A DNA stretch of 64,000 nucleotides from Symbiobacteriaceae bacterium (lineage in GTDB: Bacteria; Bacillota; Sulfobacillia; Symbiobacteriales; Symbiobacteriaceae), in NCBI GenBank assembly GCA_029239785.1, contig JARBUG010000001.1, forward strand, positions 1-64,000, read 5' to 3'. This document shows positions 1 to 64,000 of the stretch, piece by piece. Positions within the stretch are counted from its first letter, which is position 1. Each line of letters starts with the position of its first letter. The notes beneath the pieces were generated by a model that saw only the letters and a list, made by a program, of their open reading frames with translations, did not search any database and was not told the origin of the DNA. The translations under genes were made by a program, and so were the position numbers.

Positions 1-22
1 TGCACAAGGGGCGGATGTCGCA

Positions 23-2984
<2,962 letters not shown>

Positions 2985-2999
2985 GCCTGTACACGCAAC

Positions 3000-3037
3000 G
3001 GACGCAGCGCACCCACCAGGGGCACTGCGTCCTTTTT
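3000..3037 (+). terminator. Rho-independent terminator after ligA
   Basis: The arms GGACGCAG and CTGCGTCC close a hairpin that is followed directly by TTTTT. It lies 16 bases past the ligA stop. Confidence 0.8.
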
Positions 3038-3066
3038 CATACGTCTGATGTGGGAGGAATGGCCGC

Positions 3067-3375
3067 GTGCAGTGCGACCAGATTCGGCAGTACCTGAAGC
3101 CGTATGCCGAGGGAACGTTGCCGGGATACAAGGCCGCCTGGGTGGTGCAGCACCTCGCAGGCTGTCAGGTGTGTGCCGCGTCCGTGGCCACGGAGCGTGC
3201 CCGTATGCAGGGAGCCGCGCCGCCGGTGGCGGCAGCTGTTGAAGCGCCCGGGCAGCCAGCCGGCACCGAATTTGCAGCGGTGCAACGGCCTGTTCCTGTC
3301 GGACTCAAGGTGGCGGCGGTCGCACTGATTGGTGCGGCCGTTGTGGGCGCGTTCTGGCTGCTGGTTACCACGTAA
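3067..3375 (+). CDS. Small anti-sigma-like membrane protein with zinc-finger motif
   Basis: The product has 102 residues. The N-terminal part shows the H-x3-C-x2-C pattern (HLAGCQVC) of zf-HC2/ZAS domains, which bind zinc and hold sigma factors in many anti-sigma proteins, plus an earlier Cys at residue 3. A Pro/Ala linker follows, then one C-terminal transmembrane helix (about residues 79-100), so the Cys/His domain should face the cytoplasm. GGGAGGA 8 bases upstream supports the GTG start. No sigma-factor gene lies next to it, which is unusual for a true anti-sigma factor, so that role is only a family-based suggestion. Confidence 0.7.
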   Translation: MQCDQIRQYLKPYAEGTLPGYKAAWVVQHLAGCQVCAASVATERARMQGAAPPVAAAVEAPGQPAGTEFAAVQRPVPVGLKVAAVALIGAAVVGAFWLLVTT

Positions 3376-3773
3376 ACTTTTGGACTCTTGGACGTTTGAC
3401 CACACGTGTGATAAACTTTTCAACCACGGGTTTCAATGCGTTGCGGAGAGCCCATCCACGTTTGTACGCATGGTGGTACGCCACCTAGCATATGTATCCT
3501 TCTGGCATATCAGATCGCGATAATTGATGAATCTGTGCTATGTTACAGAAGGAGAAGACGCGGTATCCGAAGAATCCTAGTCGTCTAGGGCAACATATTG
3601 CGTCGATTGTTAGGTCAGTCCTCCGAAAAAGACCGGCCTGACTATTTGACAAGACCGAACGGTTAGGCCCAAATGCGCGTCACATGAATGCACGGGTGCA
3701 AAGTAATCCCGCCCAGTATGCTATAGCCCGCCCCGGCAGGACGTCGATTACGAAGGAGACGAGGAGTGAGCCG
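3376..3773. other. 398-base gene-free stretch upstream of the oppD-like gene
   Basis: No supported gene lies here. It holds a short inverted repeat CCTAG-TCGT-CTAGG (3576-3589) and a TTGACA at 3646-3651 with no convincing -10 at the right distance. It is more AT-rich than the flanking genes and probably contains the promoter of the ATPase pair. An in-frame ATG at 3684 would extend the next gene, but a much better ribosome-binding site supports 3774. Confidence 0.5.
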
Positions 3774-4766
3774 ATGAGCGAGAAACTGGTCGATATTCGC
3801 AACCTTAAAACGTACTTCTATACGGAAGATGGCGTCGTCCCGGCCGTCGACGGGGTGGACCTGTACGTGAAGCGCGGCGAGACGCTGGGCGTCGTTGGCG
3901 AATCAGGTTGCGGCAAGAGCGTTACCTCTCTGTCCGTCATGCGGTTGATTGCCTCTCCGCCTGGCAAGATCGTTGACGGCGAGATTCTCTTTGAAGGCGA
4001 AGACCTCGTGAAAAAGAGCGAGGCCGAAATGCGGAAGATCCGCGGCAATGATATTTCGATGATTTTCCAGGAGCCCATGACTTCGCTCAACCCGGTTTAC
4101 ACCATCGGTGACCAGATTGGCGAAGCGATTGTGCTGCACCAGGGCCTGAGCAAGAAGGAAGCCCTTGAAAAGGCGATTGAAATGCTCCGCCTGGTTGGCA
4201 TTCCTCTGCCGGAGCGGCGTGTGCACGAGTATCCGCACCAGCTGTCCGGCGGCATGCGGCAGCGCGTCATGATTGCTATGGCGCTCTCCTGCAACCCCAA
4301 GCTGCTAATCGCCGACGAGCCCACCACGGCTCTCGACGTTACTATTCAGGCCCAGATTCTTGAGCTCATGAAGAAGCTCAAGAAGGAGCTGGGCATGGCC
4401 ATCATGCTGATCACCCATGACCTGGGTGTCGTGGCCGAAATGTGCGAGCGCGTCGTCGTTATGTACGGCGGCAAGGTTGTTGAAGAGGGCGACGCCGTCT
4501 CCATCTTCAAGAGCCCGCTTCACCCTTACACGGAGGGCCTGCTCAATTCCATCCCCCGTATGGACGAGGATGTGGACCGCCTGCACGTGATCGAAGGCGT
4601 TGTTCCCAACCCGCTGCATCTGCCCGAAGGCTGCCGGTTCCACCCGCGGTGCCCGTATGCCATCGAAAAGTGCAAGAACACCCAGCCGCCGCTGGAGCAG
4701 GTGGCGCCCGGCCGTTATGTGGCCTGCTTCCTCTCCGCAGATCGACTCGCCAAGGGGGTTAGGTAG
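3774..4766 (+). CDS. Opp/Dpp-type ABC transporter ATP-binding protein (OppD-like)
   Basis: This 330-residue cytoplasmic ATPase energises uptake of oligopeptides or related solutes. It shows Walker A GESGCGKS, signature LSGGMRQR, Walker [13 protein letters not shown], and the oligopeptide-transporter C-terminal Cys motif ([13 protein letters not shown]). AAGGAGACGAGGAG upstream selects the ATG at 3774. The next gene, an OppF-like partner, starts 3 bases after the stop, so the two are an operon. No permease or binding-protein gene lies beside them; the complete transporter of this type in the window is near 47-53 kb and has its own ATPases. The substrate is unknown. Confidence 0.92.
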
Positions 4767-4769
4767 TCA

Positions 4770-5780
4770 ATGGCGACCGCTATGAAGCCTGAAACCAAGA
4801 AAGAGGTCCTTCTCGAGGTCAAGAACCTCAAGAAGTGGTTCCCGATCTCCGGTGGCGGCCTGATTTCCAAGACCATCGGCCACGTGAAGGCCGTTGACGG
4901 CGTGAGCTTTGACGTTCGCAAGGGCGAAACGCTCGGCCTCGTGGGCGAATCTGGCTGCGGCAAGACCACGGCCGGCAAGACCATTCTCCGCCTGATCGAA
5001 CCGACCGGCGGCGAAGCGATTTTCGAAGGCAAGAACATTTATTCCATGGGTCGTGAGGACCTCCGGAAGATGCGCCGCGAGATGCAGATCATCTTCCAGG
5101 ATCCGTACTCCTCGCTGAACCCCCGTATGACCGTTGGCGAGATCATCGGTGAGCCGCTGGAAATCCACGGCGTTGCCCGTGGCCAGGAGAAGCAGAAGCG
5201 CGTCGGTCAGTTGCTCGACGTCGTCGGTCTGGCTTCCTTCCACGCCCGCCGGTATCCGCACGAGTTCTCCGGCGGCCAGCGGCAGCGTATCGGCATCGCC
5301 CGTGCGCTGGCCCTCAACCCGAAGCTGATCGTTTGCGACGAGCCCGTCTCGGCGCTTGACGTGTCGATTCAGTCTCAGGTCATCAACCTGCTGGAGGACC
5401 TCCAGAAGGAGTTCAACCTGACCTATATCTTCATTGCCCACGGCCTGTCGGTCGTGAAGCACGTGTCGGATCGCGTCGGCGTTATGTACCTCGGCAAGAT
5501 GATGGAGATCTCTCCGTCTGCAGAGCTGTACGCGAACCCGCTGCATCCGTACACCGAGGCGCTCATGTCCGCCATTCCCATTCCCGATCCCACCATTCGC
5601 CGCGAGCGGATCGTGCTGGAAGGCGACGTGCCCTCGCCGGTCAATCCGCCGAGCGGCTGCCGCTTCCACACCCGGTGCCGCTATGCCTCCCAGCTCGGCG
5701 AGCGTTGCAAGACCGAGGAGCCCCCGCTGCTCGAGATCGCGCCCGACCACTGGGTCGCCTGCCACCTGCGGGTCAAGTAA
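4770..5780 (+). CDS. Opp/Dpp-type ABC transporter ATP-binding protein (OppF-like)
   Basis: The 336-residue second ATPase would form a heterodimer with the product of the preceding gene. Walker A (GESGCGKTT), signature ([15 protein letters not shown]), Walker B ([12 protein letters not shown]) and the C-terminal RFHTRC motif are all present. The Walker B flanking H is seen in IFIAHGLS, where most relatives have THDL. The stop is followed by a strong terminator, so the transcription unit contains only the two ATPases. They probably serve permeases encoded elsewhere on the chromosome. Confidence 0.92.
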
Positions 5781-5795
5781 GTTGCATAGTAGGAA

Positions 5796-5830
5796 CCCCC
5801 GCACACCCATTGGGTTTGTGCGGGGGTTTT
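5796..5830 (+). terminator. Terminator after the orphan Opp ATPase pair
   Basis: CCCCCGCACA pairs with TGTGCGGGGG around a short loop, followed by TTTT. Confidence 0.85.
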
Positions 5831-5865
5831 GCGTTTCCACCGGGTATGACCCTGCGGGTCTTCCA

Positions 5866-5992
5866 TATTTTGGCCGCAGATGACGCAGATTGCGCAGATA
5901 CCCGGTAGGTCGTTCCGGGTCATTATTTATGGATGTGACCGGGAGTGTTGTGCGAGGTATCTGCGGCATCTGCGTCATCTGCGGCAAAAAAT
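5866..5992. repeat. Long inverted-repeat element with GCAGAT-periodic arms (copy 1)
   Basis: The left arm (5873-5902) and right arm (5956-5985) are inverted repeats that match at nearly every position. Each arm is built from about 9-base units ending in GCAGAT or its complement. The pairing extends outward through ATTTT / AAAAT. The loop (about 5903-5955) contains TCATTATTTATGGATG. A related element with a similar loop lies at 58745-58986. It is non-coding; short reading frames through it give Cys/Ile-rich nonsense. Both terminator and mobile hairpin repeat are possible roles. Confidence 0.8.
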
Positions 5993-6000
5993 GTGTCTCT

Positions 6001-6318
6001 CTAGATTTCCCGGATGATGCAGAGGCAATGGCCGTACTGGTTGGACCCTACTGCGACGTGCTGCTGGCCGTCCGGGCGGGCAGCGACGGCTGCCTGGTTA
6101 GCGACTTCCTCCAGGCTGGTGTGGCCGGTCGAGAAGAAGACCTGCCCCGTGTATCGGTGTGACCCGCCGGGCTCGTGTAGCAGGACCAGACAGTGGCCGT
6201 GTTCGTTGGAATCCATGCTGATATCGAGAATTTCCGATTCCGACTGCTGGAGCCAGGCCTGGAGTTCATCCTGCAGGTCCAGATGGCTTCTGGAGAAAAA
6301 CACCTTCACGGCGGACAT
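6001..6318 (-). CDS. Small protein with duplicated Cse60-like domain
   Basis: The product has 105 residues. GGAGGT 7 bases upstream supports the ATG at 6318. The two halves align with each other: VFFSRSHLDLQDEL ... SNEHGHCLVLLHE against VFFSTGHTSLEEVA ... SNQYGHCLCIIRE. So the gene looks like an internal duplication of a domain of about 45 residues. The pattern V-x-V-F ... H ... DLQ-x-E ... ILDI resembles the small Bacillus sporulation protein Cse60, judged from memory rather than a search. No signal peptide or membrane segment is seen. It is transcribed away from gatC. Function unknown. Confidence 0.75.
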   Translation of the reverse strand: MSAVKVFFSRSHLDLQDELQAWLQQSESEILDISMDSNEHGHCLVLLHEPGGSHRYTGQVFFSTGHTSLEEVANQAAVAARPDGQQHVAVGSNQYGHCLCIIREI

Positions 6319-6389
6319 GGAATAACACCTCCGCATATTGGACCAGACAAAACCCTGGAAAGGTTCGGACTTATACCTGTCATGTCACG

Positions 6390-6419
6390 TTGCCCCTAAT
6401 TTCTACGTTGTGGTAGAAT
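6390..6419 (+). promoter_or_regulatory. Predicted sigma-A promoter of gatCAB
   Basis: TTGCCC (6390-6395) and TAGAAT (6414-6419) are spaced by 18 bases and lie about 50 bases upstream of gatC. Confidence 0.55.
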
Positions 6420-6470
6420 CAATGGAATCAAAGGGTTACAGGGGTCAACATACATAGGCGGTGATTTTCG

Positions 6471-6761
6471 ATGGCGCTCACGCGCAATCAGGTGGAGCAT
6501 GTGGCACGGCTGGCCCGCCTTTCGCTTTCTGAGGCGGAGAAGGAAACGTACACCGAGCAGCTCAGCCGAATTCTGGAGCATGTGGAGAGCATGAACCGAC
6601 TCGACACCAGCAACGTGCCTCCGACCTACCAGGCGGTGGCACTGCAAAATGTGCTGCGCGCCGACCAGCCCCATCAGTCGCTGGACCGTGACAAGCTTCT
6701 GGCACAGGCGCCCGACCACGAGGCGGGCTGCGTCAAGGTCCCCAAGATTACGGAGGGCTAA
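6471..6761 (+). CDS. gatC: Asp-tRNA(Asn)/Glu-tRNA(Gln) amidotransferase subunit C
   Basis: The 96-residue GatC is the small subunit that wraps around GatA and stabilises the GatCAB complex, which converts Glu-tRNA(Gln) and often Asp-tRNA(Asn) to the amide forms. The N-terminal LTRNQVEHVARLARLSLSE and the C-terminal part with LRADQ ... DHEAGCVKVPKI are typical. It is first in a tight gatC-gatA-gatB operon, 3 bases before gatA, with a predicted promoter just upstream. Confidence 0.95.
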   Translation: MALTRNQVEHVARLARLSLSEAEKETYTEQLSRILEHVESMNRLDTSNVPPTYQAVALQNVLRADQPHQSLDRDKLLAQAPDHEAGCVKVPKITEG

Positions 6762-6764
6762 CGA

Positions 6765-8246
6765 ATGGCAGCAGCGTCAACCTATAAGCTGAGTGCAACC
6801 CGCCTCAACCGGCTCTTTCTGGCCGGCGAACTGTCGGCGGTTGAGATTACCGAGTCGGTTCTACAGCGGATCAAGACGGTGGAGCCCAAGGTGACCGCCT
6901 TTTTGACGATCACTGCCGAGCGTGCGTTGGAGCGCGCCAAAAAGCTGGACAGCCGCCGCCGGGCGGGCGACACCGAGTTGGGCGCCCTGGCCGGTGTGCC
7001 GGTGGCGATCAAAGATAACCTGTGCACCGATGGCGTGCCGACCACCTGCGCATCGCAGATTCTGAAGGGCTACGTGCCGCCGTACGATGCCACCGTGGTC
7101 GAACGCCTTCATGGCTCAGGTGCTTTAATCGTGGGCAAGACCAACATGGACGAATTCGCCATGGGCTCCTCGGGCGAGAACTCGTCGTTTGGCGTGACCC
7201 GCAACCCCTGGGACCCGAACCGGGTACCGGGCGGTTCTTCGTCCGGTTCTGCTGCGGCAGTGGCCGCGGAAGAGGTGCCCATTTCGCTGGGCTCCGACAC
7301 GGGCGGTTCGGTGCGCCAGCCCGCCGCGCTGTGCGGTGTGGTGGGCCTGAAGCCCACCTATGGCTACGTCAGCCGGTATGGTCTGGTCGCCTTCGCATCG
7401 TCACTGGACCAGATTGGCCCGTTCGCCCGGGATGTCGAAGACTGTGCCCGCCTCTTTTCGGTCATCGCCGGCCCCGACCGGCGAGATTCCACCAACGCCG
7501 GCCGGACGCCGCCCGCCATCAAGTTTGGCGGTGAGCCGTCGCTGAAGGGCGTGAAGCTGGGCGTGCCCCGGGAGTACTTTGCCGCGGGCATCGACTCCGA
7601 GGTGAAGGCCCGGCTGGACGAGGCGATTCGGCAGTTGCAGGCGCTGGGCGCCTCGGTCGCCGAGTGCTCGCTGCCGCACACCGAGCACGCGCTGGCGGCT
7701 TACTACATCATCGCTCCGGCGGAGGCCAGCGCCAACTTGGCCCGCTTTGACGGCGTCAAGTATGGTCACCGGACGTCGGGCGCCAGCGGCCTGCTGGAGA
7801 TGTACGGCAAGTCCCGGGCCGAAGGCTTCGGGCCCGAGGTGAAGCGCCGCATCATGATCGGCACCTACGCCCTGTCCAGCGGTTATTATGATGCTTACTA
7901 CAAGAAGGCCCAGCAGGTCCGCACCCTGGTGATGCGTGACTTTGAGGCCGCTTTCGCTCAGTTCGACGCCCTGGTCACGCCCACGTCGCCGATTCCGGCC
8001 TGGGGCCTGGGCGAGAAGACTGAAGATCCGCTCACCATGTATCTGGCCGACGTCTGCACGATTCCCATCAACCTGGCCGGCGTGCCGGCGCTCTCGGTAC
8101 CTTGCGGTTTTGCGGGCGGCCTGCCGGTCGGCATGCAGCTCATCGGCAAGCATTTCGACGACCACAAGCTGCTGCAGTACGCCTGGGCTTACGAGAAGGT
8201 CACGAACCACGCAGCGGCCCGTCCGGCGCTGGAAGGGGGGCTGTAA
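6765..8246 (+). CDS. gatA: Asp-tRNA(Asn)/Glu-tRNA(Gln) amidotransferase subunit A
   Basis: The 493-residue amidase releases ammonia from glutamine for transfer to the mischarged tRNA. The amidase-signature catalytic triad is visible: Lys83 (AIKDN), the cis-Ser158 (GGSSSGSA) and the nucleophile Ser182 (SDTGGSVR). These match the positions in characterised GatA proteins after a shift of four. Length is normal. The start follows GGAGGG at the end of gatC. gatB begins 3 bases after the stop. Confidence 0.97.
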
Positions 8247-8249
8247 GGC

Positions 8250-9722
<1,473 letters not shown>

Positions 9723-9733
9723 AGGCATGAAAC

Positions 9734-9765
9734 GGCGCCGCTCCCGTTCGCACGGGGGCGGCGCC
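9734..9765. terminator. Strong hairpin between convergent gatB and the SLH/RCC1 gene
   Basis: Thirteen-base arms (GGCGCCGCTCCCG and CGGGGGCGGCGCC) differ from perfect pairing only by one G-T wobble. No long U tract follows on either strand, so termination may be partial. Confidence 0.6.
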
Positions 9766-9804
9766 TTGCTGGTTGTGGGCCTATCAGTGCAGGGCGGCAC
9801 CACT

Positions 9805-12540
9805 TTACTGCCCGCGGCGCCCGGGGCCAAGGTTAAGGTTCGTGACCAGCATGGGGGCGGTCTGGACGAGTCCCAGCTTGTCCCGCTGGTTGTTGCCCCA
9901 ACCCCAGACTGATCCATCCGGCTTGATCGCGAGCGTGTGGAAGTTGCCTCGCGCCAGGGCGGTGAACTGCCGGAGGGTGGCGTTTTCCACGGGGTCACGC
10001 ATGTAGGCCCGGTCGTCCATAGGAAACCAGGACCACTCGTAATGGCGGCCGTCTATGGTGATCCCCGAGAAGTACTGGCTTTGCTCGCCGCCCGCGGAGA
10101 TGCCTGTGAACGGGGGCACGCCCGCCACTCTGGTGGGACCCGCACCGTAACTGCCGTCGGCACGGCGAATCGCCGCGCCCCAGGTCCATGCCGAGCCGTC
10201 AGCGGTGAGCGCCAGCGACCCCGTAGCGGTGGCGGCAATCGCGATCACTTTGCCGAGTCCGTCCACCCGAACCGGGGTGGTGCTGAATGGGATGCTGCCG
10301 CTGCCAAGCTGCCCAACCTGGTTGCTGCCCCAACTCCAGAGCGTGCCATTGCCCTGGAGCGCCATGGCATGCGCCTCACCGGCCGCAATGGCCACGATAT
10401 CGGTGAGCCCGCCGACCGCGACGGGCTGCCGGCGCGTTTCATTCGTGCCATCGCCCAGTTGGCCGAGGTCGTTCTGGCCAAAGGCCCAGACCTGGCCGTT
10501 CTGCTGGAGTGCGAGGGAGAACTGCTTGCCCCCGGCTATGGCCGAAATCTCGCTGAGGCCTGTCACGCTTCGCGGTTCGCCCACCCACTCCGCCGTCCCG
10601 GAACCGACTGCGCCCTGTCGGTTGAAGCCCCAGGCCGACACGGTTCCGTCCTGCAGAAGCACCAGTGCGTGATCATAGCCGGCAGCAATTGCTTTGGCGG
10701 GTGAGAGCCCCTGAACCACCGACGCTGTTCTCCGCCACCGTGTGCCGGTTTGGAAGACGTTCAGGCTGCCCCAGGCATAGACCTGGCCTGTCTCGGTGAG
10801 CGCCAGCGAGAATTCGTCACCCGCCGACAGGGCTGTGGATTTGGGCACGCCGGGCACCGGCACCGGCTCAGGATGGTTTACGTTTCGGTTACTCCGAATC
10901 CCCAGATTCTGTTCGTAGTCGCCCAGGGCCCACACTTCGCCGCCCCTGGTGACCGCCAGCGTGTAGTCGTTGGCGGCATAAATGGCGCGCACATCTGCAA
11001 GCCCAGGAACCTGAATCGGTGCGAGCCGGTCGGTGACGGTGCCGTCAGCAAGTTGTCCGGCTTCGTTGAACCCCCAGGTCCAGAGCGTGCCGTCTGCCTT
11101 CAGGGCTGCGGCGTGGCAGCCACCGGCTGCGACAGCAACCACGTCGTCCAGTTCGGGCACCTGGCGCGGCACCCAGCGGATTGGGGTCCATACCCGTGTG
11201 CAGCCCTCGAAGCCCCACTGCCAGACCCCACCCTGTTCGTCGATGGCCAGGGACTGCGTTCCCCCGGACGCGATGGCCCGGATGCGCGGGAGGCCGCCGA
11301 TCTCTGCGGGCGACCGGACGGCTGTGTAGATATTGTCAAAGGGTGACTCTCCCCAGGCCCAGACCGTGCCGTCCGACTTCAGGGCCAGGGAGTGGCGGGT
11401 TCCTGCAGCAATCGCTGTCACGTTCGACAGTCCGGTGGCCTGAACCGGCCGCATGCGCAGGAGATTGGTGGTGTCGCCCAACTGGCCGCCGGCGTTGTAT
11501 CCCCATCCCCACACGGTGCCATCTGCGCGCAGGGCGAGCGAGTGATCCTGCCCGGCGGCCACAGCGATGATATCACCCAGGTCGTGGACCGGGGCTGTGG
11601 TGGGGCGGCTGACCTTGGTGTCGTCCCCGAGTTGGCCGTACTCGTTGTGGCCCCAGGCCAGGACGGTGCCATCGCCCTGGAGCGCGAGCGAGTGCCAGGC
11701 GCCAACCGCCACCGACCGGGGCTTGACCACGCCGTCGATGCGGACCGGTGCGGGCATGGTTGCTGAGCCCTCGCCCAGGGCGCCGTGGTGGTTGGCCCCC
11801 CAGCCCCAGACCGAGCCGTCCGGCTGGATGGCCAGCACGTGTGACTCGCCTGCGGCCAGCAGGCCAGCGGGATGTTGACGCCAGTGCGAGGTCCGCAGGC
11901 GCTCCAGAATCACCACGGCCTCGACCCGGGTGACGGGCTCCTCGGGCCGGAAGGTGCCGTCGGGATAGCCACCCATCAGGCCGTGGGCTGCAGCAAGCCC
12001 GACCCAGGCCTTGGACGGCTGGCCCCACTGCCGGAGATCCGGGAAGCGCTGGAGGGCGTCATTCCCTTCCACCGGGTTCAGGTCGCCGGCGACTTCGACC
12101 CAGGCGACCAGGGCGGCCATCTCCCAGCGCTTGACGGGGCGGGTTGCGTCGAGCGGATTGCCAGTCGGGACGGCCCAGAGTTCGCCGGCGGCCCGCAGGG
12201 TTTGCGGGTCGGCATAGCCCTGCTGCACGAGCCAGTGCTCGGGGCCCAGGTCCGGGAAGATGCCGGCGCCGCCCGTGGCGCCGTGCGGTTCTGTCCCTGT
12301 GGCTGCTCCGATTAGCTTGAGGAGTTCGGCTCGGGTCACCGGGGTGCCGGGTCGGAAGGTGCCGTCCGGATATCCTTGCACGTAGCCTGCCGCCGTAGCG
12401 CCGGCGACGATCTCTTCGGCCCAGTGCCCGGCGAGATCCGTAAAGGCAGATGTGGTGGCCCCTTGGTCGGCCCGGGCAGGCGCACCACTCATGAGGCAGA
12501 GGAAAACCAGCGCAATAACCAACCAGCGTTTGTGTTGCAT
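9805..12540 (-). CDS. Secreted S-layer-anchored RCC1-repeat protein
   Basis: The 911-residue product starts with a signal peptide (about 1-24, ending APARA). Two S-layer-homology regions follow, each with GYPDGTFRP (about residues 30-85 and 165-220), which anchor proteins to secondary cell-wall polymer. The rest is about 14 RCC1-type units, each with a G-x-V-W-x-W-G core (units 7 and 13 diverged) and a HSLAL segment. RCC1 domains form seven-bladed beta-propellers, so 14 units suggest two propellers. AGGAGAAG precedes the ATG. The likely role is cell-surface ligand binding; the ligand is unknown. It is a single-gene unit convergent with gatB. Confidence 0.9.
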   Translation of the reverse strand: MQHKRWLVIALVFLCLMSGAPARADQGATTSAFTDLAGHWAEEIVAGATAAGYVQGYPDGTFRPGTPVTRAELLKLIGAATGTEPHGATGGAGIFPDLGPEHWLVQQGYADPQTLRAAGELWAVPTGNPLDATRPVKRWEMAALVAWVEVAGDLNPVEGNDALQRFPDLRQWGQPSKAWVGLAAAHGLMGGYPDGTFRPEEPVTRVEAVVILERLRTSHWRQHPAGLLAAGESHVLAIQPDGSVWGWGANHHGALGEGSATMPAPVRIDGVVKPRSVAVGAWHSLALQGDGTVLAWGHNEYGQLGDDTKVSRPTTAPVHDLGDIIAVAAGQDHSLALRADGTVWGWGYNAGGQLGDTTNLLRMRPVQATGLSNVTAIAAGTRHSLALKSDGTVWAWGESPFDNIYTAVRSPAEIGGLPRIRAIASGGTQSLAIDEQGGVWQWGFEGCTRVWTPIRWVPRQVPELDDVVAVAAGGCHAAALKADGTLWTWGFNEAGQLADGTVTDRLAPIQVPGLADVRAIYAANDYTLAVTRGGEVWALGDYEQNLGIRSNRNVNHPEPVPVPGVPKSTALSAGDEFSLALTETGQVYAWGSLNVFQTGTRWRRTASVVQGLSPAKAIAAGYDHALVLLQDGTVSAWGFNRQGAVGSGTAEWVGEPRSVTGLSEISAIAGGKQFSLALQQNGQVWAFGQNDLGQLGDGTNETRRQPVAVGGLTDIVAIAAGEAHAMALQGNGTLWSWGSNQVGQLGSGSIPFSTTPVRVDGLGKVIAIAATATGSLALTADGSAWTWGAAIRRADGSYGAGPTRVAGVPPFTGISAGGEQSQYFSGITIDGRHYEWSWFPMDDRAYMRDPVENATLRQFTALARGNFHTLAIKPDGSVWGWGNNQRDKLGLVQTAPMLVTNLNLGPGRRGQ

Positions 12541-12706
12541 GGTGCGGGCTTCTCCTTCTCTGGCAGGGATCGGACCAGTCGCATGTCAATTCCATATTGG
12601 ATGAATATAAACCTTTCGGAGCGAGTGATTTATGGGTGGCTCTTTTCGCGGCCGCCGGAAGGAGTGGTCGTGCGAACGGAGTAATCCACGGGAGAGGTGG
12701 TTGCTG

Positions 12707-13657
12707 GTGATTCTGGTGACCGGGGCGACGGGGTTCATTGGCGGGCAGCTGGCCGCGCGGCTGGTGGCTCAGGGTGAGCGGGTGCGGGTGTTGGCGCGGG
12801 ATCCCCGGCGGGTGACGGTGCCGGGGGTCGAGGTGGTGCAGGGCGACCTGGGCGACCCGGCGTCGCTGGCGGCGGCGGTGGCAGGCGTGGCGCGGGTCTA
12901 TCACTGCGCCTCGTGGATTGCTTACAAGGCGCCCTGGGAACAGGTCTGGCAGGTCAACGTGCAGGGAACGGCCAACCTCCTGGACGCCTGCGTGGCGGCC
13001 GGTGTGCGCCGAGTTGTGCATATGTCCTCGGTGGCGGCCGGCGGGCCCTCCCGGGACGGGCGCCCCGTGGCGGAGTGCGATGCGCCAATGCCGCTCGATG
13101 ACCCCTACGGGAAGTCGAAGCTGGAGCAGGAGCGGCTGGCTTTGGGTTATGTTTCGCGTGGTGTTCTAGAGGTGGTTGTCGTGCGGCCCAGCGCGGTCTA
13201 CGGGCCGGGCGACCCGTCCGGCATCAACACGCTGCTGAAGTTGGTGCGGCGTGGGTTTTTGCCTTTCTACCTGGGCGGGCGGCAGACTATGGTGAATGTA
13301 GTGCCTGTCGGCGATGTGGTGGCGGGGTGCATTGCCGCCATGGAGCGGGGGCGGAGCGGCGAGGTGTATAACCTGGTCGGACCGAACCAGACCCATGCGG
13401 AGCTATTTGACCTGCTGGCCCGGGTGAGCGGGGGGCGGGCGCCGTTCTTCGTGATGCCCGTACCGGTGCTGCTGGCTGCGGCGCGGGCCGTGGCGGCGTT
13501 GTCGCGACGGCCTCCGGTTCATCCCAACGATGTGCGGAGCTGGACGGCCAACTGGTGCTGCAGCGGGGAGAAGGCCCGGGCCGAACTGGGATTGTCGCCG
13601 TCGGACCCGGCTGAGGCGTGGCATCAGACGTTACGTTGGTTGGCTGGAAGGATTTAG
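12707..13657 (+). CDS. NAD(P)-dependent epimerase/dehydratase (extended SDR)
   Basis: The 316-residue Rossmann protein opens with the nucleotide-binding motif GATGFIGG near residue 7. It has the SDR catalytic Tyr and Lys in DPYGKSKLEQE, with an upstream serine in HMSSVA. It resembles the dihydroflavonol-4-reductase / sugar-epimerase branch. GTG at 12707 is preferred because GGAGAGGTGG lies 6 bases upstream; a longer frame from 12632 adds 25 residues of unlikely sequence before the Rossmann fold. The substrate is unknown. It is followed by an LD-carboxypeptidase gene in the same direction. Confidence 0.88.
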   Translation: MILVTGATGFIGGQLAARLVAQGERVRVLARDPRRVTVPGVEVVQGDLGDPASLAAAVAGVARVYHCASWIAYKAPWEQVWQVNVQGTANLLDACVAAGVRRVVHMSSVAAGGPSRDGRPVAECDAPMPLDDPYGKSKLEQERLALGYVSRGVLEVVVVRPSAVYGPGDPSGINTLLKLVRRGFLPFYLGGRQTMVNVVPVGDVVAGCIAAMERGRSGEVYNLVGPNQTHAELFDLLARVSGGRAPFFVMPVPVLLAAARAVAALSRRPPVHPNDVRSWTANWCCSGEKARAELGLSPSDPAEAWHQTLRWLAGRI

Positions 13658-13695
13658 GCTATCGATGACGAACTCATGTGAGGAGGTTTTCGCTG

Positions 13696-14658
13696 ATGGC
13701 GAACATCCTGAAGGGTAAGGTGCTCCGCGCCGGTGACACCATTGGTGTCATTGCGCCGTCCAGCCCGGTGCCCGAGGCGGAGCTGCAGGCCGGTCTTGAC
13801 CGGCTGCACGCCTGGGGGTTCCGCACGGTGGTGGGGGAGTCGATTTTGGCGGTCCACGGCAACTACGCCGGCACCGATGCGGAGCGTGCCGCTGACTTCA
13901 ACCGCATTTGGGCCAACCCGGCGGTTGACGGCGTTCTCTGCGCCCGGGGCGGCGAGGGCGCCATGCGCATCTTGGAGCGCATCGACCTTGAAATGGTCGC
14001 CGAGAATCCCAAGTTTTTCTGCGGATTCTCCGACATTACGGCGCTGCATATTGCGCTGCACCAACGCACGGGGCTGGTTACCTTCCACGGCCCCATGGTG
14101 GGAGCCTTTGGCAAGGCCTATGCCCATGCATACAATGAAGCCGGGCTGCTGGCGGCCATGAGATCGCCCGGGGCGCTGGGCGAGGTGCCCTGGCCGTCGG
14201 CTGCGAGCGAGGGGGCGCCCAGCCCTCTGACCGTGCGGGGCGGGGTGGCGGAAGGCAGGCTGATGGGCGGCAACCTCTGCCTGATCCAGGGGCTGATGGG
14301 CACCCCCTGGGAAATGGACTTCACCGGCAAAATCCTGCTCTTTGAAGATATAGACGAGGCGCCGTACCGCATCGACCGGATGCTTACGCAGTTCCTGCTG
14401 GCCGGCAAGTTGCAGAAGGCGGCGGGCATTCTGTTCGGCGACTCGCCGTCGTGCATGTACCATCCGAAGGATGCTTCAGCGCTGAACATGCTGGAGGTCT
14501 TCCAGGAGCTGCTGGTGCCCCTGGGCATTCCTGTGCTGTACGGCTTCCCGTGCGGGCATACGCCCTACCGGGCAACCCTGCCGCTGGGCGCCAGGGTCCG
14601 GCTGGACGCCACGGCCGGAAGACTGACGGTCCTTGAACCCGCGCTTGTCGAAGGGTAA
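13696..14658 (+). CDS. LD-carboxypeptidase, S66 family (LdcA/MccF-like)
   Basis: The 320-residue cytoplasmic serine peptidase cleaves an L-D bond in recycled murein tetrapeptides, or a related bond in MccF-type immunity proteins. The nucleophile Ser112 sits in GFSDITALH, and the C-terminal GFPCGHTPYRATLPLG carries the conserved His. The Glu of the Ser-Glu-His triad is probably in the LFEDIDEAPY segment. GAGGAGG 10 bases upstream supports ATG 13696. It may form an operon with the epimerase upstream and the M28-like gene downstream. Confidence 0.9.
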   Translation: MANILKGKVLRAGDTIGVIAPSSPVPEAELQAGLDRLHAWGFRTVVGESILAVHGNYAGTDAERAADFNRIWANPAVDGVLCARGGEGAMRILERIDLEMVAENPKFFCGFSDITALHIALHQRTGLVTFHGPMVGAFGKAYAHAYNEAGLLAAMRSPGALGEVPWPSAASEGAPSPLTVRGGVAEGRLMGGNLCLIQGLMGTPWEMDFTGKILLFEDIDEAPYRIDRMLTQFLLAGKLQKAAGILFGDSPSCMYHPKDASALNMLEVFQELLVPLGIPVLYGFPCGHTPYRATLPLGARVRLDATAGRLTVLEPALVEG

Positions 14659-14678
14659 CAGGTGCAGGAGGTGGGCGC

Positions 14679-15791
14679 TTGCCCGACCCGCTTCGCCATG
14701 TGAAGGCGCTGACCGAGGAGATCGGCGCCCGGGCGGCCGCCAGCCCTGAGGAGGCCAGCGCCGCCCGCTACATCGCAGAAGCAGCCAGAGCTTATACCCA
14801 CCAGGTCTGGATGGAGCCCTTTCGGACGTTTGCTTCTGCCGGCGAGTCGCACTTGCTGATTCTCGCGGTTTCGCTGGCCGGGGGTCTGTTGCTGTTGGCC
14901 GATTTTCGTGTGGCCGCTATGGTCGGGACCCTGGCCGCAGTGGGCATATGCGGCCAGTTCTTCGGCTGGATTGAGCTGGGGTGGCTGTTCCGCCGCCAGG
15001 AGAGCCGGAACGTGGTGGCCGTTGTGCCGGCGGTCGGGGCGATACGCCGCCGTCTGGTGCTGGTCGCCCACTGCGATTCGCCCTGTGGTACGCCGCTGCC
15101 GGCTTGGCTGGCGCGCCTGTCTTGGGGCGGGGTCTTTGGCCTGGCCCTCTTGTCGGCCCTGGCGGCGGCCACGGGAGACATGGTGTGGGCGTGGGCAGCA
15201 ATGCTGCCGGGCGCGTTCGTGGCCTGGAGCTTGGTGGCTCGGGGCCTGGGCGAACTGCGGGGGGCCGCTGCGTCGGGGGATGGGAGCGCCGCTGGCCCCG
15301 CTCTGGCCCTGGCAGCCGGGGAGGCGCTGGCCAGGGCCCCGCTCCGTCATACCGAAGTTTGGACTGTGTATACGGGCAGCAAAGAGCCCGGCATGGTCGG
15401 ACTCCAGGTGCTGCTGGAGCAGTATGGCCCCCTGCTGGCCGATGCCGATTTCGTGGTGCTCGACCGTATTGGCGGTGGGGAGCCTGTGTACACGTTCTCC
15501 GAAGGGGCCTTTCCGGTGCGATATTGCGATCCCGATTTGGTCGCATACCTGGCAGAGTTGGGCGCCCACTCCCCGGACCTGCGCCTGACCGGCGCCGACC
15601 TCCCGGGCCACCACACCCAGTGTTCACGGCTGCTGGAGGCCGGGTTCCGAGCCGTCTCCCTGCGGACAGCGGGCGAAGGGCGGGCCAGCCCGCGCACACT
15701 GCATGACCTTGTGCGGCTGCTCAGGTCGCTCGGCGAGTTGATCGACCTGGATGCGGGCATTGAAGCCGAAGCAGGGGGCGCCGGCATGTGA
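14679..15791 (+). CDS. M28-like membrane peptidase, possibly degenerate
   Basis: The product has 370 residues and starts at TTG with AGGAGGTGG 5 bases upstream. Hydrophobic segments lie near 50-100 and 150-180. VLVAHCDS resembles the first metal-ligand motif of M28 aminopeptidases, and GHHTQCSRLLEAGF near the C-terminus could supply the final His. The usual Glu-Glu pair is replaced by SKEPGMVG, so catalysis may be altered or lost. It has no obvious signal peptide but appears membrane-anchored. It follows ldcA closely, which hints at a role in envelope turnover. Confidence 0.65.
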   Translation: MPDPLRHVKALTEEIGARAAASPEEASAARYIAEAARAYTHQVWMEPFRTFASAGESHLLILAVSLAGGLLLLADFRVAAMVGTLAAVGICGQFFGWIELGWLFRRQESRNVVAVVPAVGAIRRRLVLVAHCDSPCGTPLPAWLARLSWGGVFGLALLSALAAATGDMVWAWAAMLPGAFVAWSLVARGLGELRGAAASGDGSAAGPALALAAGEALARAPLRHTEVWTVYTGSKEPGMVGLQVLLEQYGPLLADADFVVLDRIGGGEPVYTFSEGAFPVRYCDPDLVAYLAELGAHSPDLRLTGADLPGHHTQCSRLLEAGFRAVSLRTAGEGRASPRTLHDLVRLLRSLGELIDLDAGIEAEAGGAGM

Positions 15792-15806
15792 AAGGCAGGT
15801 GTACTG

Positions 15807-15815
15807 TGGTACACT
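15807..15815 (+). promoter_or_regulatory. Extended -10 element giving a possibly leaderless rlmD transcript
   Basis: TGG followed by TACACT lies 6 bases before the ATG of the methyltransferase gene, so initiation would fall at or next to the start codon. No Shine-Dalgarno sequence is visible. Confidence 0.4.
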
Positions 15816-15821
15816 AAGCGC

Positions 15822-17204
15822 ATGAGTACGACAAACGCTTCCGCCCCCGTACGCCCGGGGCAGGTTATTCAGGTTCCCGTTCATGGGTTGGGTCACAGCG
15901 GTGAAGGCGTAGGCCGCTACGAAGGGCTGACGATTTTCGTACCAGGCGGGGCGCCGGGCGATACGCTTCGCGCCAAGATCATCGAAGTGAAGAAGAACTA
16001 TGCCCGTGCTTCGCTGGTCGAGGTGGTGGCGCCTTCACCAGACCGGGTGGCTCCGCCGTGCCCTGTGGTCGGCGAGTGCGGTGGCTGTCAGCTGCAGCAC
16101 ATCAGCTACGAGGCGCAGCTGCGCCTCAAGCACCAGCAGGTGGCTGATGCCATCGAGCGGCTGGGCAAGCTCGAGGGGGTCACCATTCATCCCACGCTCG
16201 GCATGAACGACCCCTGGCACTACCGCAACAAGGCGCAGTTCCCGGTGGGCCTGCGAAGCGGGCAGATTGTAGCCGGTTTCTTTGCGCCGGGCACCCATCG
16301 CATTGTCGATATTGAGCACTGCAACATTCAGCACCCGTTGGGCAACGAAATCATGGCGGCCGCCAAGGAGCTGGCCCGCCAGTTTGGCGTGCCCATTTAC
16401 GACGAACGGACGCACAAGGGCGTGCTTCGCCACGTGCTGGCGCGGGTCGGCCGGGGCACCGGCGAGGCCATGGCCGTGCTGGTAACCAACGGCCCCGAGT
16501 TCCCGTCGGCATCCAAGTTCGCGAAGGGGCTGCTGGAACGGGTGCCGGCCCTGGTCAGCGTGGTGCAGAACATCAACCCCGAGCAGACCAACGTGGTGCT
16601 GGGCCGCAAAAGCAAGGTGCTGGCCGGCAAGGACCACATCATCGACTACATAGGCGACCTGGAGTTCGCCATTTCGCCCGTCAGCTTTTTTCAGGTCAAC
16701 CCGGCCCAGACCGAGGTGCTCTACGGCAAGGCGCTGGAGTACGCCGGCCTGACGGGAAGCGAGACCGTGCTGGACGTGTACTGCGGCATCGGGACGATTT
16801 CGCTGTTCCTGGCCCGCAATGCCCGGGAAGTGATTGGCATCGAGGTGGTGCCGCCCGCGATTGAGGATGCCCGGGAGAATGCCGAGCGAAACCGGGTGGG
16901 CAACGCCAGGTTCATCTGCGGCGATGCAGCGGTGGAGATGCCGAAGCTCGCCGAACATGGCGTGCGAGCCGACGTCATTGTGGTGGACCCGCCCCGGGCC
17001 GGGTGCGACGCACCGGTGTTGCAGGCCATGGCGGCCGTGGGACCGGAGCGGATTGTGTATGTGTCGTGTAACCCGGCCAGCCTGGCGCGCGACCTGGGCA
17101 TTCTGACCGGCCTGGGCTACCGGGTGACGGAGGTCCAGCCGGTGGACATGTTCCCGCACACGTCCCACGTTGAATGTGTGGCGCGGCTGGTGAGGGATCC
17201 GTGA
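15822..17204 (+). CDS. rlmD: 23S rRNA (uracil-C5)-methyltransferase, RlmD/RumA family
   Basis: The 460-residue enzyme methylates C5 of a uridine in 23S rRNA with S-adenosylmethionine. An N-terminal TRAM domain (about 10-68) is followed by the [4Fe-4S] ligands C80, C86 and C89 (CPVVGECGGC), with a fourth Cys in EHCNIQ. The SAM-binding segment is VLDVYCGIGTISLF, and the catalytic Cys is in VSCNPASLARDL near residue 410. Length is normal. In Bacillus the RlmCD gene lies near gatCAB, as here. The site specificity within the RlmC/D/CD group is not resolved. Confidence 0.93.
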   Translation: MSTTNASAPVRPGQVIQVPVHGLGHSGEGVGRYEGLTIFVPGGAPGDTLRAKIIEVKKNYARASLVEVVAPSPDRVAPPCPVVGECGGCQLQHISYEAQLRLKHQQVADAIERLGKLEGVTIHPTLGMNDPWHYRNKAQFPVGLRSGQIVAGFFAPGTHRIVDIEHCNIQHPLGNEIMAAAKELARQFGVPIYDERTHKGVLRHVLARVGRGTGEAMAVLVTNGPEFPSASKFAKGLLERVPALVSVVQNINPEQTNVVLGRKSKVLAGKDHIIDYIGDLEFAISPVSFFQVNPAQTEVLYGKALEYAGLTGSETVLDVYCGIGTISLFLARNAREVIGIEVVPPAIEDARENAERNRVGNARFICGDAAVEMPKLAEHGVRADVIVVDPPRAGCDAPVLQAMAAVGPERIVYVSCNPASLARDLGILTGLGYRVTEVQPVDMFPHTSHVECVARLVRDP

Positions 17205-17246
17205 TCCCGTTGTGTGCTTAGCCAAACCCAACCTATGGTACGTACG

Positions 17247-17291
17247 AGGCCGAACACGGGCGAAGAGCTGTCCGTATTCGGCCTTGATTTT
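17247..17291 (+). terminator. Terminator after rlmD
   Basis: AGGCCGAACACGG pairs with CCGTATTCGGCCT (one mismatch), followed by TGATTTTA. Confidence 0.75.
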
Positions 17292-17369
17292 ATAGATGGG
17301 TGGTTACCAGGGGCAGAACTGCTTTTGTTGAAGCAACCTGATTGTAGTGACAAAAAGACTCAATTGAGG

Positions 17370-17385
17370 ATATCATCAGTGATAT
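17370..17385. promoter_or_regulatory. Perfect palindrome upstream of the MalT-like regulator
   Basis: ATATCA-TCAG-TGATAT lies 23 bases before the start codon. It could be an operator for autoregulation; no binding protein can be assigned. Confidence 0.35.
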
Positions 17386-17408
17386 GAAGTCGTAGGGGGC
17401 AACTGCAT

Positions 17409-20123
17409 ATGTCTGTGAATCTGCCAATATTGGCCACGAAACTGCATATCCCCCTGCCACGGGCGAAAGCTGTCAGCCGACCTCACCTGATTGCGCGGCT
17501 GAACGAGGGGCTGAACGGTAAACTGACCCTCATCTCCGCACCCGTCGGCTTTGGCAAGACGACGCTGGTCAGTGAATGGGTCGCCGGCTGCGACCGACCG
17601 GTCGCATGGTTGTCGCTAGACGAAGGGGATAACAACGCGACCCGCTTCCTGATTCACCTTGTGGCTGCTCTGCAGTCTATTTCGGAGAGTATTGGCGGAG
17701 GTGTGGTTGGCACGCTCCAATCCCCACAGCCACCATCCATCGAATCCATTCTGACGGTCCTGCTCAACGGAATCTCAGCCCTGCCGCACAAGTTCGTCCT
17801 GGTCCTTGACGACTACCATGTGGTGGATGCCCAACAGATCGACAATGCCCTCACCTTCCTGTTAGAGCACCTCCCACAACAGATGCACCTGGTCATCGCC
17901 ACCCGTGAAAACCCGCAGCTTCCCCTGGGCCGCTTGCGCGCCCGAGGCCACTTGACCGAGTTGCGTGCGACCGACTTGCGCTTTACCGCCGGCGAAGCGG
18001 GAGCGTTTCTATCGCAAGTGATGGGTCTGGGTCTCTCGGACGACGACATGACTGCCCTGGAGGCCCGTACCGAAGGCTGGATTGCCGGGCTCCAGCTTGC
18101 GGCCCTTTCCATGCAGGGACGCAAGGACATTCCTGCGTTCATTCGGGCATTCGCCGGCGACCATCGGTACATTGTGGACTATCTGGTCGAAGAGGTGCTG
18201 CAGCGTCAGCCCGACCATGTCCGCAGCTTCTTACTTCAGACCTCCATTCTCGACCGGTTGTGCGGCCCGCTGTGTGACGCCGTCACCGGCCAGGTGGAAG
18301 GCAACGCGCGGCTGGAGGCCCTGGAGCGCGGCAACTTCTTTGTCGTTCCACTGGATGACAGGCGCCACTGGTATCGCTATCATCACCTCTTTGCCGAGGT
18401 GCTCGCTGCACATCTGCGGGCGAATCAGGCCGATTTCGTGCCTACGCTGCATCGACGCGCGAGCGCGTGGTATGAGCAGCAGGGCTCGGCGGCCGATGCA
18501 ATCCGCCATGCGCTGGCCGCGCACGATTTTGCACGGGCGGCGGACCTGATCGAGCTGGCGGTGCCGGCCATGACCAGGAGCAGACAGGAAGCTACGTTGT
18601 TGGGTTGGCTGGAGGCGCTGCCAGACGACCTGGTCCAATGCAGGCCAGTACTCAGCGTTTGGTATGCCGGGACGATCCTGTCTTGCGGCAAAGTTGCCGG
18701 CGTTCTAGAGCGGCTACGAGACGCCGAACGATGGCTGGTGATGACGCGAGAGCGGTCAGGCGTCCCTTCGTCTGAGATGGTGGTCGTGGACGAAGCGGCA
18801 TTTCGCGGCCTTGCGGGGTCGATCGCCATGTACCGTGCCGGGCATGCCCTGGCGCTGGGTGATATACCGTCTGCCGTGACGCACGCCCGGCGGGTGCTCG
18901 ACCTTGTCCCTACGGACGACCACCTCCGACGCGGCGCGGCAGCGGGGGTGCTGGGACTCGCATCCTGGACAGACGGAGATCTTGAGGCAGGGCACCGGAT
19001 GTTTGCCGATGGCCTGGCCAGTCTGCGGCTTGCAGGGAACATTTCTGACGCAATTGGGGGCTCCATTGCGCTGGCTGATATGCGGATCGCGCAAGGTGGG
19101 CTCCGCCAGGCGATGCGCACCTATGAGCGTGGGTTGCAGCTTGCGGCGGAACATGGCGAGCCTGCTATGCGGGGAACAGCAGATATGTATGTGGGTATGA
19201 GTGAGATCTGCCGCCAGCAGAACGATCTGCATGCCGCTGCGCAGCACCTGCTGCGAAGCAAGGCGCAAGGTGAGCACACCGGCTTCCCGCAGCACCCCTA
19301 TCGCTGGCGGGTAGCTATGGCCCGCATCCACGAGGCACAGGGCGATCTGGACGCTGCGCTCGGCCTGCTCCAGGAGGCAGAGCAGCGCTATGTCAGTGAC
19401 TTTTTTCCCGAGGTGCGTCCTGTAGCGGCGTTAAAGGCACGGGTGTGGGTCGCGCAGGGCAGGTTGGGTGAAGCCCTCGACTGGGCACGGGAGCAGGGTC
19501 TGTCCGCCGGGGACGACCTTTGCTACCTGCGCGAATTTGAGCACATCACCCTGGCCAGAGTGCTCCTGGCCCAGTATAAAAGCGACCGTGCCAGCCGCTC
19601 CCTGCTCGACGAGGCAATGCGACTCCTGGCGCGCCTCCTCCTGGCAGCGGAAGACGGCGAGAGGACCGGCAGCGCGATCGAAATCCTGGTCGTGCAGGCA
19701 ATCGCTCACCACATGCGAGGGGATATCCCGGCTGCGCTGGCGCCGCTCAAACGCGCCCTGACTCTGGCTGAGCCAGAGGGCTACGTCCGCATCTTTGTCG
19801 ATGAAGGCCGACCCATGGCGACCCTGCTGGAAGCGGCCGTGAAACAGGGGATCGCCGTGACCTATGCCTCCCGCGTTCTGAAAGCCTTTGGCACGGCTGA
19901 GGCCAAACCGCCTGCCAACATGGTTATGGGCGAGCCACTGAGCGAACGTGAACGTGAGGTGCTCAGGCTGCTCAGAACCGACTTGAGTGGTCCGGAGATT
20001 GCCGGCATGCTCATGGTCTCCCTGAACACCCTACGGACCCACACGAAGAAGATTTACGATAAGCTTGAGGTGAACAGCCGTCGGGCAGCAGTCCGCCGGG
20101 CTGAGGAACTTGGTCTGTTCTAG
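17409..20123 (+). CDS. MalT/LAL-type ATP-dependent LuxR-family transcriptional regulator
   Basis: The 904-residue protein has the STAND architecture of MalT. An N-terminal NTPase domain carries Walker A GFGKTT (47-52) and Walker B LVLDDYH. A long TPR-like helical region spans about 350-800. A C-terminal LuxR helix-turn-helix begins at LSEREREVLRLL and ends with KIYDKLEVNSRRAAVRRAEEL. Such proteins bind an inducer and ATP, oligomerise and activate transcription. It heads a same-direction run of six genes separated from it by a terminator and a palindromic site, so those genes are its likely targets. The inducer is unknown. Confidence 0.92.
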   Translation: MSVNLPILATKLHIPLPRAKAVSRPHLIARLNEGLNGKLTLISAPVGFGKTTLVSEWVAGCDRPVAWLSLDEGDNNATRFLIHLVAALQSISESIGGGVVGTLQSPQPPSIESILTVLLNGISALPHKFVLVLDDYHVVDAQQIDNALTFLLEHLPQQMHLVIATRENPQLPLGRLRARGHLTELRATDLRFTAGEAGAFLSQVMGLGLSDDDMTALEARTEGWIAGLQLAALSMQGRKDIPAFIRAFAGDHRYIVDYLVEEVLQRQPDHVRSFLLQTSILDRLCGPLCDAVTGQVEGNARLEALERGNFFVVPLDDRRHWYRYHHLFAEVLAAHLRANQADFVPTLHRRASAWYEQQGSAADAIRHALAAHDFARAADLIELAVPAMTRSRQEATLLGWLEALPDDLVQCRPVLSVWYAGTILSCGKVAGVLERLRDAERWLVMTRERSGVPSSEMVVVDEAAFRGLAGSIAMYRAGHALALGDIPSAVTHARRVLDLVPTDDHLRRGAAAGVLGLASWTDGDLEAGHRMFADGLASLRLAGNISDAIGGSIALADMRIAQGGLRQAMRTYERGLQLAAEHGEPAMRGTADMYVGMSEICRQQNDLHAAAQHLLRSKAQGEHTGFPQHPYRWRVAMARIHEAQGDLDAALGLLQEAEQRYVSDFFPEVRPVAALKARVWVAQGRLGEALDWAREQGLSAGDDLCYLREFEHITLARVLLAQYKSDRASRSLLDEAMRLLARLLLAAEDGERTGSAIEILVVQAIAHHMRGDIPAALAPLKRALTLAEPEGYVRIFVDEGRPMATLLEAAVKQGIAVTYASRVLKAFGTAEAKPPANMVMGEPLSEREREVLRLLRTDLSGPEIAGMLMVSLNTLRTHTKKIYDKLEVNSRRAAVRRAEELGLF

Positions 20124-20140
20124 CGCCCCCGCAACCACCG

Positions 20141-20181
20141 CCCCCGGTCGTGGCATTTTCGCCACGTACCGGGGGTTTTTT
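20141..20181 (+). terminator. Terminator after the MalT-like regulator
   Basis: CCCCCGGT and ACCGGGGG enclose an inner CGTGGC/GCCACG stem and are followed by TTTTTT. Confidence 0.88.
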
Positions 20182-20209
20182 CACCACATCAATCACCACA
20201 TGTGGTGAT
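20181..20209. promoter_or_regulatory. Palindromic operator candidate with a third half-site
   Basis: ATCACCACA-TGTGGTGAT (20192-20209) is a perfect 18-base palindrome. An extra direct half-site TCACCACAT lies at 20181-20189. It sits between the regulator gene and its downstream operon, as expected for a binding site controlling that operon. Confidence 0.5.
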
Positions 20210-20269
20210 CCCGTCTCACCAGATGGACCTGTATCTTCTTTCTCAGGAGGAAGATGAAGGGGGTGCCAC

Positions 20270-20485
20270 ATGAGTCACGAGCCGGGGCTATACGAAATTC
20301 GCCTCAGGGGACATCTTGATGCCCGGTGGGCCGACAGCTTTGCGGGCATGAGCTTCACCTACCAAAGCGACGGAACAACCATCCTCTCCGGCCCCGTGGT
20401 CGATCAGGCCGCACTGCATGGCTTGTTGAGGAAAGTGCGTGATCTCGGGCTATCTCTGATCTCGGTGATTCAGGTTGATCAGTAA
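20270..20485 (+). CDS. Small conserved protein downstream of a LuxR-type regulator
   Basis: The 71-residue soluble protein has a well-placed GGGGG ribosome-binding site before its ATG. It includes GLYEIRLRGHLDARWADSFAGM near the start and ends in VIQVDQ. From memory, short proteins with this GHLDARWADSF pattern are often found beside MalT-like regulators in Chloroflexota and Bacillota, but their function is unknown. It leads the operon that follows the regulator, 17 bases before the next gene. Confidence 0.75.
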   Translation: MSHEPGLYEIRLRGHLDARWADSFAGMSFTYQSDGTTILSGPVVDQAALHGLLRKVRDLGLSLISVIQVDQ

Positions 20486-20502
20486 AAGGGGGAGGCAAAC
20501 AG

Positions 20503-21201
20503 ATGAACGCCAATCGTCAGACTGCAGAGATGAGCGTTAACAACCAGGAGGGCAACATGATGACAACACCCGCGAGCCTGATTCGTATGGCAGGCCTATC
20601 GGCTATGGTGGCAGGGATCCTGTTCGTGGTCATTCAGCCGTTCCATCCGTCCGAGATTCTTTCGTCAGTCACCACCGGGGCCTGGGCAACCGTCCACTAT
20701 TTGACCATCGCTATGTCCCTCTTCGGTCTGTTCGGCGTCACGGGGATCTACGCCAGGCAGGTGAAGGAGACCGGGTGGCTTGGACTGGCCGGCTACCTGA
20801 TTATGAGCCTCTGGCTGCTGCTCACGACCGCCTTTACTTTCGCGGAGGCCTTCATCATGCCGGTGTTGGCGACCGACGCCCCGCAGTTTGTGGAGGGTTT
20901 CATCGGGATCTTCAGCGGCGCCGCCAGCGAGGCGAACCTCGGCGTTCTCCCGGCGGCAGGTCCGATCTCATTTGTCCTGTATTTGCTCGGCGGCCTTCTG
21001 TTCGGTATCGCCACGCTGCGCGCCCGCATCCTCTCGCGCTGGGCGGCCGGCGTGCTTGCCGCCGGAGCCCTGTTTCCCCTGGCGGCCTCCCTGCTCCCAC
21101 ACCCGCTCGATCGACTGGCGGCGGTGCCGGTAGGGTTGGGTCTGGCCTGGTTGGGGTACTCGCTCTGGTCTGAACGGAGAGCGAAGGTCCTAGCAGAATG
21201 A
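20503..21201 (+). CDS. Multi-pass membrane protein of unknown function
   Basis: The 232-residue product has about six hydrophobic segments, with glycine-rich helices such as GLAWLGYSLW near the C-terminus. GGGGGAGG precedes the ATG at 20503. A second good site (AGGAGGGC) precedes ATG codons at 20557 and 20560, which would remove 18-19 hydrophilic residues and begin MTTPASLIRMAG; that shorter start is equally possible. The stop overlaps the next start by four bases, so the two membrane proteins are translationally coupled. No catalytic motif is seen. Confidence 0.75.
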   Translation: MNANRQTAEMSVNNQEGNMMTTPASLIRMAGLSAMVAGILFVVIQPFHPSEILSSVTTGAWATVHYLTIAMSLFGLFGVTGIYARQVKETGWLGLAGYLIMSLWLLLTTAFTFAEAFIMPVLATDAPQFVEGFIGIFSGAASEANLGVLPAAGPISFVLYLLGGLLFGIATLRARILSRWAAGVLAAGALFPLAASLLPHPLDRLAAVPVGLGLAWLGYSLWSERRAKVLAE

Positions 21202-21890
21202 ACACGAACGCCTCCGGAAAACCGACCAAAGCGCCGGCTGGCGCACGTTCGGGAAAGTGGCTCGTGGCCGGGCTCCTCCTGCTAAGCGCCATTCCGCTCG
21301 CCGCCGGCGCCTTCCGCCTGACAGAACTGGCCGGCGGCGCCGAAATCACACCTGCCAACGCACGGTTCTTTGCCTTTCCGATGCCGGTGGTGCTCCATAT
21401 CCTGTGTTCCAGCGTGTACGCCATCCTGGGTGCGTTCCAGTTCGCACCCGGTCTGCGGCGGCGCTGGCCAAAATGGCACCGTGCAGCCGGGCAGTTCCTG
21501 GTTGTTTGCGGACTGATCGTTGGCCTTTCCGGACTCTGGATGACCCTGTTCTATCCCCGTCCGGACGGCACCGGTGAGTTGCTGCTGTATGCGTTCCGGC
21601 TCCTGTTCGGGTCGGCCATGGTCGTCTCCATCATCCTCAGTGTTGCTGCCATCCGGCGAGGGGACGTACGTGGGCACGGTGCATGGATGGCGCGCGGCTA
21701 CGCGATCGGGCTTGGTGCGGGCACGCAGGTGCTGACACAGTGGGCCGGGGAAGCGATCGCCGGCCCGCCGGAAGGGCTCAGCCGGGCGCTGCTGATGGGC
21801 GCTGGCTGGGCGATCAACCTCGCTGTGGCCGAGTGGGCCATCCGCAGGCGGCCGGCCCCTACGGCCCGCAGGTCATCCGCCGTTGAGTAG
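21198..21890 (+). CDS. DUF2306-type membrane protein
   Basis: The 230-residue protein has about six transmembrane helices. It contains [16 protein letters not shown], the [13 protein letters not shown] segment and the later [20 protein letters not shown], which is the conserved layout of the DUF2306 family. The His residues in W-H-R and R-G-H may bind heme or metal, though this is inference. It overlaps the upstream gene by four bases and is followed within 10 bases by the reductase gene. Confidence 0.82.
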
Positions 21891-21900
21891 GAGGGAAGCG

Positions 21901-22884
21901 ATGAAAGCGATCGTGTACGAGCGGTACGGGCCGCCGGACGTGCTGCAGATGGGCGAAGTCCCCAAGCCGGTGCCGAAGGACGACGAAATCCTGATCAGGG
22001 TCCATGCGGCTACCGCCGCAGCGGGTGATTGGCGCTTGCGCAAGGCAGACCCGTTTCTGGCAAGGCTGTTCAACGGTCTGTGGAGACCAAGACGGGTCAA
22101 CATTCTCGGATTTGAGCTGGCGGGCGTGGTTGAAGCGATTGGCAGCGGCGTTACCCGGTTCAAACCGGGGGATGCCGTCTACGCCGCCTGCGGCAACGGT
22201 TTCGGTGCGTACGCCGAATACAAGGCCATGCCCGAGAACGGCGCCGTTGCGCTCATGCCGGCGAACATGACGTTTGAGGAGGCGGCCGCAGTTCCGGTCG
22301 GCGGCTACACGGCCCTGCAATTTCTCCGGAAGGGCAAGATTCGGCCCGGCAGCCGGGTGCTCGTTTATGGCGCCTCCGGCAGCGTGGGGACGTATGCCGT
22401 GCAGCTCGCCAGGCATTTCGGTGCCGAAGTGACCGGCGTCTGCAGTACAGCGAATGTGGACCTGGTCAGATCGCTGGGTGCCGACCAGGTCATCGATTAT
22501 ACGAAAGAGTCGTTCGCGGAGGACGGCCCGGCATTCGATATCATTTTCGACACGGTTGGGAAGAGTCCGTTCACGGCTTGTATCAGGCGTCTTACGCCGA
22601 ACGGCTTCTACCTGCGAGCCGTTCATGTGAGTCCGCTGGCGCTCCTGCGCGGGTTATGGATCAACTTAACGAGCGGCATCAGGGTGATCGGAGAGACCAT
22701 GAAGGAAAGCGCCGAAGACTTGGCCTATCTTAAAGATCTGATCGAAGGCGGGAAGCTGCGTTCAGTCATTGACCGCCGTTATCCACTGGAGCAAGCGGCG
22801 GAGGCTCACCGCTATGTAGAGCAAGGCCACAAAAAAGGCAATGTGGTATTGACCGTTCGGAGGGAACCGACATGTCCAGCTTGA
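21901..22884 (+). CDS. Zinc-independent NAD(P)H-dependent MDR reductase (quinone oxidoreductase-like)
   Basis: The 327-residue protein belongs to the medium-chain dehydrogenase/reductase family. [15 protein letters not shown] opens it. The Rossmann motif is [17 protein letters not shown] near residue 160, and [19 protein letters not shown] follows as in NADPH-preferring quinone reductases. Zinc-binding Cys/His patterns of alcohol dehydrogenases are absent. AGGAGGGA selects the ATG at 21901 over an in-frame TTG at 21883. Its 3' end overlaps the first half-permease gene by 13 bases. The likely substrate is a quinone or enone. Confidence 0.88.
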
Positions 22885-23345
22885 TCTTGCTCCTTGTGAC
22901 AACGGTCGCGCTGGCCATTTCCTACTGGCGCGACCCCGAGCGAACCCGCAAGGCGCTCAAAACCAGCCTCAGATCGTTTCTAGGCCTTGCGCCCAGCCTG
23001 TTGACGATGACGGGGCTGATCGGGATCTTTCTTGCCCTGACGCCCGAGCACGTACTGGTGCAGTTATTCCAACAGCATGGCCTTACGGGGTTCTTCCTGG
23101 TCTCGCTCGTCGGCTCGGTGGCCACCATCCCGGGGCCCATCGCGTTCCCCCTGGCGGGGTCTCTGCTGACGCTGGGCGCGAGTGTGGCCGCCGTGGCCGC
23201 ATTTATCACGACCTTGACCATGGTAGGGTTGGTCTCAGCCCCCATGGAGGCGGAGTTCTTCGGGCGGCGTTTCGCACTGCTTCGCAATGGCCTGAGCCTT
23301 GTGCTGGCCCTGATCGTGGGCGGGTTGATGGGGGTGATCCTGTGA
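22872..23345 (+). CDS. Half-size permease, subunit A (DUF318/ArsP-like)
   Basis: The 157-residue hydrophobic protein has four or five helices. It carries [20 protein letters not shown] and later [18 protein letters not shown]. The next gene encodes a homologous half with AAAGPLYAAFPLAKSM and EAHFVGLDFALLRLGLTV. Full-length DUF318 permeases contain two such halves, so the pair probably forms one transporter. GGAGGGA lies upstream of the ATG. It overlaps the next gene by four bases (GTGA). The substrate is unknown; arsenicals are one option from the family. Confidence 0.8.
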
Positions 23346-23866
23346 AGGCGGTGCTCATGAAGTTCCGGCTGCTGGCGCTGTTGCTGCTGGCCGAGTTGGT
23401 TCTGGCCTTCGTCAGCCCGCACGTGGCCAGGAGCGCAGCGGTCAACACGGGCGAGTTTCTGTGGAACATCCTGATGATTCTCCCCATGATTCTGATTCTC
23501 ATGGGCCTGTTCGATGCGTGGGTGCCCAGAAGCACAGTGGAGCGGAACGTCGGGCCTGGTTCCGGCATCCGCGGGGTGGTCCTGTCGATTCTGTTGGGTA
23601 CCGCTGCCGCGGGGCCGTTGTACGCTGCCTTTCCCCTTGCCAAGTCAATGCAGGCCAAGGGGGCGGGGATCGCCAACATCACGATTTTCCTGGGCACCTG
23701 GGCCTCTGTGAAAATCCCTATGGTAGCTATGGAGGCCCACTTTGTGGGGCTCGACTTTGCCCTGCTGCGCCTGGGGCTTACGGTGCCCGGTGTGATTCTG
23801 ATCGGCTTCATCCTGGAGCGCATGCACGGGCTTGACGAAGTCGCAGATGCAGAGGGGAGATCGTGA
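23342..23866 (+). CDS. Half-size permease, subunit B (DUF318/ArsP-like)
   Basis: The 174-residue membrane protein is the partner of the preceding gene. It shares the G-P-(I/L)-x-A-F-P-L-A and E-A-x-F-x-G-x-x-F-A-L-L-R motifs, with an added hydrophilic tail. The GTG at 23342 has GGGGTGAT upstream; ATG at 23357 is an alternative. It ends the operon, before a terminator shared with the convergent protease gene. A heterodimeric permease beside a reductase suggests export of a reduced small molecule, which is inference. Confidence 0.8.
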   Translation: MKAVLMKFRLLALLLLAELVLAFVSPHVARSAAVNTGEFLWNILMILPMILILMGLFDAWVPRSTVERNVGPGSGIRGVVLSILLGTAAAGPLYAAFPLAKSMQAKGAGIANITIFLGTWASVKIPMVAMEAHFVGLDFALLRLGLTVPGVILIGFILERMHGLDEVADAEGRS

Positions 23867-23874
23867 CACAGAGA

Positions 23875-23906
23875 AAGCCCGCCGGGAGGATCCCCCGGCG
23901 GGCTTT
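23875..23906. terminator. Bidirectional terminator between half-permease and protease genes
   Basis: AAAGCCCGCCGGG and CCCGGCGGGCTTT form a symmetrical stem with A/T runs on both sides, suiting the two convergent transcripts. Confidence 0.85.
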
Positions 23907-23918
23907 GTCTTGTAGCAC

Positions 23919-25172
23919 TTAGTTGTTCCAGAGCGACTGGCTCAGCGTGTTGACCTGCGGCAGGCCGTAACCGGCGGCGATGTCATAGCCGGTGCCGGCG
24001 TTGTTGATCTGCTCGGCCGTGGTGATGTCGTGGTTCTTGGCCGAGTTGACCAGCCAGGAGCGGGTGCCGCTGGCGTTGGTCCACATCTTGGCGGCCAGGC
24101 CGGCGATGTGCGGGGTGGCCATGGAGGTGCCGCTCATGGTGTAGTAGGCGCCATCCTTGTAGGTGGAGATGGTGCTCCGGCCGGGGCCGGCCACCTCGAC
24201 CTCACGGTCGACGATGCTATTGTCGTTGCCGTCGGTCAGGCCGCGGCTGGAGTAGTAGGAGACGACCTCGTTGGGGTTCAGGGAGGCGACCGCAACCGCT
24301 TCCTTGTAACCGCCGGGGTAGCCGATGGTGTTCGCATTCGGGCCGCTGTTGCCGGCGGCGGCGATCACCAGAACGCCCTTGCTGTTGGCATAGCGAATGG
24401 CGTCCAGGTAGAGCGAGGAGCCACTGGAGCCGCCCAGCGACATTGAGATGATGTTGGCGCCACGGTCAGCCGCAACCCGAATCGCCAGGGCGATGTCGTC
24501 GGCGTAGCCGGAGCCCTGGTCGTTCAGGACCTTGTAGGCGAAGAGGTTTGCGTTCGGAGCCACGCCGAAGATGCCCAGGCCGTCAACACCGCCGGCAGCG
24601 GCGATGGTGCCACTGACGTGGGTGCCGTGGCCGTCGCCGTCGGCGCACTGGCCCTCAATCTGGTTGCTCCGCCGATCCGAGAAGTTGACGCAGTCCGTGA
24701 ACACCTTGCTGCCATTGGCACGGGTGAAGTCGGGGTGGGTGGTAAGGGCGCCGGTGTCCAGCACGGCCACGGTAACGCCCGCGCCACCGCTGATGCCGGC
24801 CTTGGTCAGGGTCGGGTTGCCGTAGACCATCTTGATGCCGTAGGGCACCTGCGTGGAGGGGACGGCCCGTCCGCCGCCGCCGGGGGCGGGCTTGGCTGAG
24901 GGAGCGGCATCACCCTTGGCATCAACAAAGGCCATGGGAACCTCTTCGAAGCTGATACCGGCCTTGCGCAGGCCGTCCAGCGCTGCCGCCGGCACGTGCG
25001 CCGTGACCTTGTCGCCGAAGCTGTTGCGAATGGCCAGGCCCTTTGCCTTGGCGTCGCTGGCGTTCAGCAGAATCCGCACGCCGGAGTCGTCCCCACTCTG
25101 TCCGGCCCACACATTGGTCGACATGGCCATGAGCAAAGCCAGAACCCCAAGAATCGCTGCCCACTTTCTCAC
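23919..25172 (-). CDS. Secreted subtilisin-like serine protease (S8)
   Basis: The 417-residue preproprotein has a signal peptide (about 1-24), an inhibitor-I9-type propeptide (about 30-85) and a Gly/Pro linker. The S8 catalytic domain (about 110-417) has the triad Asp139 (VAVLDTG), His182 (GDGHGTHVSG) and Ser350 (GTSMATPH). The oxyanion Asn275 is in AAAGNSG. GTG at 25172 is chosen because GGGAGGT lies 6 bases upstream; an in-frame ATG at 25190 lies ahead of that site. It is monocistronic and divergent from the next large regulator. Confidence 0.95.
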   Translation of the reverse strand: MRKWAAILGVLALLMAMSTNVWAGQSGDDSGVRILLNASDAKAKGLAIRNSFGDKVTAHVPAAALDGLRKAGISFEEVPMAFVDAKGDAAPSAKPAPGGGGRAVPSTQVPYGIKMVYGNPTLTKAGISGGAGVTVAVLDTGALTTHPDFTRANGSKVFTDCVNFSDRRSNQIEGQCADGDGHGTHVSGTIAAAGGVDGLGIFGVAPNANLFAYKVLNDQGSGYADDIALAIRVAADRGANIISMSLGGSSGSSLYLDAIRYANSKGVLVIAAAGNSGPNANTIGYPGGYKEAVAVASLNPNEVVSYYSSRGLTDGNDNSIVDREVEVAGPGRSTISTYKDGAYYTMSGTSMATPHIAGLAAKMWTNASGTRSWLVNSAKNHDITTAEQINNAGTGYDIAAGYGLPQVNTLSQSLWNN

Positions 25173-25383
25173 GATAATACCTCCCGACATTCGCTACGTA
25201 TTTGTAACAGAAACATAACTAGATATTATTAGAATAGAACTTCAATATGAATAGGTCATTGGTCCTATCTCGCGGGCGACACGGTGTACGGCAGTGAATT
25301 TCCTTCTCCTAAACTGATATGAATATATGGATGAGGTGTATATTTTATATGAACAAGCACGAAGAGCAGGCAGGGTGAGCCCG

Positions 25384-28209
25384 ATGATGGAGATAACCGC
25401 TCCCTTGATAGGAAGAGATGGTGAACTGCAGATCCTGCGGGCCAGGCTTGCGGCGGCCCGGGAGGGGAACGGCAGCCTGGTGCTGATAGGCGGCGAAGCC
25501 GGCGTGGGTAAGTCGACCCTCGTGTCCTGCTTTCTCGCCGAGTCGACGAATGCACGCGCAGCGGTTGGCCGCTGCCCTGGGCCAGGCGAAACACCGCCCT
25601 TCGGCCCTTTCCGGGAGAGCCTGCACGCCTTGGCGGGCGAGGCTGACCACCCGCTCGGGGCCGGCGCCGTCCAAAACCGGAACGCCCGGGAACTGGCCGC
25701 AGCCCTGCTGGCGTACTTCAGCCGCGCCGGCATGCCGCTGATTTTGGTGTTGGAAGACCTGCACTGGTCTGACCCCTCCACACTGGAAGTCTTGCGGCAC
25801 GTCACTCCGTTGCTCGCCCAGTCTCGCGTGCTGATCGTGGCGACCTTCCGGAATGATGAGCTTAACCGCGATCACCCCTTATGGACGCTGCTGCCCGGTC
25901 TGCAGCGGACGGGCGCCCAGCGGATACTCCTCTCGCGCTTGGATTTCGACAGCGTCGTCCGAGTCGTTCAGGCCGTTCTCCCGGATCCCCATGGGCAGTT
26001 GGCCCGGCGCCTGCACAACCGCACCGGGGGAAACCCGCTCTTCCTCACGGAGATGCTCGCAGCCATGGCCCACGATGGCGCGGAGCCAGGTAATCTGCCC
26101 GACACGGTTCTACAGGCGATCGACCTGAAGTTGGCGCAGGTCTCGCTTGACACCCTGGCGATCATCAGCGTCGGCGCACTGATCGGTGAGCGCTTCGAGT
26201 ACACCCTTTTAGCGGCCGTGGCCGGCAAACCTGACGAGATGGTTGCCGACATGCTTGAGCAGGGGCTGGCGCTGCGCATTCTCCGGGTTGACGGCGAACA
26301 AGGGGAACACTTTGCGTTCGACCACGCCTTGGTCCGGGAGGCGCTGCTCGCCCGGATGATCGCGCCCCGACGCCGCCGTTGGCACCGGGCCATCGCCGAG
26401 GTGCTGATGCAGGCGGCACAGCCTGACCCGGACCGGGTAGCACTCCACCTGAGCCGCGCCGATGACGCCCGGGCGGTGGAGTGGCTGCTGATCGCAGGGG
26501 ACCGGGCCCTGCGCCTGGGCGCCCTGGCGCAGGCCCGCCAGCTGTATGAGCGGGCCCTGCAAATGCTCCAGGGGCCTGATCTGCGGCGAGGCGAGCTGCT
26601 CCTGAAGCTGGGGCAGGCCACAGCTTACCAGAATCCCGAGCAGGCCCGCCAGTACTGGGAGGAAGCGGCCCTGGCCGCGGCCGAGAACAGCGATGAGGCA
26701 GTCGCCGCGTGGACCCGCCACCTGCAGCTGGTCTTGCGGTCGAATTACCAGCAGACAGATGAGCGCTGCCTGGCTGACCTGGCCGCCCTGCAGGAGTGGC
26801 AGGAGCGGCTCCAGGCGGATGCCCGGTACCTGAAGCTGGAGGGCGACCTGTTCGGCAAACCGTGCGGCTTTCCCCGCATCGCCGGGGAGCGCGCCCGCAC
26901 CCTGGCCTGGGTTGGGCGCCCGGAGGAGTCTCGGGTCGTAGTGGCTGCCATCGAGGAACGCGTGGCCCCCGGACCCCACCTGGCCGACTTGATCTACTCC
27001 CAGGTCCCAATTCTGATCTGGGCCGGCGAATGGGATCGGGTCTTTGCCCTCCTCCGGCAGGTGCGCGATTACCGGGTGCAGTTGCACCAGTACCGCCTGG
27101 CGGCGTCGATGGAGTTCAGCCGGCTCTACTCGCTGCTCTACTTCCGGCCCGAGCGCGTGGCCGATATCGACGAGAACGCCCAGACCTTGGAGGCCTACGA
27201 GCGGCAGGCGATCGAACGGGCTGGTGACGGGACCACGCCGGGCGGCTATTCGCCCCTGGGCGTTCTGCAGTTCTTCCGCGGTGACTGGGACGGCGCCCGG
27301 CGCAACTTGCTGGAGTACTACCGCCAGTACCCGCAGGAGGACCGCATTCTGCGCCGTGTGCCGGCAGCCCAACTGGCCCGGGCCCTGGGTGACATCGAAG
27401 CGGCCCGCCAGCTACTGGCGCTCTTTCAGACTTACCACCCCACCGACCCTGCGGGACCGGTCATCATCAACATCGAACTGCTGACCGCCTGGGCGGAGTT
27501 GTACATGGATACGGGTGAACTGATCCACGCCGCCCAGTGGATCGAGTTGGCGGAAAAGTGGGCGGTGCACCTGAATACGGCCACCTGGCGGGGCCCCATT
27601 CAGACCGCCCGGGCGCGGCTGTCCATGTTGGACGGCGACCCTGCCCGGGCTTACGCCGCCATCAAAGCGGCCTTCGACACCCCCGCTGCCTGCGAATCGA
27701 CGTTCTGGCAGTTGAGCGGCCACCGCCTCGCCGGAGAGCTTGCCGCGGCGCTGGGCGAACGGCAGACGGCCGAGCAGCACCTGCGCCAGTCCATCGCGCT
27801 GGCAGAGCAGTGCCAGGTGCCCTACGAGGCCGCACTGAGCCAGCTGACGCTTGGAAGCTTGCTGCCGGAAGTACCCGACGCCCGCGAGCACTTGCTCGCT
27901 GCCAGAGACGCCTTCGTCCGCTTGGGCGCCAGGCCTGCGCTGCGCCGTGCCGAGGCGGCGCTGGCCGCCGCTGCGTCCGACGGGGGTGACGCGCAGGGCC
28001 CATCCGGCACCGAAGATGGCCTGACCGAACGGGAACGGGAGATTGCCCGCCTGGTGGCGCAGGGCCTGACGGACAAGGAGGTCGCTGCGAAGCTCTTCAT
28101 TTCACCTCGCACGGTCGACAGGCACCTGCGCAACATTTATGTCAAGCTGAACATCAGCAGCCGGAGCGCGCTTGGCGCATATGCCGTACGCGCAGGCCTG
28201 CTGGGGTAA
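25384..28209 (+). CDS. AAA-ATPase LuxR-family transcriptional regulator
   Basis: The 941-residue protein joins an N-terminal ATPase (Walker A GGEAGVGKST near 36-45, Walker B LILVLEDLHWSD), a TPR-rich middle and a C-terminal LuxR helix-turn-helix beginning at GLTEREREIARLVAQGL. It is thus a large ATP-dependent activator like LAL proteins. The start is uncertain. An in-frame ATG at 25327 lies in AT-rich DNA that looks like promoter rather than coding sequence, and AGGGTGAG just before 25384 favours this ATG (GTG 25375 is also possible). It is divergent from the protease gene. Regulated targets may include the following cupin operon. Confidence 0.9.
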   Translation: MMEITAPLIGRDGELQILRARLAAAREGNGSLVLIGGEAGVGKSTLVSCFLAESTNARAAVGRCPGPGETPPFGPFRESLHALAGEADHPLGAGAVQNRNARELAAALLAYFSRAGMPLILVLEDLHWSDPSTLEVLRHVTPLLAQSRVLIVATFRNDELNRDHPLWTLLPGLQRTGAQRILLSRLDFDSVVRVVQAVLPDPHGQLARRLHNRTGGNPLFLTEMLAAMAHDGAEPGNLPDTVLQAIDLKLAQVSLDTLAIISVGALIGERFEYTLLAAVAGKPDEMVADMLEQGLALRILRVDGEQGEHFAFDHALVREALLARMIAPRRRRWHRAIAEVLMQAAQPDPDRVALHLSRADDARAVEWLLIAGDRALRLGALAQARQLYERALQMLQGPDLRRGELLLKLGQATAYQNPEQARQYWEEAALAAAENSDEAVAAWTRHLQLVLRSNYQQTDERCLADLAALQEWQERLQADARYLKLEGDLFGKPCGFPRIAGERARTLAWVGRPEESRVVVAAIEERVAPGPHLADLIYSQVPILIWAGEWDRVFALLRQVRDYRVQLHQYRLAASMEFSRLYSLLYFRPERVADIDENAQTLEAYERQAIERAGDGTTPGGYSPLGVLQFFRGDWDGARRNLLEYYRQYPQEDRILRRVPAAQLARALGDIEAARQLLALFQTYHPTDPAGPVIINIELLTAWAELYMDTGELIHAAQWIELAEKWAVHLNTATWRGPIQTARARLSMLDGDPARAYAAIKAAFDTPAACESTFWQLSGHRLAGELAAALGERQTAEQHLRQSIALAEQCQVPYEAALSQLTLGSLLPEVPDAREHLLAARDAFVRLGARPALRRAEAALAAAASDGGDAQGPSGTEDGLTEREREIARLVAQGLTDKEVAAKLFISPRTVDRHLRNIYVKLNISSRSALGAYAVRAGLLG

Positions 28210-28254
28210 TGGGGAATTTACGACACGGCCCGCAAAAGATGCGTGCACAAGAGT

Positions 28255-28285
28255 GGGAGGTCTCCCGATGAGGGACCTCCCTTTT
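28255..28285 (+). terminator. Terminator after the LuxR-type ATPase regulator
   Basis: GGGAGGTC pairs with GACCTCCC, followed by TTTT. Confidence 0.85.
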
Positions 28286-28334
28286 GTTATGTATGATCTG
28301 ACTCGTAGCCAACAGATCAAAGGAGGAACCCAAG

Positions 28335-28832
28335 ATGATGTTGCAGCCCCTGGTCATGGCCCGTGAAGATGCCGAGCACATTTGGTACACCGGCGCACTG
28401 TCCGCCATCCGGGCAACCGGCGAGGATACGGGCGGCGCCTTCGGCCTGGTGGAGGACCTGCTCCCGGTTGGTTTCGAGACGCCCTATCACATTCACAACA
28501 ACGAGGACGAGTGCTTCTTTCTGATGGATGGTGACGCCGAGTTCGTCACGCAGGGCCAGACGATCAAGGCGACTTCAGGCGCCTTTGTCTTCCTGCCCCG
28601 GAGGATTGCCCATGGTTTCCGGATTGTCGGCGACCGCCCGGCCCGGATGCTGGTTTGGGTTTTCCCCGCCGGCTTCGAGCAGTTCTTCATTGCCCTGAGC
28701 GAGCCAGCCCAGAGCCTGACCCTGCCGCCCTTCAAGTCCCACGACATGGCGCGGGTGATGGAGCAGTCTGAGCGGTTCGGCCTTGAGATTCTTGGTCCGC
28801 TCTCCGTAGGCGAAGGGACGGCGGCGGACTGA
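28335..28832 (+). CDS. Cupin-domain protein
   Basis: The 165-residue product contains one cupin barrel. The metal-site motif is TPYHIHNNEDECFFLMDG (about residues 51-68), with a second histidine motif in RRIAHGFRIVG (about 94-104). The layout is that of quercetinase-like or sugar-binding cupins, without a defined substrate. AAAGGAGG precedes the start (ATG 28335, or 28338). Its stop and the start of the next gene share one base (TGATG), so the CuAO-cytochrome fusion gene is co-translated. Confidence 0.85.
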   Translation: MMLQPLVMAREDAEHIWYTGALSAIRATGEDTGGAFGLVEDLLPVGFETPYHIHNNEDECFFLMDGDAEFVTQGQTIKATSGAFVFLPRRIAHGFRIVGDRPARMLVWVFPAGFEQFFIALSEPAQSLTLPPFKSHDMARVMEQSERFGLEILGPLSVGEGTAAD

Positions 28833-29542
28833 TGAGAGCTACGCGCATCAACCACAGACGCGTCCTGACCGGCGCCGCACTCGTGCTGATCCTGACCCTG
28901 GGACTCCTCGTCAACGCCGCCGTGGCCCGGGCTGAGGAGGAGGCCGTCTACGTCACGCTGGACGGCCGGTCACTCTTGCTCGATGTTCCCGGCCAGATCC
29001 GAGAGGGCCGCACGCTGGTCCCCTTCCGGGCGATCTTTGAGGCGCTGGGTGCCGACGTCTCCTGGGACCCGATGGCCCAGACCGTTTACGCCGAGCGGGG
29101 CGACGACACCCTGGCCCTGACCATCGGCAGCCGGGTGGTCGAGTGGCGGGGCTCCATGATCAAGGTGGACGCCCCGCCTGTCATCGTAGATGGCCGCACG
29201 CTTGTGCCGCTGCGGCTGGTGGCTCAGGCGATGGGCCTTCACGTCACCTGGAACGGGGAAGAGCGGACCGTAGAGCTGGAGACCAGCCCTGCCGACCGTA
29301 ACCTGGCCCGAGGCATCCAGATCGTGCACGACAAGGGTTGCATGGTCTGCCACACCATCAACGGAGCCGGTGGTCAAATTGGGCCCGACCTGACCGGGGT
29401 GGGTGCCCGCTACAGCGAGGAGTGGCTCCACACCTGGCTTGAGAACCCGCAGGCCGTTCGTACTGGTTCCCGCATGCCGAATTTCCGTTTCACCGACACG
29501 GATCTCACCGCTGTGGTGACCTACCTCGAAACCCTACAGTAA
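28832..29542 (+). CDS. Secreted CuAO-N domain fused to cytochrome c
   Basis: The 236-residue protein begins with a signal peptide (about 1-34). A copper-amine-oxidase N-terminal-like domain spans about 38-150, with the repeated IREGRTLVPFRAIFEALGA and IVDGRTLVPLRLVAQAMGL. A class I cytochrome c (about 158-236) then shows the heme site C170-x2-C173-H174 and a likely axial Met215 (SRMPNF). Heme attachment places it outside the membrane. CuAO-N domains are common in Firmicute surface proteins; a direct link to a cytochrome is less usual. It lies between a cupin and a duplicated-domain secreted protein in one operon. Confidence 0.88.
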   Translation: MRATRINHRRVLTGAALVLILTLGLLVNAAVARAEEEAVYVTLDGRSLLLDVPGQIREGRTLVPFRAIFEALGADVSWDPMAQTVYAERGDDTLALTIGSRVVEWRGSMIKVDAPPVIVDGRTLVPLRLVAQAMGLHVTWNGEERTVELETSPADRNLARGIQIVHDKGCMVCHTINGAGGQIGPDLTGVGARYSEEWLHTWLENPQAVRTGSRMPNFRFTDTDLTAVVTYLETLQ

Positions 29543-29554
29543 GGAGCGATGCAA

Positions 29555-30607
29555 ATGTTCAACGTCCGTACCGCGGCCGCCATCGGCGCCGCCTTGATCG
29601 TTGCTTGTGCCCCCGTATCCGTCCTCGCTGAGTCTGCCGTGCATCAGCATGTTGCCGCCGCCCCGGCTGCGGCCGGCACCGCTGTGCCAACCGACGTTCA
29701 CCGTGCTGTGGTTAACGGCAAGCAACTGGCCGGCGTCACGCTCTTTGCCGACCATCTCTACGTCCCTGCCGACGCCTTTGCCGCCGCCATCGGCGCCAGC
29801 CTGACCAAGGATGCTAACGGCGTAGACCGGATCGAGTTCGCCGGCCAGGGGGTACCGACGCTGGCCCAGCTGCAGGAGCTGAACCCCGCCGTAACCAAGT
29901 ATCAGCCCCTCAGCCCGTACATCCCTGGCATGGGGATTCACATGGGCATACCGGGTCCGGCACTGGTCCTGTCCGCCTCCAAGGAAGGCACGCTGAACGC
30001 CGTCGAGGTGCTCTTCCCCGCCGACCAGGGCTGGCAACCCTTGTTTGACCAGCAGAAGGGCCAGCCGATGGAGATGGAAGGTGCTGGCTTGGTCTATTAC
30101 CAGCACCTCTACCTGACCGACTCCGCCGGCTTGGTGGAGGAGAACGCCGGCGTGCCGGTGATCATCGGCGGGCGGTACTTGAGTACCGGCTACGGCCTGA
30201 AAACCCACAGAGTCGGCGAGAGGCTCTACATCCCCCTGCGCGCAAGTGTGGAACTGTTGGGTGGGACCATCGCCTGGGATGAGGTGACTTTCACCGCCAC
30301 TGCCAACGTTGACTACAAAGGCATCAGTTACGATTGGCTGAAGCAGCTCAACCCATCGCTCACCAAGTATGGTCCGATCTCCGACTTCGTGCCGAACATG
30401 GGGATTCACATGGGGGTTGCCGGCCCGCATCTGACGGTTCTGACTGACAACGCCGGTATGGTCGCCGGGTTTGAGCTGGTGGTGCCGGCCGTCGCCGGCT
30501 GGGCGCCCTGGTTTGATCAGCCTGAGGGCCAGCCGATGGAGCTCCCGGGCCAGGGTCAGGTCTACACGCAGCATCTCTACCTCACCCCGCCGGCCACGAT
30601 CAAGTAA
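29555..30607 (+). CDS. Secreted protein with duplicated H-x-M-rich domain
   Basis: The 350-residue protein has a signal peptide (about 1-25). CuAO-N-like strands (NGKQLAGVTLFADHLYVPAD and later YIPLRASVELLGG) alternate with two copies of an approximately 75-residue domain. Each copy contains PGMGIHMG or PNMGIHMG, an F/W-D-Q ... GQPME stretch, and QHLYLT. This resembles TTHB210/DUF5602-type domains, as recalled and not searched. The paired His/Met residues could bind copper or another metal, which is inference. AAGGAG spacing favours ATG 29555 over 29549. A terminator follows. Confidence 0.75.
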   Translation: MFNVRTAAAIGAALIVACAPVSVLAESAVHQHVAAAPAAAGTAVPTDVHRAVVNGKQLAGVTLFADHLYVPADAFAAAIGASLTKDANGVDRIEFAGQGVPTLAQLQELNPAVTKYQPLSPYIPGMGIHMGIPGPALVLSASKEGTLNAVEVLFPADQGWQPLFDQQKGQPMEMEGAGLVYYQHLYLTDSAGLVEENAGVPVIIGGRYLSTGYGLKTHRVGERLYIPLRASVELLGGTIAWDEVTFTATANVDYKGISYDWLKQLNPSLTKYGPISDFVPNMGIHMGVAGPHLTVLTDNAGMVAGFELVVPAVAGWAPWFDQPEGQPMELPGQGQVYTQHLYLTPPATIK

Positions 30608-30619
30608 GCTGTCACACAG

Positions 30620-30655
30620 GCGCAACCCCTCATGTGCGAGGGGTTGCGCTATTTC
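30620..30655 (+). terminator. Terminator after the duplicated-domain secreted protein gene
   Basis: GCGCAACCCCT pairs with AGGGGTTGCGC, followed by TATTTC. Confidence 0.8.
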
Positions 30656-30768
30656 GCCTTCAGAACAAAGGGCAGAACAGATTGATGTAAAATGGTAACA
30701 GGACAGGAACATGGAGGGAGGGCGTTGGCAACAGCTTCCGCAGATCCACGCAGATGGGAGGGTGCCAC

Positions 30769-31206
30769 ATGCGGTGGCGGCTGATGGGTGTGCTGCTGAT
30801 ATGCGTGACCTTGCTGCTGACAGGCTGCGGCCATGAGACCCGAATCACACGGGTGGAGAAGCCCTGGGGCACCCTGCAATCTCCTGCGCCTGATCAATAC
30901 GGAGGGGTTCGGCTGGTCCTGGTGGACGAGTACCGCAGGCCCAGGGGGTTGTCGCGCTTTCCGGACGGCGGGAAGAGCCTTGGGGTCGCCCGGTACGTGC
31001 TGATCTACCAGACCGGCGGCACCCTTGAGCGAGAGGTGGAACGGATCGATCTGGCGCCGGTTCGCAGGGGCGACTTCGGCAATATGTACGCGACCCGCTT
31101 TGACTGGGTCGGGCCGGACCAGCTGCAGTATCGCGGCGAGTACGGGTATTTCGGCGCAGAACGCAAGGTGTTCGAGGGCACCGTGACCGTTCCGCCGCTG
31201 CAGTAG
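30769..31206 (+). CDS. Small lipoprotein of unknown function
   Basis: The 145-residue product has a type II signal peptide with lipobox LLTGC (Cys20), so it should be anchored on the outer face of the membrane. No family is recognised in the mature part. GGGAGGG upstream supports ATG 30769; an in-frame ATG at 30754 adds five residues. It stands 65 bases before the large secreted lipase-like gene in the same direction, so the two may be co-transcribed. Confidence 0.75.
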   Translation: MRWRLMGVLLICVTLLLTGCGHETRITRVEKPWGTLQSPAPDQYGGVRLVLVDEYRRPRGLSRFPDGGKSLGVARYVLIYQTGGTLEREVERIDLAPVRRGDFGNMYATRFDWVGPDQLQYRGEYGYFGAERKVFEGTVTVPPLQ

Positions 31207-31271
31207 CAAACCCGGGTCTCCGCCCGGTGGAGCGCCTCCCGCAAGAAATGGCAAGGGAGGCCGAAACCATC

Positions 31272-34200
31272 GTGAGCCGAAAATGGGTTGCGATTATGGC
31301 CCTGCTTGTGACCGTGTTGAGCCAGACCGCCGCCGGGGCGGCCCTGGGCCCCGGGTTGGGCCCCGCCAAAGCCATCAGCCCCAACTTGCCGGCCCCTGCC
31401 AAGGGCGCCCTGACCGATGCCGACCAGGTCAAGGGGACCCCCTTCCAGGGCATCGCAGGTGAAGTCGGGATCGCGGGTTACACCCCCGGCGACAGCGGTG
31501 CCGAATCAGACGAGGAGTTCGTGCTGGACAGCGACCCCGCGCTGGATACGTACACCTTCCGGAGCGGCGGCCCGCTGGTCTTCCCCATTACCATCGACCG
31601 GTACTTCGGTCCGGTTGATGCCAACGGGCACCTGCTGCACCCCGAGAATATTGAGGGCGAGGCGGCGCTCCTGACGCTGCGGGTGTGGGATGTGGACCAG
31701 AACTCCGGCACAGCGGAGTACGCCCCGGAGGTCGACGAGGTCTACTTCAACGACCAGCTGGTCGGCACGCTCTCGGGTGCCGACTACCAGTGGTCGACTT
31801 TCACCGTGTCGGTGCCCGTCAGCCAGCTGAAGTTTCCCGACCTGGTGGGGGGCACGGCCGGCAGCGCGGACAACTGGGTCGAGATTTTCATCGACACGGC
31901 CAACGTGGGCAACTGTGAGTGCTGGGCGGTCGAGGTGGACTGGGCCCGCCTGGTCGTGAAGGGCATTCGCCCCACTGTGCTGGTGCACGGCTTCAAGAGC
32001 GACGCCAGCACCTGGAACGCCTGGGAGACCAACTACGCCCCGAATGCAGGCCTTCCCGTCTACACCCTCTCCTTTGCCAACAACAATGGGTCCTGGCTGG
32101 ACCACGCCGACGAGCTGGGCCAGCACATCGACGCGGCGAAGCAGATGTTTGGCGTTGACAAGCTGAACATTGTAGGCCACAGCAAGGGCGGGCTGGACAG
32201 CCGGGCCATGCTGGCTCTGTCCGGCCGCACCGACATCCTGCGCCTGGTGATGCTGGGCACCCCCAACGGCGGGAGTCCGCTGGCCGACATTGCGCTGGTG
32301 GGCGGCATGATGGGCGGACCCGTCATTACGACCCTGATCGATGGGATTGGCAACCCGGCGCTGACTGAACTGACACCCGGGTACATGGCCATCGGCAACC
32401 TGCTGGTCGGCCGGAACCCGGCCACCCAGTACTTTACTGTGGCCGGCAATTGGAACGATACCCTGTTGGTTGACGGGAACCCGCTGATTTGGGGGCAGGA
32501 TGATGGGGTGGTGGCCGTCAGCAGCGTGGAAACGCTAAGCTACACCACGAACCTGGGCCGCACCACCAGTTTCCACACCAGTATGACCTCGGGCGCCGGG
32601 GAGTGGGCGCTGGCGCAGGGCCAGGTTGTCACGACCTTTGGCGTGGGCAGCAAGCCTGTCGCGAAGGCCGCGGCCGGGGTCGGGAACCCCTACCTGAGCT
32701 ATCTCTCCACCCACGCCATTAACATGGGCGACACGGCTACCCACGAAATCGTCGCACAGGCCGGCGTGCCGGTCACCTTTGGCATACTGTGGGGCAGCGG
32801 TGCGCTGACGCTGGCGGCGGCATCTCCCACCGGGGCGCCGCTGGCCCATGGCGTCGGGGGCGTCACCATCAGCACGGCGGAAGATGACCTGACGGGCCTG
32901 ACCTACAGCGTGGTCCGGGTGGAGGCCCCGGAAGCCGGCGCCTACCGCCTGACCGTGGCCTCGGCCGAGCCGGGGTCGGTGGATTACCTGGTGCTGGCAG
33001 CCGAAGAGGCGCCCCCGTCGCTGACCGCCGCCATGCGCAGCAGCGTGGTCGGGGCGGGAACGGGCGCCGTCGTGGAGGCCACCCTGGATTGGCAGGGCCA
33101 GACGCCCGCGCCTGTGCAGGCGGAAGCCCGGATTCTGCGGCCCGATGGCACGGTCGATACCATCACCCTGGCGGATGACGGCACCGGCGAAGACGCTGTC
33201 GCTGGGGACGGCACCTACACCGGCATCTACACGCCGTCGGCGGACGGGTTCCACTACGTGGCCGTGGTGGCCACCGGCACGGCGCCGGGCAGTGCGCTGC
33301 GGCGCTTCGCCTCCAGCGGGTTTGCTGTGACAAGCCAGGCGGACAAGTTAGGAACAGTCACGGGTCACCGCGGCGTTGACACCGACGGTGACGGCCTCTT
33401 CAACTACCTGGAGGCAGACATCTCCACCGCGGTTACCACGCCGGGTGCCTACCAGGTGGCTGCCCGGCTGACCGATGCCGGGGGCCATACCCTGGCGCTT
33501 GCCGGCACGTCCGCCAACCTGGGCGCCGGCCCGGGCACGGTGCAGCTCCGCTTTGACGGCACCCTGCTGGGCGAAAGCGGCTTTACCGGCGACCTTTCCG
33601 TGGTAGACGCGGCACTAATTCGCAGCGATGGCGGCCTTGCCGACTTCCGCTCCGGCCCGTGGACGCTGTCGGGATACAGCGCCGGCCAGTTCCTGCAGCA
33701 GGCGATTCACGTGCTGCCCGGCATTGCGGACCAGGCCCTCGACACCGACGGCGACGGGCTCTACGACCGGCTTGATGTCACCCTCCAGGTCGAGGTCGAC
33801 TTGCCCGGCTGGTACGACGTCAATGCCCGCCTCGTGGACAGCACCGAGGCAGAAATCGTGTGGGCCTGGGAGATGCCGGAACTGTCGGCGGGCGTCAACA
33901 CCATCGTGCTGCATTTCGACGGCGGGGCCATTCGGGGGAACGGCCGCAACGGCCCCTACCATGTGCGGGACTTCTCCCTGTATCCGCAGGCCACCGGCAA
34001 GGGGATCAATATCTACGACCTGCACACCACGGCACCCTACGACGCTTCGCAGTTTGTCGAGCCCCCGCCCGTGGACTTCGAGCCGCCGGTCTGGCCGCCG
34101 GGCGCCGCCCTGACCGTCTCCAACGTGACCAGCACCAGCCTGACCCTGAGCTGGCCCGCCGCCACAGACAATCTGGGCATCACTCACTACTACATCATGC

Positions 34201-34688
34201 AAGATTACAACGATGTGTACGTGGTGGATGGAACCGTCCACTCGTACACCGTCACGGGCCTTACGAACAACACGAGCTATCAATTCATCGTGTTGGCGGA
34301 AGATGTGGTTGGCAACCTCACCATCGGCCCGCAGGTCACCGCAACGACGCGTACGCCCACCGGGTCCGGAGTTGCCTTTGTGGCGCCGTTGGATGCGGCC
34401 GGTCCGGTCACTCATCCGGCTGATAAGGTGCTGCCGATTCAGTTCCAGTGGCTGGTCGACGGCGTGCCCACGCTGGACACGTCAGTGTCGGTTCGGGTGC
34501 GTGATGGCTCCGGGCGCCTGGTTGCCGGGTATACGTACGGCGCCGGCATTGCGTACGACCAGGCCTTGGGGCAGTATTTGCAGGCATTTGACCCGGCCTT
34601 GTACGGGCTGGGTCCCGGCGCACAGCTGCGGATTCAGGTCTACTTTGGCGGCAAGTTGCGGGCCACGGCCTACGTCAACCTGGAGTAA
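31272..34688 (+). CDS. Large secreted lipase/esterase-like alpha/beta-hydrolase with C-terminal accessory domains
   Basis: The 1138-residue protein starts at GTG with GGGAGG 11 bases upstream; the signal peptide covers about 1-24. A beta-rich domain follows, then an alpha/beta-hydrolase with oxyanion motif VLVHGFKSDASTW and nucleophile elbow GHSKGGLDS, as in triacylglycerol lipases and PGAP1-like esterases. Two D-x-D-G-D-G-L segments (DTDGDGLFNYLEADI, DTDGDGLYDRLDV) look like calcium-binding loops. A fibronectin type III domain lies near 955-1040. It may be a surface or secreted esterase; the substrate is unknown. A stable hairpin follows the stop. Confidence 0.87.
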   Translation: MSRKWVAIMALLVTVLSQTAAGAALGPGLGPAKAISPNLPAPAKGALTDADQVKGTPFQGIAGEVGIAGYTPGDSGAESDEEFVLDSDPALDTYTFRSGGPLVFPITIDRYFGPVDANGHLLHPENIEGEAALLTLRVWDVDQNSGTAEYAPEVDEVYFNDQLVGTLSGADYQWSTFTVSVPVSQLKFPDLVGGTAGSADNWVEIFIDTANVGNCECWAVEVDWARLVVKGIRPTVLVHGFKSDASTWNAWETNYAPNAGLPVYTLSFANNNGSWLDHADELGQHIDAAKQMFGVDKLNIVGHSKGGLDSRAMLALSGRTDILRLVMLGTPNGGSPLADIALVGGMMGGPVITTLIDGIGNPALTELTPGYMAIGNLLVGRNPATQYFTVAGNWNDTLLVDGNPLIWGQDDGVVAVSSVETLSYTTNLGRTTSFHTSMTSGAGEWALAQGQVVTTFGVGSKPVAKAAAGVGNPYLSYLSTHAINMGDTATHEIVAQAGVPVTFGILWGSGALTLAAASPTGAPLAHGVGGVTISTAEDDLTGLTYSVVRVEAPEAGAYRLTVASAEPGSVDYLVLAAEEAPPSLTAAMRSSVVGAGTGAVVEATLDWQGQTPAPVQAEARILRPDGTVDTITLADDGTGEDAVAGDGTYTGIYTPSADGFHYVAVVATGTAPGSALRRFASSGFAVTSQADKLGTVTGHRGVDTDGDGLFNYLEADISTAVTTPGAYQVAARLTDAGGHTLALAGTSANLGAGPGTVQLRFDGTLLGESGFTGDLSVVDAALIRSDGGLADFRSGPWTLSGYSAGQFLQQAIHVLPGIADQALDTDGDGLYDRLDVTLQVEVDLPGWYDVNARLVDSTEAEIVWAWEMPELSAGVNTIVLHFDGGAIRGNGRNGPYHVRDFSLYPQATGKGINIYDLHTTAPYDASQFVEPPPVDFEPPVWPPGAALTVSNVTSTSLTLSWPAATDNLGITHYYIMQDYNDVYVVDGTVHSYTVTGLTNNTSYQFIVLAEDVVGNLTIGPQVTATTRTPTGSGVAFVAPLDAAGPVTHPADKVLPIQFQWLVDGVPTLDTSVSVRVRDGSGRLVAGYTYGAGIAYDQALGQYLQAFDPALYGLGPGAQLRIQVYFGGKLRATAYVNLE

Positions 34689-34695
34689 GGTTCAG

Positions 34696-34730
34696 GCGCC
34701 CCCGCCGGCATGAACGCTGGCGGGGGGCGC
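34696..34730 (+). terminator. Hairpin terminator after the large hydrolase gene
   Basis: GCGCCCCCGCC pairs with GGCGGGGGGCGC through a bulge. It lacks a U tract. Confidence 0.5.
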
Positions 34731-34799
34731 TGCATACTACCGGCGCAGGCGGGCGGAAGCTATGTTCGTTGCTCGCAAGTAGGTCAAGGGAGGCTGACT

Positions 34800-34952
34800 T
34801 TGCTGACAACACCGATGGGCGGCGCTAACAATCAAACCCTGGCGAACCAGGAAGCGCAGAATGCGGCGGCCCTGGAGCAGATGGCTCAGCGCGAGGGGCA
34901 GGCGGCCAACACACCTGGCACCGGTGCTGCCGGTACCCAAGGGGCTCAGTAA
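34800..34952 (+). CDS. 50-residue Gln/Ala/Gly-rich small protein
   Basis: The short frame starts at TTG with GGGAGG 6 bases upstream. The product is hydrophilic, low in complexity and rich in Ala, Gln and Gly (NNQTLANQEAQNAAALEQM near its middle). It has no membrane segment. The composition recalls small spore-associated peptides, but no specific match is recognised. A hairpin terminator follows, inside the end of the convergent small gene. Confidence 0.55.
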   Translation: MLTTPMGGANNQTLANQEAQNAAALEQMAQREGQAANTPGTGAAGTQGAQ

Positions 34953-34966
34953 TATCGGTCTCCAAT

Positions 34967-35000
34967 GACGCCACTCACTCCGGGTGGCGTCTTCCTTTCG
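34967..35000 (+). terminator. Terminator of the 50-residue protein gene, overlapping the convergent gene
   Basis: GACGCCAC pairs with GTGGCGTC, followed by a pyrimidine-rich TTCCTTTCG. The right arm lies within the end of the minus-strand gene. Confidence 0.6.
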
Positions 35001-35139
35001 TCTTCTCCGACCTGCCGGAAGACGCGTTCTGTCCGAGCCGGATGGCGACATACGCGCCTATTGCAGAGGTGATGATACCGCCTATCACGGTCACGAGTGT
35101 CGTCATGAGTTCCTGATTCTCGATAATCGGACGTTCCAT
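34975..35139 (-). CDS. 54-residue single-helix membrane protein
   Basis: An ATG at 35139 preceded by AGGAGG (spacing 7) opens a 54-residue frame beginning MERPIIENQE. One transmembrane helix (LVTVIGGIITSAIGAYVAI) is followed by a basic tail (SGRSEKTKGRRHPE). The layout fits a small membrane peptide such as a regulator of a larger membrane protein or a holin-like peptide; neither can be decided. It is convergent with the 50-residue protein gene and ends inside that gene's terminator. Confidence 0.65.
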   Translation of the reverse strand: MERPIIENQELMTTLVTVIGGIITSAIGAYVAIRLGQNASSGRSEKTKGRRHPE

Positions 35140-35255
35140 AAGAAAACCTCCTGAGGTCTGTTTACGTCGCGGGATTTCAGACGAAGATTCCTATCAAGAA
35201 ACGGTTCTATCACAAACCAAGCGCGCAGGTTTGCGTAGCGTTCCTACAGTTAGGA

Positions 35256-35537
35256 ATGCGCATCACCAGCGAGGTAGTACTGTCTCGTGGGATTGGGACC
35301 GATCAGCGCCGGAGGGGGCAGGGAGGTTTGGATCTTGTTTCTATTACGGATGCGGCCCGGCTACTGCAAGTCCACCCGAGTACGCTCAGGCGCAACGAGA
35401 CTCCTGACGGAAAATGGTGTGACATATACGGGACACGCTTCCGGGTATACCGGATTAGCAGTGAGCCAGGTGGCCAGCGCCGGTACGATCGCAGTGAAAT
35501 CATCAGGAAGGTGTACGGGCTTCGAAAAGGCGGCTGA
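35256..35537 (+). CDS. Small MerR/excisionase-like DNA-binding protein
   Basis: The 93-residue product has a helix-turn-helix of the MerR/BldC kind: SITDAARLLQVHPSTLRRNE, then a wing ending GGQRRYDRSEI. The spacer between the TLRR helix and the GGQRRY wing is about ten residues longer than in typical MerR domains. The N-terminus is uncertain because only a weak TAGGA precedes ATG 35256, and no closer start with a better site was found in frame. It may regulate the adjacent small genes. Confidence 0.6.
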   Translation: MRITSEVVLSRGIGTDQRRRGQGGLDLVSITDAARLLQVHPSTLRRNETPDGKWCDIYGTRFRVYRISSEPGGQRRYDRSEIIRKVYGLRKGG

Positions 35538-35629
35538 CCACGAGCTACTGCAGTTTGCAGTGGCTCGTTGCTTCTAGTCTCGCTATTCCTATATGCTCAG
35601 GGGAAAGAGACTACATGGAGGTAAGACCG

Positions 35630-36079
35630 ATGCGAGTTGCTGGTCATTTCACCTACCCGCACCTGCCTGGGACCGTCTATCGCACGTTCATCGACCGTGA
35701 TGCGCTGCTCTACTCGGTACCCGGCCTCCGCACCCTGGACGAAACCGCCCCGGGCCGGTATGAAGCGACGCTCCGGGTGGGCGTCGGCGGGTTTTACCTG
35801 CACTATGCCGGTACGCTGACGTTGGCCGAGCAGGTCCCGCATGAGCGGTATCGGTTTCTGGTGGATGCCACCACCCACAACGGCTATGGGAAAGCGGATG
35901 CGGTTTTTCGGTTCATACCGCTGGCCGACGGCGGGACGCGGGTCGAGTATGAGGCTGACGTTGAACTGGGCGGAGCGCAAAAACTGCTGCCGTCGCTGGC
36001 CCGGGGGCTGGTTGACTTCTTCCTGCATGGGATGAACCATTGGCTGACCGAAGTGGCGGCCGGCCGTCAGCCGGAGTAA
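35630..36079 (+). CDS. SRPBCC/CoxG-family protein
   Basis: The 149-residue protein fits the START-like helix-grip fold of the CoxG (carbon monoxide dehydrogenase subunit G) family. The N-terminus has the FTYPHLPGTVYRTFIDRDAL segment, and the middle shows VGGFYLHYAGTLTL, as in that family. The C-terminus is amphipathic (LARGLVDFFLHGMNHWL). GGAGGT precedes ATG 35630; a longer frame from 35555 is not supported by a ribosome site. No CO-dehydrogenase genes are nearby, so the ligand is unknown. Confidence 0.8.
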   Translation: MRVAGHFTYPHLPGTVYRTFIDRDALLYSVPGLRTLDETAPGRYEATLRVGVGGFYLHYAGTLTLAEQVPHERYRFLVDATTHNGYGKADAVFRFIPLADGGTRVEYEADVELGGAQKLLPSLARGLVDFFLHGMNHWLTEVAAGRQPE

Positions 36080-36092
36080 TGCGAATACGAGC

Positions 36093-36126
36093 AGTGGCGC
36101 AGCCCAGGACGGGCTGCGCCACTTTT
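36093..36126. terminator. Terminator between the CoxG-like gene and the end of the 14-gene operon
   Basis: AGTGGCGCAGCCC pairs perfectly with GGGCTGCGCCACT, followed by TTTT on the plus strand. It also lies just past the end of the minus-strand operon. Confidence 0.85.
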
Positions 36127-36133
36127 GCGTTGC

Positions 36134-39082
36134 TTAACGGGAACCCTGCCACGGGGTGGGCGCCGGGGCCGGCGCTTCGGCCAGCCAGTTGCGCCACGCG
36201 GCGGTCTCGGCGGGGAGTTGCTGCCCGGTAACGGCCTTCAGCTCCCGGTGGGCGTGCTCCGCCAGCATACGCCGGGAGTCGCCCAGGTAGTCGGCCAGAA
36301 TGGCGAGCCCGGTGGCCTCGCCGCAGCGGGCCAGCGCCCGGCCAATGGTCAGCTCCAGGTAGGCCTCGCGCTCCTCGAAGAAGTCGGGCTGCACGATCGC
36401 GGTGCTCACCTTGCCGCGGAAGAGCGGCTCCTGGTGGAGCCGAAGCAGCGCCGGAATGGAATCCCGGTGGCCCAGCCGCTCGGCGATGTCGCAGATGGCG
36501 TCGACGTAGTGGAAGATGCCGCTCATTTGGTCCTCAAGCTTGGCCCGGGTGGGCTTGAGCCGCTCGGCAGCCCGCAGGAGCACGGGAATGGCGGCGGGGT
36601 CCCGCACCATGGCGAGAGAGTGGAGCAGGTAGGCCAGCTCGGGCATGGCGCCATGGTCCGGCGAGGCCTGCGTGTAGCGAATGTGGGCCGTGCGGGGCGG
36701 CAGTTCGTCGCCGGTCAGGTGGGGCTCGATGGCAGCGAGGAGGACCGGCGTGGCGGCCTTGTCGCCATGCCAGGCGAGGGCCCGGGCGGCGTGGAGGCGG
36801 CCCTTGTGGGTGGGGTCCTCTGCGGCTGCCCGCAGGAGGGGGAGGATGGCCGGTCCGGCTGTGCAGATCTGGACCATGGGAATTGGCGTCTGCCGGATAT
36901 CGTCCATTTCGACTTCGCCGTAGTTGTAGAGCTGGTCGGCGTCGTCGAGGGAGTCGATCCACTGCTGCATTTCGGCGGCCGCGGGTGGCTGCTCGGGCGG
37001 CAGGGTGCGGGTGAGCACGTCAGCAGGCAGGAACCCTTCGGGGATGAGCGCCGCCTGCAGGTCGGCCACGGGCAGGTCGCGGGGCGTGATGCCCCGGCGG
37101 GCGCTCAGGGCGGCCGCAGTGCCGCAGACGTAGCCCAGATTCTCGAGGTCGGCCTGCATGCGGACGGGCGGCAGCGAATCGTGGGTGGCGGAGATCGCTT
37201 TGCCCGTGACCAGCAGCCCATCCACCCGCTGCGGGACGACGGCCCGGTAGGGGATCTCGATTTCGAAGTTGGGCGGAATCAGGCCCATGCGGAGCCAGTC
37301 AGAGGTGTTCTGGCCCTTGACGTCGTGGTTGCTGAAGTGGACGTTGATGACGTCCGGCCAGCGTCGCATGGTGAGGATGTCGGTCAGGCTGATGCGGACG
37401 TCGCCCAGGACGTGCCGGGTCTCACGGGGGGCGATGTAGGGGCCGTGGTCGTGGCCGGCGTAGCGGCGGCGCCCGGAGAGGATGGCCCGGGTGTAGTCGA
37501 AGGGATCGCCGACGCAGACGGTGCTGGTGAAGTTGTTGCGGGAAAGGCCCGGTCGGACCTGCGGGGAGAGGGAGTACCACATGGTGGCGGCTTCCCGGTC
37601 GGAGCCGTAAACGTGCGGGGCGCCGGCGGCCACGGCCACGTCGCCGTCGCCGGTGGCATCGACCGTGGCCGCTGCGGTCACTTCGACGAGGCAGTCGGGC
37701 GTGGCGAGCAGAGCGCCGGTGACCTTGCCGCTGGCGTCGGTGTGGACTTCGGCCAGCACGGTGTGGAGCAGGGTGGCGACGCCGGCTTCGGCCAGGCCGT
37801 GGAGCCAGGCGAGCATTTTTGCTTCGATGTTCCACCTGTTGCCCGTGACGCCGAGCCAGGCGTGCTGGGCGCCGACCCAGGCGGAAACCTCGGTGTTGAA
37901 GCCGCCCCGGCGGCCGAACCAGTAGCTGTCGACGCCGCCGACGGTGCCGGTGCCGCCCGGGCCGGGGTTCATGTCGGCCAGTAGGGTGACGGCGCCCCGG
38001 CGGGCGGCGCCGATGGCGGCGGCTGCGCCGCTGGTGCCGCCGCCGACCACGAGCACGTCGACAGTGCGGCGGAGCACGGGGAGGGTGAGGCGGGGGCCGG
38101 GGGCGTTGGCTCGCTCGGCTACGGCCCCCGCCGCGGCCCGGGCGCCGGCCTCGAGCCCGAGGCGGGCCAGGGCGGCCGGGTCAAACTGGCAGGCTTCGGC
38201 CTGGGCGTCGCCCAGGTCGGCGCAGGCGGAGGCCACCAGCAACTGGCCGTCCGGGTCCGGGGCGACCCGCCAGAGGGCCGGTACGGCCAGCTCATGGCTG
38301 GTGGTGGCCAGTTTCAGCCCCGCAAAGGCGGGGTGATTTTCTTTCAGCCACCGGCAGACGGCGGCGCTGGCCTGGCGGGCCTCCAGTTCGGCCTGGAGCC
38401 GCCAGGTCGGGTCGGCGCCGGGAGTCAGGTCGATGGCATGTTCGATGAGAAGGTGGCCGTGCTCGGTGGAGTAGCCAAGGTGTGTGCGCCAGGCCGGGGT
38501 GAGGTCCGCCGGAATGGCGAGTTCACCGAGGCTCTCGGTGGCTACGCCGGTCAGCTCGATTGTGCGCCAGGCCCGGGGCCCGGGCTGGGCGCCCGCCCGG
38601 GGGCTGGCCGGGCACTTCATGCGCGCCACCACCGCCTGCTCGGTCGCATCTACGACCACGGCGGCGGCAATCTCTACCCGCCCGGCCTTGCCCGCGGCCT
38701 CGAGCAGCAGAGCATTCCCCGTCTGCTGAAGGGCGATGGGGCGCATGGCATAAAGCAGCGTGACGCCCGCGTCGAGCAGCACGTCTTCCAGGGCGGTCTT
38801 CAGCTTGTCGGGAACGAAGGCGAACTCGGATGCCCCGGGCGGGGCGCCCACGGCCACAGCCAGGTCGCCGGACCAGCCGAACATCTCCCCGAGCGCGCCA
38901 AACGTCTCAGCCGACACCCACGGGCGCAGGCACGCAGTCAGCTCCGCCCCCAGGTAGGTCCGCCGCTCCAGCAGCACAACCCGCCGGCCAGCCCTAGCCG
39001 CCGCAACGGCCGCCGCTACTCCGGCAAAGCCTCCGCCGCAGACCAGCACATCCGCAGCGAGGCGGCGATTCGCATTATCCAC
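36134..39082 (-). CDS. Tandem FAD-dependent oxidoreductase with HEAT-like C-terminus
   Basis: The 982-residue protein contains two FAD_oxidored-type units. Each has a dinucleotide-binding motif: VCGGGFAGVAAAVAAARAG near residue 16 and VVGGGTSGAAAAIGAARRG near 345. A C-terminal helical repeat region (about 700-982) looks HEAT-like. GTG 39082 has GGGGAGGG upstream and overlaps the end of the GH84-like gene by eight bases. It is the last gene of the 14-gene operon. The likely role is oxidation of a sugar or sugar-alcohol intermediate in the cytoplasm; the substrate is unknown. A functional split between the two FAD halves is not resolved. Confidence 0.85.
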   Translation of the reverse strand: MDNANRRLAADVLVCGGGFAGVAAAVAAARAGRRVVLLERRTYLGAELTACLRPWVSAETFGALGEMFGWSGDLAVAVGAPPGASEFAFVPDKLKTALEDVLLDAGVTLLYAMRPIALQQTGNALLLEAAGKAGRVEIAAAVVVDATEQAVVARMKCPASPRAGAQPGPRAWRTIELTGVATESLGELAIPADLTPAWRTHLGYSTEHGHLLIEHAIDLTPGADPTWRLQAELEARQASAAVCRWLKENHPAFAGLKLATTSHELAVPALWRVAPDPDGQLLVASACADLGDAQAEACQFDPAALARLGLEAGARAAAGAVAERANAPGPRLTLPVLRRTVDVLVVGGGTSGAAAAIGAARRGAVTLLADMNPGPGGTGTVGGVDSYWFGRRGGFNTEVSAWVGAQHAWLGVTGNRWNIEAKMLAWLHGLAEAGVATLLHTVLAEVHTDASGKVTGALLATPDCLVEVTAAATVDATGDGDVAVAAGAPHVYGSDREAATMWYSLSPQVRPGLSRNNFTSTVCVGDPFDYTRAILSGRRRYAGHDHGPYIAPRETRHVLGDVRISLTDILTMRRWPDVINVHFSNHDVKGQNTSDWLRMGLIPPNFEIEIPYRAVVPQRVDGLLVTGKAISATHDSLPPVRMQADLENLGYVCGTAAALSARRGITPRDLPVADLQAALIPEGFLPADVLTRTLPPEQPPAAAEMQQWIDSLDDADQLYNYGEVEMDDIRQTPIPMVQICTAGPAILPLLRAAAEDPTHKGRLHAARALAWHGDKAATPVLLAAIEPHLTGDELPPRTAHIRYTQASPDHGAMPELAYLLHSLAMVRDPAAIPVLLRAAERLKPTRAKLEDQMSGIFHYVDAICDIAERLGHRDSIPALLRLHQEPLFRGKVSTAIVQPDFFEEREAYLELTIGRALARCGEATGLAILADYLGDSRRMLAEHAHRELKAVTGQQLPAETAAWRNWLAEAPAPAPTPWQGSR

Positions 39083-40499
39083 GCGAATCCCTCCCCTGCG
39101 CGGCCGCCCAGAGGCACCGGCGGATGAAGTGGTCGAACAGGTCGCCGGCCACCCAGTACATGCTCTCTCGGGCCGCCATGAAGGCGTCCAGGGTTTCATC
39201 TTCATACGGACGCAGATCGGTCTCAGGCGCCGTCAGGCTGACCCGCAGCGTTGTCAGCGCCGCCCGGAGCGCCTTCAGCCAGAGGTCCAGCTTCTCGGTC
39301 CAGGGCGCCAGCTCGGCCTGGAGCAGGGGGTTGGCCATCGAGTCGCGTAATTGCGCAACGACCCGCGCCAGCTCCGCAAAGACCGCCTCCAGGCGGGCAA
39401 TGGCCTCAAGCCGGTCCGACGGCTGCCCATCAACCGAGGGCGGGGCGGGAAGCTCAGGCAGATCAGGCCCGGCGACGGCGGGCGCCCCGCCCCAGGCCTG
39501 CCAGAACCGCTGGAGTTCCGGCGTCACCCGGTTATGCAGGTTCTTGCCCCGCTCCGGCGCCGACCAGCGGGTCATATCGCCAATCACGGCCACCGCTGCG
39601 GCATCGGCCGCGTTCCCGGCCACCTCCAGCAGCGCCTCCTGCCAGGAGGCCTCGGGCTCGTACTCCGCCGGGTTGCACATGAACTGGCCGTACGTGTACA
39701 GCGGAATCTTGGCCACTTCGGGCTGGAGCGAACCGTTGGCCACGATGCCCCGGCAGACCGTCTCCAGGTCAACGTCACGCCCCCGAATCGGCCGCATATG
39801 CGGACGGTCCTGCATGGGACCGTCGTTGACGGGATAGTTGTCCCAGTAAAGGACCCGACGCTTCAACGTCGCGTTCACCACGGCCGCATCCGCCGTCTTC
39901 AGAAACTGGGCGCAAACCTCGGTCCCCGTCCAGAACACGTCGATTTCCGGGCGAAGCTCCTCACCCAATGTCGACAAATACGGCGACACGCCTTCGCCGC
40001 AGTACTCGGTCGGGCAGAAGATCAAGCGCCGCACCCCGCCCGCCTCCTCCAGCCGGGCCAGCAGCGCATTGTTCAGCCACGCCTGCGCATGGGCGATGGT
40101 GGCGAACCGCTCTCCATCATCCGGGTAATGGAACTTGTCGGGCATATCGTCCAGCAACAGGGCAAAACTGCGCACACCCATCTCATACATGGGCGTCAGC
40201 TTCTGCCACAGCTGCTCAAAGTGCGCCGGGTCGGTGTAGTGAAACTTCATGGGGCTGATGGCAAAGACAAACTCCATGTCGTGCTGCAAGCAGCGCCCCA
40301 TCAACTCCGAGAACCGCCGCAGCTCTACGGGCAAATAGGGCTCATGCCAGCGCTTCCGATGGATCGGGTCATTCTTGGGGGCGTAAACAAACATGTTATA
40401 ACCATGCGTCCCCAGAAAATCGACCATGCTATATCGTTCCGCCCACGACCAGGGCCGGCCGTAGAATCCTTCAATCACGCCTCGAACGGCAAATGCCAT
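39075..40499 (-). CDS. GH84-like beta-N-acetylglucosaminidase
   Basis: The 474-residue protein matches the GH84 (O-GlcNAcase/NAGidase) catalytic domain. The N-terminus is VRGVIEGFYGRPWSW, and the paired catalytic aspartates are D117-D118 (FALLLDDMP), which act by substrate assistance. YWDNYPVND near residue 240 is also typical. A helical C-terminal region follows. There is no signal peptide, so it acts in the cytoplasm. ATG 40499 is preferred over GTG 40508 because GAGGA would be too close to the latter. It is second-last in the operon, after GH1. Confidence 0.87.
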   Translation of the reverse strand: MAFAVRGVIEGFYGRPWSWAERYSMVDFLGTHGYNMFVYAPKNDPIHRKRWHEPYLPVELRRFSELMGRCLQHDMEFVFAISPMKFHYTDPAHFEQLWQKLTPMYEMGVRSFALLLDDMPDKFHYPDDGERFATIAHAQAWLNNALLARLEEAGGVRRLIFCPTEYCGEGVSPYLSTLGEELRPEIDVFWTGTEVCAQFLKTADAAVVNATLKRRVLYWDNYPVNDGPMQDRPHMRPIRGRDVDLETVCRGIVANGSLQPEVAKIPLYTYGQFMCNPAEYEPEASWQEALLEVAGNAADAAAVAVIGDMTRWSAPERGKNLHNRVTPELQRFWQAWGGAPAVAGPDLPELPAPPSVDGQPSDRLEAIARLEAVFAELARVVAQLRDSMANPLLQAELAPWTEKLDLWLKALRAALTTLRVSLTAPETDLRPYEDETLDAFMAARESMYWVAGDLFDHFIRRCLWAAAQGRDSRG

Positions 40500-40514
40500 G
40501 GGCTGCACATCCTC

Positions 40515-41864
40515 TTACAAATTTAGGCCGTAACGAATCACGTCTCGCAGGAAGAAGGCGCTGTCTTTGGGGATGCGCCGCTGCGTCGGGTAATCGACAT
40601 AGATCAGTCCGAACCGCTTACTGTAGCCCATCGCCCATTCAAAGTTGTCCATGAACGACCAGCAGAAGTAGCCCTTCAGATTGACACCCGCTGCGATGGC
40701 CCGGTGCGCCGCCGCAAAGTGACCCTGCAGGAAGGCCACCCGCCGGACGTCATGCACTTGCCCGTCAGCGCCGGGGCCGTCCGTGAAGTGGGCGCCATTT
40801 TCGGTGATGTAGATGGGTACGTCGCCATAATCAGCCTTCAGCCGCTTCAGCAGGTCGGTCAGGCACCAGGGCACAATCTCCCAGCCCAGGTCGGTCCGGG
40901 GAATCCCGTTCGACACGGGGGGATGGACAACCTTCCAGCCCAGGTCGTGCAAGGGCTCCGCCCCTATGATCCGACGTTCGTAGAAGTTGACGCCCAGAAA
41001 ATCAATCGGCGATGCGATCAGCGGCAGATCATCATCATGAATAAAGTCCAGCGCCCCGACCCGATCGGTGTAGAGATCGACCATATCTTGCGGATAGCTT
41101 CCCCGCAGGACCGGGTCGAGGAACCACCGGTTGGTAAAGCCGTCGGAGAGTCGGGCGGCGGCCTGGTCGGCGGGCGAATCGGTTTCGGGGTAGGTGGGGA
41201 AGAGGTTCGGGGCAATGCCCACCTGCCCGGGCAGGCCGAGCTGCCTGAACTGGCGGACCGCCAGCCCGTGGCCCAGGAACATGTGGTGAATGGCAGCCAG
41301 CGAGGTGCGCAGGTCCTTCAGGCCCGGGGCGTGCACACCCCACCAGTGGCCGAGGAAACCGGCCACCCAGGGCTCGTTAATCGTCATCCAGATGGGCACC
41401 TGGTCGCCCAGCGCCCGGTACAGGTGGTCGGCGTACTCCGCAAACCGGAAGGCCGTGTCGCGGTTCGCCCAGCCGCCTCGATCCTGGAGCGCCTGGGGCA
41501 GGTCCCAGTGGTAGAGGGTGATGGCCGGCTTGATGCCCTTGGCCAGGAGCCCGTCCACCAGCCGCTTGTAGAAGTCGAGGCCCTTGGCGTTCACCGCCCC
41601 GGTGCCCTCGGGCAGAATGCGGGGCCAGGCCACCGAGAACCGGTACGCCTGGACCCCGAGTGATGCCATCAGGTCGATGTCGTCCCGATAGCGGTTGTAG
41701 TGATCGCAGGCCACGTCGCCGGTGTCGCCGTTTTCGACGAGGCCCGGCGTGTGGCTGAACCGGTCCCAGATCGACTCGCCGCGGCCATCGGCCCGGGCGG
41801 CGCCTTCGATCTGGTAGGAAGACGTGGCGACGCCCCAGAGGAAGTCGCGTGGGAACTGCATCAT
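40515..41864 (-). CDS. Family 1 glycoside hydrolase (beta-glucosidase-like)
   Basis: The 449-residue cytoplasmic enzyme has GH1 hallmarks: FLWGVATSSYQIEGA at the N-terminus, the acid/base Glu164 in TINEPW and the nucleophile Glu355 in YITENGAHF. Length is normal. It cleaves beta-linked glucosides, galactosides or their 6-phosphates. The phospho-binding pattern of 6-phospho enzymes is not apparent, so unphosphorylated substrate is likelier. AGGAGG precedes the start. It lies between a ROK kinase and a GH84 enzyme, consistent with breakdown of an imported glycan. Confidence 0.93.
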   Translation of the reverse strand: MMQFPRDFLWGVATSSYQIEGAARADGRGESIWDRFSHTPGLVENGDTGDVACDHYNRYRDDIDLMASLGVQAYRFSVAWPRILPEGTGAVNAKGLDFYKRLVDGLLAKGIKPAITLYHWDLPQALQDRGGWANRDTAFRFAEYADHLYRALGDQVPIWMTINEPWVAGFLGHWWGVHAPGLKDLRTSLAAIHHMFLGHGLAVRQFRQLGLPGQVGIAPNLFPTYPETDSPADQAAARLSDGFTNRWFLDPVLRGSYPQDMVDLYTDRVGALDFIHDDDLPLIASPIDFLGVNFYERRIIGAEPLHDLGWKVVHPPVSNGIPRTDLGWEIVPWCLTDLLKRLKADYGDVPIYITENGAHFTDGPGADGQVHDVRRVAFLQGHFAAAHRAIAAGVNLKGYFCWSFMDNFEWAMGYSKRFGLIYVDYPTQRRIPKDSAFFLRDVIRYGLNL

Positions 41865-41880
41865 CTGGCCGCCTCCTATC

Positions 41881-42867
41881 TTACGCGAGCACTGGCTCCA
41901 GGCGGGCGAGGGCGACCGCGGCGGCGCCTAGCACACCGACCTGGCTGCCCAGGGCTGCCGGGACGATTTCGACTACCTGAGCGAGGGGCGCCATGGCCCG
42001 GGCGGCTACCTGCTCACGCAGCGGCACGAAGAGCCGGTCGCCAAAGTTGGTAATGCCGCCGCCCAGCACAACCTTGCGCGGGTTGAAGATGTTGACCACG
42101 CTGGCCACACCGGCGCCGAGAATTTTGATCGTTTCCGCCCAGATGCGCTCCGCCAGGCTGTCGCCGTGCTCCAGCGCCGCCAGGAGCGTCTCGCCGGTAA
42201 TGGCATCGACCGAGCCGGCCATATCGACCATGGCCGAGGGCTCGCCGGCCCGAATCGCTTCCTGCACCCGGGCGACGATGCTGGTACCCGAAGCGTAGGC
42301 TTCGAGGCAGCCGTGGTTGCCGCAGCCACAGGCGCGGCCTTCGTAGAAGACGGACATGTGGCCGATCTCCCCGGCGTTGCCATTCTCGCCCTGGTAGAGG
42401 TGGCCACCGATGATGATGCCGCCGCCCAGGCCGGTGGAGATTGTCAGGTAGATCAGGTTGTCAACGCCGCGTCCAGCGCCGAAGCGGTGCTCGCCGAGGG
42501 CGGCGGCATTTGCGTCGTTATCGAGGTAAACGGGCATGCCGAGGGCGGCAGAGAGCCGGTCGACGACGGGGACGTTGTCCCAACCCGGCAGGTTTGGCGG
42601 GTTCATGACGACGCCGGTGTCGGGGTTGAGGGGGCCGCCGCAGCCTACGCCGGCGGCAACGACTTCGCCGGCGGGAACCCCTGCTTCGGCGATGGCCTGT
42701 CGGCTGAGTTGGACGAGACGCTCGAGCATACGGTCGGGACCTTCATGGGCTCTGGATGCTTCGCGCACGGCAGAGAGCTGTTGGCCGGTGGCCGTGACCA
42801 GACCGACGGCCAGCTTGGTGCCGCCGATGTCGATACCGAGGAAATAGGGGCCGGCTGGGCTTGGCAT
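41881..42867 (-). CDS. ROK-family sugar kinase (glucokinase-like)
   Basis: The 328-residue protein has the ATP-binding GIDIGGTK near residue 10 and the ROK zinc motif CGCGNHGCLE near residue 180. No N-terminal helix-turn-helix is present, so it is an enzyme and not a NagC-type repressor. Glucose or N-acetylhexosamine is the likely substrate; the ROK family covers glucokinase, N-acetylmannosamine and N-acetylglucosamine kinases. It shares one base (TGATG) with the end of the FGGY gene and has GGGAGGAGG upstream. Confidence 0.9.
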   Translation of the reverse strand: MPSPAGPYFLGIDIGGTKLAVGLVTATGQQLSAVREASRAHEGPDRMLERLVQLSRQAIAEAGVPAGEVVAAGVGCGGPLNPDTGVVMNPPNLPGWDNVPVVDRLSAALGMPVYLDNDANAAALGEHRFGAGRGVDNLIYLTISTGLGGGIIIGGHLYQGENGNAGEIGHMSVFYEGRACGCGNHGCLEAYASGTSIVARVQEAIRAGEPSAMVDMAGSVDAITGETLLAALEHGDSLAERIWAETIKILGAGVASVVNIFNPRKVVLGGGITNFGDRLFVPLREQVAARAMAPLAQVVEIVPAALGSQVGVLGAAAVALARLEPVLA

Positions 42868-44384
42868 CAGATTGCCTCCTCCCTGGACGAACCGAATCGT
42901 GGAATGTTGGGGAGCCGTTCATAGGCGTGAAATAGTCTGGCGTAGCACCGGGCCAGGTCAGGGTCGGCTGCGATTGAGGCCGAGTGGCCGGCGATACGGG
43001 CCTGTGCTTCATCCTCGGAGCCGAAGATGCCGGCGCCCAGGCCTGCCAGCATGGCGGCGCCCAGGGCGGTCAGTTCGGTGTTCTCGGGCAGGTGGACCTG
43101 GCGGTCCAGAATGCTGGCCTTCAGGTGCAGGAGTTCCGGGCTGCTGGCCATGCCGCCCGTGGCGACCAGGCGTGACCCGGGCGCCAGGCCAAGGGCGCCT
43201 TCGAGCGTCGCCAGCAGGGCCCGCAGTTCGAAGGCGAGGCCTTCGAAGGCGGCCCGGGCGATGTCGCCCCGGGTGTGGTGCAGCCGCCAGCCCAGGACGG
43301 CGCCCCGGCCCTGGCTGTCGCGCCGGTTGAAGGCGACTTCGGCCAGGTGCGGCAGGAGGAAGAGGCCCCGGGCGCCGGGCTCGGAGGCGAGCGCCTCCCG
43401 GGTCATGGCCCGGTATGCTTCGGCCTCGGTGCCGCAGGCGGCAAAGAAGCGGGAGCGAACCCAGTCCATCACCCGGCCCGAAGTCATGGCCGTGCCGGCG
43501 TAGTAGCGGCCCCGGGCGGTGTGTGCCCCGAAGTGAATCCGGGCGGCGAAGCTGGCGGGCGTCATGGCGGGCTTTGGCAGGCCCACGAGGAGCGCCTCCA
43601 CCGAGCCGCCCGAATCCAAAATGGCGCCCGGCTCCCAGGCCCCGGCCGCCAGGGCCGCACAAATGTGGTCATGCCCGCCGGCCAGTACGGGGGTGCCGGG
43701 CGTAAGGCCCGTCTCCCGGGCGGCCTGGGGGCTTACGCCTCCCAGTACGGTGCCGCTGGCCACCAGGGGCGGAAAGAGGTCGATAGGCAGGTCGGCCGCC
43801 GCCAGAATCTCCCGGGACCACTCGAGTCGCTCCAGGTCGAGCGCCATGGTATGCGAGGCCAGCGAATGGCTCATGGCCCGGGCGCCCCCGAGGCGGAAGC
43901 TTATGTAATCAGCGATGCAGAGCCAGGTTTCGGCCTGGCGGAACTGCTCCGGCTGATTTTCACGGATCCAGTTCAGCTTGTGGAGTGAGTAAATGGGGTC
44001 GGGCAGGAGCCCGGTAATGCTGTAGGTCTCCCAGGGCCCGAAGGACTGGGCCCAGCGGGCGGCCTGGGGCGCCGTACGCTGGTCGAACCAGGCGATGGCC
44101 GGCCCCAGGGCTTCGCCCTGCCGGTTCAGCAGGACCCCTTCCTCGGCCACGCTGGCCGCAGCCACGCCGACGATCTCACCGGCACCGCCCAGGGCTTCGA
44201 CCACGCCCCGGCAGCAGGCAGCTGCGGCGTTCCACAGGGCATCGGGGTCGTGCTCCGCACAGTCGGGCGCCACGAACCGGACCGGCGTCTTCACGCTGTG
44301 CCGGGCCGCGACCCGCCCCTGGTCATCGATCGCCAAAGCCTTGGTATTGGTGGTGCCGATATCGAGTCCGATCAGGTAGGGCAC
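42867..44384 (-). CDS. FGGY-family carbohydrate kinase 1
   Basis: The 505-residue protein opens PYLIGLDIGTTNTKALAID, the phosphate-1 motif of FGGY kinases (xylulokinase/gluconokinase type). The middle has DQRTAPQAARWAQSFGPW and PVLAGGHDHICAALAAGA. It is closely related to the operon's first gene (53070-54599), with long shared stretches such as SLASHTMALDLER and IHFGAHTARGRYYAGTAMT. GTG 44384 is chosen, with GGTGAT upstream; the reading frame extends further upstream, but only into the PfkB gene. The substrate is a sugar or polyol not resolved here. Confidence 0.88.
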   Translation of the reverse strand: MPYLIGLDIGTTNTKALAIDDQGRVAARHSVKTPVRFVAPDCAEHDPDALWNAAAACCRGVVEALGGAGEIVGVAAASVAEEGVLLNRQGEALGPAIAWFDQRTAPQAARWAQSFGPWETYSITGLLPDPIYSLHKLNWIRENQPEQFRQAETWLCIADYISFRLGGARAMSHSLASHTMALDLERLEWSREILAAADLPIDLFPPLVASGTVLGGVSPQAARETGLTPGTPVLAGGHDHICAALAAGAWEPGAILDSGGSVEALLVGLPKPAMTPASFAARIHFGAHTARGRYYAGTAMTSGRVMDWVRSRFFAACGTEAEAYRAMTREALASEPGARGLFLLPHLAEVAFNRRDSQGRGAVLGWRLHHTRGDIARAAFEGLAFELRALLATLEGALGLAPGSRLVATGGMASSPELLHLKASILDRQVHLPENTELTALGAAMLAGLGAGIFGSEDEAQARIAGHSASIAADPDLARCYARLFHAYERLPNIPRFGSSREEAI

Positions 44385-44395
44385 GATGAAATCAC

Positions 44396-45328
44396 CTAGT
44401 CCGCGCGAATGTTGACGCCAGCCAGCAGGAAACCAAGTTCGGCCGGCGTGGGCAGGTATGGTACAGGATGAGCGGCGTTGGCCGCCGCACAGGCGGTGCC
44501 GAGCCGAATCCCCTCCAGCAGCGGCTCTCCCCGGTCGATCCTCACGGCCACACCCGCGACGAAGATGTCGCCGCAGGCCGTGGGGTTGGCCGTTTGGACG
44601 CTTGGGGGCTGCACGTGCCAGCACTGGTCGCCGGCCGTCACCAGGGCGCCCTCGCCGCCGAGGCTGACGACCACGTTCGCCACGCCGGTGGCGGTCAGGT
44701 CACGGCAGCGGCGCCGCAGCGCTTCCGGGGACTGCCACGGCCCGCCGGTAAGGGCGGCGAACTCGTCAGCGTTGGGTTTGATGAGCCACGGGTTCGCGGC
44801 GATGCCCTCCCGCAGGGGCTCCCCGCTGCTGTCCAGGATGCAGTGCACCCCGGCGCGCCGGGCGATTTCGATCATCCGGCGGTAGATGTCGGCGGGCGCC
44901 CCAGGTGGCAGACTGCCCGAGAGCACGACCAGCGACGCCTCGCACACCAGCGAGGTGTAGGTCGCAACCAGCGCATCAACCTCTGCAAAGGAAACGGTCG
45001 GCCCCGGCTCGTTGACCACGGTAGGCGGCGACCCGTCTGCGCTGGCGAACATGTAGCAGGCCCGCGACTCGCCAGCGGTTGTCACCAGCCCGTCACGAAT
45101 GCCGTGCCTGGCGCACTCTTCCCGCAGGAAGCGCCCGGTCAGCCCGCCGGCAAAGCCGGTAACGCTCACCTTGGCGCCCAGCCGGGCCGCCGCCCAGGCC
45201 ACGTTCAGCCCCTTGCCGCCCATGCGCACGTCGACCGACCTGGCCCGCTGAATCTCACCAGGCGCCAGGCGCCCTGGCAACACCACAGTCCGATCCATGG
45301 CTGAGTTCAGGCTGACCGCGAGGATCAT
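44396..45328 (-). CDS. PfkB-family sugar kinase (1-phosphofructokinase/tagatose-6-phosphate kinase-like)
   Basis: The 310-residue product begins MILAVSLNSAMDRTVVL, as in FruK/LacC-type kinases that begin with M-I-x-T-x-x-x-N. GGKGLNVAWAAARLG is the first PfkB signature. KPNADEFAALTG and NPTACGDIFVAGVA form the C-terminal part; ACGD replaces the more common GAGD or GSGD, keeping the catalytic Asp. It overlaps the upstream glycosidase gene by four bases (ATGA). It would phosphorylate a ketose phosphate released during glycan breakdown. Confidence 0.87.
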   Translation of the reverse strand: MILAVSLNSAMDRTVVLPGRLAPGEIQRARSVDVRMGGKGLNVAWAAARLGAKVSVTGFAGGLTGRFLREECARHGIRDGLVTTAGESRACYMFASADGSPPTVVNEPGPTVSFAEVDALVATYTSLVCEASLVVLSGSLPPGAPADIYRRMIEIARRAGVHCILDSSGEPLREGIAANPWLIKPNADEFAALTGGPWQSPEALRRRCRDLTATGVANVVVSLGGEGALVTAGDQCWHVQPPSVQTANPTACGDIFVAGVAVRIDRGEPLLEGIRLGTACAAANAAHPVPYLPTPAELGFLLAGVNIRAD

Positions 45329-47103
45329 CCGTTCACGCCCCGGCCGTTGGTGGCCCGCACCCGGCTCCACAGCCTGCGCAGTCCCTCGTAATCCTCGGCT
45401 TCCAGCGGCTCCAGGCTGTCCACGTGGGTGGTGAAGTAGAGCGACGGCACGCCCAAGTCCTCCTGCACAGCCAGGAAGCTGCGCCAGCTCGCCCGGTTCG
45501 GCATGGGCCAGTTGTCGGTGTCAATCAGCCGGCTCGGGCAGGCGGCCTGGGCCACGCTGGCCCGGTGGAGCATCTGCGGCACCACGGGCGCACCGGTATT
45601 GATGTCGTTCAGGCGAATCATGTCGGTCACATCGGCGAAGTAGGGGTTGGGCGTATGCGTGATGATCAGGGCGTCCGGCTTGACCTGCTTGGCGGCCTTG
45701 TAGAGCACGTCCAGCAGCAGGTGAAGCATTTCTACGCCCCACTCCGCACCATGCTTGGTCAGCCCGGGCCCGCCGGGGGTGCGGGCGGTAAAGTCGATCT
45801 TGAAGCCGTCTGCGTCGTAGCCGTCTGGACCGAGCATGAGCGACACAGCGGCGCGCAGCGTCTCGACATAGACCGGGTTGGTCGGGTCCGCGGCCACGGA
45901 GATGCCGGCCGCGTTGCGCACGCACTGCTCGGGCGGCAGGCCGTCCGGGTCCCAGGCCTTCCACCAAAGCAGGACTTTCTGTCCTGCGGCGTGGCGCCCG
46001 GCGATCCAGCCCTTCAGGTCGGGCCATTTCACGGTGTCGACTTCGCTGGTGCCGTAGTGGGCGGCCCACTTGTCGTCGATGACGACGATGCCGGGCGCCA
46101 GCCCCTGGGCCTCCAACTCGGCCAGGAAGCGATCGTAGTTGGCCTGGGTCGCCAGGGCGGGCGCCGGGCCGGCGCCTGCGTTGGAAAGGCAGCACTGGGC
46201 GCCCCACCCGCAGAAAATCGGCTCATGCCACCAACTGGGACGGTCCAGATCGGTGGCATCGGCCGGCACCAGCCCAAGCCCCTCCAGCCGCTCCCGGTAC
46301 CGGGCGATGCCCGTGTAGGGGTCAGGCGCGCCAAACTGGAACAGCACGGCCGGGGTCTCGAAGGCGCCCGCCACCACCGTCTGCTCCTCGTAGGTGAGGC
46401 GCAGGGAGAAGGCCTCCTCGCAGCCATCATAGTGGAAACCAGCGAACTGGTACGCCCCGGGCTGAACGGCCAGGCCCATGGTCATCCAGGGACCGGCGCC
46501 GCCCTCAAAACCGGCGCCGCTCTCGGCGGCCTCCGGAGCCGCGACCCGCACCGCATAGCAGAACGGCGGCGGCGTAAAGAACCAGTGTCCCTGACCCGGC
46601 CCCGCTGTCCCGAACACATCCAGCACAGCCGGCTCAGCGGCGGGCACAACCCGCCGCTCCGGGCGCGTAGGCTCCGGGTTGAACAGCGCTTCAAACCGGC
46701 GCCCGCTGCGGAAAGGCCCAACGCCTGCCCGCACATTCCCCGAGTAGTAGCCGCCGAACAGATGGCAATCGCCGATCCGCCCCTCGCCTTCCACCCGGAT
46801 CGAGGCCCGGAAATCCTCGTCACAACACACAAGCCGCATCTCCCGCGACGCCCACCGGCTGCTCACGGCGGGCACCGTCACCGTGACGGTATCGCCCGCC
46901 GTCGTGATCACCGGCGCCTTCAACAGCGCCGTATCATCCATGCCGCGGTCGGTATGCAGGCTGCCGGCCAGAAAAAGCTCTGCCCACTGCACGCCGGCCG
47001 CATCGGTTACCGTCGCATAGGTCCGGCCGGCTGAAAAAGTCAGAGCGTAAGCAGCCGCTTCGATCCGCAGGCCGCCCTTCTCATCCGTTACAACTCGCAC
47101 CAT
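45325..47103 (-). CDS. GH31/GH36-like alpha-glycosidase
   Basis: The 592-residue protein has an N-terminal beta-sandwich domain and a TIM barrel typical of clan GH-D and GH31. The presumed nucleophile is the Asp in DGFKIDFTART near residue 436, and IDTDNWP near residue 520 may hold the acid/base. Barrel strands with VVIDDKWAAHYG and VLLWWKAWDPDG agree with alpha-galactosidase or alpha-glucosidase type enzymes. No signal peptide is present. GGGGG lies upstream of ATG 47103. Exact family and substrate are unresolved. Confidence 0.78.
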   Translation of the reverse strand: MVRVVTDEKGGLRIEAAAYALTFSAGRTYATVTDAAGVQWAELFLAGSLHTDRGMDDTALLKAPVITTAGDTVTVTVPAVSSRWASREMRLVCCDEDFRASIRVEGEGRIGDCHLFGGYYSGNVRAGVGPFRSGRRFEALFNPEPTRPERRVVPAAEPAVLDVFGTAGPGQGHWFFTPPPFCYAVRVAAPEAAESGAGFEGGAGPWMTMGLAVQPGAYQFAGFHYDGCEEAFSLRLTYEEQTVVAGAFETPAVLFQFGAPDPYTGIARYRERLEGLGLVPADATDLDRPSWWHEPIFCGWGAQCCLSNAGAGPAPALATQANYDRFLAELEAQGLAPGIVVIDDKWAAHYGTSEVDTVKWPDLKGWIAGRHAAGQKVLLWWKAWDPDGLPPEQCVRNAAGISVAADPTNPVYVETLRAAVSLMLGPDGYDADGFKIDFTARTPGGPGLTKHGAEWGVEMLHLLLDVLYKAAKQVKPDALIITHTPNPYFADVTDMIRLNDINTGAPVVPQMLHRASVAQAACPSRLIDTDNWPMPNRASWRSFLAVQEDLGVPSLYFTTHVDSLEPLEAEDYEGLRRLWSRVRATNGRGVNG

Positions 47104-47109
47104 GTCTGG

Positions 47110-47304
47110 CTATTCCCCCTGCTTTTTGGCTTGCCGGCGCCCGGCGTACCACATCAAACCCAAAAAGGCAGCCGCAAACAGAACGCCGAGCACGTTTACA
47201 ACAAACTCAGGGGTCCCCCGTTTGACGAACGGCATGACCAGGAGCCCGAGCAGCAGCACGGTGATGCCCAACTGAAAGCCCACACGGTAGACTAAACCGG
47301 CCAT
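47110..47304 (-). CDS. Small two-helix membrane protein
   Basis: The 64-residue product has two hydrophobic helices (GITVLLLGLLVMPFV and VLGVLFAAAFLGLMWYA) and a basic C-terminus. AAGGAGCG precedes ATG 47304. It overlaps the end of the upstream ATPase gene by 13 bases and is followed by the glycosidase gene 6 bases on, so it belongs to the operon. It may be an accessory part of the ABC transporter; no family is recognised. Confidence 0.72.
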   Translation of the reverse strand: MAGLVYRVGFQLGITVLLLGLLVMPFVKRGTPEFVVNVLGVLFAAAFLGLMWYAGRRQAKKQGE

Positions 47305-48296
47305 GCAGGAATCCGCTCCTTCAAATGGCAGGCCACGCGGTCGCCGCCCTCCATCGCTTCCAGGGTCGGAACCTTACTGCTGCAAACAGCCTCGGCATAG
47401 GGACACCGGGGGTGGAACCGGCAGCCCGCGGGCGGCGCCCCGGGATCGGGCATCTCCAGGCTGCGCAGGGCCAGCATCTTCCGGCTCCGGGCCACGATGG
47501 GGTCAGGCACCGGCACTGCCGACAGCAGCGCCTGCAGGTAGGGGTGCCGGGGCGTGGCCAGCACCTGGCCCACCGGACCGGTCTCGACCATTTCGCCCAG
47601 ATACATGACGGAAATCTGCCCTTGCCCGGCCAGGTACCGGGCCGTTGCCAGGTCATGGGTAATGTAAGCGAAGCTTACACCCATCTCCTTGTTCATCCGG
47701 GCCATTAAGTTCAGCAGCGCCAGCCGCAGCGACACGTCGACCATGGAAACCGGCTCGTCAGCCACAATCAGCTTGGGCCGCACAGTCAGGGCCCGGGCCA
47801 GTACAACCCGCTGGCGCTGACCGCCGCTCAGCTGATGCGGATACTTGTCCAGGAACTGGTCGGGCGGTGTCAGCTCCACCATTTCGAGATACTCGCCTAC
47901 CACCGTGCGGGCCGTCTTGCCCGCCGGCACCAGGCCGTACTGGAGCAGGGGTGCACTCAGCGACTGGTAGATCGTCAGCGACGGGTTCAATGCCGCAAAG
48001 CTGTCCTGGTGGACCAACTGCACCTCGCGGCGGTAGGTGCGGAACTCCGCCTTACTCAGCTTCCAAATGTCCTTGCCGCGGTAGAGTACCTGGCCCTGTG
48101 TGGGCCGGTACAGGCCGGCAATCGCCTTGCCAATCGTCGTCTTGCCACAGCCAGACTCACCGACCAGGGCCAGAATGCTGCCTTCATCCATATCGAGCGT
48201 TACATGATCCACAGCCCGCACTTCCGAGCGCCGCCAGGGGCTGCCCTTGCGGAACGTCATGGATACATCACGCAGTGAGATTAGCGGTTGATTCAC
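47292..48296 (-). CDS. Opp/Dpp-type ABC transporter ATPase (OppF-like), operon copy
   Basis: The 334-residue ATPase has Walker [10 protein letters not shown], signature LSGGQRQRVVLARAL and Walker B LIVADEPVSMVD, plus the C-terminal [13 protein letters not shown] motif. The GTG at 48296 overlaps the upstream ATPase stop (GTGA) and has GGAGGGG before it; the frame upstream is inside the other gene. It pairs with the neighbouring OppD-like ATPase and the two permeases. Confidence 0.92.
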   Translation of the reverse strand: MNQPLISLRDVSMTFRKGSPWRRSEVRAVDHVTLDMDEGSILALVGESGCGKTTIGKAIAGLYRPTQGQVLYRGKDIWKLSKAEFRTYRREVQLVHQDSFAALNPSLTIYQSLSAPLLQYGLVPAGKTARTVVGEYLEMVELTPPDQFLDKYPHQLSGGQRQRVVLARALTVRPKLIVADEPVSMVDVSLRLALLNLMARMNKEMGVSFAYITHDLATARYLAGQGQISVMYLGEMVETGPVGQVLATPRHPYLQALLSAVPVPDPIVARSRKMLALRSLEMPDPGAPPAGCRFHPRCPYAEAVCSSKVPTLEAMEGGDRVACHLKERIPAWPV

Positions 48297-49300
48297 CTCG
48301 ACCCCTCCGTGTTCGAACCCAGCACCTGCTCCCAGTGGTGACAGGCCACGGTGTGCCCGTCCAGCGCCGTGGTCGTGGGCTGAGTGCTGCGGCAGATATC
48401 GGTCGCGTAACTGCAGCGCGTGTGGAAGCGGCAACCAGTGGGCAAATGGAAGAGGTCGGGCGGCGAGCCCGGCACGGGGCGCTTGTCGCTCAGGTCGCCC
48501 ACCAGCGACGGGGCCGCCTGAATCAGCCCCTGGGTGTAGGGGTGGTGCGGCCGGTAGAAGATCTCGTTCACGTCGCCCGTTTCGACGATCTGACCGGCGT
48601 ACATGACGGCGACCCGGTCGGCAACCTTCGCGACAATCGAAATGTCGTGGGTCATGAAGACCATGGTAATGCCGAACTTCGCCCGAATGTCGAGCAGAAT
48701 GTCCAGCAGGTAGGCCTGCGTCACCACGTCCAGGGCCGTGGTGGGCTCGTCCAGCAGGAGCACGCGGGGGTTGAGCAGCAGGCTGAGGGCCATAATCACG
48801 CGCTGCCGCATGCCGCCGCTCAGTTCGTGCGGATACGCCTTCAGCACCTGCTCAGGCTGGAGCCGGACCAGCTTCAGCAGCTCGGTGGCCCGCTTCAGAA
48901 TCTCCGCCCGGGGGCGGTTTTCGTGGTCCTGGACCGTATCGACCATCTGGTCTTCAATCCGCATGACCGGGTTCATGGCGTTCTGGGCCGCCTGGAAGAC
49001 CATGGCGACCTCCTTCCACCGGAACTGCCGGAGCGCTTCCGGTGAAAGGTCGAACACGTTCTGATTCTTATAGATCACCTGACCGCCGGCGATCTGGCCC
49101 GGCGACGACACCAAGTTCACCAGCCCATAGCCAAGGGTCGACTTTCCGCTTCCCGATTCGCCGACAATCGCCAGCAGTTCACCAGGGAGAACATCCAAAT
49201 GCACATGGTCGACGGCCCGCAGCGTACCCTGACGGAGGGTAAACTCGACGGACAGGTCCCGAATGCGCAGGATGGGTTCGTTCGCAGTGTTTTGAGCCAT
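48293..49300 (-). CDS. Opp/Dpp-type ABC transporter ATPase (OppD-like), operon copy
   Basis: The 335-residue ATPase has Walker A GESGSGKST, signature [15 protein letters not shown] and Walker [13 protein letters not shown], and the C-terminal RFHTRCSYATDIC motif. It follows the second permease by 4 bases and overlaps the next ATPase by 4. It is the first of the two ATPases of the transporter. Confidence 0.92.
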   Translation of the reverse strand: MAQNTANEPILRIRDLSVEFTLRQGTLRAVDHVHLDVLPGELLAIVGESGSGKSTLGYGLVNLVSSPGQIAGGQVIYKNQNVFDLSPEALRQFRWKEVAMVFQAAQNAMNPVMRIEDQMVDTVQDHENRPRAEILKRATELLKLVRLQPEQVLKAYPHELSGGMRQRVIMALSLLLNPRVLLLDEPTTALDVVTQAYLLDILLDIRAKFGITMVFMTHDISIVAKVADRVAVMYAGQIVETGDVNEIFYRPHHPYTQGLIQAAPSLVGDLSDKRPVPGSPPDLFHLPTGCRFHTRCSYATDICRSTQPTTTALDGHTVACHHWEQVLGSNTEGSR

Positions 49301-49304
49301 TTGC

Positions 49305-50147
49305 CTAACTCCTTAGCCGCGGGTTCATCAGCTCGTCAAGGCCGTGGGCGAAGAAGATGCCCCCAAGCTGAAAGAGACAGATCGCGGTGATGGGTGCGAG
49401 CAGGTAGAAGATTGCGCTGGGCGTGTAAACGGCGCCAGACTGGAAGACCGCCAGGTTCAGCATCATGCCCCAGTTGCTGGAGGAGTACGGCACGAGGCCC
49501 AGCATCATAATGCCGACGCTGGCCGTAATGGCGTGACGCATGATGGAGATGAAGTTGATCGCCAGGTAGGGCGTAATGTTCGGCAGGAGTTGCCGGAAGA
49601 TGATGTGGCCGGCCGGCAGCCCCAGCACCCGGGCCGCCTCAATAAACTCACGCTTTTTCAGGCTGAGAATCTGCGACCGGACCGCACGGGCCAGGCCGCC
49701 CCAGCTCCAGATGGCAAGCAACAGCGCATAGCTGATCGGATTTGTCACCTTGAACATCGAAGCGATGATCAACATCAGCGGGAAACTGGGCACCGTCAAA
49801 ATCACGTTGACGAGCATCATGAGCGTCGTGTCGAGCGGGCCACCCGCCAGACCGGAAATCGCACCGATGAAGACACCGATCAGGATCGTCAGAATGGCGG
49901 CCAGCACCGCCACGATCAGCACATCGCGCGAACCGTAAATGATTTGAGCAAACACGTCACGCCCTACGTAGTCCGTACCCATCAGGTGTGACAGGGAAGG
50001 CGCCTGGAACCGCTCGGCAAAGTTCTGGTCCTCATCCAGCTTGATCAGGTAGGGGCCGATGGTTGCCATGAGGCCGAACCCCAGCAGAATCACAAAGCCA
50101 AGGAGCGCCCGCGGATTGCGGCGAAGGATGCGCCACGAAGTTTTCAT
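49305..50147 (-). CDS. ABC transporter permease (OppC/DppC-like)
   Basis: The 280-residue membrane protein shows a short N-terminal part with one helix (LLGFVILLGFGLMATIGPYL), the HLMGTDYVGRDVFAQIIYG motif of DppC-type permeases, then five more helices and the cytoplasmic EAA-like loop EAARVLGLPAGHIIFRQLLP. GGGGGAG lies upstream of the ATG. It is 7 bases after the first permease gene. Confidence 0.93.
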   Translation of the reverse strand: MKTSWRILRRNPRALLGFVILLGFGLMATIGPYLIKLDEDQNFAERFQAPSLSHLMGTDYVGRDVFAQIIYGSRDVLIVAVLAAILTILIGVFIGAISGLAGGPLDTTLMMLVNVILTVPSFPLMLIIASMFKVTNPISYALLLAIWSWGGLARAVRSQILSLKKREFIEAARVLGLPAGHIIFRQLLPNITPYLAINFISIMRHAITASVGIMMLGLVPYSSSNWGMMLNLAVFQSGAVYTPSAIFYLLAPITAICLFQLGGIFFAHGLDELMNPRLRS

Positions 50148-50154
50148 CGTCTTG

Positions 50155-51141
50155 TCACTCCCCCGTTCGAATGCGCGGGTCGAGCCGCGAATAGATCAGG
50201 TCGGCCAGCAGGTTGGCGGTAATGACGGCGGTGGCTGTCAGGAAGAAGAGCCCCTGCATCAGACCGTAGTCACGCATGGAGACCGCCTGGCCGAAGAACC
50301 AGCCGAGGCCCGGGTAGGCGTACACCGTCTCCACCAGCACCGAACCGCCCAGCATGCCGCCCAGCGACATGGCGAGAGCCGTGACGGAAGGAAGAAGTGC
50401 GTTGCGGCCCAGGTAGTTGGTAATAATGCGCCGCTCCTTCAGGCCACGTGCCCGGGCAGCCATAATGTAGTCCTCGCCCAGCACGCTGACAGCCGACCCC
50501 TTCATCAGCAGCGCCCAACCGCCAAATCCTTGCAGAATGTACACGAAAATGGGCAGCGCACCGTGCTTCATGACGCTGATGATGAACGGCAGGTTGAAGC
50601 CAGGGATGGTGCTTGAGCTGTAAGCGCCCTTGGTGGGGAACCAGCGCAGGTTGACTGCGAAAATGACCATCAGGAGCAGGGCGGTCACATAGTCCGGAAT
50701 CGCATCCGTCACCGAAGAGATGGTCGTCACGATGGGGTCGAGGAAGGTTTTGCGCTTCCAGGCCATCACCATGCCGGCCAGCGTTCCGATCACGAAGCTA
50801 ATGAGAAGCGAGACCGACAGCACAAAAACGGTCCAGGGCACCGCCTCGGCCACAATCTTGTTGACCGGCTGCTGGAAGATGACCGACTTGCCCAGGTCAC
50901 CCCTGAGCAGGCCGCCAGCGTATTCTGTGAACTGGGTGAGAAGCGGGACGTTGGGATCGTAATGAATGATCGCCCGGGCTTGCTGCAGCGCCTCTTCGTA
51001 CGTAATGGACTGCTGCTGGGCAATGCGGTAGGCGATGACCTCGAAGACGTCGCCGGGCATGTTATGCACCAGCACGAAGGTCAAGCCGGTAACAAGCAAC
51101 AGGGTCATGACCGCGATCCCAATCCGTTTGATAATCTGCAT
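50155..51141 (-). CDS. ABC transporter permease (OppB/DppB-like)
   Basis: The 328-residue membrane protein has the usual OppB/DppB layout: an N-terminal helix (IAVMTLLLVTGLTFVLVH), a periplasmic loop and five further helices, with the EAA-like loop YIMAARARGLKERRI that contacts the ATPases. A stem-loop lies in the 74-base gap after the binding-protein gene, probably lowering expression of the permeases relative to the binding protein. Confidence 0.93.
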   Translation of the reverse strand: MQIIKRIGIAVMTLLLVTGLTFVLVHNMPGDVFEVIAYRIAQQQSITYEEALQQARAIIHYDPNVPLLTQFTEYAGGLLRGDLGKSVIFQQPVNKIVAEAVPWTVFVLSVSLLISFVIGTLAGMVMAWKRKTFLDPIVTTISSVTDAIPDYVTALLLMVIFAVNLRWFPTKGAYSSSTIPGFNLPFIISVMKHGALPIFVYILQGFGGWALLMKGSAVSVLGEDYIMAARARGLKERRIITNYLGRNALLPSVTALAMSLGGMLGGSVLVETVYAYPGLGWFFGQAVSMRDYGLMQGLFFLTATAVITANLLADLIYSRLDPRIRTGE

Positions 51142-51167
51142 ATGCCCACCACGTTTGGAGTGAGATT

Positions 51168-51206
51168 GGCTCCCCCCGCGTCCCGGGACGGGGCGCAGGG
51201 GGAGCC
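51168..51206 (-). promoter_or_regulatory. Intercistronic stem-loop between binding-protein and permease genes
   Basis: GGCTCCCCC pairs with GGGGGAGCC, with further G/C pairing inside. There is no U tract. It lies in the gap between the solute-binding and permease genes, where such stems commonly stabilise the upstream mRNA or cause partial termination. Confidence 0.6.
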
Positions 51207-51215
51207 TCGGTTGTA

Positions 51216-52988
51216 CTACTTGGAGACAGGCTTCAGGGTGCCGTTAATGATCAGGGTCGTGTACAGCTTGTCGGTGCTGCCGCCGGCGAGCTGCCAGATC
51301 GGATCCTTGGCATCCGGCCAGCCGGTGACCCGCAGGCCATCCTGGTAGAAGATCACGATATTCTTTTCGGTCAGGGTCAGCAGGGGCAGGTACTCGTTGG
51401 TAACCCAGGCGAGCTTCTCGATCAGCTTCTTCTGGGCGGCCTTGTCGGCGGTCTTGCCGAGGTCGGTGGTGGTGGCCATCAGGTCGATGTCCTTGCCGTC
51501 CGGACCCTTCACGACGTTCGGGAAGCCGGTCGCCTTGGCGACGAAGCCGTCGGAGACGGTGTCATAGTAGCGGCGGTAGCCGGTGTACGGGTGCGGGTTG
51601 CCCCACCACAGGTTGCCGAACTCGGTCGCCATGTCATAGTTGCCGGCCTGCAGGGTGCTGCCGTACAGGGAGTCTTCAATGGCACGGGCCTTGGTCGGCA
51701 GGCCGAAGGCCTTCAGCTGCGAAGCGACGGATTCGGCGTTGGTGCCCCAGCCGCCGGGGAAGGTGACTTCGAATGCGAAGGGCTTGCCGTCCTTGCCAAG
51801 CCACTCGCCCTTCTCGTTCTTCTTCATGCCCAGCTCGGTCAGCAGGGCTTCCGCCTTCTTGAGGTCGGTGGTGTAGTTGGTGAAGGTCTTCAGAACGTCG
51901 GCGGAGAGCCATTCACCGGCGTACGACTTCATGATGCCGTGCGAGTAGTCGGTAACGTCGGCGCCGAAGTAGTTGGTGACTTCACGGATCTTCTTGCGGT
52001 CAAGCACGAAAGCGAGGGCCTGACGGAACTTCTGCTCAGAGAAGGGGTACTTGCGGGTGTTGAAGATCAGGCCGAAGTCCGACAGGTCGGAAGGGGCGGC
52101 CATCTTCATCTTGGTCTGCCGCTTCAGGTACTGGTCGACCAGGTCCTTGGAGGCGGCGGCGTGGTTGACGTCGAGCTCGCCGGCCAGGTTCATGGCCCAA
52201 ATGGTCTCGTTGGAGTTGGCACGGGCCAGCCTGACCTGGTCGAAGGCGACCTTGTCAGCAGCGTAGTGCTTCGGGTTCTTCTCCAGGATCATTTCGGACG
52301 CGGTGACGGTCTTGATCACGAACGGGCCCATGCCGACGGGCTTCTCGGGCTTGTAGTTGCCCAGGTCGGTCCGGATCGCGTTCAGCTTTTCGGTGTTGGT
52401 CATGTTGGCCGGCACCTGGTCGGCCCACTTGCCGTACTCCTTCGCACCGGCGAAGATCGGGTCGGAGTTGACGAGCGCCTTGGCCAGCGGGGTCATCACG
52501 GTGAAGTTGAAGACGACGGTGGTGTCGTTCGCGGCTTCAACGCTGGCCAGGTACCGCCAAATGCCCCGGTTCAGGAGCTTCAGCATGTAGAAGTTGGCGA
52601 CGACGTCCTTCGCAGTGAACGGGGTGCCGTCGGACCAGGTCACGCCGCTGCGCAGCGTAACGGTAACCTTATTGCCTTCTTCCTTCCAATCGGTGCCGAG
52701 GCGGGGCGAAATGCTGCCGTCGACGGGCTGGTAAACGAAGAGCGGTTCAGAGATGTACCACCACGGGTTGCTGGAGCCGCCGGTGGCAAAGTAGTTGCCG
52801 TGGTATGCCGGGGGTACGTTCCAGTTGCCGGTGGCGTTAAAGATGGCCGGTTCCTTGGGGGCAGAGGCGTTCGGCGTGGTGGACGAGTCCTTGGGCGTGG
52901 TCTCCGGCGTCTTGCTGCAGGCAGTAGCCAGCAGGCTCAGAACCAGAAGCCCGACCATGAGCAGTGACCCAAACCGTGTCTTTCTCAT
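51216..52988 (-). CDS. Extracellular solute-binding lipoprotein, family 5
   Basis: The 590-residue lipoprotein has a type II signal peptide with lipobox LATAC (Cys24), followed by a Thr/Pro linker. The SBP_bac_5 fold (about 60-590) is typical of peptide, opine and oligosaccharide binding proteins of Opp/Dpp systems, with LRSGVTWSDGTPFTAKDVV near residue 110. GGAGG precedes the ATG. It is second in the operon, and the associated catabolic genes suggest it binds a sugar or glycoconjugate rather than a peptide, which is inference. Confidence 0.92.
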   Translation of the reverse strand: MRKTRFGSLLMVGLLVLSLLATACSKTPETTPKDSSTTPNASAPKEPAIFNATGNWNVPPAYHGNYFATGGSSNPWWYISEPLFVYQPVDGSISPRLGTDWKEEGNKVTVTLRSGVTWSDGTPFTAKDVVANFYMLKLLNRGIWRYLASVEAANDTTVVFNFTVMTPLAKALVNSDPIFAGAKEYGKWADQVPANMTNTEKLNAIRTDLGNYKPEKPVGMGPFVIKTVTASEMILEKNPKHYAADKVAFDQVRLARANSNETIWAMNLAGELDVNHAAASKDLVDQYLKRQTKMKMAAPSDLSDFGLIFNTRKYPFSEQKFRQALAFVLDRKKIREVTNYFGADVTDYSHGIMKSYAGEWLSADVLKTFTNYTTDLKKAEALLTELGMKKNEKGEWLGKDGKPFAFEVTFPGGWGTNAESVASQLKAFGLPTKARAIEDSLYGSTLQAGNYDMATEFGNLWWGNPHPYTGYRRYYDTVSDGFVAKATGFPNVVKGPDGKDIDLMATTTDLGKTADKAAQKKLIEKLAWVTNEYLPLLTLTEKNIVIFYQDGLRVTGWPDAKDPIWQLAGGSTDKLYTTLIINGTLKPVSK

Positions 52989-53069
52989 CTGTCTTCCTCC
53001 ATGTGAAGTGGGATGTGGGATGTGTACATGCCGGAGAGACGAGCAGATCCCGGCTCCGCCGGCAAAAGT

Positions 53070-54599
53070 CTACAAAATTCCGTCGGGCCCCCAGGGCCAG
53101 CGATGCCAGGTATCGGCCGTCTGGTCAAAGAGGCGGCAGTAGGTCTGGTACAGGGTGCGGTAGGTCGGGATCTGTTCAGCTTCCGGCACGACCCGGACGG
53201 CCTCGTGCGTCGTGCGGGCGATGGCGTCGGCCTCGTCCTTGTAAATGCCGACGCCCAGGCCGGCCAGCAGGGCCGCGCCCAGTGCGGTCGTCTCGGTAGC
53301 TGCCGGCACCGAAACCGTGCGTTCAAGGATGCTGGCCTTCAGCTGCAGTTGCAGCGGGTTGCGGGCTGCGCCGCCCGACACCACCGTGCGGGGCTGCCGC
53401 CCCAGGGCCAGGCTGTCTTCCAGGAGTTCGAGCCGGGCCCGCAGTTCGTAGGTCAGCCCTTCGAACGCAGCCCGGAAGATGTCGCCGCGGGTGTGGCTGA
53501 GCTGTAACCCCAGCATGGCGCCCCGGGACCAGCCGTCCCGGTCGGTAAAGCCCACGTCGGAGAGCAGGGGGAGGAAGAAGAGGCCCCGGGCGCCGGGCGG
53601 GGAGGTGAGCGCTTCCTCGGAGAGAGCCTGGTAGCTGTCGGCCCCGTTCTCCGCAGTGCCCAGCATGCGGTCTCGTACCCAGTCCACAACGGGTCCGGCA
53701 GTCATGGCGGTGCCGGCGTAGTACCGGCCCCGGGCGGTGTGAGCGCCAAAGTGAATATGTGCGGCGAAGGTGGTGGGCGACATGGCCGGACGGTCAAGAC
53801 CCACAAGCAGCGCTTCGGCCGTACCGGTGGAGTCCAGCACCGAACCAGGTGCTAACACCCCGGCCGCCAGGGCACCGCAAATGTGGTCGTGGCCACCTGT
53901 TACCACCGGGGTTCCTTCAGCCAGGCCGGTAACAGCCGCGGCTTCGGACGTAACCCGTCCGATCAGCGTGCCGCTCTCCACCAGGTCTGGCAGGAGCCGG
54001 CGCGAGATGCGGGCGGCCTTCAGAATCTCATCGGACCACTCCCGGCGCTCCAGGTCGAGCGCCATGGTGTGCGAGGCCAGTGAGTAGGTCATGGCCTGTT
54101 CACCGGAGAGCCGGTAAGTGACATAATCGGCCATGCAGAGCCATTTGGTGGCCTGTTCGTACAGGTCGGGCTGCCGGCCCTGAATCCACTGGATTTTATA
54201 GAGGGAGTAAATCGAGTCAGCCAGCAGGCCGCTGATGCGGTAGGTCTCCCAGGAACCGAAGGTGTTGGCCCAGCGTGCGGCCTGGGGCGCCGTTCGCTGG
54301 TCGTACCAGGCGATGGCCGGGGCGAGCGCCTTGCCACTGCTGTCGAGGAGGAAGCCTTCTTCGGCAACGCTGGCGATGGCGATCGCATCGATCTCCGCAG
54401 CGCCAAGCGTGTCGACTACCTGCCGAATGCCGAGGGTCACCTGTTCCCAAATCGCATCAGGGTCATGTTCGAACATTTTCGGGCCGGGCCTGAGAATCGG
54501 AGTCTTTACCACCGCTGATGCGGCGACGAGGCCGTTATGGTCGAAGGCCATGACCTTGAGGTTGGTCGTGCCCACATCAACGCCAATGAGGTAACTCAT
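53070..54599 (-). CDS. FGGY-family carbohydrate kinase 2 (first gene of the operon)
   Basis: The 509-residue kinase begins MSYLIGVDVGTTNLKVMAFD. It is closely similar to the other operon kinase (42867-44384) throughout, including DQRTAPQAARW and GGHDHICGALAAGV. ATG 54599 has AGGAGAGG upstream; the reading frame continues further but into the leader. As first gene it sits next to the operon promoter, with a 7-base hairpin in the leader. Gene duplication followed by divergence is likely, with the two enzymes acting on different sugars or at different steps. Confidence 0.88.
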   Translation of the reverse strand: MSYLIGVDVGTTNLKVMAFDHNGLVAASAVVKTPILRPGPKMFEHDPDAIWEQVTLGIRQVVDTLGAAEIDAIAIASVAEEGFLLDSSGKALAPAIAWYDQRTAPQAARWANTFGSWETYRISGLLADSIYSLYKIQWIQGRQPDLYEQATKWLCMADYVTYRLSGEQAMTYSLASHTMALDLERREWSDEILKAARISRRLLPDLVESGTLIGRVTSEAAAVTGLAEGTPVVTGGHDHICGALAAGVLAPGSVLDSTGTAEALLVGLDRPAMSPTTFAAHIHFGAHTARGRYYAGTAMTAGPVVDWVRDRMLGTAENGADSYQALSEEALTSPPGARGLFFLPLLSDVGFTDRDGWSRGAMLGLQLSHTRGDIFRAAFEGLTYELRARLELLEDSLALGRQPRTVVSGGAARNPLQLQLKASILERTVSVPAATETTALGAALLAGLGVGIYKDEADAIARTTHEAVRVVPEAEQIPTYRTLYQTYCRLFDQTADTWHRWPWGPDGIL

Positions 54600-54825
54600 G
54601 CAACCTCTCCTACTACATGTGGTCTGAAGCCTGGCTCCATCCTGCGATGGAGGTGAGACTTTGTTTAGCCGATGAACTATCCGTCGTTGGTAGGAGATTG
54701 GGCGGTTTTCGTCAATTTCCTCCATCGAAACAATAAATCGTCTTACTATATCGTTATGAGTGAAGTGGGTATAATCTGGTCTTATGAGAGGCTAGAACGA
54801 TATTATTGATTATCTATTACATGTG
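54600..54825 (-). promoter_or_regulatory. Leader/promoter region of the 14-gene operon
   Basis: The stretch is AT-rich upstream of about 54720 (minus-strand direction), with several -10-like hexamers (TATAGT and TTATAC) but no clearly consensus -35. A 7-base perfect hairpin (CTCCATC-CTGC-GATGGAG, 54635-54652) lies in the leader about 40 bases before the start codon. Confidence 0.5.
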
Positions 54826-54860
54826 AAAACCCTCACCAGACGGGCTGGTGAGGGTTTTTT
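54826..54860. terminator. Symmetrical terminator between the tandem MBL gene and the operon promoter
   Basis: AAAACCCTCACCAG pairs perfectly with CTGGTGAGGGTTTT. With A and T runs on both sides it can act on both strands; it ends the MBL transcript. Confidence 0.9.
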
Positions 54861-54873
54861 GTGGAGGGGCTTG

Positions 54874-56682
54874 CTAACGAATTGTGATCAGGCTTTCGGC
54901 GACCTGCCCGCAGGGAGTGCCGTCGATGGTCAGGTCAAGCGCCACACGGGCTCTCCTGGCGGGGTGTCCAGCAGGTGTCACGAAGTAGTCAATCGTCACG
55001 ATCTCACCGGCCGCGGCGGTCACCACGCGCGCCGGGGTCTCGGCGGCCCAGCCGTCAGGCACGGTGAGGGAAGCCACTATTTCTACCGCATGGAGAAAGG
55101 GGTTCTGAATGGATGCCTGCAGGCGGACCGTTTCGCCAACCCTCGTCACCGTTTCGTAGGGCGTCAGGCGCCCCATGAACTCCTCCAGATCCCGCCCGGG
55201 GGGCAGCAGGCGCCTGTGCAGTTCCGCCAGCTTCTTACCCTTGGCCAAAAGCAGGTCCAAGTACTCGTCGGTCACCTGGCGGGCGCCCCAGTGGCCGCTC
55301 AGAATCAGGTCCGGCCGAATTCGGCGGTAGAGCAGGGCGCTCTGGCAGAAATCCTCCGGGCGGAAGCCGTTCTTGTATACGTAGTTGAGCAGGTCGCCGG
55401 GGCCGTCCGCCTCCTGGTCGCCGTTAGCGATAACCCGCTTGCCATCCACCTCAAAGCAGATGGCGACCGCGTAGGTGGTGTGGCCTGCCAGGGGGTGGAG
55501 GGTAATCTGATACTCTTCCCAGGGAATGGTTTGCTCCAGGGGCAGGGTCCGGTCGGCCGGAATCGGGTCGTACCAGAGGCAGGGCAGGTCGTAGTGGCCG
55601 GGGTTTGCCAGCACATCGGCGAAGTTCTCCGGCACCCAGATTTGCGTGCCTTCCACGCTGCGCAGCAGGTTCAACCCGGCAACGTGATCATCATGAAAGT
55701 GGGTCGGAATGGCCACATCAATGGCGGTGACGCCAAACTGCTGCTTCAGGGCGGGCAGGTTGTAAAGCCACGGCCGGCGGGAGGCCCGGTCGGCCCCGGC
55801 AGGCAGGGGAAAGCCCAGAATAAAGTCGTAACCAAAGTCGATGACCAGCGCCTTGCCACTGTCGGAGAGCAGGACGTAGGAGTCGGACATGCTGGTGCGG
55901 TTGCGGAGCAGGTGCGGGGTGATGGGGGTGAAGGGGTTCGCACGCAGGTTTTCGAGGCCCCGGTGTTCCCGCCGCAGCGACATCAGCTCCCGCAGGTTCG
56001 CTGCCAGCAGGTCGATCGCTTCGGCTGGTTGGGTGACGGGGGCACCGTGGGCGGGCAGGAGCAGGTCGGGCTGCCGATCCTTGAGGTCGAGAATGGAGAG
56101 CAGGTGCGCCGCAACTCCTTCGGCGCCGGCGTAGGTCCACTGGGTGGCCGCCAGCGACCAGAGCTGGCCGGGGCCGTAAATCAGGTCGCCGGTGAAGGCG
56201 ATGCGCCCGCCCCCGCCCGCCTCCAACATCAGGCTGACCGAGCCGATCGTGTGCCCCGGCGTCGGCAGGACGGTGAAGGTATGCCCCCCTGTCTCCAGCC
56301 GGGCGTAATCCTGCAGGGTCCCATGAATCGGCACCGGCTCCAGCAGCGAGAACCGGTCCTGCCGGTTGTTGTAGCTATTCCGCACCTCCCGGGCCTGCCA
56401 GTGTCCATCGACACCGGCAATCAGGTCCTGCTCGGCGTGGGGCACCCACACCCGGGCGCCGGCCCGGGCCGCCAGCATCAGCCCCTGGACCTGATCACGG
56501 TGATGGTGGGTTACAAGCACATCCGTCACACGGGAGACGCCGATCTGCTCCAGCGCATCCCAAGCCAGGCCGCTGCCGAAATCGATCAGCACCGCATCGG
56601 AACCACTTCGGACGGCGTAAACGTTGCAGGTCTCCCGAAACAGATAAACGTTGTCGCATATGAGTTGCCAGCCGGTATGCAT
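54874..56682 (-). CDS. Tandem metallo-beta-lactamase-fold hydrolase
   Basis: The 602-residue protein carries two MBL domains. The first shows THHHRDQ (H59, H61, D63), with Gln64 in place of the usual second-metal His. The second, near residue 330, has the canonical THFHDDH, with further metal-binding candidates in PLAGHTTYA and ANGDQEAD. A C-terminal beta-rich domain follows (about 505-602). There is no signal peptide. GGAGG precedes ATG 56682. It is divergent from a heparinase-like gene and lies upstream of the glycan operon in the same direction. It may hydrolyse an ester, lactone or thioester linked to glycan breakdown; the substrate is unknown. Confidence 0.82.
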   Translation of the reverse strand: MHTGWQLICDNVYLFRETCNVYAVRSGSDAVLIDFGSGLAWDALEQIGVSRVTDVLVTHHHRDQVQGLMLAARAGARVWVPHAEQDLIAGVDGHWQAREVRNSYNNRQDRFSLLEPVPIHGTLQDYARLETGGHTFTVLPTPGHTIGSVSLMLEAGGGGRIAFTGDLIYGPGQLWSLAATQWTYAGAEGVAAHLLSILDLKDRQPDLLLPAHGAPVTQPAEAIDLLAANLRELMSLRREHRGLENLRANPFTPITPHLLRNRTSMSDSYVLLSDSGKALVIDFGYDFILGFPLPAGADRASRRPWLYNLPALKQQFGVTAIDVAIPTHFHDDHVAGLNLLRSVEGTQIWVPENFADVLANPGHYDLPCLWYDPIPADRTLPLEQTIPWEEYQITLHPLAGHTTYAVAICFEVDGKRVIANGDQEADGPGDLLNYVYKNGFRPEDFCQSALLYRRIRPDLILSGHWGARQVTDEYLDLLLAKGKKLAELHRRLLPPGRDLEEFMGRLTPYETVTRVGETVRLQASIQNPFLHAVEIVASLTVPDGWAAETPARVVTAAAGEIVTIDYFVTPAGHPARRARVALDLTIDGTPCGQVAESLITIR

Positions 56683-56782
56683 GGTGGGTCGCCTCCGTAA
56701 CTGAGTGGCCGTTCGGGTCTACGCTTTCGCTGCAACCGGCCGCGATCCTCTCTTGGACTGCGTTGCGATTCTTGTGAGAGAA

Positions 56783-56827
56783 TACCAGAGAGAAGATTTG
56801 AGCCGTCCGGAAGGTGATTCTCTGGTA
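56783..56827. promoter_or_regulatory. Perfect 9-base inverted repeat in a divergent promoter region
   Basis: TACCAGAGA (56783-56791) and TCTCTGGTA (56819-56827) are separated by 27 bases and lie between the tandem-MBL and heparinase-like genes. This suits a shared operator. Confidence 0.45.
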
Positions 56828-56939
56828 AGATGGCGAACCCACTACTATTCGCGCCTTCATTAGTGCTCAGACGAACTACATACCGCCGCGACCGGCGGTG
56901 CAACGGTTCACACGTGAACTAGGAGGATCTGAACAAGTC

Positions 56940-58724
56940 ATGCATAACGTCAACACCCTGCACAACATCCTGCAGACCACCCGGGGATTTGCACCATTCC
57001 CGACCATCGCTGACCGGGCAGCCTGGGCGTCCAGGACGAGCCACCCTGTGGCCCGCACCATTCTCGAAGTCGCCGACAGCCAGGCCGACCTGCCCATTCC
57101 GGCGCTTCCGGCGACCCTGTCGCTGGACTTCGACCGGAGCGGCAAGCAGCTGCCTTTTGAGGCCCAATACTTCGCCCGGCGCACCCGCCTGAACGCGCTT
57201 GTGCTGGCCGAGTGCCTGCTGAACGAGGGCCGCTACCTGCAGCCCATCATCGACCTCGTCAAAGCGCTCTGCGACGAGACGACCTGGTCCATGGGCCCGC
57301 GCATCCGCCCGGACGGCCCCACCGAGCTGGACATTTACGCTGCCGGCACCGGCCTCTTCCTGGCCGAAACTGACTACCTGCTCGGCGACCTGCTCCCCGC
57401 CGACCTGCGGGCCTGCATCCGCACGGCGTGCCACGACCGGCTGGTTCACCCCTACCTGGGCACAACTGCGTTCCCGGCGGAAAACCCGGTCTCCAGCGTG
57501 GGCATTGTGGCGGCTGCGCTTTACCTGGAATCCGACCTCACCATTCAGGCCCGGGTGCTCAGCAAGGCGTTGGGCAAGCTGCCTGCCTATCTTGATGATT
57601 TCAGCGCCGAGAAGTCCAAGTACGGCGGCGCGTCGTTCTGGTCGATCTTCCACTACGCGGTCCTGGGCCACCTGGTGGAGGCCCGCACGGCCGGGCAGAT
57701 CAACATGTTCGACCATCCGAACATGAAGGAGATCTGCCGCTTCCTCACCTGCCTCGAACTGAGCCCCGGCGAGTTCGTCAACTTCAGCGACGGCGCCCGC
57801 GCCTACATCAAAGCGGCGGGCATCTGTTGCTGGCTGGGCCGCCGCGTGGGCGTGCCGGAACTGGTCGAACTGGGCCGGCGCAACCTGCCGCTCATCTCGC
57901 CCGAAAACATTCACAGCGACTCCTACCAGCGCGGCCGCTTCCGCCCGGAGTTTATCTTCCGGACGCTGCTCTGGGCCGATACGCAGGAGGCCGCCCCGGC
58001 CAAGCCGCCGGCAACGGTCTTCCACCCGGGCTTCCAGTTCCTCATCAGCCGCCACGACCCCACCGACCCCATGGGCCTGGTGCTGGCGGCCAAGGGCGGC
58101 CACAACGGCGAAGATCAGAACCATAACGATGTAGGCCAGTTCATCATTCACTACGCCGGTGAGTCGTTCGTGGTCGATCCGGGCGCCCGGACCTACGCCC
58201 GCGACTTCTCCCTGGAAGACCGGTACGAGCAGCTGGAGTGCCGTTCCCGGGGCCACTGCGTGCCGGTGGTTAACGGGCGGGAGCAGGCGCCCGGCGCCGA
58301 GTACGGCGCCAAGCTGGTCGGCCAGGAACTGAGCGCATCGGGCGACCGCATTGAGCTCGAACTGGCGGGCGCCTACAGCTCGCATGCCGGCATCGAGTCG
58401 ATCCACCGCCGGGTCAGCCTGATTCGCATTGAGCCGAAGGGCCAGATCATCGTGCGTGACGACTTCCACTTTGAAGATCCGCCCAACCTGTACGAGAGCC
58501 GGGTGTATACCTTTGCGGCGGTCGAGCAGGTCTCGCCGGGCTACCTGCGGCTGAAGGGGAAGCACGGCGTGCTGGCGATTCGGTACGACACGCATGCGGC
58601 GGTGCTGCGCATGGAGGAGCTGGCCCCGGGCGAGACGACGCCCTGGAGCGGCACCCTCTACCGCCTGCGCTTCGTGCAGCTGGCGCATAAGGACAGCATG
58701 ATCCTGCGGTTCGTGCCTGAGTAA
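56940..58724 (+). CDS. Heparinase II/III-family-like protein
   Basis: The 594-residue protein has an N-terminal alpha/alpha-barrel (about 1-370) and a C-terminal beta-sandwich with the Heparinase_II/III motif GHNGEDQNHNDVGQFIIHY, which includes metal and active-site His/Asn candidates. No signal peptide is seen, so it would act inside the cell, which is unusual for this lyase family but matches the cytoplasmic glycosidases nearby. AGGAGG lies 13 bases before ATG 56940, slightly far; no better start is in frame. It is divergent from the tandem-MBL gene. Uronic-acid-containing oligosaccharides are the likely substrates. Confidence 0.82.
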   Translation: MHNVNTLHNILQTTRGFAPFPTIADRAAWASRTSHPVARTILEVADSQADLPIPALPATLSLDFDRSGKQLPFEAQYFARRTRLNALVLAECLLNEGRYLQPIIDLVKALCDETTWSMGPRIRPDGPTELDIYAAGTGLFLAETDYLLGDLLPADLRACIRTACHDRLVHPYLGTTAFPAENPVSSVGIVAAALYLESDLTIQARVLSKALGKLPAYLDDFSAEKSKYGGASFWSIFHYAVLGHLVEARTAGQINMFDHPNMKEICRFLTCLELSPGEFVNFSDGARAYIKAAGICCWLGRRVGVPELVELGRRNLPLISPENIHSDSYQRGRFRPEFIFRTLLWADTQEAAPAKPPATVFHPGFQFLISRHDPTDPMGLVLAAKGGHNGEDQNHNDVGQFIIHYAGESFVVDPGARTYARDFSLEDRYEQLECRSRGHCVPVVNGREQAPGAEYGAKLVGQELSASGDRIELELAGAYSSHAGIESIHRRVSLIRIEPKGQIIVRDDFHFEDPPNLYESRVYTFAAVEQVSPGYLRLKGKHGVLAIRYDTHAAVLRMEELAPGETTPWSGTLYRLRFVQLAHKDSMILRFVPE

Positions 58725-58744
58725 GAGAGATTTGGGGCAGTTTC

Positions 58745-58986
58745 ATGGCCACGGATTTCACGGGTCTCGGGTCAGACGCGGATTTGGAACACAAATACAT
58801 GAATGACCACAGATGACACAGATATCACTGATACCAGGTAGACCGTTCCGAGTCATCATTTAATGAATGACCTGGACGGTTTTGCCGGGTATCTGTGTCC
58901 TCTGTGAACTCTGTGGTCATAAATGTGTCTGCCTAAAATCCGCGTTCTGTTCCCAAACCCGCGTAATCCGTGAAATCCGTGGCCAT
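58745..58986. repeat. Nested inverted-repeat element (copy 2)
   Basis: Outer arms ATGGCCACGGATTTCACGG and CCGTGAAATCCGTGGCCAT match perfectly, a middle layer repeats CGCGGATTT / AAATCCGCG, and an inner layer has ACCACAGATGACACAGAT / CTGTGAACTCTGTGGT. The loop has TCATCATTTAATGAATGACC, clearly related to the loop of the element at 5866-5992. Non-coding. Confidence 0.8.
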
Positions 58987-58999
58987 ATCAATGCCCGAC

Positions 59000-59827
59000 T
59001 CAATACAACTGCCCCGGCGGCGCCGGCTGGCAGGTCGGGCAGAAGTTCGTCTCCAGATACCCCAGGCTGCGCAGCACAATGCGGCTCCCGCACCGTGGGC
59101 AGGGCGTGTTCTCCCGCCCCCTGACCTGCATGTGCGACCGCACCTTGGCGCCCAGCCCCGGCGGCATCCCCTCGGCGACCGCCTTGACCCCCAGCGCCAT
59201 CACGGTGCGTACGGCGGCGGCCAGCGCCGCCCACTCCGCATCGGCAAGCGACGACAGCTTCCGCTTCGGATGCAGCCTTGCCTCAAAGAGAATCTCATCG
59301 GCATACGCGTTCCCGATGCCGGCCAGGAACTCCTGGTCCATCAGCAGGTTCCGCACCTCGTACTGCCGCTTCCGCCCCCGGCGGATGAAATCTGCCTCAT
59401 CAAAGGAGGATGGGTCGGCCTCGGGACCCAGCCCCGCGAAGCCCGGCACCGCCGCCGCCGGCTCCTCACCCCGCAGGAGGTAGACCTTGCCCATCTGCTT
59501 CTCATCGCGGTAGCGCAGTTGAATGCCGCCCTCGAAGGTGATGGCGAAGGCTGTATCCTTCGTGCGCTTCGCCCCGGGCTGCGTCAGGGCAAAGACCCCC
59601 GTCAGCATGGGATTGACCACCATGAGCGAGGCGTCATCCCAGTGGAAGGTAAGGAACTTGCCCCGCTGCGTCAGCCCGGCCAGCCGGCGCCCGGCTATCC
59701 ACTGCGGCAGGGGCAGCACCGCCCGCAGCACGATGGGGTTGTACACCTCGGCGCCCACGGCGGCCTGGCCGGTCAGGGCCTGGTCAAGCCGCTCCCGCAG
59801 GACGAACAGGTCGGGCCATTCTGGCAT
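59000..59827 (-). CDS. Formamidopyrimidine-DNA glycosylase family protein (Fpg/Nei-like)
   Basis: The 275-residue enzyme removes oxidised bases and nicks the abasic site. The mature N-terminus PEWPDL provides the catalytic Pro2 and Glu3, with the usual L-P-E-V replaced by W-P-D. The H2TH segment GIGNAYADEILFEA is clear, and a C-terminal zinc finger (CPRCG ... CPTC) follows. ATG 59827 has GAGGAGTGAG upstream; the longer frame has no site. It is a variant subfamily of Fpg/Nei, so its lesion preference may differ from MutM. It is divergent from a TerC-like gene. Confidence 0.9.
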   Translation of the reverse strand: MPEWPDLFVLRERLDQALTGQAAVGAEVYNPIVLRAVLPLPQWIAGRRLAGLTQRGKFLTFHWDDASLMVVNPMLTGVFALTQPGAKRTKDTAFAITFEGGIQLRYRDEKQMGKVYLLRGEEPAAAVPGFAGLGPEADPSSFDEADFIRRGRKRQYEVRNLLMDQEFLAGIGNAYADEILFEARLHPKRKLSSLADAEWAALAAAVRTVMALGVKAVAEGMPPGLGAKVRSHMQVRGRENTPCPRCGSRIVLRSLGYLETNFCPTCQPAPPGQLY

Positions 59828-59879
59828 AGCGCTCACTCCTCGTAACATAGCTTGACCACGAACCGCATACCCCTTTTCC

Positions 59880-60524
59880 ATGATAGATTTCATGAGCGGA
59901 CTCCTCAAGCTGATCCTGATTGATTTGGTGCTCTCGGGCGATAACGCCCTGGTCATTGGCATGGCCTGCGCCGCCCTGCCGCCCCGGGAGCGGAAGCTGG
60001 GTGTTCTCTACGGCTCTCTGGCCGCGGTCGCCATGCGGGTGATGCTCGCCGCCGGCACCTCGGTGCTGCTTCGCATTCCCTTGCTCCAGGCCTTTGGCGG
60101 CCTGCTCCTGCTCTGGGTCGCCTACAAACTCACGGCCTCCACCGCCGGGGCCCACGGCGCCGTGCAGAGCAGCGCCACGGTCTGGCAGGCGGTCAAAACC
60201 ATCGCCGTCGCCGATCTGGTCATGTCGCTGGACAACGTGCTGGCCGTAGGCGGCGTGTCGCACGGGAACATTACGCTGCTGCTGATTGGCCTGGGCCTTA
60301 CCATCCCGCTGATCATGTGGGGCAGCGGCCTGGTCGCGGCCCTGCTGGACCGGGCGCCCTGGCTCACCTACGTCGGCTCCGCCGTCCTCTGCCTGACCGC
60401 CGCCGAAATGATCGGCGCCGACCCGGCCGTCCCGGTGAAGCAGTCCCCCTGGCTGGCAGCCGCCGCGATCGTGCTTGTCTTGGGCGCCGCCCTGTGGGAC
60501 CGGCGCCGCAACTGGGCAAACTAA
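59880..60524 (+). CDS. TerC/YjbE-family membrane protein (probable metal exporter)
   Basis: The 214-residue protein has seven predicted helices. The paired motifs LIDLVLSGDNALVIGMA and VADLVMSLDNVLAVGG carry the acidic S-G/L-D-N residues of the TerC/YjbE family, which are implicated in Mn2+ export. The start lacks a clear ribosome site; ATG 59880 or 59892 are options. The gap to the divergent glycosylase gene is only about 50 bases, too short for a yybP-ykoY riboswitch. Confidence 0.85.
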   Translation: MIDFMSGLLKLILIDLVLSGDNALVIGMACAALPPRERKLGVLYGSLAAVAMRVMLAAGTSVLLRIPLLQAFGGLLLLWVAYKLTASTAGAHGAVQSSATVWQAVKTIAVADLVMSLDNVLAVGGVSHGNITLLLIGLGLTIPLIMWGSGLVAALLDRAPWLTYVGSAVLCLTAAEMIGADPAVPVKQSPWLAAAAIVLVLGAALWDRRRNWAN

Positions 60525-60548
60525 GCCCAGCAAGGAGGCGATTCGCAA

Positions 60549-60731
60549 ATGCCAGGCAAACGAACCCCCGCCGACCCCGGCGACATGAACAAGAGCACAC
60601 ACGACATCTCGGCCCGCCAGGCCGGCGCCCAGGTGCCGCCCACCGACAGAGCCCAGGGCGGCCAGTACGAGCAGGGCCAGGCCCCGCCCGAGGGCGCCTA
60701 CCGGGAGATCCCGACCACGGACAAGCACTAA
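60549..60731 (+). CDS. 60-residue hydrophilic protein
   Basis: AAGGAGG lies before ATG 60549, 24 bases after the TerC-like stop. The product is rich in Gln, Gly, Pro and charged residues and has no membrane segment, like small spore-associated or disordered proteins. No family is recognised. Confidence 0.6.
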   Translation: MPGKRTPADPGDMNKSTHDISARQAGAQVPPTDRAQGGQYEQGQAPPEGAYREIPTTDKH

Positions 60732-60735
60732 GAAA

Positions 60736-60766
60736 AGCGCCCCGGGAGAACTTCTCCCGGGGCGCT
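60736..60766. terminator. Strong GC hairpin after the small hydrophilic gene
   Basis: AGCGCCCCGGGAGA pairs with TCTCCCGGGGCGCT. A T-run follows only on the minus strand (TTTTCTT), so it could terminate the minus-strand redox operon as well. Confidence 0.6.
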
Positions 60767-60782
60767 CGCTGCACATCCCGTC

Positions 60783-60833
60783 GAGCATACGCCGAGCATA
60801 CGCCGAGGCGGACCTCGATGGTCCGCCTCGGCG
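60783..60833. repeat. Tandem 11-base repeat merging into a 14-bp hairpin
   Basis: GAGCATACGCC occurs twice in a row (60783-60804). The second copy runs into CGCCGAGGCGGACC, which pairs perfectly with GGTCCGCCTCGGCG (60820-60833) around a five-base loop. Confidence 0.7.
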
Positions 60834-60866
60834 CTACGCAAACACGTTGGTGGGGGCACTGCATCA

Positions 60867-60995
60867 GGCGGTCCGGGTCCGGTCAGGGGTTGAGGAGCCT
60901 CGGGGCGTTAGTTCAGGATCCTTGCGGCAGCAAGGATCATTCATCTGAATGAGTCGCCCCGCCGCGACGACGCCCCTGGCCGGACCCGAACCGCC
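60867..60995. ncRNA. Candidate multi-branched structured RNA or repeat element
   Basis: A 23-base stem (60867-60889 with 60973-60995; one mismatch and one G-T wobble) encloses CGGGGCG/CGCCCCG (60901-60907 with 60955-60961), a GATCCTTG/CAAGGATC hairpin (60917-60924 with 60931-60938) and a short CATTCA/TGAATG hairpin. The region is non-coding. A second copy of the right arm follows at 61009-61037. It may be a transcribed RNA or a compact repeat; strand and expression are unknown. Confidence 0.4.
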
Positions 60996-61037
60996 GCTAC
61001 ACAGCCCAGACGCCCCCGGCCAGACCCGAACCGCCGC
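60969..61037. repeat. Two 29-base direct repeats
   Basis: GACGCCCC ... GACCCGAACCGCCGC type units at 60969-60997 and 61009-61037 differ at two positions. The first is the right arm of the structure at 60867-60995. Confidence 0.7.
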
Positions 61038-61048
61038 ATCCGCAGCGC

Positions 61049-62413
61049 CTACACCCGGTGCTCCATCGGCATCGTGAAAAGCCAGACGTTAACCACACTG
61101 AAAATCACCAGCACGACCAAATGCGGCCAGAACGCCCTCATCCCGTTCTGCTTGTCGCGAGCCGCAATCTTGTACGCCGTAAAGATCGACCCGAAGATGC
61201 CCAGTCCCAGAATGCCGAACTGCAGAATCTGGATGGTCTGGGCCGAAACCACGGCAGCCCCGCCCATCACCTGATGCCCGAACAGCGCGGCCACGTTGTA
61301 GTAAATCGCCTTGCCTTCCGCCAGCAAGTGGAAGAGATTGTGCGCCACGTGCCCCGCGAGGTCCAGGGCGATCACGGCGTACCCGAACCGGGCAAAGTTC
61401 TTCCCAAACGACTCTCCCGTCGCCCGGCCGCTCAGCCAGGCCGACCCGGCCATCAGGCCAAACGGCAACCCCATCGCAATCAGGAAGATGGCGGTAAAGG
61501 CGGCCACCTTGCTGCCGAATAGGACCGACATGAAGAAGTCCATCATCGGCGTCCAGAAGGAGAGCATCGTCACATTCTGGACCAGAACGATACCCACGAT
61601 GACGACCGCCAGGAACGCCTCCTCAAACTTGGGCCGGGCGATAAACCAGAGTTCCTTGGTGGCGGGACGGGCATCCAGTCGGATCGAGTCATTGGGGCAG
61701 GTCTTGATGCAGTTGGCGCACAGGTTGCAGTTGGCGCTGGTCTGCATGGTGCGGGGGAACTCAAAGATCGGGCAGCCGGCGGTCTTCCCATCACCCTTGT
61801 AGCAGCTCTGCGTGGTGCAGGTGGCGCAGATTTCCGGCGTCGCCCGCAACTCGACGATGGCGGCCCGGGAGTAGTTGCCCGACAGGCCGCCCAGGAAGCA
61901 GAGGTAGCGGCACCAGCTCCGCCGTTCGAACAGCACGCCGGTCACCACCACGCCGGTCAGCATGAGGCCCAGCAAATAGCCCGACCCACGGGGCGACTCG
62001 ACGATCCCGAAGACGTGGTCCGACCAGGTAATCAGAATGAAGACGGCGTCGATGATCCAGATGCCGTACTTCTTGAGGAACGCCGGCACCGGTCGCCCGA
62101 GGCCGAAGAACTTCTGCACGATATCAATCGTGGTGGCAAACGGGCAGATGGCGCACCAGAAGCGGCCCATGGTGAACATCAGAATCGGGATGAGCGGCCA
62201 CCAGAGCACCCAGGTCAGGCTGGTGCCCAGGTTGGCCGATGCCGCCTCCGGCCCCCAGAGCAAGGCGTAAATGATGTACCCGAAAACCAGCAGGGTGGGG
62301 TAGGAGAAGAGGGCCGGGAACCAGCGGCTCTTGAGGAACGCCTTGAGCCAGGGGCTGTCCAGCAGGTTGTTGGACTCCTCGGGCGAGACGGTGGGTTTGC
62401 GTGCTGCGACCAT
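61049..62413 (-). CDS. NapH-like membrane ferredoxin protein
   Basis: The 454-residue membrane protein has an N-terminal four-helix core with FWCAICPF and CRYLCFLGG cysteine motifs. Ferredoxin-type clusters follow (CATCTTQSCYKGDG ... CP and CNLCANCIKTCPNDSIR), which bind two [4Fe-4S] centres. The C-terminal part adds further helices with several His residues (AGHVAHNLFHLLAEG), possible heme ligands. The layout fits NapH/CcoG-type electron carriers. ATG 62413 is chosen because AGGAGG lies just upstream. It follows the His-rich protein gene by 4 bases in one operon. Confidence 0.85.
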   Translation of the reverse strand: MVAARKPTVSPEESNNLLDSPWLKAFLKSRWFPALFSYPTLLVFGYIIYALLWGPEAASANLGTSLTWVLWWPLIPILMFTMGRFWCAICPFATTIDIVQKFFGLGRPVPAFLKKYGIWIIDAVFILITWSDHVFGIVESPRGSGYLLGLMLTGVVVTGVLFERRSWCRYLCFLGGLSGNYSRAAIVELRATPEICATCTTQSCYKGDGKTAGCPIFEFPRTMQTSANCNLCANCIKTCPNDSIRLDARPATKELWFIARPKFEEAFLAVVIVGIVLVQNVTMLSFWTPMMDFFMSVLFGSKVAAFTAIFLIAMGLPFGLMAGSAWLSGRATGESFGKNFARFGYAVIALDLAGHVAHNLFHLLAEGKAIYYNVAALFGHQVMGGAAVVSAQTIQILQFGILGLGIFGSIFTAYKIAARDKQNGMRAFWPHLVVLVIFSVVNVWLFTMPMEHRV

Positions 62414-62417
62414 CTTT

Positions 62418-62984
62418 CTACCTCCTCCCGTTCGGTTGCCGGCGCCGTACGATGGCGCCATAGACGATGGTGCCGCCCATGGCGAGGCCGGTGAACGCCA
62501 AATAGGCCCGGCTGGGGCCGTTCTCCACGACCTTCACTTCATCGGTGACGGTCTTGCCGTCCATGTGGAACTGCACTTTCCAATAGCCGGTGGTGCGGAC
62601 GGCCACCTTGCCCCGGAACCATACCGCATCGGCGGCGGCGGTGGCGTGGTCGTCACCGTGCCCGCTGCTGCCGTGGCTGTCGCCGTGGCCGCCATCCGGC
62701 CCTGCCACGATGTGCAGAGGTTCCAGCGGCACACTCAGGGTCGTCCCGTCCGGGCCGATCAGGCTCAGCTCCGGCCCGTGAGAGTCGTGCAGGCCCGTGG
62801 CCTCCACCGTCAGCGTGTTGGTGCCGGTATGCATCAGCAGCGAATCGCCGTAAATGGTGACGTCGGTATCGCCGGCCCGCAGCGATGTGATGACGGGCAG
62901 GCCGCCGCCTGCCAGAGCGGGTGAGGCTGCGCCGGCTGCGAGCAGCAGAGCCGCCGCCGCCACCGGCCAGATGCGGTGTTTCAT
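62418..62984 (-). CDS. Exported His-rich protein with C-terminal anchor
   Basis: The 188-residue product has a signal peptide (about 1-25), an extracellular domain with a His/Gly/Ser/Asp-rich stretch (HGDSHGSSGHGDDH near 107), and a C-terminal helix (AYLAFTGLAMGGTIVYGAIV) with a basic tail. The His-rich segment should bind a transition metal. GGAGGGGG precedes the ATG. It heads the operon with the NapH-like gene. It resembles YtkA-like metal-linked proteins only loosely. Confidence 0.78.
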   Translation of the reverse strand: MKHRIWPVAAAALLLAAGAASPALAGGGLPVITSLRAGDTDVTIYGDSLLMHTGTNTLTVEATGLHDSHGPELSLIGPDGTTLSVPLEPLHIVAGPDGGHGDSHGSSGHGDDHATAAADAVWFRGKVAVRTTGYWKVQFHMDGKTVTDEVKVVENGPSRAYLAFTGLAMGGTIVYGAIVRRRQPNGRR

Positions 62985-63079
62985 GGGTAGATCCCCCTCC
63001 AGATCGGTCCTTCGATGTCGCTGACTTTACCGGGGACCTGTGGAGAAAGTATGTTGCGGCGCCACACCAGCGCCAGATT

Positions 63080-63098
63080 TGTACCTTGGGGGGGTACA
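63080..63098. promoter_or_regulatory. CsoR-like palindromic operator candidate
   Basis: TGTACC-TTGGGGG-GGTACA is an inverted repeat in the divergent region between the His-rich and His-tailed membrane protein genes. It has the TACC...GGTA ends plus a G run, similar to copper-responsive CsoR-family sites; this is inference. Confidence 0.35.
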
Positions 63099-63133
63099 GT
63101 ATGACGCGAAAGGCGACATTCGGCACAGGTGGA

Positions 63134-63162
63134 TTGACAAAGTTGCGGGCGGCAGGTTACAA
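63134..63162 (+). promoter_or_regulatory. Predicted sigma-A promoter of the His-tailed membrane protein gene
   Basis: TTGACA (63134-63139), a 17-base spacer and TTACAA (63157-63162) lie about 50 bases before the start codon. Confidence 0.65.
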
Positions 63163-63214
63163 CAACGATCACAGCGAGTCGGACGAACATCCTACAACGT
63201 GGAGGATCACCACC

Positions 63215-63706
63215 ATGTGGCGCACCGTCTTCTTTCCCTACGTCAACTATGTGCTGCTCTTTCTTGGCATGGGCCTGATCTCCGGCGCCATCGTCCACAT
63301 GCCCGTCGACCCGGTCAAGTACACGGCGATCATGCTGATCGGCGCCGCCATGTTTGGGTTCGCGTCGTTCATCACCGAAATCCGCGGCCAGGCGAACCTG
63401 GGGGTGCGCGGCATTGTGCGGGCGCTGGCCTTCTCGCTGCTGCTCTCGGTCGGTATCGGCATGATGAGCGGCGGCATTCAGCACTTCTCAGATAACCCGG
63501 CCTACTCGGCGACACTCATTCCGACCGGCTTTGCGATTTCGCTGTTCAGCTTTGTGCTCAAAAGCGGCGTGCGCCTTAGCGTCAAGCGGATCTATGGCCT
63601 GATTCTGGCCTGTGTTCTGGTCCTGGTGCCCCTGTCGGCGGGCCTGAACTATGTCGTCGGCGATGCACCGGCGGCGACCTCCGATGGGCATGGTCACGGT
63701 CACTAA
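63215..63706 (+). CDS. Membrane protein with His-rich C-terminal tail
   Basis: The 163-residue protein has four predicted helices (VNYVLLFLGMGLISGAIVH and three later) and ends in DGHGHGH, a probable metal-binding tail. GGAGG precedes ATG 63215; the longer upstream frame is not supported. A terminator follows. It is divergent from the His-rich and NapH-like genes and shares their intergenic region, so they may be co-regulated. Function unknown; metal transport or sensing is plausible. Confidence 0.75.
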   Translation: MWRTVFFPYVNYVLLFLGMGLISGAIVHMPVDPVKYTAIMLIGAAMFGFASFITEIRGQANLGVRGIVRALAFSLLLSVGIGMMSGGIQHFSDNPAYSATLIPTGFAISLFSFVLKSGVRLSVKRIYGLILACVLVLVPLSAGLNYVVGDAPAATSDGHGHGH

Positions 63707-63717
63707 AACGCAACGAC

Positions 63718-63756
63718 AAGGGCCACCCCTCGATGAAGAGCGGGTGGCCCTTTTCT
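63718..63756 (+). terminator. Terminator after the His-tailed membrane protein gene
   Basis: AAGGGCCACCC pairs with GGGTGGCCCTT, followed by TTCTTT. Confidence 0.88.
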
Positions 63757-63826
63757 TTGCCCTGGGCATAATGCAAAGGAAAGATTGCTCCGGCTGCGGA
63801 AGTTTCTACCCGGGAGATGATCAACC

Positions 63827-64000
63827 ATGAAAACAGCGCTGATTGCCGGCGCCACCGGCCTTGTCGGGGGCGAATTGCTGCGCATCCTCCTGGAGCGGCC
63901 CGAGTATGGCCGGGTGGTCGCCATCGGGCGGAGGCGGATCGACCTGACCCACCCAAAGTTGGAGCAGCGGCTGGTCGACTTCGACCGTCTGACCGATGCC
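63827..64000 (+). CDS. NAD(P)-binding oxidoreductase, N-terminal part (cut by window end)
   Basis: The visible 58 residues begin MKTALIAGATGLVGGELLR, a Rossmann GATGLVG motif of HTATIP2/semialdehyde-dehydrogenase-like atypical SDR proteins. GGGAGATGA lies upstream of the ATG. The rest is outside the window, so the substrate cannot be inferred. Confidence 0.75.
   Translation, partial: MKTALIAGATGLVGGELLRILLERPEYGRVVAIGRRRIDLTHPKLEQRLVDFDRLTDA

Follow-up and report, generated by a model that had tools for sequence, protein, structure and literature searches.

Related systems

REPINs are extragenic hairpins of about 100 bp with two inverted conserved ends and a variable loop, and they are non-autonomous; their partner gene, RAYT, is present in low copy number and flanked by REPIN ends, and ends and enzyme appear to co-evolve (PMC3116915). 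The repeats described here share with that system the inverted conserved ends, variable loop and hairpin shape, an apparently non-autonomous state, an extragenic position, tandem clusters, an end-flanked partner gene, and repeat ends and a partner enzyme that appear to co-evolve (PMC3116915). Unlike REPIN/RAYT, in which the partner is a Y1 tyrosine transposase, the partner here is a PD-(D/E)XK nuclease. Unlike REP sequences, the arms are tandem 9-bp units of the form CRCRGAKNN, with neither a GTAG end nor an internal palindrome by inspection. The system resembles REPIN/RAYT in its working but falls outside that family by its defining features.

Other systems overlap with it in part. MITEs are likewise short and gene-free, with terminal inverted repeats, and are presumably mobilised in trans; unlike them, the present elements have no detected target-site duplication (TSD) and no transposase parent, their gene-bearing relative encoding a GxxExxY nuclease. 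Intervening sequences of rRNA encode the S23 four-helix-bundle protein, and hairpin arms surround this small ORF in a transcribed region; the arrangement is similar here, although protein and target differ. The GTAG and CGTC palindromic repeat super-families are also dispersed extragenic palindromes, and the CGTC group also has no dedicated transposase, but these are single palindromes of 20–40 bp with tetranucleotide tags and no 9-bp units (PMC3733652). Free-standing homing endonuclease genes (PMC3943268) are likewise small nuclease genes with essentially no further cargo, which some close relatives have at a fixed site and others lack. Inverted 9-bp arms, many gene-free copies and an intergenic site beside stop codons set the present elements apart.

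Structure of the hairpin and its surroundings

The window (the whole 64,000-nucleotide stretch analysed) contains a complete, gene-free hairpin element of 127 bp at 5866–5992, with no strand assigned, identified by fold z score, arm pairing and genome-wide homologues. The original prediction had described a palindrome with near-perfect 30-base arms composed of units of about 9 bases ending in GCAGAT, and this description is borne out. The left arm (5873–5902, + strand) and the right arm (5956–5985, − strand), which is the left arm inverted, agree at 28/30 positions (GCCGCAGATGACGCAGATNNCGCAGATACC), and the arm unit is 9 bp long, CGCAGATNN. The left arm comprises three units, GCCGCAGAT, GACGCAGAT and TGCGCAGAT, followed by ACC. 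The palindrome is lengthened by A/T tracts (5868–5871 and 5986–5991) and a weaker inner stem; in this extended form its arms are 55 nt long and 78% complementary. The core (5903–5955) consists of CGGTAggtCGTTCCGGGTCA, an AT-rich apex and a part beginning TGACCGGGA, contains the weak inner stem, and is common to copies in the genome, as judged from core patterns and alignment with 58801–58925. As DNA, 5840–6020 folds at −52.2 kcal/mol, compared with −23.1 ± 2.9 for shuffled sequences (z = −10.2), and 0/200 shuffles fold as well.

Upstream lies the gene for an oligopeptide ABC transporter ATPase (OppF-like; 4770–5780, + strand; Pfam ABC_tran and oligo_HPY), followed 3′ by an intrinsic-terminator-like hairpin (5796–5830, + strand) that has a comparable counterpart in element-free relatives. 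Downstream, a small convergent ORF (6001–6336, − strand) has its stop codon about 10 bp from the element, and a similar stretch occupies the same place in relatives G003 and G004. A known RNA family was ruled out as the identity of the hairpin, since Rfam 15 at gathering score gives no match in the 64-kb window. Elsewhere in the window, the gap at 2984–3684 contains two overlapping, mutually antisense candidate ORFs, 3037–3423 (− strand, 128 aa) and 3067–3375 (+ strand, 102 aa).

A related element with a shared loop had been proposed 53 kb away, at 58745–58986. It is indeed present, spanning 58735–58996 (no strand assigned; fold z = −11.7), and is nested: outer CACGGAT-type arms (58735–58763 and 58968–58996) enclose an inner CACAGAT-type hairpin (58792–58931). 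The loop motif TCATYATTTA occurs in the 64 kb at 5920 and 58853 and nowhere else, and the alignment of the two elements runs through both core and arms. The nested element occupies the whole gap between a gene ending at 58724 and a convergent Fpg/MutM-like gene (59000–59962, − strand).

The repeat family in the genome

Used as a blastn query, the 127-bp element gives 79 matches in the 5.5-Mb genome (G000), and a search for CRCRGAKNNCRCRGAK, the 16-bp motif of paired units, yields 399 occurrences, compared with 3 for a reversed-pattern control. The window's two elements are not a pair of chance matches, the outcome that the original prediction had set against its own reading; gene-free dispersed copies number well over a hundred, and dispersal is directly observed. 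Copy counts are probably underestimates, since the repeats seem to interrupt the MAG assemblies. Several contigs end in or beside elements in G000 (C20, C24, C32 and C80) and in G002, a genome of the same family (C373).

In about 709 kb of stretches selected around known copies, 52 elements were identified. They follow one plan, in which an AT-rich end (roughly GGGRCANTTATTTNGC) is followed by some three 9-bp units and a core, and then by the inverse. Three unit types occur (CGCAGAT, CACAGAG/CACAGAT and CRCGGAT), with at least two core types, and copies are also nested and tandem. The two arms of one element resemble each other (mean score 37.3) more than they resemble the arms of other elements (26.9; 0/5000 permutations), so that arm-to-arm matching is directly visible. 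Such matching might arise with no enzyme at all, palindromes being maintained and spread by quasipalindrome correction (template switching) and unit slippage. These processes account for joint change of left and right arms and for likeness among tandem units without selection, and they may add to arm upkeep. As a full explanation they are very improbable: they do not account for how elements come to insert at new sites, for the link to PF13366 or for the arm–nuclease matching described below.

Placement is strongly non-random. On the calls of a home-made gene caller, 0/52 elements lie within genes; among the 48 that could be placed, only 1 lies in a divergent spacer, a class that accounts for 24% of intergenic bases (p = 2e-5), 16 lie in convergent spacers (p = 0.002), and most have a stop codon within about 80 bp. 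Placement after stop codons is in this sense an observation. A search of 45 elements for TSDs found no duplicate above permuted pairs; these are old copies, in which decay could mask one. A MITE that makes TSDs was ruled out, as none was detected.

Empty sites and distribution among bacteria

In G003 and G004, oppF, the terminator-like hairpin and the convergent ORF are directly adjacent and the element is absent; it is likewise absent from this site in G001 and G002. At the rpoZ–coaBC site, G002 carries an element and three relatives are empty. Insertion polymorphism is directly observed at both places, as the proposed check for empty sites in relatives had anticipated. Recent copies in G002 share 84–96% identity and are bounded by the same AT-rich ends. 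The paired-unit motif is abundant in G000 and G002 and at background level in G001, G003, G004 and the rest of the class, and a longer arm pattern occurs in 2/398 genomes of the window's phylum. The suggestion of a dispersed, perhaps mobile, hairpin is upheld by the many genomic copies, the empty sites and this lineage-restricted amplification.

An alternative is that the hairpins are host functional elements, such as 3′-end RNA stabilisers or transcription punctuation under selection, and that GxxExxY acts on their RNA form. The proximity of stop codons (about 80 bp or less), the avoidance of divergent promoters and preserved arm complementarity all agree with such a role. It is nevertheless rather improbable: relatives have empty sites with intact neighbouring genes, nearly the whole phylum does without the repeat, the stem has a T run 5′ and an A run 3′, unlike the layout of an intrinsic terminator, and nested and tandem copies resemble proliferation.

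Repeats with CRCAGAT-type units had been described as common among unrelated bacteria, and they are. Exact matches to the arm pattern GCCGCAGATGACGCAGATNNCGCAGAT are present in 53 MAG stretches from several phyla, with carriers in Acidobacteriota, Bacteroidota, Verrucomicrobia, Desulfuromonadales, Caulobacteraceae and Chloroflexi. The loops between these arms are unrelated, and arms sometimes form tandem arrays. In Acidobacteriota MAGs (L129, L135 and L140), the arms are repeated in tandem every 37 bp or so and do not form hairpins.

The GxxExxY nuclease as partner gene

A nearby REP-type transposase had been expected. None was found: PF01797 (Y1/RAYT) has no match in the genome, which is 91% complete, and positive controls were recovered. 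A REP/REPIN family driven by a RAYT would have the same shape (inverted doublet hairpin, extragenic position, tandem clusters, repeat-flanked enzyme gene; compare PMC3116915). Given the missing enzyme and arms with neither a small palindrome of their own nor a GTAG end, it can hardly be the explanation, the least probable of those considered.

The sole recurrent protein between or beside arms is GxxExxY (PF13366/TIGR04256), of the PD-(D/E)XK nuclease family. Across about 110 arm loci, no other recurrent protein is convincing, the clusters being ABC transporters, regulators and shadow ORFs. PF13366 is present in all three element-bearing genomes (G000, G002 and G217) and in none of the three element-free ones (G001, G003 and G004). 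G000 has three intact loci and one fragmentary locus; among its copies on C34, C57 and C247, some are flanked by arms of 9-bp units. Both features of the proposed element class, inverted 9-bp-unit arms and a GxxExxY gene, are found in this one genome. Directly 3′ of a GxxExxY gene, L043 9515–9943 comprises three near-identical tandem copies of about 210 bp with CCGCGGATTATGGGATTATCGGAT units.

The association extends beyond this lineage. In genomes of other groups picked by arm sequence alone, PF13366 occurs in 14/15, compared with 31/398 in the window's phylum (p = 6e-14, an optimistic value, with related genomes among the 15 and a comparison rate from the window's phylum and not theirs); one arm-bearing genome has no PF13366. 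In the 14.2 kb of sequence lying no more than 300 bp from PF13366 genes, strict unit pairs number 33, compared with 0 for the reversed control, and they thin out with distance. In two sets, 14/24 and 10/18 PF13366 loci have an arm within 400 bp; the remaining 40% or so have no motif-detected arm at that distance, and other 9-bp units occur in some of them. Inverted arms are seen to bracket GxxExxY across phyla, with a unit that varies by lineage (CACAGAGGA, CACGAAGGA, CGCAAAGGA, CGCGGAGAA and CGCAGATGA). The gene upstream of GxxExxY is co-directional at 32 of 40 scored loci.

Carriage of the nuclease by phages, plasmids or viruses was considered and rejected: single-protein or small-alignment queries found it in 0/50,697 phages, 8/72,556 plasmid records and 1 viral contig, which points to neither plasmids nor phages as its evident vehicle. 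Where plasmid or viral records were inspected (Gemmatirosa; Sphingomonas, where it lies between fabD and fabG; Bernardetia; Bacteroides; and one IMG/VR contig), the gene is arm-bracketed in 5/5.

The invariant residues of GxxExxY (E28, D68, E78 and K80) form a PD-(D/E)XK pattern. T7 endonuclease I, a junction-resolving enzyme, is the single match in a PDB profile search, and a non-significant one (E = 1.5), in which its acidic residues and E-x-K motif align onto D68/E78/K80. A structure model from a single sequence has a pLDDT of 40; one from three sequences reaches 70 (moderate confidence) and consists of two helices, a beta sheet and a helix. Foldseek found nothing significant with the three-sequence model.

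The radA site in Bacteroides

Between radA and the next gene, at least 9 of 60 Bacteroides-group genomes carry a nuclease-plus-arms unit; in several others the spacer is just 3–80 bp. Flanks of an empty genome (G502) and two inserted ones (G468 and G517) are 97–98% identical, and a tree requires at least five state changes on well-supported branches. This is presence/absence polymorphism at one site, as in homing endonucleases. An apparent arm remnant at the site in G505 indicates that some losses probably occur. The inserted allele starts no more than a few nucleotides from the radA stop codon and leaves 0 to about 20 nt ahead of the following start codon; it takes the place of the native spacer instead of splitting it (L293–L312), which simple insertion does not explain.

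The left and right arms at this site vary jointly, unit length included (p = 1e-4). Arm similarity tracks the identity of the nuclease gene (r = 0.64; partial p = 0.001) and not that of flanking genes (r = −0.02), a direct view of arm-to-nuclease matching. Judged from these sequence comparisons, arms and nuclease act as one unit, and arm sequence follows nuclease sequence rather than species. Many dispersed arm matches occur in 9/9 genomes with the gene at radA and in 6/51 others (p = 3e-7, from a query that includes the arms themselves and a statistic that ignores relatedness); some Bacteroides genomes have dispersed arms and no nuclease gene at radA.

Some other enzyme might move the hairpins, be it a transposase, an integrase or a reverse transcriptase that escaped notice, with GxxExxY as cargo or a hitchhiker using the same ends. 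Cutting by the nuclease is itself inferred, TSDs are absent, spacer replacement at radA suggests a recombination route, and a second enzyme could be missed in a genome 91% complete. The idea is unlikely, if less so than the alternatives above: the arm loci yielded no other convincingly recurrent family, Y1_Tnp gave zero matches, and arms and nuclease covary independently of flanking genes.

Proposed mode of spread

The hairpin at 5866–5992 is probably a non-autonomous member of a mobile repeat family, in a system that resembles REPINs but has a nuclease where those have RAYT. The presumed full version would be a GxxExxY gene bracketed by inverted arms of 9-bp units. Its arms would fold into a cruciform or single-stranded hairpin, and the nuclease would recognise in trans the arms that match it and cut there; repair or recombination would then copy the hairpin, alone or together with the gene, to intergenic spacers beside stop codons. 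That the nuclease moves the repeat, cuts the arms and starts copying by cutting, and the copying route itself, are what we infer. Against this reading stand the lack of a TSD, the PF13366 loci without a motif-detected arm, the arm-bearing genome without PF13366, the Bacteroides genomes with dispersed arms and an empty radA site, the replaced spacer, and a structure model of moderate confidence with no significant fold match.

A broader proposal, put forward tentatively and with slightly less confidence than doubt, is a mobile element of a new class, about 480 bp long with a single gene, whose sole protein is a GxxExxY-family PD-(D/E)XK nuclease. The nuclease would recognise the hairpin or cruciform of its own 9-bp-periodic arms and carry the element, along with swarms of gene-free hairpins, into stop-codon spacers. 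Hairpin repeats with 9-base periodicity occur in many bacterial phyla, their origin unexplained in the literature searched, and GxxExxY, though annotated in many genomes, has no known role. That literature (non-subscription papers) contains no link between GxxExxY and repeats and mentions the protein just in passing; the unit sequences, PF13366 and TIGR04256 receive passing mentions at most. The pairing offers both partners testable jobs, the nuclease as a concrete candidate for the spreading enzyme of a widespread repeat class and the repeats as its substrates. If true, a single-gene nuclease element would explain much of the CACAGAG-, CACGAAG-, CGCAAAG- and CRCGGAT-type repeats in unrelated bacteria, a REPIN-like partnership would exist with an enzyme from a superfamily other than that of the REP transposase, and a source of intergenic insertion polymorphism in Bacteroides and other bacteria would be at hand.

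Variation of ends and cores

Several further features vary among elements. About a dozen of them (e.g. window 5850–5862, L050 1034–1074, L036, L049 and L057) have an alternative end, CCCCTGCGGGTCTT, where GGGRCA is usual, and end types can differ between the left and right ends of a single element. Arms of the types already named also enclose a different core (GGTCTTCCAGTCTGGCTGCTGGG...CCCAGCAACC), which looks as though cores could be swapped between arms (L032 11785–12104, L052 1269–1441, L055 5413–5757 and L063 77–594). Immediately outside several CGCAGAT-type elements lies the repeated sequence CCAACCTGGTTTGTGAGTCGTGC (L043 8100–8160, L063 15640–15697, L058 and L066).
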